This document shows positions 1 to 33,808 of a stretch of DNA of 33,808 nucleotides, piece by piece. The notes under the pieces are model-generated. The model made no database searches. It was not told the DNA's origin and saw only the letters and a program-made list of their open reading frames with translations. The stretch comes from Sphingomonadales bacterium (GTDB lineage Bacteria; Pseudomonadota; Alphaproteobacteria; Sphingomonadales; Sphingomonadaceae): assembly GCA_019750455.1 (NCBI GenBank), contig JAIEOM010000076.1, positions 1 to 33,808 on the forward strand, in the 5' to 3' direction. How positions within the stretch are numbered: position 1 is the first letter of the stretch; each line of letters opens with the position of its first letter. The position numbers were made by a program, and so were the translations under genes.

Positions 1-1776
1 TACAGCCTGCTGTACCTCACCGGCTACGCCGCGCCGACAATCGACGACATCCGCAACTTCCGGAAGCTCGGAAGCCCTTGCGCCGGCCACCCCGAGAACT
101 TCCTGCTCGACGGGGTGGAGTGCACCACCGGCCCGCTGGGGCAGGGCCTAGCGATGGCGGTAGGCATGGCGATGGCTGAGCGGCATCTCAACGCGGTCTA
201 TGGCGACGAGCTGGTCGATCACAGCACCTGGGTGGTCGCGGGTGACGGTTGCCTGATGGAAGGCATCAACCACGAAGCGATTGGTCTTGCCGGGCACCTC
301 AAGCTGGGCCGGTTGAACGTGCTGTGGGACGACAACCGCATCACCATCGACGGGGCGACCGATCTGTCCTCGTCCGAGGATATCAAGGCGCGCTACATCG
401 CCACGGGCTGGCACGTGACCGAGTGTGACGGGCATGATTTCGCCGATGTGGACCGTGCATTGAACGAGGCGAAGGCCGATCCGCGCCCCTCGCTGATTGC
501 CTGCCGCACGCTGATCGGCAAGGGTGCGCCCAACAAGCAGGGCACCAGCGGCGTGCACGGCGCGGCGCTGGGCGGGGCGGAAGTCGCCGCCGCGCGCGAA
601 GCGCTGGGCTGGGTGCACGAGCCTTTCGTGGTCCCGTCCGAAATCCTTGCTGACTGGCACATGGCGGGTGAGCCGGGGCGGGCGGCACATGGCGCATGGG
701 CGGGGCGGCTTGAAGCTTCGGCGAAGAAGGACGATTTCCTCGCCCAGATGGCCCCGATTGCCGAACGTGTGCCTGCGGCAATCGAGGCCTATGTGCGCGG
801 CCTTGCCGCCAACCCGCAGAAGGTTGCGACCCGCAAGGCTTCGGAAATGGCGCTGGGTCCGCTGACGGCGGCGCTACCGCAGCTGGTGGGTGGTTCTGCT
901 GACCTGACGGGCTCGAACAACACCAAGACACCTTCGACCCTGCCGATGACTGCCGAGGATTACTCCGGCCGCTACGTCTATTACGGTATCCGCGAATTCG
1001 GGATGGCGGCCGCGATGAACGGCATGGCGCTGCATGGCGGTATCGTGCCCTATGGCGGCACCTTCCTGATCTTCTCCGACTATTGCCGCAACGCGATCCG
1101 CCTCTCGGCGCTCCAGCAGACCGGCGTGGTCTATGTGCTGACCCACGATTCCATCGGGCTGGGTGAAGACGGGCCGACCCACCAGCCGATCGAACAGGTG
1201 ATGAGCCTTCGCCTGATCCCCAACCTCAATGTTTATCGTCCTGCCGATGTGATCGAGACGGCGGAGTCCTGGGCGATGGCGCTCTCGACGTCCGAGACGC
1301 CGTCGGTGCTCGCGCTCACCCGCCAGAATCTGCCGCAGCTTCGCGGCGAGGGGGACGACGAGGCGTGGACCATGGCCGGCAATCGCTGCGCCAAGGGGGC
1401 CTACCGCCTGCGCGCCGCACGTGCCGCGCGCAAGGTCGTGCTGGTTGCCACGGGGTCGGAAGTCGCGCTGGCGGTGGAATGTGCCGAGGCACTGGAGGCA
1501 CAGGGGATCGGTGCGGACGTCGTTTCGATGCCCTGCACCGAGCTGTTCGATGCCCAGAGCGACGCCTACAAGGCCGATCTCCTCCCCGTAGACACGCTGA
1601 TCATCTCGATTGAGGCCGGATCGACGCTGGGCTGGGAACGTTACACCGGCCGCTCCGGTATCAACATCGGCCTCGATACCTTCGGCGCTTCGGCCCCGGC
1701 GGAAGACCTGTTTGCCCATTTCGGTTTCACCGCGGACAAGATCGTTCCGCAAATCCTGAACAAGCTCAAGAACTAA
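1..1776 (+). CDS. tkt: transketolase (5' end outside the window)
   Basis: Frame is open from base 1 (YSLLYLTGYAAPTIDDIRNFRKLGSPCAGHPEN...); motifs ECTTGPLGQGL, GDGCLMEG, GLGEDGPTHQPIEQ are typical of transketolase. Confidence 0.96.
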   Translation, partial: YSLLYLTGYAAPTIDDIRNFRKLGSPCAGHPENFLLDGVECTTGPLGQGLAMAVGMAMAERHLNAVYGDELVDHSTWVVAGDGCLMEGINHEAIGLAGHLKLGRLNVLWDDNRITIDGATDLSSSEDIKARYIATGWHVTECDGHDFADVDRALNEAKADPRPSLIACRTLIGKGAPNKQGTSGVHGAALGGAEVAAAREALGWVHEPFVVPSEILADWHMAGEPGRAAHGAWAGRLEASAKKDDFLAQMAPIAERVPAAIEAYVRGLAANPQKVATRKASEMALGPLTAALPQLVGGSADLTGSNNTKTPSTLPMTAEDYSGRYVYYGIREFGMAAAMNGMALHGGIVPYGGTFLIFSDYCRNAIRLSALQQTGVVYVLTHDSIGLGEDGPTHQPIEQVMSLRLIPNLNVYRPADVIETAESWAMALSTSETPSVLALTRQNLPQLRGEGDDEAWTMAGNRCAKGAYRLRAARAARKVVLVATGSEVALAVECAEALEAQGIGADVVSMPCTELFDAQSDAYKADLLPVDTLIISIEAGSTLGWERYTGRSGINIGLDTFGASAPAEDLFAHFGFTADKIVPQILNKLKN

Positions 1777-1791
1777 GCAGGAGTACCTCTC

Positions 1792-2799
1792 ATGGCTACC
1801 AAAGTCGCCATCAATGGCTTCGGCCGCATCGGCCGCCTCGTCGCCCGCGCCATTCTCGAGCGCACCGACCACGATCTCGATCTGGTCGCGATCAACGACC
1901 TCGCCGATGCCAAGGCCAACGCCCTGCTGTTCGCGCACGATTCGATCCACGGCCGCTTCAAGGGCGACGTGAGCGCCGATGGCGAGGCGATCATCGTCAA
2001 TGGCAAGCGTATCGCGGTGACCAAGGAGCGCGATCCGGGCAAGCTGCCGCATGCCGCGATGGGCGTGGACATCGTGCTCGAATGCACCGGCTTCTTCCAG
2101 TCGGACGAGGCTTCGCGCCCGCACCTCGCCGCGGGCGCCAAGCGCGTGATCATCTCGGCCCCCGCGACGGGCGTTTCCAAGACCATCGTCTATGGCGTGA
2201 ACCACGAGACGCTGACCGCCGATGACGTGATCATTTCCAACGCGAGCTGCACCACCAACTGCCTCGCGCCGGTGGCCAAGGTGCTGAACGACGCGATCGG
2301 GATCGAGCGCGGGTTCATGACCACGATCCACTCCTACACCAACGACCAGCGCATGCTCGACCAGATCCATTCCGATCTGCGCCGCGCCCGCGCGGGTGCG
2401 CAGAACATGATCCCGACCACCACCGGCGCCGCCCGCGCAGTGGGCCTGGTGCTTCCCGAACTGAAGGGCAAGCTGGACGGTTCGTCGGTGCGCGTACCGA
2501 CGCCGAACGTCTCGATGGTCGATCTGGTGTTCGTGCCGAGCCGCGATACCACCGCCGAGGAAATCAACGCCGCGCTGAAGGCCGCCGCCGAAGGCTCGAT
2601 GAAGGGTGTGCTCGACTATACCGACCAGCCGCTGGTTTCGAGCGATTTCAACCACTACCCGGCGTCTTCTACCGTCGATTCGCTGGAAACCAGCGTGATG
2701 GAAGGCAAGCTCGCCCGCGTCGTCAGCTGGTATGACAACGAGTGGGGCTTCTCCAACCGCATGATCGACACCGCTGGCGTGGTGGCAAAGTTCCTCTGA
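1792..2799 (+). CDS. gap: glyceraldehyde-3-phosphate dehydrogenase, type I
   Basis: [20 protein letters not shown]; catalytic [24 protein letters not shown]. Confidence 0.97.
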
Positions 2800-2814
2800 T
2801 TACCTCCAGCAGCA

Positions 2815-2884
2815 CCGTTCGTGTCGAGCGAAGTCGAGACAGCGCTCGGCACGAACGGTTCTCGACTGCGCTCGACACGAACGG
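2815..2884. repeat. 70-bp palindromic intergenic element between gap and pgk
   Basis: Perfect 16-bp arms ccgttcgtgtcgagcg (2815-2830) / cgctcgacacgaacgg (2869-2884); after one mismatch an inner 8-bp stem agtcgaga (2832-2839) / tctcgact (2860-2867); loop holds a further partial copy gctcggcacgaacgg. Confidence 0.9.
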
Positions 2885-2897
2885 ATGAGTTGGCCCC

Positions 2898-4097
2898 ATG
2901 AGCTTCAAGACCCTCGATGATCTGCCCGCCGACCTCACCGGAGAAGTCGCTCTGGTGCGTGTCGACCTGAACCTTCCCATGAAGGACGGTTCGGCCACCG
3001 ATGTGACCCGCGTCGAGGCGGTGAAGCCGACCATCCTCGAACTCGCGGGCCGCGGGGCCAAGGTGCTGCTGCTCGCCCACTTCGGTCGCCCGGGCGGCCA
3101 GCGGTCTTCGACCCTTTCGACCAGCATGGTCGTGGGCGATGTCGAGCGCGTGCTGGGCGAGGAGATCATGTTCATCCCCGAAATCGCCGGGCCGGTGGTC
3201 GAACAGTCGATCGGCATCCTGCGCGCCGGAGATATCGGCCTACTCGACAACACCCGCTTCTGGCCGGGCGAGGAGGCGAATGATCCCAATCTCGCGCAGG
3301 CAATCGCTGCGCACGGGACGCTTTACGTGAACGACGCCTTCAGCGCCGCCCACCGCGCCCATGCGACTACGGAAGGCCTCGCGCACTTTCTGCCGGCCTA
3401 TGCGGGCCGTTCAATGGAGGCAGAGCTCAAGGCGCTGGACGCTGCGCTCGGCACGCCCGAACAGCCGGTTGCGGCGGTCGTGGGCGGGGCGAAGGTTTCG
3501 ACCAAGCTTGCCGTGCTCGAAAACCTTGTCGGCAAGGTGCAGCACCTCATTATCGGCGGGGGCATGGCCAACACCTTCCTCGCCGCACGCGGGGTGAATG
3601 TCGGGAAGTCTCTTTGCGAGCATGATCTGGCCCCGACGGTCACCGCGATCATGGACGAGGCCGAGCGTTCGGGTTGCACCGTGCACCTGCCCTATGACGT
3701 TGTCGTCGCGAAGGAATTTGCCGCCAACCCTGCGTCCCTCCGCGTCTGCAACGTCCACGAAGTGGCCGAAGATGAGATGATCCTCGATCTCGGCCCGCAG
3801 GCAGTGGAGGCGCTGGCCGATGTGCTCAAAACCTGCCGCACGCTGGTGTGGAACGGCCCGCTGGGCGCCTTCGAGACCGAGCCGTTCGATGCAGCCACCG
3901 TCGCTCTGGCGCGCACGGCTGCGGCGCTGACTCTGGAAGGCTCGCTTATCAGCGTGGCCGGGGGCGGGGATACGATCGCGGCGCTCGCCCATGCGGGCGC
4001 TTCGGAAGATTTTACCTATATTTCAACCGCTGGCGGCGCATTCCTCGAATGGATGGAAGGCCGCGTGCTGCCCGGCGTCGCCGCGCTGGAAGGCTGA
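2898..4097 (+). CDS. pgk: phosphoglycerate kinase
   Basis: [54 protein letters not shown]. Confidence 0.97.
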
Positions 4098-4100
4098 TCC

Positions 4101-4526
4101 GTGGCGGATACGGCAGCAGAGATCGAGGCGCTGGCGCTCACCATGATGCGTGCCTGGGTTGCGCGCGACGCGAAGGCGCTGAAGAAACTGCTGGCCCGTG
4201 ATTTCATGATGCTGGCTGGCAGCATGCCCCCGCAACTGCTTGACCGGCCAAGCTTTCTCGCGGCGATGGAGCGCGGCTTTGCCTGCACCCGCTTCACCTT
4301 CCGCGAGGTGATCGTGCGCCGTCATGGCAAAAGCGCCTGGTTCGTCGCCGGAGCGGAGCTTGAACTGGGGCTGGGTTCCGATGTGTGGCGAGGGAATTTT
4401 CTGGTCACCGATCTGTGGCGCAAGGGCGCAATCGGCGGGTGGAAGCTCGCCGAACGCAGCCTCGGGCGGGTCGATGCGGACGAAACGCTCGCACCGGCCA
4501 TCGCCCGTCTGCAATTGTGGAAGTGA
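4101..4526 (+). CDS. DUF4440/NTF2-like small protein
   Basis: Compact ORF 3 nt after pgk; MADTAAEIEALALTMMRAWVARDAKALKKLLARDFMMLAG resembles the SnoaL/DUF4440 fold. Confidence 0.6.
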   Translation: MADTAAEIEALALTMMRAWVARDAKALKKLLARDFMMLAGSMPPQLLDRPSFLAAMERGFACTRFTFREVIVRRHGKSAWFVAGAELELGLGSDVWRGNFLVTDLWRKGAIGGWKLAERSLGRVDADETLAPAIARLQLWK

Positions 4527-4528
4527 AA

Positions 4529-4981
4529 ATGAGCGAAGCGGTCCAGACCAGTTACGGCGCCCTCAAGGTGATGGACTCCGGTGAATTTGCCGGATGGCGG
4601 TTCTGGGAAGGCGATCCTTTCGAGACGCGCTCGGGCCCGTTCTACTACCGCCGCGAGGATGACGGCACCTATGTCAGCGCCTTCCGCGCCGAGGACCGCC
4701 ACATGAACGGCGGCGGGTTCATGCACGGTGGGTGCATGCTGACCTTCGCCGATTTCGCGCTCTTCGCCATCGCCACGGATGTGCTGAACGGCGATCATGC
4801 GGTTACGCTCAATCTGTCGGGGGATTTCCTCGGTTCGGTGCAATCCGGCGCGCTGGTCGAGGCGCGCGGTGAGGTGACGCGGGGCGGGGGCAAGACCATC
4901 TTCGTGCGCGGGCTGGTGACCGGAGACGGGCAGCCGGCGCTCAGTTTCACCGGGATCATCCGCCGCCTGTCCAAGCGTTGA
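4529..4981 (+). CDS. PaaI-like hotdog-fold thioesterase
   Basis: Start ATG at 4529, 2 nt after the upstream stop and in frame with listed ORF 4385..4981; DRHMNGGGFMHGGCMLTFADFALFAIA hotdog motif. Confidence 0.75.
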   Translation: MSEAVQTSYGALKVMDSGEFAGWRFWEGDPFETRSGPFYYRREDDGTYVSAFRAEDRHMNGGGFMHGGCMLTFADFALFAIATDVLNGDHAVTLNLSGDFLGSVQSGALVEARGEVTRGGGKTIFVRGLVTGDGQPALSFTGIIRRLSKR

Positions 4982-5030
4982 TCCTTCGCGGTTGCAGCAT
5001 CCGCGAGGCCTCGCTAAGGGCGCGCTCACG

Positions 5031-5056
5031 GGTCTCTGCATACCTATGCACAGACC
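5031..5056. promoter_or_regulatory. 26-bp dyad upstream of fda, candidate operator
   Basis: ggtctctgcata (5031-5042) - cc - tatgcacagacc (5045-5056); 12-bp arms with one mismatch, 36 bp before the fda start codon. Confidence 0.5.
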
Positions 5057-5092
5057 GCCAAACCACCATTCGCGACTTGGAGACAGCCAGCC

Positions 5093-5977
5093 ATGAACAC
5101 CCAGGAAATGACGACCCGCATCGCCACCGGACAAGGGTTCATCGCCGCGCTTGACCAGTCGGGCGGCTCCACGCCCAAGGCGCTGCGCGGTTACGGGGTG
5201 GACGACAGCGAGTGGTCGGGTGACGAGGAGATGTTCAGCCAGATCCACGCGATGCGCGCCCGCGTCATCACCTCGCCCTGCTTCTCCAGCGGCAAGGTGA
5301 TCGGTGCGATCCTGTTCGAAAAGACCATGGACGGCGAAGTGGATGGCAAGTCCACCGGCGATGCCCTGAAGGCACGCGGGATCGTGCCCTTCATCAAGGT
5401 CGACGAAGGCCTTGCCGATGATGCGGACGGCGTGCAGCTGATGAAGCCGATGGGAAAGCTTGCGGGCCTGCTCGAAAAGTCGGTCGCGGCCGGCATGTTC
5501 GGCACCAAGATGCGCTCGGTCATCAAGTCCGCGAACGCCGCCGGGATCGCCGCGGTGGTCGCCCAGCAGTTCGAGGTTGGCGCACAGATCATCGCCGCGG
5601 GGCTGATGCCGATCATCGAGCCCGAATATGACATCACCGCCGCCGATCGTGCCGAGGGCGAGGCGATCCTGCTTGCCGAAATCCTGAAGCATCTGGAAGC
5701 GCTGCCCGAAGGCCAGCAGGTGATGCTCAAGCTCTCGATCCCTGCCACCGCCGGGCTCTACACCCCGCTGGTCAACCACCCCAAGGTGCTGCGTGTGGTC
5801 GCGCTGTCGGGCGGGTTCTCGACCGACGATGCCTGCGCGCGTCTGTCGAACAATCCGGGCATGATCGCCAGCTTCAGCCGCGGGCTGCTGCAAGACCTGC
5901 GCAAGCAGCAGAGCGATGCGGAATTCGACGCGGTGCTCGGCAAGGCGATCGACCAGATCGCCAGCGCCAGCGTCTGA
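5093..5977 (+). CDS. fda: fructose-bisphosphate aldolase class I
   Basis: GFIAALDQSGGSTPKALRGYG, PFIKVDEGL, GTKMRSVI, LKLSIPA. Confidence 0.92.
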   Translation: MNTQEMTTRIATGQGFIAALDQSGGSTPKALRGYGVDDSEWSGDEEMFSQIHAMRARVITSPCFSSGKVIGAILFEKTMDGEVDGKSTGDALKARGIVPFIKVDEGLADDADGVQLMKPMGKLAGLLEKSVAAGMFGTKMRSVIKSANAAGIAAVVAQQFEVGAQIIAAGLMPIIEPEYDITAADRAEGEAILLAEILKHLEALPEGQQVMLKLSIPATAGLYTPLVNHPKVLRVVALSGGFSTDDACARLSNNPGMIASFSRGLLQDLRKQQSDAEFDAVLGKAIDQIASASV

Positions 5978-5981
5978 TCGC

Positions 5982-6407
5982 CTATCTCGCTTCGTAGGTG
6001 AAGCGGTAGGCATCCTTCGGCGTTTCCTTGCCTTCACCCGCCTCGCGCCCCGGTTCGCCCGAGGTCAGCGCAATGATGACCCCGTGGGTACTCCACGGTT
6101 CGCCGAGGGTGAGGTCGGCGGTGTCGCGCCAGCCTGCCCCGTCGATGCGGGTCGTCACCACCAGACGGCCGGGCCATGCGCAGCGGGCATTGATCGGACA
6201 GCGGCTGTCCTCGACCACGGCCATCGGCGTGGCGACCACCGCTCCGACCGTGACCGCCTGCCCCAGTGCCACCGGCGTGCCCTGCGGCACGGCGATGCTT
6301 TCGGGGCGGGGCGCATCAGGGATCACCGCGCAGGCTCCAAGGCCGAAGGCGAGGAGGGCAGGGGCGCCCAAGCGGATCGGGGTGCGGAGCAGCTTTGTCA
6401 TGGCCAC
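5982..6407 (-). CDS. hypothetical lipoprotein (start may be the internal Met, near 6401)
   Basis: Signal peptide with lipobox-like LLAFGLGAC; no recognised domain. Confidence 0.65.
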   Translation of the reverse strand: MAMTKLLRTPIRLGAPALLAFGLGACAVIPDAPRPESIAVPQGTPVALGQAVTVGAVVATPMAVVEDSRCPINARCAWPGRLVVTTRIDGAGWRDTADLTLGEPWSTHGVIIALTSGEPGREAGEGKETPKDAYRFTYEAR

Positions 6408-6481
6408 GCATAGGCACCCCGGCGCCTGAGTGCTGGCTGAACAGGTGACATCGCGGCGACAAGCGATTAGCGAGACGCGCC

Positions 6482-7120
6482 ATGACCCAGACCCAGCTCT
6501 ATCTCATCAGCCCCCTCGACGTTGGCGGCGATTTTCCCGCGCGGCTCGAACGCGCTCTGGCGGCCGGGGCGCGGCGGCATGGCGATCTTGTCACTGCCTT
6601 CCAGTTCCGGGTGAAAGACATCGACCAGCACGAGGCCGCGCGCCTCGCCGCGCCGCTTCAGGCGATCTGCGCCGCGCATGATGTCGCCTTCATCGTCAAC
6701 GATTCGGTGGCGCTCGCAAAGCGCATCAAGGCTGACGGCGTGCATCTCGGGCAGGACGACGGCTCGCCCAAGGATGCGCGCGCGGAGCTTGGGCGCGAGG
6801 CGCAGATCGGCGTCACCTGCCACGCCAGCCGCCACATGGCGATGGAAGCGGGGGAGGCGGGGGCCGACTATGTCGCTTTCGGAGCCTTCTACCCCTCGAC
6901 CACCAAGGACAAGGGCGACGCGGAGCGGCCCGAGCCCCAGCTCATCGAGTGGTGGAGCCAGCTGTTCGAAATCCCCTGCGTCGCCATCGGCGGGATCACG
7001 CCCGACAATTGCAAGCCGCTGGTCGAGGCGGGCGCGGACTTCCTCGCCGTCAGCCACGCCGTGTGGGGCGGGGACGAGGTCGCCGCGATCGAGGCTTTTG
7101 CAAAGGTAATGCGGGGCTAG
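6482..7120 (+). CDS. thiamine phosphate synthase family protein (ThiE/TenI-like)
   Basis: TIM-barrel ThiE motifs: FIVNDSVALAKRIKADGVHLGQDD, GADYVAFGAFYPSTTK, CVAIGGITPDNC. Confidence 0.85.
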   Translation: MTQTQLYLISPLDVGGDFPARLERALAAGARRHGDLVTAFQFRVKDIDQHEAARLAAPLQAICAAHDVAFIVNDSVALAKRIKADGVHLGQDDGSPKDARAELGREAQIGVTCHASRHMAMEAGEAGADYVAFGAFYPSTTKDKGDAERPEPQLIEWWSQLFEIPCVAIGGITPDNCKPLVEAGADFLAVSHAVWGGDEVAAIEAFAKVMRG

Positions 7121-7123
7121 CCG

Positions 7124-7861
7124 TCAGCACCCCAACTGATCGGCGAGATCCACAAAACTCGTCGCCGACCATTCCCACGCCTGTTCGTGGTGCGCGTCCG
7201 GTGCCGGGGCGCCGCCATATTCTTCGGGGCGGTCGACATAGGCGCATAGCAACCCCGCCGCCCGTGCCCCAGCCAGATCGCCGTGATGCGCGGCGACAAG
7301 GCACAGCTCGCCCGGCGCGATCCCCAGCACCTCGGCTGTGTGGAGATAGGCGCGGGGGTCCGGCTTATAGGCTCCGCTCACCTCCGCGCCGAGGATCGCG
7401 TCCCACGGCAGGCCTGCGCGGCGGGCCATGTTGAGTATCAGCGCGATATTGCCGTTCGAGCAGGTGACGATGGGAAAGTGCGCTTTCAACCGCGTCAGCC
7501 CCTCGACCGCATCGGGCCACGGGTCGAGCCGGTGCCAGGCGTGGTTCCAGTCGTCCAGCAACGCCGGATCGAGACCCGCCGGATCGACGCCGCGTTCGCG
7601 CAAGGTCGCCTCAAGCATCTCGCGGTGGAGCACATCCAGCGGCACGAAAGCGCGGCCCGATTTGCGCATCCCGATCATCGCCGCGATGTACTGCCCCCGC
7701 CACGCATCAGCGAAAGCAGCGGCATCGCCCCGGCTCTGTCCGATCTGCGCCAGAAACCCCGCGGATTCGCGGGCTACGCTGGTGCGCCAGTCGACCACCG
7801 TGCCGAACACGTCGAAGGCCAGCGCCTTGGGCCAACGGGCAGGGGTTGAGGCGGCGGTCAC
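7124..7861 (-). CDS. haloacid dehalogenase type II, HAD superfamily
   Basis: ALAFDVFGTVVDWR motif I; VTCSNGN motif II; GAYKPDPRAYLH; VAAHHGDLAGARAAGL. Confidence 0.88.
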   Translation of the reverse strand: MTAASTPARWPKALAFDVFGTVVDWRTSVARESAGFLAQIGQSRGDAAAFADAWRGQYIAAMIGMRKSGRAFVPLDVLHREMLEATLRERGVDPAGLDPALLDDWNHAWHRLDPWPDAVEGLTRLKAHFPIVTCSNGNIALILNMARRAGLPWDAILGAEVSGAYKPDPRAYLHTAEVLGIAPGELCLVAAHHGDLAGARAAGLLCAYVDRPEEYGGAPAPDAHHEQAWEWSATSFVDLADQLGC

Positions 7862-7878
7862 GGCCGGTGCAATTCCGC

Positions 7879-8310
7879 TCAGTTTCCGCTCGAAATGCGC
7901 GTGCAGATCAGCTTGCTCAAGGACCCGTCGTCATTCAGCTTCTGGAGAGTGTTTTCGCCCAGCACGCGGAACCGCTGGTCCTTCTTGGGGCCGCGGGTGA
8001 AGACCACCTCGGTCCCGCGCATCAGGTAGATGCCGTCGCCCGCCGGGCTGATGTAGCTGGAGGCCGTGCCGATGCGGAAGGCTTCTTCCGGCACTTCGAT
8101 GAACGCCTCGCCCCCTGCATCGCCGGGCAGCGCGCATTGCCAGTTGCCGTGGCGCAGGATGCCGAGCAGGTCGCTTGCTGCGGTCCCGCTGGCCTGCGGG
8201 CGTGAGGCGGCGCGGTTGCTGCTCTGGTCCTGACCATGCGATTTGGCGGGCAGCAAAGCGGCGGCCGCAGCGGCGCTGATTACCAGCAGGAAGATGTAAC
8301 GGGTCTTCAT
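7879..8310 (-). CDS. hypothetical exported protein
   Basis: Start taken at the internal Met MKTRYIFLLVISAAAAAALLPAKSHGQ (signal peptide) of listed ORF 7879..8400. Confidence 0.65.
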   Translation of the reverse strand: MKTRYIFLLVISAAAAAALLPAKSHGQDQSSNRAASRPQASGTAASDLLGILRHGNWQCALPGDAGGEAFIEVPEEAFRIGTASSYISPAGDGIYLMRGTEVVFTRGPKKDQRFRVLGENTLQKLNDDGSLSKLICTRISSGN

Positions 8311-8413
8311 TTGCGGGCCTTTATCATCCCGCGCCGGGCCGCGCCATGTCATTAACCATGCGCCGCGCGGCGGCTCGGCCCCGCGCTTGCCGATCCGCAC
8401 GCGCTCGGCTATG

Positions 8414-8441
8414 GGCGCGCATCATTTCAGGGGTGCGCGCC
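8414..8441. promoter_or_regulatory. Inverted repeat in the efp upstream region
   Basis: ggcgcgca (8414-8421) / tgcgcgcc (8434-8441), perfect 8-bp arms, 12-nt loop, followed by tttccc; 53 bp before the efp start. Confidence 0.35.
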
Positions 8442-8494
8442 TTTCCCGCAGTGCGCCCTACGCTCTTTCCACCTCGTAAAAAGGCCCACAGCCC

Positions 8495-9058
8495 ATGAAG
8501 ATCAGCGGCGTCGACATTCGCCCCGGCAACATCCTGGAATATGAAGGCGGCATCTGGAAGGTCGCCAAGATCCAGCACACCCAACCCGGCAAGGGCGGGG
8601 CCTATATGCAGGTCGAAATGAAGAACCTGCAGGATGGCCGCAAGACCAACGTGCGCTTCCGCAGCGCCGATACGGTGGAGCGCGTGCGGCTCGACACCAA
8701 GGACTTCCAGTTCCTCTATGCCGAGGGCGATGATCTGGTGTTCATGGACAACGACACCTACGAACAGATCACCCTGCCGGGCGATCTGCTGGGTGATGCG
8801 CGCCCCTTCCTTCAGGACGGGATGCAGGTCGCGCTGGAACTGTGGGACGAAAAGCCGATCTCGGTCGAACTGCCCGCGCAGGTCGAAGCCACCATCGTCG
8901 AGGCGGATGCCGTGGTGAAGGGGCAGACCGCATCGTCCAGCTACAAGCCCGCGATCCTCGACAACGGCGTGCGTATCATGGTCCCGCCGCACATCGGCAG
9001 CGGCACGCGCATCATCGTCGATGTGTACGAGCAGGCCTACGTCGGCAAGGCCGGCTGA
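8495..9058 (+). CDS. efp: translation elongation factor P
   Basis: [71 protein letters not shown]. Confidence 0.96.
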
Positions 9059-9067
9059 GGACGTATC

Positions 9068-9886
9068 ATGGCAGCTATTTCCGGCCTCATCCGCGTCATG
9101 GAACGCGCCGCGCGCAAGGCGGGCGGACGTCTGCGGCGCGACTTCGGCGAAGTCGAACACCTTCAGGTCTCCCGCAAGGGCCCGGCCGATTTCGTCAGCA
9201 AGGCCGATATGCGCGCCGAGCGCACGATCTATGACGAACTGCTCGCCGCCCGTCCGGGCTGGGGCTTCGTGATGGAAGAGGCGGGCGTGATCGAGGGTGC
9301 CCCCGGCATGCCGCGCTGGATTGTCGATCCTTTGGATGGCACCAGCAACTTCCTTCACGGTATCCCGCACTTCGCGATCAGCATCGCCGCGCAGGAGCCG
9401 CGCCCCGATGGCAAGGGCTGGGGCGATGTGGTGGCGGGCGTCGTCTATCAGCCGATCACCGACCAGACCTTCTGGGCGGAAAAGAGCCGGGGGGCCTGGC
9501 TCCACGATGCGCGGCTGCGCGTCTCGGCCCGCTCGCGCCTGTCGGATGCGCTGGTGGCAACCGGCGTGCCCTTCTTCGGCCACGGCGATTTCTCGGAGTG
9601 GACCCGCATCTTCGGCGCCATCGGCCCCGAGGTCGCGGGAATCCGCCGCTTCGGTGCGGCGAGCCTCGATCTGGCTTACGTGGCGCAGGGGCGGTTCGAC
9701 GGGTTCTGGGAAAGTGGCCTTTCCGATTGGGACACGGCGGCCGGCTGTCTGCTGGTGCGCGAGGCCGGCGGTTTCGTGAGTGACTTCCGCGGGCGGTCCG
9801 AACAGATCCACTCGGCGCAGGTGCTGGCCGCCAACGACGCGCTGCATTCGAAGCTGCACAAGCTGCTGGCTGGCGCGCTTCGGTAG
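9068..9886 (+). CDS. inositol monophosphatase family protein (SuhB-like)
   Basis: WIVDPLDGTSNFLHGIPHFAISIA; EEAGV; GLSDWDTAAGCLLVREAGG. Confidence 0.93.
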   Translation: MAAISGLIRVMERAARKAGGRLRRDFGEVEHLQVSRKGPADFVSKADMRAERTIYDELLAARPGWGFVMEEAGVIEGAPGMPRWIVDPLDGTSNFLHGIPHFAISIAAQEPRPDGKGWGDVVAGVVYQPITDQTFWAEKSRGAWLHDARLRVSARSRLSDALVATGVPFFGHGDFSEWTRIFGAIGPEVAGIRRFGAASLDLAYVAQGRFDGFWESGLSDWDTAAGCLLVREAGGFVSDFRGRSEQIHSAQVLAANDALHSKLHKLLAGALR

Positions 9887-9897
9887 GCTGTCAGGGT

Positions 9898-9932
9898 GGG
9901 GTCAACGGGGGGTCTGACCCCCTCTTGACCCC
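9898..9932. terminator. Possible terminator-like nested inverted repeat after the inositol monophosphatase gene
   Basis: ggggtcaa (9898-9905) / ttgacccc (9925-9932), with ggggtc/gacccc nested inside; begins 11 nt after the stop codon; no strong T-tract. Confidence 0.35.
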
Positions 9933-9974
9933 GTCTTGCCCCCCTCCAGACCCCTTCCAGACCCCCTTCAACCC
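9915..9974. repeat. 11-bp degenerate tandem repeat, five units plus a partial
   Basis: tgaccccctct | tgaccccgtct | tgcccccctcc | agaccccttcc | agacccccttc | aaccc. Confidence 0.8.
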
Positions 9975-9986
9975 GGCCTGCGACGA

Positions 9987-10002
9987 CGTTTCACGTGAAA
10001 CA
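9987..10002. promoter_or_regulatory. parS: parS-like centromere site (ParB binding)
   Basis: cGTTTCACGTGAAACa contains the full 14-bp palindrome GTTTCACGTGAAAC; one mismatch at the outermost base versus the canonical TGTTTCACGTGAAACA. Confidence 0.8.
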
Positions 10003-10065
10003 TCGTTGCGGCTTGCTTGCCAGCGCGGCTGCTCGCCGCTAACAGCCTGCCGATCCGCGCAGGAT

Positions 10066-10150
10066 GCCCCTGTGGTGGAATTGGTAGACGCGACCGACTC
10101 AAAATCGGTTATCGAAAGATGTGCCAGTTCGAGTCTGGCCAGGGGCACCA
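10066..10150 (+). tRNA. tRNA-Leu, anticodon CAA, CCA encoded
   Basis: gcccctg...caggggc acceptor stem, anticodon arm accga-ctCAAaa-tcggt, long variable arm, gccag-ttcgagt-ctggc T arm, encoded CCA. Confidence 0.95.
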
Positions 10151-10215
10151 CTCACCTGATTTGGCGACAAAACCCTTGCCCATGCCGCGCAAGGGGTTAG
10201 CCTTGCGGGCAAGCC

Positions 10216-12036
10216 ATGCTGGAAGCCCCCTCCCTCCACGCGATCGCGGCCATGGCAGTGACCATCGCCATGTTCATCGCCTTTGCCCGAGGGCGATACC
10301 GCGAGGAGATCATCTCGCTGGTCACCATCGCGGTGATCGCGGTGGGCCTCTACTTTGCGCCGCTGCCCGGCACCCGTCCGACCGACGGGTTGGCACTCGC
10401 CTTCGCCGGATTCGGCCACTCGGCGCTGATCACGATCTGCGCGCTGATGATCATGGGCCGCGGGCTTGTAGTTACCGGCGCGCTGGAACCCTTTGCCCGC
10501 GCGCTGGAGCAATTGTTTCGCTGGAACAGTCAGTTGGGCCTGCTCGCCGCGCTGCTGATCGCCTTCTTCCTGTCGATGTTCGTCAATGATACGCCGGTGA
10601 TGGTTCTGCTGATCCCCATCATCGTCACCATCGCCGCCAAGGGGCTGATGCCCTCGTCCAAGATTCTCATGCCGGTCAACACCGCGGTGCTGCTGGGCGG
10701 CATGGCGACCACCATCGGCACCTCGACCAACATCCTTGTGGTGAGCCTTGCCGACGATCTTGGGATGCCGCCGATCGGCGTGTTCCAGTTCACGCCGCTG
10801 GTGCTGGTCGCCGGGATGATCGCGGTGCCTTATCTGTGGCTCGTCATGCCGCGGATGCTGCGCGACAACAGCACGGGCCCCGATATGGCGGCACGGATCT
10901 TTCACACCCGCCTGAGGGTCGGTGCGGGAAGCGTGCTGGCAGGCGGCGACCTGTCGAGCCTCGGCGCGAAGCTGCCCGAGGGTATCACGGTCCATGACGC
11001 GCCCGCCGGTCCGCTGGCGCCCGGGCATGACCTGCGCATCTCGGGCACCCACGCAGCAATCGAGGATGCGGCCCGCGCGCTCAAGGGCGAGCTTGCGCCG
11101 GCTTGGATCATCGATCGTATCCGCCAGCTTTCCAAGGCCCGCGGCGAGGACATCGTCGCGGTTGAGATGACGGTGACGGCGGATTCGCGACTTGTCGGCC
11201 GCACCCTCGCGGGATCGGCGATTGCCGATCTTTACGGGGTCGCGGTGCTAGGCACCCATCGTCCGGCGCATGACAGCCAGAGCGCGCCCGAAGACTCGGC
11301 AATTCGCGAGGGGGATGTGCTGCTGGTGATCGGCATCGACGAGGATCTCCAGAGCTTCGCCCGCAACGATGGCCTGCTCCGCCTAGAAGGCGCGCGCGAA
11401 TTGCCGCGCCGGTCCAAAGCTGTGCTGGCGGGCGCGATCATGCTGGGAGCGATTGCCACGGCCTCGCTGGGGCTGCCGTGGTTCGACGCGCAGGGTTATG
11501 CGCCGATCAAGCTGCCCATCGCGATTTCCGCGCTGGCAGGGGCCATCGCCATGTTCGTGACCGGCTGCGTGAAGTTCGACCGTGTCGGGCGGGCACTTTC
11601 CGCCAAGGTGATCGTGCTGATTGCAGCGAGTCTCGCGATCGGGCGGGTGATCGACGATAGCGGAGCGGCGGAATGGCTGGGGCAGGCGCTGTCACTGGGC
11701 CTCGCCTATCTACCCCCCGCGCTGGTGCTGGCGGCGATCATGCTGTTCGTCACGGTGCTCACCAACTTCGCCTCCAATGCGACAGCGGCGACTATCGGCA
11801 CGCCGATTGCGTTTAGCATCGCCAGCCAGCTTGGCCTGCCGCCCGAGCCACTGGTGCTCGCCGTGCTGTTTGGCTGCAACCTGTGCTACGCGACCCCGAT
11901 CGCTTACCAGACCAATCTGTTGATCATGTCCGAGGGCGGATATGATTTCGGCGACTACATGCGGGCGGGCATGCCGCTGGTGGCAATCATGGTGGGGGTG
12001 CTCTCGGTGCTGCTGGTGCTATGGTACGGCTTGTGA
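10216..12036 (+). CDS. SLC13/DASS-type permease with central TrkA-C (RCK_C)-like regions
   Basis: Multiple TM segments; FVNDTPVMVLLIPI, VLLGGMATTIGTSTNILV, TNFASNATAATIGTPIA; soluble insert with ADSRLVGRTLAGSAI. Confidence 0.88.
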   Translation: MLEAPSLHAIAAMAVTIAMFIAFARGRYREEIISLVTIAVIAVGLYFAPLPGTRPTDGLALAFAGFGHSALITICALMIMGRGLVVTGALEPFARALEQLFRWNSQLGLLAALLIAFFLSMFVNDTPVMVLLIPIIVTIAAKGLMPSSKILMPVNTAVLLGGMATTIGTSTNILVVSLADDLGMPPIGVFQFTPLVLVAGMIAVPYLWLVMPRMLRDNSTGPDMAARIFHTRLRVGAGSVLAGGDLSSLGAKLPEGITVHDAPAGPLAPGHDLRISGTHAAIEDAARALKGELAPAWIIDRIRQLSKARGEDIVAVEMTVTADSRLVGRTLAGSAIADLYGVAVLGTHRPAHDSQSAPEDSAIREGDVLLVIGIDEDLQSFARNDGLLRLEGARELPRRSKAVLAGAIMLGAIATASLGLPWFDAQGYAPIKLPIAISALAGAIAMFVTGCVKFDRVGRALSAKVIVLIAASLAIGRVIDDSGAAEWLGQALSLGLAYLPPALVLAAIMLFVTVLTNFASNATAATIGTPIAFSIASQLGLPPEPLVLAVLFGCNLCYATPIAYQTNLLIMSEGGYDFGDYMRAGMPLVAIMVGVLSVLLVLWYGL

Positions 12037-12058
12037 TGTTGCTGAGGGAGTGGATGTG

Positions 12059-13387
12059 ATGACACGGGCTATTGACTGGATTGCGGGCGCGAGCCTGCTG
12101 GCGCTGGGGGCGGTTCCGGCACAGGCGGATGAACTGCGCGACGCGGTAGTGGCCGACCTGCCGAAGCTGGTGGAACTCTACCGCGATCTCCACGCCAATC
12201 CCGAGCTGTCCTTCCAGGAGGTGCAGACGGCAAAGAAGCTCGCCGCCCGCGCCCGGGCGATGGGTTTCGAGGTGACCGAAGGTGTCGGCAAGACCGGCGT
12301 AGTCGCGGTGATGAAGAATGGCGGGGGCCCCACGGTGATGTTGCGCGCCGACATGGACGGGCTGCCGGTGATCGAGCAGACCGGGCTTCCGTTTGCCTCG
12401 AAGGTCCGAGCCGTCGCGCAAAACGGCACCGAAACCGGGGTGATGCACGCCTGCGGGCACGACACTCACATGGCCGCCTGGATCGGCGCCGCGCAGCTGC
12501 TCAGCCAGCGCAAGGCTCAATGGTCGGGCACGCTTGTGATGATCCTTCAGCCCGCCGAAGAGATCGGGCAGGGCGCGAAGGCGATGCTGGATGACGGGCT
12601 CTACACCCGCTTCCCGAAGCCCGATTACGTGCTGGCGTTTCATGATGCCGCGCAGACACCCGCCGGGTTCATCGGCTATTCCAAGGGATTCGCGCTCGCC
12701 AATGTCGATACGGTCGATGTCGTGGTACCGGGGGTGGGCGGTCACGGTGCCTATCCGCACACGACCAAGGATCCGGTGGTGATCGCGTCCAGCATCGTCA
12801 TGCGCCTGCAAACGTTGGTGAGCCGCGAATTGAACCCCACCGATTCCGCGGTGGTCACGGTCGGCAGCTTTCAGGCGGGGGCCAAGCACAACATCATCCC
12901 TGATGAAGCACGTCTGCAACTGACCGTGCGCAGCTATTCGGACGAGACGCGCAAGCACCTGCTCGACGGGATCGCCCGCATCGCCAAGGGCGAGGCGATT
13001 GCGGCGGGCGTTCCCGAGAACAAGATGCCCAAAGTCACGGTGCAGGATCCCTACACGCCTGCCACCTATAACACGCCCGAATTCACCGAGACGGTCATGG
13101 CCGGCCTCAAGCCCCGCTTCGAGGGGCGGGTTTTCGAGGCCCCGGCGGTGATGGGCGGCGAGGATTTCAGCCAGTATTACCGCGCCGACAAGGCCAATGT
13201 CGAAAGCCTGATCTTCTGGGTCGGCGGCGTGCCGCAGGCCGAGTGGGAGAAGGCGCAGAAGGGCGAGGTGGAACTGCCTTCGCTGCATTCGCCGTTCTGG
13301 GCACCTGATGCGCCTGTGGTGATCGCCACCGCGACCGAGGCACTGACAGCGGCGACGCTGGGGATTATGGCGAAGAAGGGCAGTTAG
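12059..13387 (+). CDS. M20 family amidohydrolase/peptidase with signal peptide
   Basis: ATG at 12059 (MTRAIDWIAGASLLALGAVPAQA); LHANPELSFQEVQT, RADMDGLPV, HACGHDTHMAAWIGAA, GAYPHTTKDPV, GGEDFSQYY. Confidence 0.92.
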   Translation: MTRAIDWIAGASLLALGAVPAQADELRDAVVADLPKLVELYRDLHANPELSFQEVQTAKKLAARARAMGFEVTEGVGKTGVVAVMKNGGGPTVMLRADMDGLPVIEQTGLPFASKVRAVAQNGTETGVMHACGHDTHMAAWIGAAQLLSQRKAQWSGTLVMILQPAEEIGQGAKAMLDDGLYTRFPKPDYVLAFHDAAQTPAGFIGYSKGFALANVDTVDVVVPGVGGHGAYPHTTKDPVVIASSIVMRLQTLVSRELNPTDSAVVTVGSFQAGAKHNIIPDEARLQLTVRSYSDETRKHLLDGIARIAKGEAIAAGVPENKMPKVTVQDPYTPATYNTPEFTETVMAGLKPRFEGRVFEAPAVMGGEDFSQYYRADKANVESLIFWVGGVPQAEWEKAQKGEVELPSLHSPFWAPDAPVVIATATEALTAATLGIMAKKGS

Positions 13388-13442
13388 GACGCATCACCCG
13401 TCTGATTTCGTTTGTTCCGATAGGAACTCTCCTGTCCCGCCA

Positions 13443-13493
13443 GAAAAATTCGGCCGCCGGAGCGCGACCCTTGCGGGGGCGATCCGGCGGCCG
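13443..13493 (-). terminator. Likely intrinsic terminator, strongest on the minus strand
   Basis: Perfect 11-bp arms cggccgccgga (13451-13461) / tccggcggccg (13483-13493); minus-strand reading gives stem then aattttt. Confidence 0.75.
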
Positions 13494-13534
13494 TTTCTCC
13501 TCCCCAGGAGAACTGTGAAACGGGTGATTTGCGC

Positions 13535-13723
13535 CTATTCGCCCGAGGCGGGCACATAGGTGCCAAGACGGTGGTGGAGCGCATTGATCTTGGCCAGCTC
13601 CTCGCGGTCTTCGGTCGCGCGGGCATGGCTTTCGAGCGCGCGGCGCAGCAGCTTCATGTCGGCGGTCGAAAGCAGCGCACGGGCGCGGGCAGGCTCGGTC
13701 TTGGGGGTGTCGGTATCGGTCAT
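13535..13723 (-). CDS. small conserved hypothetical protein downstream of aceA
   Basis: MTDTDTPKTEPARARALLSTADMKLLRRALESHARATEDREELAKINALHHRLGTYVPASGE; same strand as aceA, followed by a terminator. Confidence 0.6.
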   Translation of the reverse strand: MTDTDTPKTEPARARALLSTADMKLLRRALESHARATEDREELAKINALHHRLGTYVPASGE

Positions 13724-13775
13724 GTCACTCTCCGCTGGGTGATGTCACCCGCAGGCTCTTAGGCGCATCGGTGGC

Positions 13776-13811
13776 ATCCCGGAAGGCCGGATTGTCCGGT
13801 CCTCCCGGGAT
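13776..13811 (-). terminator. Hairpin after aceA, possible weak terminator or processing site
   Basis: atcccgg (13776-13782) / ccgggat (13805-13811) with ccgga-ttg-tccgg inside; 10 bp beyond the aceA stop; no T-tract. Confidence 0.35.
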
Positions 13812-13821
13812 TCTCTCCCAA

Positions 13822-15420
13822 TTATGCGGCCTCGAACTGGTTCATCGTGTTGTGCACGCCGCCGGCCTTGAGGGCGGCTTCACCGGCGAAGTATTCCTTG
13901 TGATCGTCACCGATGTCGGAGCCCGACATGTTCTGGTGCTTCACACAGGCGATACCCTGACGGATTTCCTCGCGCTGCACGCCCTTGACGTAGCCCAGCA
14001 TGCCCGCCTCGCCGAAATACTCGCGGGCGAGATTGTCGGTGCTGAGCGCTGCCGTGTGGTAGGTCGGCAGGGTGATGAGGTGGTGGAAGATGCCGGCCCG
14101 CGCAGCGGCGTCGCGCTGGAAGGTGCGGATCTTCTCGTCGGCTTCGTTCGCCAGCTCGGTGCCGTCGTAATCGACGCTCATCAGCTTGGCGCGGTCGTAG
14201 GCCGACACGTCTTTGCCCGCCGCTTCCCACGCGTCAAACACCTGCTGGCGGAAGTTTAGCGTCCAGTTGAAGCTGGGCGAATTGTTGTAGACCAGCTTGG
14301 CGTTGGGAACGACTTCGCGGATGCGGTCGACCATGCCGGCGATCTGCTCGACATGCGGCTTCTCGGTCTCGATCCACAGCAGGTCCGCGCCGTTCTGGAG
14401 CGAGGTGATGCAATCGAGCACGACGCGGTCCTCGCCCGTGCCAGCACGGAACTGGTAGAGGTTCGAGGGCAGACGCTTGGGAGCGAGCAGCTTGCCGTCA
14501 CGGCTGATGAAGACCTGGCCGTTGGTGATGTTGGCGGGATCGACTTCATCGGCATCGAGGAAGGAGTTGTACTGGTCGCCCAGATCGCCCGGCTCCTTCG
14601 AGAAAGCAATCTGCTTGGTGAGACCGGCGCCCAGCGAGTCGGTGCGGGCGACGATGATCCCGTCGTCCACGCCCATTTCGAGGAAGGCGTGGCGGCAGGC
14701 GCGGATCTTCTGGAGGAAGTCCTCGTGCGGCACGGTGACCTTGCCGTCCTGGTGGCCGCACTGCTTTTCGTCCGAAACCTGATTTTCGATCTGGAGCGCG
14801 CAGGCGCCGGCTTCGATCATCTTCTTGGCGAGCAGGTAGGTGGCTTCCGCATTCCCAAAGCCGGCGTCTATATCGGCGATGATCGGCACGACGTGGGTTT
14901 CGTAATTGTCGATGGCGTTTTCGAGACGCTTGGCTTCGACGGCGTCACCGGCCTTGCGGGCAGCGTCGAGCGCGCGGAACATCATGCCGAGTTCGCGGGC
15001 ATCGGCCTGCTTCAGGAAGGTGTAAAGCTCTTCGATCAGCGCCGGCACCGAGGTCTTCTCGTGCATCGACTGGTCGGGCAGGGGACCGAACTCGCTGCGC
15101 AGCGCGGCAACCATCCAGCCCGAGAGGTAGAGGTAACGCTGCTTGGTGGTGCCGAAGTGCTTCTTGATCGCGATCAGCTTCTGCTGCGCGATGAAGCCGT
15201 GCCAGCAGCCGAGCGACTGCGTGTACTTGGCCGGATCTGCATCATAGGCGGCCATGTCGGCGCGCATGATCTTGGCAGTGTACTTGGCGATGTCGAGGCC
15301 GGTGGCGAAGCGGTTCTGGATTGCCATGCGCGCGGCGCTTTCGGGATCGATCGCGGCCCAGCTCGGCCCGTTGGCGGTGACGATGTCGCGCATCCGGGCG
15401 ATGGTGTTCTGGTAAGTCAT
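13822..15420 (-). CDS. aceA: isocitrate lyase
   Basis: 532 aa; EKQCGHQDGKVTVPHEDFL, PIIADIDAGFGNAEATYLLAKKMIEAGACALQIENQ, NNSPSFNW. Confidence 0.95.
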   Translation of the reverse strand: MTYQNTIARMRDIVTANGPSWAAIDPESAARMAIQNRFATGLDIAKYTAKIMRADMAAYDADPAKYTQSLGCWHGFIAQQKLIAIKKHFGTTKQRYLYLSGWMVAALRSEFGPLPDQSMHEKTSVPALIEELYTFLKQADARELGMMFRALDAARKAGDAVEAKRLENAIDNYETHVVPIIADIDAGFGNAEATYLLAKKMIEAGACALQIENQVSDEKQCGHQDGKVTVPHEDFLQKIRACRHAFLEMGVDDGIIVARTDSLGAGLTKQIAFSKEPGDLGDQYNSFLDADEVDPANITNGQVFISRDGKLLAPKRLPSNLYQFRAGTGEDRVVLDCITSLQNGADLLWIETEKPHVEQIAGMVDRIREVVPNAKLVYNNSPSFNWTLNFRQQVFDAWEAAGKDVSAYDRAKLMSVDYDGTELANEADEKIRTFQRDAAARAGIFHHLITLPTYHTAALSTDNLAREYFGEAGMLGYVKGVQREEIRQGIACVKHQNMSGSDIGDDHKEYFAGEAALKAGGVHNTMNQFEAA

Positions 15421-15576
15421 AACGTCCTCCTGTCCGTCCTGGGGAGAGGTGCGCGCCCTTGCGGACTCGCGCCAGTGGATGGGGAGGATGTGCCGTGTTG
15501 CGCCGCAGCATGACAGGGAAACTTACAGAAATTCGTGTCGCTATGCGGACATTTGGCGGCAAACTTGTGTCAATCA

Positions 15577-15590
15577 GTAAATAAGTTTAC
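15577..15590. promoter_or_regulatory. Candidate operator in the aceA/regulator divergent promoter region
   Basis: gtaaa-taag-tttac dyad 8 bp before the regulator ATG; related half-sites gaaacttac (15518-15526) and aaacttgt (15561-15568). Confidence 0.35.
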
Positions 15591-15598
15591 AAGACAGC

Positions 15599-16948
15599 AT
15601 GCCTGACACCAACCTTCTCGCTGGCCCCGCGCTGCGCCGTCTGCGCAAGCGCGAAGGCCTGACGCAAGCCAATATGGCCAGCCTGCTCGGCATTTCGCCC
15701 TCCTATCTGAACCTCATCGAACGCAATCAGCGCCCTCTCTCAGCCCGCGTTCTGGTGCAGGTGATCGAACGCTTCGATTTCGATCCGCGCTCCCTGCGTG
15801 AGGATGATGCGATCGGCGGGCTTGATGGTCTGGTCCGGCGCATGGCGGACAAGCGCTTTGCCGATCTCGGGATTGATCGCGAGGAAGTGCAGGAATTCCT
15901 TGCCGCCGCCCCGCAAGTCGCTGCCGCTTTCGCACGGCTTTACGATGCAGGGGGAGGGGGCGAACGTGTCGTTACCGAGGATGCTGCCGCAGCCGCCCGC
16001 CGGGCGGTCGAGCGGTGGCAGAACCATTTCGCCGATCTCGATCACGCCGCCGAAAGCCTCGCCGACGAATTGCGCCTCTCGCGCGGGGAGATTGCCGCGG
16101 GCCTCACCGAGCGCCTGCGCGAGAAGCACCAGTTGCAGGTCCGCATTCTCCCGGCCGAGGTGATGCCAGGGCAGGTTCACCGGCTTGATCTGCATGCCCG
16201 CCAGCTCCAGCTTTCGGAAATGCTGCCCGGTGCCGCCCGGCGCTTCCAGATCGCGCGGCAGGTGGGGGAACTCGAAATGCGCGAGGAGATGGAAACGCTG
16301 GTGGCCGGTGCGGGTCTCGCCAGTCCGGAGGCGCGCGAGGCCCTGCGAGAGCATATCGCCGATTACCTCGCGGGGGCGTTGCTGTTGCCCTACCGCCGGT
16401 TCCTGCGCGCCTGCGAGGCGACGGGTTATGACCTTGCGATCCTGCAACGGCGCTTTGCCGCGAGCTTCGATCAGGTCGCGCAGCGCCTCACTACGCTGGG
16501 GCGGGTCGGAGAGCGGGGACTGCCGTTCTTCACCGCAGTGATCGACCGTGCAGGTCGTATGAGTCACTTTACCGCCGGGGGGAGCGGGGCGGGCTATCCG
16601 CTGGACGGAGCGAGGTGGCCCGCATGGGTCCCCTATGCCGCCTTCGAGCGGCCCGGCACCGTCCTGACCCAGGCCGTGACATTTGGCGAAGGGGAAAGCG
16701 CCGCGCGGCACTGGTTCACCATCACCCGCACGGTCGATGTCGATGGCGTGATGTGCTCGGGCAGGCGCGCGGTGGTGCTGGGGATCGAGGCGCGGTTCGC
16801 GGGCGATCTTGCGCATGCGCGCGGGGTCTCGCTCGACCGGCTCGATGCCGTGCCGCTGGGCACGCCTTGCGGACGTTGCGGGAGAGCGGAATGCCTTACC
16901 CCCGCACCCGCCCGGCTCGCGAGCACGCTGCCCAGACTTCGACCCTGA
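15599..16948 (+). CDS. XRE-family regulator with DUF955/DUF2083-like C-terminus (RamB/ScfR-like)
   Basis: N-terminal HTH LRRLRKREGLTQANMASLLGISPSYLNLIERNQRPLS; C-terminal cysteine cluster TPCGRCGRAECL; divergent from aceA. Confidence 0.87.
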   Translation: MPDTNLLAGPALRRLRKREGLTQANMASLLGISPSYLNLIERNQRPLSARVLVQVIERFDFDPRSLREDDAIGGLDGLVRRMADKRFADLGIDREEVQEFLAAAPQVAAAFARLYDAGGGGERVVTEDAAAAARRAVERWQNHFADLDHAAESLADELRLSRGEIAAGLTERLREKHQLQVRILPAEVMPGQVHRLDLHARQLQLSEMLPGAARRFQIARQVGELEMREEMETLVAGAGLASPEAREALREHIADYLAGALLLPYRRFLRACEATGYDLAILQRRFAASFDQVAQRLTTLGRVGERGLPFFTAVIDRAGRMSHFTAGGSGAGYPLDGARWPAWVPYAAFERPGTVLTQAVTFGEGESAARHWFTITRTVDVDGVMCSGRRAVVLGIEARFAGDLAHARGVSLDRLDAVPLGTPCGRCGRAECLTPAPARLASTLPRLRP

Positions 16949-17005
16949 TCGTCACTGCGACATTAACCCTCGCAACCCGCGGAAATGCGCGGGCGCTGGC
17001 AGCGT

Positions 17006-17022
17006 TGTAAAATTTACCGACA
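17006..17022 (+). promoter_or_regulatory. Candidate PEP-CTERM-box/PrsR-type regulatory motif
   Basis: TGTAAAATTTACCGACA, containing the perfect odd palindrome GTAAA-A-TTTAC, upstream of the glycosyltransferase start at 17078. Confidence 0.4.
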
Positions 17023-17077
17023 CTTAATGTCTCCCCCGTAGAAGCAGCCTCTGCATGCACCAGAGGCCCTTCGCGCA

Positions 17078-18463
17078 ATGATCCGCCTGTTCAAGCACTA
17101 CATCCCGCACGCCGTGCTGCTGCTCGGCCTGCTCGATCTTGCCTTGCTGGTGCTGGCCAGCGAGCTCGCGTGGCAGTGGCGCGCGGCGCAGATCGGGATG
17201 GATGCCGGTGCAGTGACGGGGCGCGGCGTCGCGCTGTTCGGGACGGCGATGGTAATCTGGCTGGCGATGATCGCGGTCGGGGTTTACGGCCCCTATGCAT
17301 TGCGGTCCTTGCGGTTCGCGGGTGCGCGCGTGCTGGTGGCGATCAGCCTTGGCATCATCGCCCTGGCGGTGGTCGATTTCGTGCTGCCGAGCGAACTGTT
17401 CTGGCGATCGACCCTGTTCTACACCATGGTCCTCGCGATCATCCTGCTGATCGCGGACCGGCTGCTGCTGAATTCCTTCCTCGGCTCATCGGCTTTCCGC
17501 CGCCGGGTGATGGTGCTGGGCGCAGGCGACCGGGCGCAGCGTCTACGCGAGCTTGGCGATCGCCCCGAGACCGGTTTCGCGATCGTCGCCTATATCGCGA
17601 TGAGCGACAACAACCGCGTCGTCGAGGAAGCCATTCCGCGCTCCGCGATCCATGATTTGGGCCGCTTCGTCGAAAATCTCGGCGTGTCCGAAGTGGTGCT
17701 GGCCTTGCAGGAACGACGCAACGCATTGCCGCTGAAGGACCTGCTGAGGATCAAGACCAAGGGCGTTCACGTCAACGACTTCTCGAGCTTTATCGAGCGC
17801 GAGACGGGCCGCGTCGATCTCGACACGATCAACCCGTCCTGGCTGATATTCTCGGACGGCTTCTCGAGCAGCCGGATGTTTTCCAGCGCCTCGAAGCGCA
17901 TCTTCGATATCACGGCCAGTCTGATCCTGCTTTCGCTGACCTTCCCGATCATCATCCTGTTCGCCGTGCTGGTGAAGCTCGACAGCAAGGGGCCGGCCTT
18001 CTTCCGCCAGCAGCGGGTGGGGCTGTACGGTGAGCCGTTCACGCTCATCAAGCTGCGTTCCATGCGCACCGATGCCGAGAAGGACGGCGCCAAGTGGGCC
18101 GAAAAGAATGACCCGCGCGTTACCCGCCTCGGGCGCTTCATCCGCAAGGTCCGCATCGACGAACTGCCGCAGACATGGAGCGTGCTGAAGGGCGAGATGA
18201 GCTTCGTCGGCCCCCGCCCCGAGGTGCCCTCGTTTGTCGAAAGCCTCGAGGAGGAAATCCCCTTCTATGGCGAACGGCACATGGTGAAGCCGGGCATCAC
18301 CGGTTGGGCGCAGATCAATTACCCCTATGGCGCCTCGGTCGAGGATAGCCGCTGCAAGCTCGAATATGATCTCTACTACGCCAAGAACTACACGCCCTTT
18401 CTTGACCTGGTGATCCTGCTCCAGACCCTGCGGGTGATCCTGTGGCCGGAGGGCGCGCGGTGA
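17078..18463 (+). CDS. PEP-CTERM/XrtA-type exopolysaccharide polyprenyl glycosylphosphotransferase
   Basis: N-terminal TM helices, CoA-binding-like domain, then bacterial sugar transferase signature KRIFDITASLILL...FRQQRVGLYGEPFTLIKLRSM...RKVRIDELPQTWSVLKGEMSFVGPRPE. Confidence 0.92.
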   Translation: MIRLFKHYIPHAVLLLGLLDLALLVLASELAWQWRAAQIGMDAGAVTGRGVALFGTAMVIWLAMIAVGVYGPYALRSLRFAGARVLVAISLGIIALAVVDFVLPSELFWRSTLFYTMVLAIILLIADRLLLNSFLGSSAFRRRVMVLGAGDRAQRLRELGDRPETGFAIVAYIAMSDNNRVVEEAIPRSAIHDLGRFVENLGVSEVVLALQERRNALPLKDLLRIKTKGVHVNDFSSFIERETGRVDLDTINPSWLIFSDGFSSSRMFSSASKRIFDITASLILLSLTFPIIILFAVLVKLDSKGPAFFRQQRVGLYGEPFTLIKLRSMRTDAEKDGAKWAEKNDPRVTRLGRFIRKVRIDELPQTWSVLKGEMSFVGPRPEVPSFVESLEEEIPFYGERHMVKPGITGWAQINYPYGASVEDSRCKLEYDLYYAKNYTPFLDLVILLQTLRVILWPEGAR

Positions 18464-20585
18464 TCTGGCCGGGCGCCGTGTTGCCGCTGGCCGGACTGAT
18501 GGCCTGGCTCGCGGGTGCGTTGCTGAGCGCGGGTGCGATGCTGTGGATCTGGCGCCATGGGGAGCGCGGTCGGCCCGACCGGATCGGTTTGATGACCGCC
18601 TCGGCTGCCAGCGCCGTGTGGTGCGCGCTTGGCGCTTCGCTGGGAAGCGAGCATGGCGCGACTGTGATTGCGGCCGTGGCGCGGAATCTGGCCTTGCTGG
18701 CGACGATCTTCAGCCTGTTCGCCGCCGACGGGCGCAGCAACAGTCTGAAGCCGGTGCGCCCGGTTCTCGTGGCGCTGGTGCTGGTGCAGTTGCTTCAGCC
18801 CGTGGTGCTGCTGGTCGGCAGTCCGGCAGGCACGGCCAACCACGGGGACCTCGCGGCTTTCGAAGCCCGCGCGCTGATCGATATGCTGGTGGCAATCGGC
18901 GCGCTGATGCTGCTGCACAACCTCTACGCGGGGGCGGCCAGTTCGTTGCGGCCGGTGCTGCGCTGGACCGGCATGGCCCTGACGGGGATATTTGCCTACG
19001 ACCTCAATCTCCATACGCTCGCCTATCTCGGCGGAGCGATGCCGCGGGCGCTGGCGGACCTGCGCGGGTTGTTTGCCGGGGCGATGGCGGTGCTGTTCGC
19101 GCTCGGGATGAATGCCGCCGGCCCGCGCGTTCAGTTCAGCCCTTCGCGCGCGGTCACCTTCCGCACGCTCTCGCTGCTGCTGATCGGCGGCTATCTGGCC
19201 GGGATGGCGCTGGTCACCAAGTCGCTGGCATTGATCGGAGGCGATGTCGCACGAGCAAGCCAGGCGGTGTTCGTTGTTGCCGCAGTGATTGTCGCGGGCC
19301 TTGCCCTGCCTTCTCCGCGCCTGCGCGCATGGCTGCGCGTGACGGCCACCAAACACCTGTTCCAGCACCGCTACGACTATCGTCAGGAATGGCTGCGCTT
19401 TACCCGCACCATTGGTCATAGCACGACCGGCGGCGCGAGCCTTGAGGAGCGTGTAGTCAAGGCGCTGGCCGACATAACGGAAAGCCCGGCAGGCCTGCTG
19501 CTGACGCCCAATGAACAGGCGCAACTGGAACTCACCGCGCGCTGGAACTGGCCGACCATCGCCGTTCCTGCCGTGGCATTCGAGTTTGCACTGTCCGGAC
19601 TGCTCGAACAGCACAATCTCGTCCTTGCGCTTGACGAGGCGCGTGCCGGAATCGACCATCACGGCGAGGCTGGCTGCGTCCCCGGATGGCTGATGGAGGC
19701 CGACGATGCCTGGGCGCTCGTGCCCCTGATCCATTTCGACCGGCTTGTGGGCGTGATCGTTCTCGCCCGTCCGCGCAATCCGCGCCAGCTCGATTGGGAG
19801 GATTTCGATCTCCTGCGCGTTGCGGGGCACCAGCTGGCGAGCTACCTTGCCGAACAGGCGGGGCAACAGGCGCTGATGGATGCGAGCCGCTTTGACGAAT
19901 TCAACCGCCGCATGGCTTTCGTGATGCACGACATCAAGAACCTCGTCAGCCAGCTGTCCCTGCTTGCGGCGAACGCGGAAAAGCACGCGGACAACCCTGC
20001 CTTCCGTGCCGACATGCTGGTGACACTGCGCAATTCCGCCGACAAGCTTTCAGCCTTGCTGGCCCGTCTCGGGCGCTATGGATCGGGGCAGGTCGCCGCG
20101 CTTGGCGAGATCGAACTAGTGGAGCTTGGCCGCACCATAGCCACGCGCTTTGCCGGGGTGCATCCCGTCATGCTGACCAGAGAAGTGCCGGTGCGGATCA
20201 TGGGCAATCGCGAGGCGCTGGAACAGGCACTGATCCATCTTGTCCAGAACGCCATCGACGCGAGTGATCCGGCAAGTCCGGTGTTTCTCGACATCTCTGC
20301 TGACGGATTGTCCGGCAGCATCGAGGTGGTCGATTCCGGTAAGGGCATGAGTCCCGAATTCGTGCGGACCGGGCTCTACAAGCCCTTCGTTTCGTCAAAG
20401 GCAGGAGGCTTCGGCATCGGCGCCTTCGAGGCGCGCGAACTGGTGCGGGCGATGGGCGGCCGGATCACCGTGGAAAGCCGCGAAGGGCTCGGTACACGCT
20501 TCGCCATTGCGCTCCCGCTCGCTGAAGCGGTGCGGCTGCTGGGCGCAGGCGAAGCAAACTTCAGCGCAAGTCAGGAGGTCGCATA

Positions 20586-20586
<1 letters not shown>
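18460..20586 (+). CDS. prsK: PEP-CTERM system sensor histidine kinase PrsK-like
   Basis: GTG start at 18460 overlapping the previous stop (GTGA); N-terminal TM region, GAF-like region, FVMHDIKNLVSQLSLL H-box, LVQNAIDAS N-box, GGFGIGAFEARELVRAMGG. Confidence 0.85.
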
Positions 20587-21933
<1,347 letters not shown>

Positions 21934-21950
<17 letters not shown>

Positions 21951-23421
21951 GACCCTTGCCGTGCTGGCGACCGCGCTGGCCCTGGGTCTGGCGGCCTGCT
22001 CGCAAGGCCCCGGGCATCCTCCACGCCGCGGTCTGGGAGAGGGGAGCCCCGCTTTCGTGCAACTGCTTGCCGATGCGGATCGCGATATGGAGAGAGGCGC
22101 TTTTGCCGATGCAGGGCGCAAGCTTGACGAGGCGCGCAGCCTTGCGCCGGAAAGCCCCGACCTGTGGACCGCCATTGCCCGGCTGCGGCTGCGCGGCGGG
22201 GAGCACTTGATCGCGCTCGAAGCAGCCGATCGCGCGCTGGCCTTCGGTCCCGATCATGCGCCGGCCCTGTATCTGCGGGCGCTGATGGTTCGCGACGCCC
22301 ATGGCGCACCGGATTCGCTGATCTGGTTCGAAGCGGCGCGCCGGGCGGACGGAGACAATCCGGATATCCTCGCCGAATATGCCGCAACTCTCGGAGACAG
22401 CGGCGAGGCAGGTGCCATGCTGGAGGCGGTGCGCGGGCTGGCGGCTGCGGCACCCGATGATCCGCGCGTGCCATGGTTCCAGGCCGTGCTTGCTGCGCGC
22501 GGCGGGCACTACACCATCGCGCGCGGATTGCTGACGAAGAGCGGCATGGCGGCAAGAGGCGTGCCGGCGGCGATATTGCTCGATGCGGTTCTTGGCCTGG
22601 AGGAGGGCAACTCCGCCAGTGCCGCCGCTAGCCTTGAGGCGCTTGCTGAGCGGCAGCCTGCCAATGCGCGGGTGCGTGAAATGCTGGCTCGCGCCCTGCT
22701 CGATGGCGGGCGCGAGGAGGAGCTTTTGCGCCGCTTCTCACCCGAGACGCGCCTGCCCGAGGGCTCGCCCTATCTGTTGATGCTGGTTGCCCGCGCGCAT
22801 GAGCGGCTCGGCAATCGTGCCGCTGCCGCGCCGTTGCTGGCGCGCGCCTATCAGCCGGTCAGCACAGAGCCGGTGCTGCTTGCCGTGCGCGACGGCCTAC
22901 CCGGTCCCACCAGCGTCGTGCGGCGGGCGCTTTGGGCCGACAATGCCGCTGGCGCGCGGCAGGAGGCGGTCGCCCTTCGGTCCCGCTTTCCTGCCTCCGC
23001 CGATGTCGCCGTCCTGTCTGGCGATGCGTTGCTCGGTCAGGGTGATCCGCGTGCGGCTCTCGCCGCCTACGCCCGGGCTTCCGAAGCGCGTCGTCCCTGG
23101 CCGGTCACCCGCAAGGCGGCGTGGACCTTCGCACGCCACGGCAACACGGCTGCCGCCGAAATGCTTCTGACCCGGCAAGTGGCCGGCGAGCCCCAGACGG
23201 CCAGTGCGCTCGTCGATCTCGCGCGGCGGCAGGCGGCACGTGGCGACTGGCGGCGCACCGCGCTGCTGCTCGATCATGCGCTGGCACTTGGCGCAGGGCA
23301 CGATCCCGCCCTGCTCGATCTGCGGATGCGCGCGGCACGCGAGGAGGGTGACCGGGGCGGGGCGGAGAGGTTTGCTGCCCTGCTTGCCGAACTTCGCCCC
23401 CGCAGCCTGACCGCACGCTGA
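21934..23421 (+). CDS. TPR-repeat lipoprotein, possibly PrsT-like
   Basis: Start MTCRPRTLAVLATALALGLAAC (lipobox) at 21934, 17-nt overlap with prsR; repeated TPR-like Ala/Leu helices. Confidence 0.7.
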
Positions 23422-23471
23422 TCCGCGCCCGCTCGACAAGTGTGCTGCGGCAGGGCAGGGGCCTAGGCCTG

Positions 23472-24440
23472 ATGTTGACGCGCCTTCCCTTCCTCAAGGA
23501 CCCGATGATCGCCGTGCTGGTGATCGCCACCGCATTGGCGCTGGTGCTGCCCGCTGCGGGTGAGGCGCGCGCCACAGCGACCGCGGTGTCGAATGTCGGC
23601 ATCTTCGTGCTATTTCTCGTCAACGGGATGCGCATCCGCCGCAGCGAGATCGCGCGGGGCATCGCCAACTGGCGCTATTTCGGGCCGCTGATGCTGTTCG
23701 TGTTCGGCGCGATGACGCTGCTGGGCCTTGGCTTCGGGTTGCTGGCGGATAACGTGCTGCCGCCGCTGGTCGCATTGGGCTTTGTCTATCTGGGCTGCCT
23801 TCCTTCGACCGTGCAATCGGCGACCTCTTACACCAGTCTTGCGAACGGCAATGTCGCGCTGTCGGTGGTCGGCGCGGCGCTGATCAATATTGCAGGCGTT
23901 GTAGTCAGCGCGCCGATTTTCGCCGCTGTCGGCGGTGTTGGCGCGGGCGAGATCGGGGGCGGGGCGATCATCCGTATCGTCCTGATCCTGATCCTCCCAT
24001 TTGCCATCGGGCAGGCAGTGCAGGACCACTTCATCGACAAGCTCGTCGCCCACAAGGCCACCGCCGCTTGGCTGGACCGCGCGGTGATCGGGATTGCGGT
24101 CTATGTCGCCTTTTCCGGCGCGGTGGAACAAGGGCTGGCAACGATGTTTGCTGCCGCCGATTGGGCGGCGCTGGTCGTGCTGGTGCTGGCGATGCTGGGT
24201 CTGGCATTGGGCGCGGCGTGGGGCACGGGCGTAGCGCTCTGCCTGCCGCGGCCTGACCGGATCGCGTTCCTGTTCGCCGGATCGCAGAAGAGTGTCGCCA
24301 TCGGCGCGCCCCTGGCGGCGATCCTGTTCCCGCCAGCCAGCGCCGGCTTCGTCATTGCGCCGCTGCTGCTCTATCACCTCGCGCAGCTGGTGCTCGCCGC
24401 CCCGCTCGCGATGCGTCTGGCGCGGGCAGGCGAGGCCTAG
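23472..24440 (+). CDS. bile acid:sodium symporter family protein
   Basis: About ten hydrophobic helices; [63 protein letters not shown]. Confidence 0.85.
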
Positions 24441-25315
24441 GCCTTGGGCTGGTAGGTCTGGTCGCTCGTGGGGAAGCTGCGGTCCCGCACTTCTGCGGCA
24501 TAGCGCGCCACGGTGCGGTCGATCACGCCGGCGATATCCTCGTAGCGCTTCACGAAGCGCGGCACGCGTTCGAACATGCCGAGCATGTCATCCGTCACGA
24601 GCACCTGCCCGTCGCACTGTGCCGAAGCACCGATTCCGATCGTTGGGCAGGAGACCGCCTGCGTTGCCGCGATGGCGATGGGTTCGACCACGCCCTCGAT
24701 GACGATGGCGAAGGCCCCGGCCTCGTCCAGTGCCTTGGCGTCGGAGACGATCTTCTCCGCCTCCGCATCGGAACGTCCGCGCGCGCCATAGCCGCCGAGC
24801 ACGTTGACCGCCTGCGGCGTGAGACCGACATGGCCCATCACCGGAATACCGCGCTGGCTGAGGAACGCCACCGTGGGTGCCATCGCCGCCCCGCCTTCAA
24901 GCTTTACCGCCGCCGCTCCCGTCTGCTTCAGCAGGAACGCCGCGCTCTCGAAGGCCTGCTCGGGCGAGGCTTCGTAGCTGCCGAAAGGCATGTCGACGAC
25001 CACCACCGAATGGTACGATCCGCGCACCACTGCTGCACCGTGGTTGGCCATCATCTCCAGCGTCACCGGCACGGTCGAGGGCAGGCCGTAGATCACCTGC
25101 CCGAGGGAATCCCCCACCAGCAGCAGATCGCAATGCGCGTCCAGCAGCTGCGCCTGACGCGCGGTATAGGCGGTGAGCATCACCAGTGGCTCGCCCGTCA
25201 CCCCGTCGGTCTTGCGCGTCCGGATGGCGGGCACGGTAAGCCGCTTCATCGGCTGCGGGGTGGGGTTGGCGCGGCTCGTGCTGGTGTCGAGCTGGAAGGT
25301 CGTTGACATGGCCAC
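24437..25315 (-). CDS. panB: 3-methyl-2-oxobutanoate hydroxymethyltransferase
   Basis: [78 protein letters not shown]. Confidence 0.96.
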
Positions 25316-25445
25316 GGGTCTAGCGCCTGCGCTCGTCGGGGGAAAGCCTCGCTTTGCGGCTTGTGTTGCGAGGCAGTTGCGCTAGCGTTGCGGCCTGACG
25401 ATCGCGCGGGGGATCTGCCTGCGGTCAATGGGAGACCTAATTCAG

Positions 25446-25502
25446 ATGTTTCTTGACAGGATCAAGCCGCGCGCCGCGCAGGCGCGCAGGGGGAACTGCT
25501 AA
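25446..25502 (+). CDS. 18-aa putative leader ORF overlapping the permease start
   Basis: ATG TTT CTT GAC AGG ATC AAG CCG ... AAC TGC TAA = MFLDRIKPRAAQARRGNC*; stop overlaps the permease ATG as TAATG. Confidence 0.4.
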   Translation: MFLDRIKPRAAQARRGNC

Positions 25503-27061
25503 TGGCCACGAAACCGAACCGGAGCATCGCCGAGCGGATGTTCGCGCGCAAATCGATTGCGCAGGTCCAGCGCGAAAGCGCAACGAGCGAACTGAAGCGT
25601 TCGCTTGGCAAGTGGAACCTGCTTCTTCTTGGCGTGGGCTGCATCATCGGGGCGGGGATTTTCGTTCGCACCGGAAGCGCGGCGGCGCTGCATGCAGGGC
25701 CGGCGGTGCTGCTGAGCTTCGTCGTCGCCGGTATCGTCTGCGCCTTTGCAGGCCTGTGCTATGCAGAACTGTCCTCGACCCTGCCGGTATCGGGTTCGGC
25801 CTACACTTATGGTTATACGACGCTGGGTGAGTTCGTGGCGTGGATCATGGGCGCGTTGCTGCTGCTCGAATACGGGCTGGCCGCGTCGGTCGTGGCGGTG
25901 GGCTGGGGCGGCTACGTCGTCAGCCTGCTCGCTGATTTCGGTATCCAGATCCCGCCGCAGTTTACAGGACCTGCCGGCTATCCGCTGATGAAGGATGGCG
26001 CGCCGGTGCTGGTTGACGGTCAGGTGGTGACGACAATCTTCAATCTTCCCGCCTTCCTCATCTGCCTGGCGCTGGCCGCCCTGTTGGTGGTCGGCGTTTC
26101 GGAAAGCGCGAAGGTCAACAATGTCATCGTCGCCATCAAGGTCAGCGTGCTGACCGCCTTCATCGTTGTCGGCGGATTGATCGTGCTGTCGAACCTGCCC
26201 GAGCTGGTGGCCAGCAACTGGGTGCCGTTCATCCCGGAAAACGAGGGTGACGGCAAGTTCGGCGTCGACGGGATCATGCGCGCGGCCTCGATCGTGTTCT
26301 TCGCCTATATCGGCTTCGAGGCGGTCTCGACTGCTGGGCAGGAAGCCAAGGATCCGGCCAGGGACATGCCGTTCGGCATTATCGGCAGCCTTGTGGTGTG
26401 CACGGTGATCTACATGCTGGTCGCCGCGATCATGACGCTGCTTGTGCCGTACAACGCTCTCAACGTTCCCGATCCCGTCGCAGTGGTCGTGGACAATTTC
26501 GGCGCGCAGTGGGGCTGGCTGGCCAAGATCATCAAGGTCGGCGCGATTATCGGCCTGACCTCTGTGGTTCTCGTGCTGATGTATGCGCAGACCCGCATCT
26601 TCTACACCATGGCGCGCGACGGGCTGCTGCCCAAGGTGTTCGCCCGTGTGAACAAGCGGTTCCACACGCCTGCGGTCAACACCATCGTTGTCGGCGCGGT
26701 GACGGCGGTTGCGGCGGGCTTCTTCGACATCAACGTGCTGGGCGATATGACTTCGGTCGGCACGCTGGCCGCCTTCGCGATCGTGTGTCTTTCGGTGATC
26801 TATCTGCGCCGGGCCGCTCCGGAACTGCCGCGCGGCTTCAAGGTGCCGCTCTATCCGGTGCTGCCGGTGCTGGGCATCCTGTCGTGTCTGTATCTGATCA
26901 CCACGGTGCCGCTGAATGTGCTGATGTTCTTCATCTACTACATGATCGGCGGGGTTGCGCTGTATTTCATTTACGGCATTCGCAATTCCAACCTGCAGCA
27001 TGGCGACCCGCAGGATGATGCGCCCGATATGGGCGAGTTCCCGGGGCCGGTGGTCGACTGA
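25502..27061 (+). CDS. APC-family amino acid permease
   Basis: LKRSLGKWNLLLLGVGCIIGAGIFVRTGSAAALHAGPAVLLSFVVAGIVCAFAGLCYAEL; about 12 TM segments. Confidence 0.92.
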   Translation: MATKPNRSIAERMFARKSIAQVQRESATSELKRSLGKWNLLLLGVGCIIGAGIFVRTGSAAALHAGPAVLLSFVVAGIVCAFAGLCYAELSSTLPVSGSAYTYGYTTLGEFVAWIMGALLLLEYGLAASVVAVGWGGYVVSLLADFGIQIPPQFTGPAGYPLMKDGAPVLVDGQVVTTIFNLPAFLICLALAALLVVGVSESAKVNNVIVAIKVSVLTAFIVVGGLIVLSNLPELVASNWVPFIPENEGDGKFGVDGIMRAASIVFFAYIGFEAVSTAGQEAKDPARDMPFGIIGSLVVCTVIYMLVAAIMTLLVPYNALNVPDPVAVVVDNFGAQWGWLAKIIKVGAIIGLTSVVLVLMYAQTRIFYTMARDGLLPKVFARVNKRFHTPAVNTIVVGAVTAVAAGFFDINVLGDMTSVGTLAAFAIVCLSVIYLRRAAPELPRGFKVPLYPVLPVLGILSCLYLITTVPLNVLMFFIYYMIGGVALYFIYGIRNSNLQHGDPQDDAPDMGEFPGPVVD

Positions 27062-27083
27062 TCGACAACCTCTGGTGTGCGTG

Positions 27084-27120
27084 AAGGGCGCGGGGAGCAA
27101 ACGCTTCCCGCGCCCTTTGC
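27084..27120 (+). terminator. Terminator after the amino acid permease
   Basis: Perfect 11-bp arms aagggcgcggg (27084-27094) / cccgcgccctt (27107-27117) followed by ttgc. Confidence 0.65.
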
Positions 27121-27122
27121 AT

Positions 27123-27157
27123 TTGCCAGCGCCGCGATGTTGGAACATAATGCGAAC
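27123..27157 (+). promoter_or_regulatory. LexA-controlled promoter of imuA
   Basis: -35 TTGCCA (27123-27128), 17-bp spacer, -10 CATAAT (27146-27151); LexA box GAAC-N7-GAAC (27143-27157) overlaps the -10. Confidence 0.88.
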
Positions 27158-27159
27158 AG

Positions 27160-27939
27160 ATGAGTCGTTCGCCCATGCCCTCTACCGTTTTCAGACCCTC
27201 ACCCGCGCGCGTGTTGGCGCGCGGCCTGCCCGAGCCGCGCTGGCGGCCCGGCCTTGTCGCGCAGCCGTTCCATTCGGAAATCTTCGCCCCGGCAGACGAG
27301 GCGAGCGGGGCGGGGCTGGCGCTGGCTCTGGCGCGTGACGCCTTGACGTCATCGGGAGAGGGGCGGGGCGAGGATGACCGTCAGGTGTTGTGGGTACAGG
27401 ACCGTGCAGCGATCAGGCAGGGCGGGCGGCCGTGCCTTGCGGGCCTGTCGCCGGAGCTTGCGCACCGCCTGATCCATGTCGCCGCGGCCACACCGGAGGA
27501 TGCCCTGTTTGCGCTGGAAGAAGGGCTCAAGTGCCGCGACATCGCCTGCGTGATCGGGGAGATCGCGGGCAACCCGCGCGCGCTGTCCTTCACTGCCTCG
27601 CGCCGGCTCAGCCTGACGGCCGAGCGCCACGGGGTCAGGCTGTGGCTGGTGCGCTTGGATGCGCAGCCCGATCTGTCCTCGGCCCGGATGCGCTGGCAGG
27701 CGCGCTCTGCCCCTTCCGCAGCCCCGCGCTGGAACCCCGCTGCCCCCGGGCCTGCCTCATGGCAGGCAGAACTGTTCCGCGCGCGAGCCCACGCGCCGGG
27801 CCAATGGATGCTGAGCGATGATGCAGGAACCCTGCGCATCCGCCACGATCCCGACCTCGACTCCGCTGCCGCGCCGGATCCTCGCTATCTGGCTCGCCCG
27901 ACTGTCGGTCGATCGCTGGCGGCGCGCACACACGCCTGA
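27160..27939 (+). CDS. imuA: ImuA-like SOS mutagenesis protein (start may be the internal ATG at 27175)
   Basis: RecA/SulA-related ImuA-type sequence immediately upstream of an ImuB-like polymerase; LexA-box promoter. Confidence 0.85.
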   Translation: MSRSPMPSTVFRPSPARVLARGLPEPRWRPGLVAQPFHSEIFAPADEASGAGLALALARDALTSSGEGRGEDDRQVLWVQDRAAIRQGGRPCLAGLSPELAHRLIHVAAATPEDALFALEEGLKCRDIACVIGEIAGNPRALSFTASRRLSLTAERHGVRLWLVRLDAQPDLSSARMRWQARSAPSAAPRWNPAAPGPASWQAELFRARAHAPGQWMLSDDAGTLRIRHDPDLDSAAAPDPRYLARPTVGRSLAARTHA

Positions 27940-29440
27940 GGCGGACACTGCCCCGACCGCGCTGATCCTCGAGACAGCGCACGGCCCGCGCATCACGGCT
28001 GCCAATCAGGCCGGCATCGCCGCAGGTGCGCGCCCCGGCATGCTGCTCGCCGATGCGCGGGCGCTGTGTCCCGAACTTGCTGCTGTCCCGGCCGATCCGG
28101 CGGGCGATCTTGCCGCACTCGAAAAGCTCGCCCTGTGGGCGCAGCGGTGGGGGCCGTGGAGCGCGCTCGACCCGCCCGATGGCCTGCTGGTCGATGTCAC
28201 CGGCGCCGCCCACCTGTTTGGGGGCGAGGAGCGGCTGCTCGGGGATGTCGCACGCGCCTTCGCCGCGCGGGGCTTCACCGTCCGGCCCGCGCTGGCACCC
28301 ACGGCAGGCGCGGCATGGGCGCTTTCGCATTATGGACGGGGGGCGGCGATCCTTGCCCCGCAAGATGATCCGCTGCGCCTGCTGGCCGATCTGCCGGTCG
28401 CGGCGCTACGGCTCGACGATGACGTGCTCACCGTGCTGCGCCGCCTTGGTATCAAGCGGCTCGGGGAGCTTGCCGGCGTGAGCGGCGCAGGCGATGATCC
28501 GGTGCAGGAGGCCGCCGCGCGCGATGCGCTGCGCCGCCGTTTCCGCAATCGCCATTCCCCCGCCGCCAATCCGCTGCTGCGCCTTGACCAGCTGCTCGGC
28601 CGCGTGCCGGAACCGCTGCTGCCGGTGATCGCGCGAGCCATGCCGCTGGTGCAGCGCCGGTTGATGGAGCCGCTGCGCCACCGCGCGCTGCTCGACACAG
28701 TCCTCGCCGATCTCGCCGCCGCCATGGTCCGCGAGCTCGAGGCGCGGGGCGAGGGGGCGCGGCGGCTCGAACTGGCGCTGTGGCGGGTCGATGGCGAGGT
28801 GCTGCAACGCCGCATCGAACTCGCCGCCGCCACCCGCGAGGCGGCGCACATCACCCGGCTGTTCGCCGCGCGGCTTGACGATGTCGACGCCGGATTCGGG
28901 ATCGAGATGGTGCAGCTGCGCGCCAGCTGGAGCGAGCCGCTGCACCTCGCACAGACCGATCTCGATGCTGCGGCAGAAGATCACGGCACCGCGCTGGCCG
29001 CCTGCATCGATCGGTTGACGGTGCGACTCGGGCCGAAAGCCGTGACCCGCCCGGTCTCCCGCGCCAGCCACATTCCCGAGCGCGCACAAGGCTGGCAGCC
29101 CCCGCTCGCGCCTGTGCCGGCAAGCCAGCAGGCGCTTGCCTTCCACACCCGGCCGCTGAAACTGCTCGACCGTCCGGAGCCGATCGCGGTGCTCTATGCC
29201 TCGCCCGACGGAATCCCCCAGCGTTTCCGCTGGCGCGGGGCGGTGCACGAGGTTGTGCGGGTCGAGGGGCCGGAGCGAATTGCGCCCGAATGGTGGCGCG
29301 AACGCTCCACCACGCGTCTGCGCGATTACTACCGGATCGAGGACGAGGCCGGGCGGCGCTACTGGATCTACCGCCTCGGCATTGCGGGCGACGGGCGGGG
29401 CGGGGTGCCCGACTGGTTTCTGCAAGGCCTGTGCGCCTGA
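27818..29440 (+). CDS. imuB: ImuB-like Y-family DNA polymerase homologue
   Basis: RRILAIWLARLSVDRW, GMLLADARALCPEL, GPWSALDPPDGLLVDVTGAAHLFGGEERLL; C-terminal YRIEDEAGRRYWIYRLG. Confidence 0.9.
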   Translation: MMQEPCASATIPTSTPLPRRILAIWLARLSVDRWRRAHTPEADTAPTALILETAHGPRITAANQAGIAAGARPGMLLADARALCPELAAVPADPAGDLAALEKLALWAQRWGPWSALDPPDGLLVDVTGAAHLFGGEERLLGDVARAFAARGFTVRPALAPTAGAAWALSHYGRGAAILAPQDDPLRLLADLPVAALRLDDDVLTVLRRLGIKRLGELAGVSGAGDDPVQEAAARDALRRRFRNRHSPAANPLLRLDQLLGRVPEPLLPVIARAMPLVQRRLMEPLRHRALLDTVLADLAAAMVRELEARGEGARRLELALWRVDGEVLQRRIELAAATREAAHITRLFAARLDDVDAGFGIEMVQLRASWSEPLHLAQTDLDAAAEDHGTALAACIDRLTVRLGPKAVTRPVSRASHIPERAQGWQPPLAPVPASQQALAFHTRPLKLLDRPEPIAVLYASPDGIPQRFRWRGAVHEVVRVEGPERIAPEWWRERSTTRLRDYYRIEDEAGRRYWIYRLGIAGDGRGGVPDWFLQGLCA

Positions 29441-29499
29441 TCGGGCCCGCTTTGCGCGCTCAACATTTTTTTACCGTTTTGTGCGACGTTGCTTTCGCT

Positions 29500-29832
29500 A
29501 TGAACCTGCACTCGATCCCTCGTGGCGCCGAACGCCGGCCGATGAGCCTGACGGTGAAGAGCCGTGTGCGTTCGCGCGTAGTGTTCGTCGAACTGCTCGA
29601 TCTGTCCGAAGGCGGCTGCAAGATCCGCGCGAAGCCGGGCTTTGCCGAAGTGGGCGACCGGGTGACGATGAAGGTCAACGGCATCAACACCCCGCTCGGC
29701 GCGGTCGCCTGGATCGAGGGCGGACTGGCCGGAGTCGCCTTCGAAGGCGCAATGCACCCCGCGGTGCTCGATTTCCTGTGTCAGGGCGGTAGCGCACTTC
29801 AGGAAAGCCCCAGGCTGCGACGCATCCTCTGA
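29500..29832 (+). CDS. PilZ-domain protein (predicted c-di-GMP receptor)
   Basis: Start MNLHSIPRGAERRP; RGAER matches RxxxR and DLSEGG matches [D/N]xSxxG. Confidence 0.8.
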   Translation: MNLHSIPRGAERRPMSLTVKSRVRSRVVFVELLDLSEGGCKIRAKPGFAEVGDRVTMKVNGINTPLGAVAWIEGGLAGVAFEGAMHPAVLDFLCQGGSALQESPRLRRIL

Positions 29833-29854
29833 CGGCTGCTTGCAAGCTTTGCAT

Positions 29855-29887
29855 TTGGCAGGAGGGCTGTTGGAACATATAAGGAAC
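29855..29887 (+). promoter_or_regulatory. LexA-controlled promoter of the radical SAM-udgX-dnaE2 unit
   Basis: -35 TTGGCA (29855-29860), 17-bp spacer, -10 TATAAG (29878-29883); LexA box GAAC-N7-GAAC (29873-29887) overlaps the -10. Confidence 0.88.
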
Positions 29888-29912
29888 ACATGAAAGGTGT
29901 TTCCCGGTTCCC

Positions 29913-31151
29913 ATGGTCCAGCAGTCACTTCGCCAGAAGCTCGAAATCCTTGCCGACGCGGCAAAATATGATGCCTCCTGCGCGTCCTCCGGCACGGCGA
30001 AGAAGAATTCGCTGGGCGGAAAAGGCGTGGGCTCGACCGAGGGGATGGGCATCTGCCACGCCTATGCGCCGGACGGGCGGTGCATCTCGCTTCTCAAGAT
30101 CCTGCTGACCAACCACTGCATCTTCGATTGCCATTACTGCATCAACCGCAAGAGCTCGAATGTGGCGCGGGCGCGGTTCACCCCGCAGGAGGTGGTGGAC
30201 CTGACGCTGAACTTCTACCGCCGCAACTATATCGAAGGGCTGTTCCTTTCTTCAGGCATCGTCAAGAACGCCAACCACACGATGGAACAGCTGGTCGAAG
30301 TCGCCCGCATCCTGCGGGAGGAGCATGATTTTCGCGGCTACATCCACCTCAAGACCATCCCCGAGGCCGATGCCGAGATCATTCACGCTGCGGGCCTTTA
30401 TGCCGACCGCGTCTCGATCAATGTCGAACTGCCCACGGACACGGGCCTCACACGCCTCGCACCCGACAAGAACGCGCGGCAGATCGAGGGTGCGATGGGC
30501 CGCACCAAGGCGCGGATCGTGCAGGCCAAGGACGAAAGGAAACGCTTCCGCCACGCGCCCCGCTTTGCGCCGGCGGGCCAATCGACCCAGATGATCGTCG
30601 GCGCGGACGATGCCTCGGATAGCGCGATCATCGGCAAGGCGAGCCGTCTTTATGGCGATTTTGGCCTCAGGCGCGTTTATTACAGCGCCTTCTCGCCCAT
30701 CCCCGATGCCTCGGCAGTACTGCCGCTGAAGCGTCCCCCGCTGCTGCGGGAGCATCGCCTGTACCAGTCGGACTGGCTGATGCGCTTCTACGGTTTCGCC
30801 CCGCAGGAGGTGGCGGACGCGGCGGAGGCGGATGGCAATCTGCCGCTCGATATCGACCCCAAGCTGGCCTGGGCGCTGAAGTTCCGGGAGAGCTTCCCGG
30901 TCGATGTGAACCGCGCGCCCAAGGAGCTGCTGTTGCGGGTGCCGGGGTTGGGCACCAAGGCGGTCGCCCGCATCCTCGCTTCGCGCCGGCACCGGAACTT
31001 GCGCCTTGATGATGTGGCGCGGCTGACGGCCTCGGTGACCAAGGTGCGCCCCTTCATCTGCACCATCGACTGGCGACCGACGCTGCTCACCGACCGGGCG
31101 GATCTGCGGGGGCTGCTGACGCCGAGATCCGAGCAGCTGGAGCTGTTCTGA
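29913..31151 (+). CDS. putative DNA modification/repair radical SAM protein
   Basis: CIFDCHYC matches radical SAM CxxxCxxC; C-terminal helix-hairpin-helix APKELLLRVPGLGTKAVARIL. Confidence 0.9.
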   Translation: MVQQSLRQKLEILADAAKYDASCASSGTAKKNSLGGKGVGSTEGMGICHAYAPDGRCISLLKILLTNHCIFDCHYCINRKSSNVARARFTPQEVVDLTLNFYRRNYIEGLFLSSGIVKNANHTMEQLVEVARILREEHDFRGYIHLKTIPEADAEIIHAAGLYADRVSINVELPTDTGLTRLAPDKNARQIEGAMGRTKARIVQAKDERKRFRHAPRFAPAGQSTQMIVGADDASDSAIIGKASRLYGDFGLRRVYYSAFSPIPDASAVLPLKRPPLLREHRLYQSDWLMRFYGFAPQEVADAAEADGNLPLDIDPKLAWALKFRESFPVDVNRAPKELLLRVPGLGTKAVARILASRRHRNLRLDDVARLTASVTKVRPFICTIDWRPTLLTDRADLRGLLTPRSEQLELF

Positions 31152-32599
31152 TGACCGCCATGCAGCATGTCTCCCTCGGCTCCCACTACGCCGTGCACCT
31201 GCCTGCGCCCGACGACTTCATCTTCTGGCGTGAGCGGGCGCGGGGGCTGGTGCAGTGCGATGTGCCGCCCGACCGGGTCAGCTGGATCGAGCCGGGCGGG
31301 ACGGGCGATCTGTTCGCCTCGGAAGGTCCTTCACGCGGCGAGAAGCGCTTGCCGGTGCCCCCCGCAGACCCGCGCCCAGTGCGCGCCAGCCAGCGGTTCC
31401 TCACCATCGCCCGCAGCGCCGCGCTCCACTCCGATCCCGCACGCTTCGGGCTGCTTTACCGCGTGCTGTGGCGATTGCAGCGCAATCCGCGGCTGATGGA
31501 GGACAAGGCCGACCCCGAGGTGCGCCGGATCGAGGAGCTCGCCAAATCGGTCCGCCGCGATGCGCACAAGATGCATGCCTTCGTGCGCTTCCGCGAGGTA
31601 GCCGAGGAAGACGGCACGCCCCACTTCGTCGCCTGGTTCGAGCCCGATCACCACATCGTGCGCGCCGAAGCGGCGTTCTTCATGCGCCGCTTCGCCAATA
31701 TGCGCTGGTCGATCCTCACCCCGCGCGGGAGCATCCACTGGGACGGCGAGGTGATGCGCGAAGGCCCGCCCGCGCGGCGCGAGGATGCCCCCGGCGGCGA
31801 TCCCGTCGAGGACCTGTGGCGCTCCTACTACGCCTCGATCTTCAACCCCGCGCGATTGAAGGTCGGCGCGATGCTCTCGGAGATGCCGAAGAAATACTGG
31901 AAGAACCTGCCCGAGGCCGAGCTGATCCCGCAGCTGATTGCAGGCGCGCAGGCGCGCGAGGCGGCGATGGTCAAGGCAGGGGAGCGCGAAGAGCGGAGGC
32001 GGCCTGCCTCGCTCGCCGAAGTCGCGCAAGGCGCAGCCGCCTGTCGGGATTGTCCGATCGCCGATTGCGGCACCCGCGCGGTGGCGGGAGAGGGGGCACT
32101 GGACGCGGCCCTGATGATCGTCGGCGAACAGCCCGGCGATCAGGAAGACCTTGCCGGACGGCCTTTCGTCGGTCCGGCGGGGCAGTTGCTGGACGATCAT
32201 CTGACGCATGCCGGGATCGACCGCAACGCCGCCTACGTCACCAACGCGGTCAAGCACTTCAAGTTCGCCTGGAAAGGCAAGCACCGGCTCCACCAGTCGC
32301 CGGCCGCAAAGGAGATCGATACCTGCCGCTGGTGGCTTGAGGCCGAGCGGGCGCTGGTGCAACCCCGCCTAGTGCTGGCGCTGGGGGCGAGTGCCGCGCG
32401 GGGCCTGCTGGGCCGCACCGTCAGCGTCGGGCGCGAGCGGGGACGGGCGATCATGCTCGATGACGGGGCGGAGCTATGGGTGACTGTCCACCCATCCTAC
32501 CTCCTGCGCCTAGAGGGCGCGGCGCGCGAGGAGCAGGCGCGTCTGTTCGCGGCGGACCTCGCGGCAGTGAAGGAGCGACTTGCGGAGCTGGCGGGGTGA
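31151..32599 (+). CDS. udgX: DUF4130-UdgX fusion: uracil-DNA-binding/glycosylase-family protein
   Basis: N-terminal DUF4130-type region; C-terminal family 4-like UDG motifs GEQPGDQEDLAGRPFVGPAG, TNAVKHFKF, KHRLHQ, HPSYLLRL; ATG overlaps the upstream stop. Confidence 0.88.
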   Translation: MTAMQHVSLGSHYAVHLPAPDDFIFWRERARGLVQCDVPPDRVSWIEPGGTGDLFASEGPSRGEKRLPVPPADPRPVRASQRFLTIARSAALHSDPARFGLLYRVLWRLQRNPRLMEDKADPEVRRIEELAKSVRRDAHKMHAFVRFREVAEEDGTPHFVAWFEPDHHIVRAEAAFFMRRFANMRWSILTPRGSIHWDGEVMREGPPARREDAPGGDPVEDLWRSYYASIFNPARLKVGAMLSEMPKKYWKNLPEAELIPQLIAGAQAREAAMVKAGEREERRRPASLAEVAQGAAACRDCPIADCGTRAVAGEGALDAALMIVGEQPGDQEDLAGRPFVGPAGQLLDDHLTHAGIDRNAAYVTNAVKHFKFAWKGKHRLHQSPAAKEIDTCRWWLEAERALVQPRLVLALGASAARGLLGRTVSVGRERGRAIMLDDGAELWVTVHPSYLLRLEGAAREEQARLFAADLAAVKERLAELAG

Positions 32600-32600
32600 A

Positions 32601-33808
32601 ATGCCCGACGCTCCGCTCACCCCCGACAAGCGCACGCTCGATATCGACCCTACCGATATCGCGCCGCCCGAACGCGCGCCGTTCGTCGAACTGGGCCTTG
32701 TCAGCTGCTTCAGCTTCCTGCGCGGGGCATCCGATGCCGTCGATCTCGTGCTCGCTGCCCATGTGCAGGGTTACGACGCGTTAGGAATCGCCGATGTGAA
32801 CTCGATGGCCGGCGTGGTGCGCATCCATACCGAGGCCAGAACGCTGAAGCTGCGCCCGGTGATCGGCTGCCGGATCGAGACGGTCGAGGGCCTCGCCTTC
32901 CTCGCCTATCCCGAGGACCGCGCCGCCTATGGCCGGCTGTGCCGCCTCATCAGTGCCGGGCGGATGCAGACGCTTTCCGGCGAATGGCAGGACAAGGGGG
33001 TGTGCGAGATCGATCTGGCGATGCTGGCCGCCCATGCCGAGGGTGTGCAACTGATCCTGCTGCCGCCGGATGATCTGGAGGCGCGGTTCACGCTTCGGGT
33101 GCCGAGCAACGTGATCCCGTTCCGTCGTCCCGGACTTGATCCGGGACCGCTTGCCGACGGCGATCCCGGCTTGCGCCGGGATGACGAGAGGGACTTGCCG
33201 TTCCCAGACCTCCTCCTCCATCTCGTCCGCCAGCTTCCCACCCTCAGGCACATCGCCGCCAGCTATCTCTACCGCGGCGACGACATCGCGCGGATCGAGC
33301 GGCTCGACCAACTTGCCCGCGACCACGGCCTGAGCCTGCTCGCCACCAACGACGTGCATTACCACGCCCCCGAACGCCGCGCGCTTCAGGACGTGATGAC
33401 CGCGATCCGGCACAAGACCACGGTCGCGGCGGCCGGGCATCTGCTCTATCCCAATGCCGAGCGGCACCTCAAATCCCCGGCGCAGATCCAGCGCCTGTTC
33501 GCCCGCTGGCCCCATGCCATCGCCGCTGCCCGCGAGGTGGCGGACCGGTGCCGCTTCAGCCTCGACGAGCTGCGCTACGAATATCCCGAGGAAATCTATC
33601 CCGACGGCCAGAGCCCGCAGGCCTTCCTCGAAAGCGAGGTCTGGAAGGGGGCAGGGCGGCGCTATCCCTCGGGTGTGCCCGATAGCGTGCGCCATACGCT
33701 GGAGCGCGAGCTCGCGTTGATCACCAGGCTCGATCTCGCGCGCTATTTCCTCACCATCAAGGACATCGTCGATTTCGCGCGGGGGTGCGATCCGCCGATA
33801 TTGTGCCA
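32601..33808 (+). CDS. dnaE2: error-prone DNA polymerase DnaE2/ImuC, 3' end outside the window
   Basis: Not in the supplied ORF track because no stop lies in the window; MPDAPLTPDKRTLDIDP...FVELGLVSCFSFLRGASDAVDLVLAAHVQGYDALGIADVNSMAGVVR; LATNDVHYHAPERRALQDVMTAIR. Confidence 0.93.
   Translation, partial: MPDAPLTPDKRTLDIDPTDIAPPERAPFVELGLVSCFSFLRGASDAVDLVLAAHVQGYDALGIADVNSMAGVVRIHTEARTLKLRPVIGCRIETVEGLAFLAYPEDRAAYGRLCRLISAGRMQTLSGEWQDKGVCEIDLAMLAAHAEGVQLILLPPDDLEARFTLRVPSNVIPFRRPGLDPGPLADGDPGLRRDDERDLPFPDLLLHLVRQLPTLRHIAASYLYRGDDIARIERLDQLARDHGLSLLATNDVHYHAPERRALQDVMTAIRHKTTVAAAGHLLYPNAERHLKSPAQIQRLFARWPHAIAAAREVADRCRFSLDELRYEYPEEIYPDGQSPQAFLESEVWKGAGRRYPSGVPDSVRHTLERELALITRLDLARYFLTIKDIVDFARGCDPPILC
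33126..33188. repeat. REP-like double palindrome inside the dnaE2 open frame
   Basis: Hairpins gtcccgga-cttga-tccgggac (33128-33148) and atcccgg-cttgcg-ccgggat (33164-33183), in mutually inverted arrangement. Confidence 0.85.

Follow-up and report, generated by a model that had tools for sequence, protein, structure and literature searches.

A radical SAM-DUF4130-UdgX unit with its own LexA box inside an imuA-imuB-dnaE2 cassette of a Sphingomonadales bacterium: a candidate clamp-docked lesion-processing module

The imuA-imuB-dnaE2 cassette of this Sphingomonadales bacterium encloses a radical SAM gene and a gene for a DUF4130-UdgX fusion, and we lean towards the reading that these encode an SOS-induced, clamp-docked lesion-processing module, which would act where the ImuAB-DnaE2 mutasome acts. 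The window, a stretch of 33,808 nt, is an entire contig (C273) and carries on one strand, in order, imuA-imuB, the gene of the TIGR03916 radical SAM protein (hereafter rSAM), the DUF4130-UdgX gene and dnaE2 (Table 1). Because the window is the whole contig, dnaE2 is truncated after 402 aa, with a further part on contig C240; the N-terminal part of DnaE2 scores 277 bits to PRK05672. The imuB product contains QQALAF, a clamp-like hexamer of the form QxxLxF. As a sequence-only reading of this DNA had noticed, the rSAM stop and the UdgX start overlap (rSAM 29913-31151, UdgX from 31151, with 1 nt in common in TGATG), and dnaE2 begins 1 nt after UdgX, whose stop ends at 32599, with an ATG at 32601. 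A similar order and spacing was observed in 42/70 family genomes where both rSAM and DnaE2 were found, and the gap between udgX and dnaE2 is exactly 1 nt in 8 out of 19 loci, so the arrangement is not due to chance.

Table 1. Positions of the genes, domains and motifs of the locus in the window
Feature	Position	Strand	Basis or remark
LexA box GTTCGCATTATGTTC	27143..27157	-	exact GTTCN7GTTC, immediately 5' of imuA
imuA (divergent)	27160..27939	+	position before imuB and synteny; NF033429 under its cut-off at 24 bits
imuB, inactive-type Y-family polymerase hub	27818..29440	+	IMS, IMS_C, DUF6504
PilZ-domain gene, between imuB and rSAM	29500..29832	+	found in only some relatives
LexA box GTTCCTTATATGTTC	29873..29887	-	upstream of rSAM
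TIGR03916 radical SAM protein, 412 aa	29913..31151	+	family profile match
Codons of invariant C23, C48, H49, C57; candidate auxiliary metal/Fe-S site	29979..30083	+	
Radical SAM CxxxCxxC (C69, C73, C76)	30117..30140	+	invariant in 139/139
Helix-hairpin-helix, residues 329-360	30897..30992	+	PF12836 below cut-off; ComEA HhH E=0.014
C-terminal QLELF	31134..31148	+	fits beta-clamp-binding consensus QL[S/D]LF (PMC3716654)
DUF4130-UdgX fusion, 482 aa	31151..32599	+	TIGR03915 and TIGR03914 in one protein
DUF4130 domain (TIGR03915/PF13566)	31439..31915	+	
UdgX domain; GEQPG, R-loop KHRLH, HPSYLLR	31922..32569	+	
UdgX R-loop KHRLH	32279..32293	+	alignment to MsmUdgX
dnaE2, N-terminal 402 aa	32601..33808	+	contig end cuts gene; later part on contig C240

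The label of an SOS unit had been given to these genes before any LexA box was reported, and it is borne out by the two boxes of the window. These are its only exact matches to GTTCN7GTTC, each at an operon start, and recA and uvrA of this genome also have the motif in front of them. Across the family, 100 out of 120 distinct regions have it no more than 150 nt upstream of rSAM, compared with 0.5% of background windows, and a control motif of scrambled order occurs in none of the 120; an E. coli-type box replaces it in 13 other regions, all of them outside Alphaproteobacteria. Since the genome-wide count is 74 for GTTCN7GTTC and 62 for the reversed pattern, the bare motif is weak evidence alone, and it is position and conservation that carry the argument. 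SOS control in common could by itself favour the clustering of the rSAM unit and dnaE2. The rSAM unit has the upstream operator kept across species that characterises an alphaproteobacterial-type LexA regulon, and no box was found between udgX and dnaE2 in 19 loci. These data support rSAM-udgX-dnaE2 as a single SOS-type transcription unit, predicted to be controlled by a LexA box separate from that of imuAB.

The rSAM protein ends in EQLELF, and the QLELF at its end corresponds to the beta-clamp-binding consensus QL[S/D]LF (PMC3716654). A canonical beta-sliding-clamp motif is present at the C-terminus of 120 out of 134 rSAM relatives, where 1.3 would be expected, and of 14 out of 21 representatives at 70% identity (0.36 expected), and the Gln of the motif is invariant in 139/139 sequences. 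The motif is short and has exceptions, namely QLGFG in five related proteins of the divergent geometry described below and QASLF in three others. The distant L187 and L188 have a similar QLSFF/QLSMF farther from the C-terminal end. In the rSAM model QLELF sits in a low-confidence, probably flexible tail. We infer that rSAM docks on DnaN via this tail, and the family-wide motif lends sequence support to the earlier proposal that the protein acts on DNA. No description of the clamp motif or of the cysteine triad discussed below was found in the papers searched, nor was the clamp motif found described in the available part of PMC3765255.

A lack of conserved co-occurrence across genomes had been set beforehand as one ground on which the proposal of one pathway could fail; the linkage does recur, and the proposal is not refuted on this ground. 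Three separate parts of the tree of rSAM proteins show linkage to imuB-dnaE2, in two geometries. The arrangement is collinear in Erythrobacter/Novosphingobium; in group f155 and Henriciella it is divergent, and the common intergenic region contains LexA boxes. DnaE2 is also far commoner in rSAM genomes (62/70 versus 84/279, p=2e-19, relatedness not corrected). However, dnaE2 is not nearby in 82 out of 106 fully scored rSAM loci, and the link is therefore lineage-restricted; among the 80 named loci, which are the closest ones to the query, the linked fraction is not a general frequency. As for rSAM and UdgX being added parts of the mutasome, recurrent linkage and common regulation were seen, although most loci are unlinked. 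It is possible, albeit rather unlikely, that the genes are merely co-regulated, with rSAM-DUF4130-UdgX carrying out error-free repair on its own, by base excision or direct reversal, and the adjacency a result of regulon clustering with no functional coupling to the mutasome. Most rSAM-DUF4130(-UdgX) loci are indeed solitary behind their own LexA box and some pairs are found alone on plasmids, 8/70 rSAM genomes are without DnaE2 at the cut-off used, and in the window the box of the rSAM unit is not that of imuAB. Mere co-regulation is less easily reconciled with linkage to imuAB-dnaE2 in three tree parts and two geometries, with the uncorrected excess of DnaE2 in rSAM genomes, and with the predicted clamp docking, which would put rSAM and the mutasome at the same place.

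The only NCBIfam match of rSAM is TIGR03916, which we take to be COG4277, with 576.5 bits against a cut-off of 343.5 and with profile positions 1-393 of 415 covered. At NCBI, members of the family go under the name 'putative DNA modification/repair radical SAM protein' and their partners under 'UdgX family uracil-DNA binding protein'; no assay of a DNA modification or repair activity for TIGR03916 was found in the literature searched. The two features that define the family are both found here, namely an adjoining TIGR03915/DUF4130 gene and the CxxxCxxC, which had been pointed out before and is C69-C73-C76. The C-terminal helix-hairpin-helix of the earlier reading could be located at residues 329-360 but is weak, since PF12836 gives 25.2 bits where its cut-off is 27; in a profile comparison the region matches a ComEA HhH structure with E=0.014. 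Besides the CxxxCxxC, C23, C48, H49 and C57 are invariant in 139/139 sequences, and the three extra cysteines, together with the His, suggest an auxiliary Fe-S cluster, so that rSAM probably holds a second metal cluster via C23/C48/C57; residues 23-46 of the model have pLDDT < 50. Could rSAM be a direct-reversal enzyme like spore photoproduct lyase (SplB)? It is a radical SAM protein in a DNA-repair context, and Aravind et al. (PMC3765255) term the DUF4130-linked protein SplB-like. We regard this as improbable, given that neither HMM nor fold supports a SplB/photolyase assignment: TIGR03916 is the sole NCBIfam match, and the best folds for the rSAM model are HydE, HydG, ThiH, lipoyl synthase and others, with no spore photoproduct lyase among the 50 best. 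Furthermore, the genome's other SOS-boxed radical SAM protein, of the PA0069 family, has no significant similarity to rSAM, and spore photoproduct lyase has one cluster, whereas the invariant cysteines suggest two here.

The partner of rSAM matches both TIGR03915 (222 bits, cut-off 112) and TIGR03914 (312 bits, cut-off 190) in a single protein, and its Foldseek list is dominated by UdgX and other UDG structures. The UdgX signature, taken from PMC10359453 as motif A GEQPG with Q53, R-loop R107 and H109, and motif B HPS..LR, is found as GEQPG at 325-329, R379, H381 and HPSYLLR, where R379 aligns with R107 and H381, the last His of KHRLH, with H109 of MsmUdgX. GEQPGD, the R-loop His and motif B are retained in most of 104 relatives. 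In common with Mycobacterium smegmatis UdgX the protein has GEQPG, the R-loop Arg, the covalent His and HPSxLLR, with 46-49% identity in structure matches, but it is fused behind DUF4130 and its R-loop is KHRLH instead of KRRIH. DUF4130 co-occurs with rSAM in 70/70 rSAM genomes, while motif A, and with it UdgX, is missing from 26 complete DUF4130 proteins, and several rSAM-DUF4130 loci have no UdgX within their ~7-kb flanks. Judging from gene content, rSAM and DUF4130 are the core and obligate partners, UdgX is accessory and the mutasome is a recurrent neighbour. The linear route from rSAM through UdgX to DnaE2 that had been envisaged can therefore not be general. H109 of MsmUdgX forms a covalent bond, giving a stable His-C1' adduct with DNA (PMC10359453), and with UdgX fused to DUF4130 beside rSAM one might suppose that rSAM-DUF4130 removes or repairs this adduct, or other DNA-protein crosslinks, before DnaE2 acts; the persistence of rSAM-DUF4130 in many loci without UdgX makes this very improbable. 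As for anti-phage defence, rSAM and DUF4130-UdgX matched 0 PADLOC-DB families, and a phage origin was discarded since the matches in phage collections look bacterial chromosomal (glyS/glyQ neighbours) or are unannotated faecal scaffolds.

For the clamp-docked module that we favour, the core would be the obligate pair of rSAM and DUF4130, with UdgX fused to the latter. Since the module lies between imuB and dnaE2 in this lineage, LexA cleavage would switch on rSAM, UdgX and dnaE2 jointly, and imuAB from its own box. A division of labour might follow in which rSAM docks via its QLELF tail on the DNA-loaded beta sliding clamp, as ImuB of mycobacteria depends on its clamp-binding motif (PMC10421592), and, probably with the second cluster at C23/C48/C57, applies adenosyl-radical chemistry to a base that is damaged or modified at the site of a stall or gap; DUF4130 would be its dedicated partner. 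UdgX would cut out uracil and stay covalently on the abasic site, as is known for MsmUdgX, thereby shielding it, and DnaE2 with ImuAB would fill in across whatever is left. The clamp-docking tail and the cysteine set make the name 'putative DNA modification/repair' testable in terms of place (the loaded clamp), time (SOS), partners (invariably DUF4130, frequently UdgX and the mutasome) and chemistry (a second cluster, which is probable). If the module is real, induced mutagenesis in ImuAB-DnaE2 bacteria would involve a radical enzyme so far unconsidered. As a tentative extension, to which we give rather little weight, TIGR03916 could be a clamp-tethered two-cluster enzyme that modifies or converts damaged bases at SOS gaps, beyond photoproduct reversal, and that with DUF4130 and UdgX forms an extended mutasome choosing between repair, shielding and DnaE2; if so, radical SAM chemistry on DNA would gain a new class, one tied to translesion synthesis.

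The TIGR03916/TIGR03915/TIGR03914 (COG4277-COG1573) system has the same families, adjacency, order and fusion as the locus described here. A COG1573-COG4277 pair is reported to be SOS-regulated in Bacteroidetes (PMC8565304), and that paper cites earlier SOS reports for Verrucomicrobia and Alphaproteobacteria. There is nothing new in the core, since both the rSAM-DUF4130(-UdgX) pair and its control by the SOS response had been described. Aravind et al. 2013 (PMC3765255) likewise set out a network around ImuB/DnaE2 in which DUF4130 belongs to SOS neighbourhoods, together with radical SAM proteins and with uracil-DNA glycosylases; their SplB-like label is the point that our sequence and fold comparisons do not support. 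In contrast to the known system, the module is enclosed here by the imuA-imuB-dnaE2 cassette, in close coupling with dnaE2. With the ImuA-ImuB-DnaE2 mutasome it has the locus, the LexA control and the polymerase in common, but while the classical operon, that of Caulobacter, reads imuAB dnaE2 (PMC1839093), here imuB is parted from dnaE2 by rSAM-DUF4130-UdgX with its own LexA box.

The window is a complete contig (C273) from a draft genome of 3.06 Mb that is closest, among named relatives, to Erythrobacter, Porphyrobacter and Qipengyuania. Its final 6.7 kb carries imuA, imuB, a PilZ gene, the TIGR03916 radical SAM gene (rSAM), a DUF4130-UdgX fusion and dnaE2, all on the same strand. The sequence-only reading had placed the last three genes correctly and its claim of tight coupling was confirmed, as the rSAM stop and UdgX start overlap by one base (TGATG) and a single base separates the UdgX stop from the dnaE2 ATG. 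The dnaE2 gene is split by the assembly: the window part covers profile positions 4-350 and a later part, at the start of another contig (C240:10-1947), positions 463-1047, leaving some 110 profile positions uncovered between the two pieces. The PilZ gene lies between imuB and the LexA box of rSAM, has no obvious repair role and is retained in only part of the Erythrobacter-like relatives.

Genes in the final part of the window (positions in nt)
Feature	Position	Strand
imuA	27160-27939	same strand as rSAM
imuB	27818-29440	same strand as rSAM
PilZ-domain gene	29500-29832	same strand as rSAM
radical SAM gene (rSAM)	29913-31151	
DUF4130-UdgX fusion	31151-32599	same strand as rSAM
dnaE2	from 32601, interrupted by contig end	same strand as rSAM

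The pair is covered by NCBIfam models TIGR03914-03916 with placeholder annotations. Aravind et al. 2013 (PMC3765255) put DUF4130 alongside radical SAM proteins and UDGs in SOS gene neighbourhoods, and Sanchez-Osuna et al. 2021 (PMC8565304) listed a two-gene COG1573-COG4277 operon under SOS control, regarded as a putative system for base excision repair. Among 349 genomes of the phylum, DUF4130 was also present in 70/70 with rSAM above the cut-off and occurred without it in only three, all of group f155 (G424, G440 and G509, no TIGR03916 match). In G440 and G509 the lone DUF4130 covers just part of the DUF4130 model and lies about 3 kb from dnaE2, which suggests that the pair has decayed next to the mutasome. 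UdgX motif A is present in 104 distinct DUF4130 proteins and absent from 26 complete ones, a few of which have a separate neighbouring UdgX ORF (e.g. locus L053); judged from these sequences, UdgX is optional in the system and the rSAM-DUF4130 pair is its core. In the window the defining UdgX residues are intact (GEQPG at 325-329, R379, H381 and HPSYLLR), R379 and H381 corresponding in the alignment to R107 and the covalently bonding H109 in Mycobacterium smegmatis UdgX, although the R-loop reads KHRLH instead of the KRRIH-like loops of most relatives. At a locus from another proteobacterial class (L156), the loop has diverged to GGPNSRAVTRKHATP instead of GKRRIH behind an intact DUF4130, and covalent capture may thus be altered.

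The CxxxCxxC motif noted in rSAM (69, 73 and 76) is invariant in 139 sequences, while the helix-hairpin-helix proposed alongside it was supported weakly. Six of the seven cysteines are invariant across this set, the others being C23, C48 and C57, as is H49; these three additional conserved cysteines would fit the requirements of an auxiliary cluster, making C23/C48/C57 a candidate site, and residues 23-46 of the model fall below pLDDT 50. The nearest solved folds (E down to 4e-7, TM-score to the query mostly 0.3-0.4) include HydE, HydG, ThiH, lipoyl synthase and biotin synthase, several of which carry auxiliary clusters. Spore photoproduct lyase was not among the 50 best fold matches. SplB-type photoproduct reversal, the label given in PMC3765255, is therefore disfavoured in its simple form by the fold matches and extra cysteines, which do not themselves identify the reaction.

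The rSAM protein ends in EQLELF, to be compared with the published consensus for beta-clamp binding in bacteria, QL[S/D]LF, usually C-terminal (PMC3716654). The motif Q[LM]xL[FLWI] occurs within the final 20 residues of 120/134 distinct complete relatives (1.3 expected from residue shuffling), and elsewhere in the sequence in only two of these proteins; at 70% identity, a broadened motif was found in 14 of 21 representatives against 0.36 expected. The tail glutamine is invariant (139/139 aligned sequences), including four far more distant proteins with tails QLRFDF, QLSLGF, QLSFF and QLSMF, the last two farther from the C-terminus. In the AlphaFold2 model (mean pLDDT 85) tail residues 407-412 are below 50, and the tail is probably a flexible segment of an otherwise good model. 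The window ImuB carries QQALAF, a motif of the QxxLxF type, at a site where a similar motif is retained in most collinear relatives. In mycobacteria, the mutasome cannot function without the clamp motif of ImuB (PMC10421592). The motif statistics and this precedent strongly predict that rSAM binds the beta sliding clamp, of which we found no published report in the literature searched.

The alphaproteobacterial LexA operator GTTCN7GTTC has exactly two copies in the window, directly upstream of imuA and upstream of rSAM. Since the motif by itself is not uncommon (0.63 expected per window; across the genome, 74 sites versus 62 for the reversed pattern), the case for SOS control rests on position and conservation. 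A box lies within 150 nt upstream of rSAM in 100/120 distinct upstream regions of relatives (background 64/13,162 windows; reversed motif 0/120), most commonly starting 17 nt before the protein match, and 13 further regions from other proteobacterial classes have an E. coli LexA-like CTG-N10-CAG box at the same place; the operator thus differs by lineage, with rSAM remaining behind such a box. Exact copies also precede recA and uvrA of this genome. Between udgX and dnaE2 no LexA box was found in collinear imuAB-dnaE2-linked loci (0/19), so that dnaE2 there most likely relies on the box upstream of rSAM together with read-through from imuAB. For this lineage, "one SOS unit" is an apt description. 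In a distant relative from a faecal scaffold (L187), ACAAACAAATGTTCG upstream of position 3001 resembles a Bacillus-type LexA box, and Firmicutes-like bacteria may therefore also have the gene under SOS control. An S24-peptidase protein of the window genome (contig C69; L023:3-614), with weak HTH and LexA/UmuD-like matches, adjoins two GTTCN7GTTC boxes and is a candidate LexA-type repressor. A second radical SAM gene, of the PA0069 family (443 bits; G000:C278:34500-35590, L027:1701-2792), starts inside the last bases of, or just past, an exact LexA box, GTTCCGTAAATGTTC; this genome may thus encode two radical SAM enzymes of the SOS response that are unrelated to each other.

In a family-level sample (201 genomes, 130 with rSAM above the cut-off), dnaE2 lies downstream on the same strand in 42 of the 70 genomes with both rSAM and a window-like DnaE2, 1.45-2.5 kb past the rSAM match, or about one gene. 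Outside the window's clade most loci are unlinked (82/106 fully scored), but linked loci turn up again. In five f155 genomes imuA-imuB-dnaE2 and rSAM-DUF4130-UdgX are divergent, and the intergenic region between them holds one LexA box; Henriciella pelagia has the same layout with two boxes. The linked loci occupy three separate places on the rSAM tree, and DnaE2 occurs in 62/70 rSAM genomes versus 84/279 others of the phylum sample, uncorrected for relatedness. Part of this linkage can be accounted for by common SOS control; repeated linkage and co-occurrence favour a functional association with the mutasome. The three-step rSAM-UdgX-DnaE2 pathway proposed initially stays a hypothesis and cannot be the pair's general role, since UdgX is optional. 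Our preferred reading, which we consider rather probable, is that an SOS-induced rSAM-DUF4130(-UdgX) module, docked on the clamp, would process lesions at sites served by the ImuAB-DnaE2 mutasome. As far as the literature searched shows, the clamp motif throughout the rSAM family, the invariant second cysteine set, the operator conserved across two LexA dialects within a single analysis and the recurrent joining of the pair to imuA-imuB-dnaE2 in different arrangements are new. Finally, 164 plasmid records carry rSAM (e.g. NZ_CP020441.2 and NZ_CP081087.1), with a UdgX gene downstream in the two viewed and near repABC in Leisingera, which indicates that the module is mobile between replicons.
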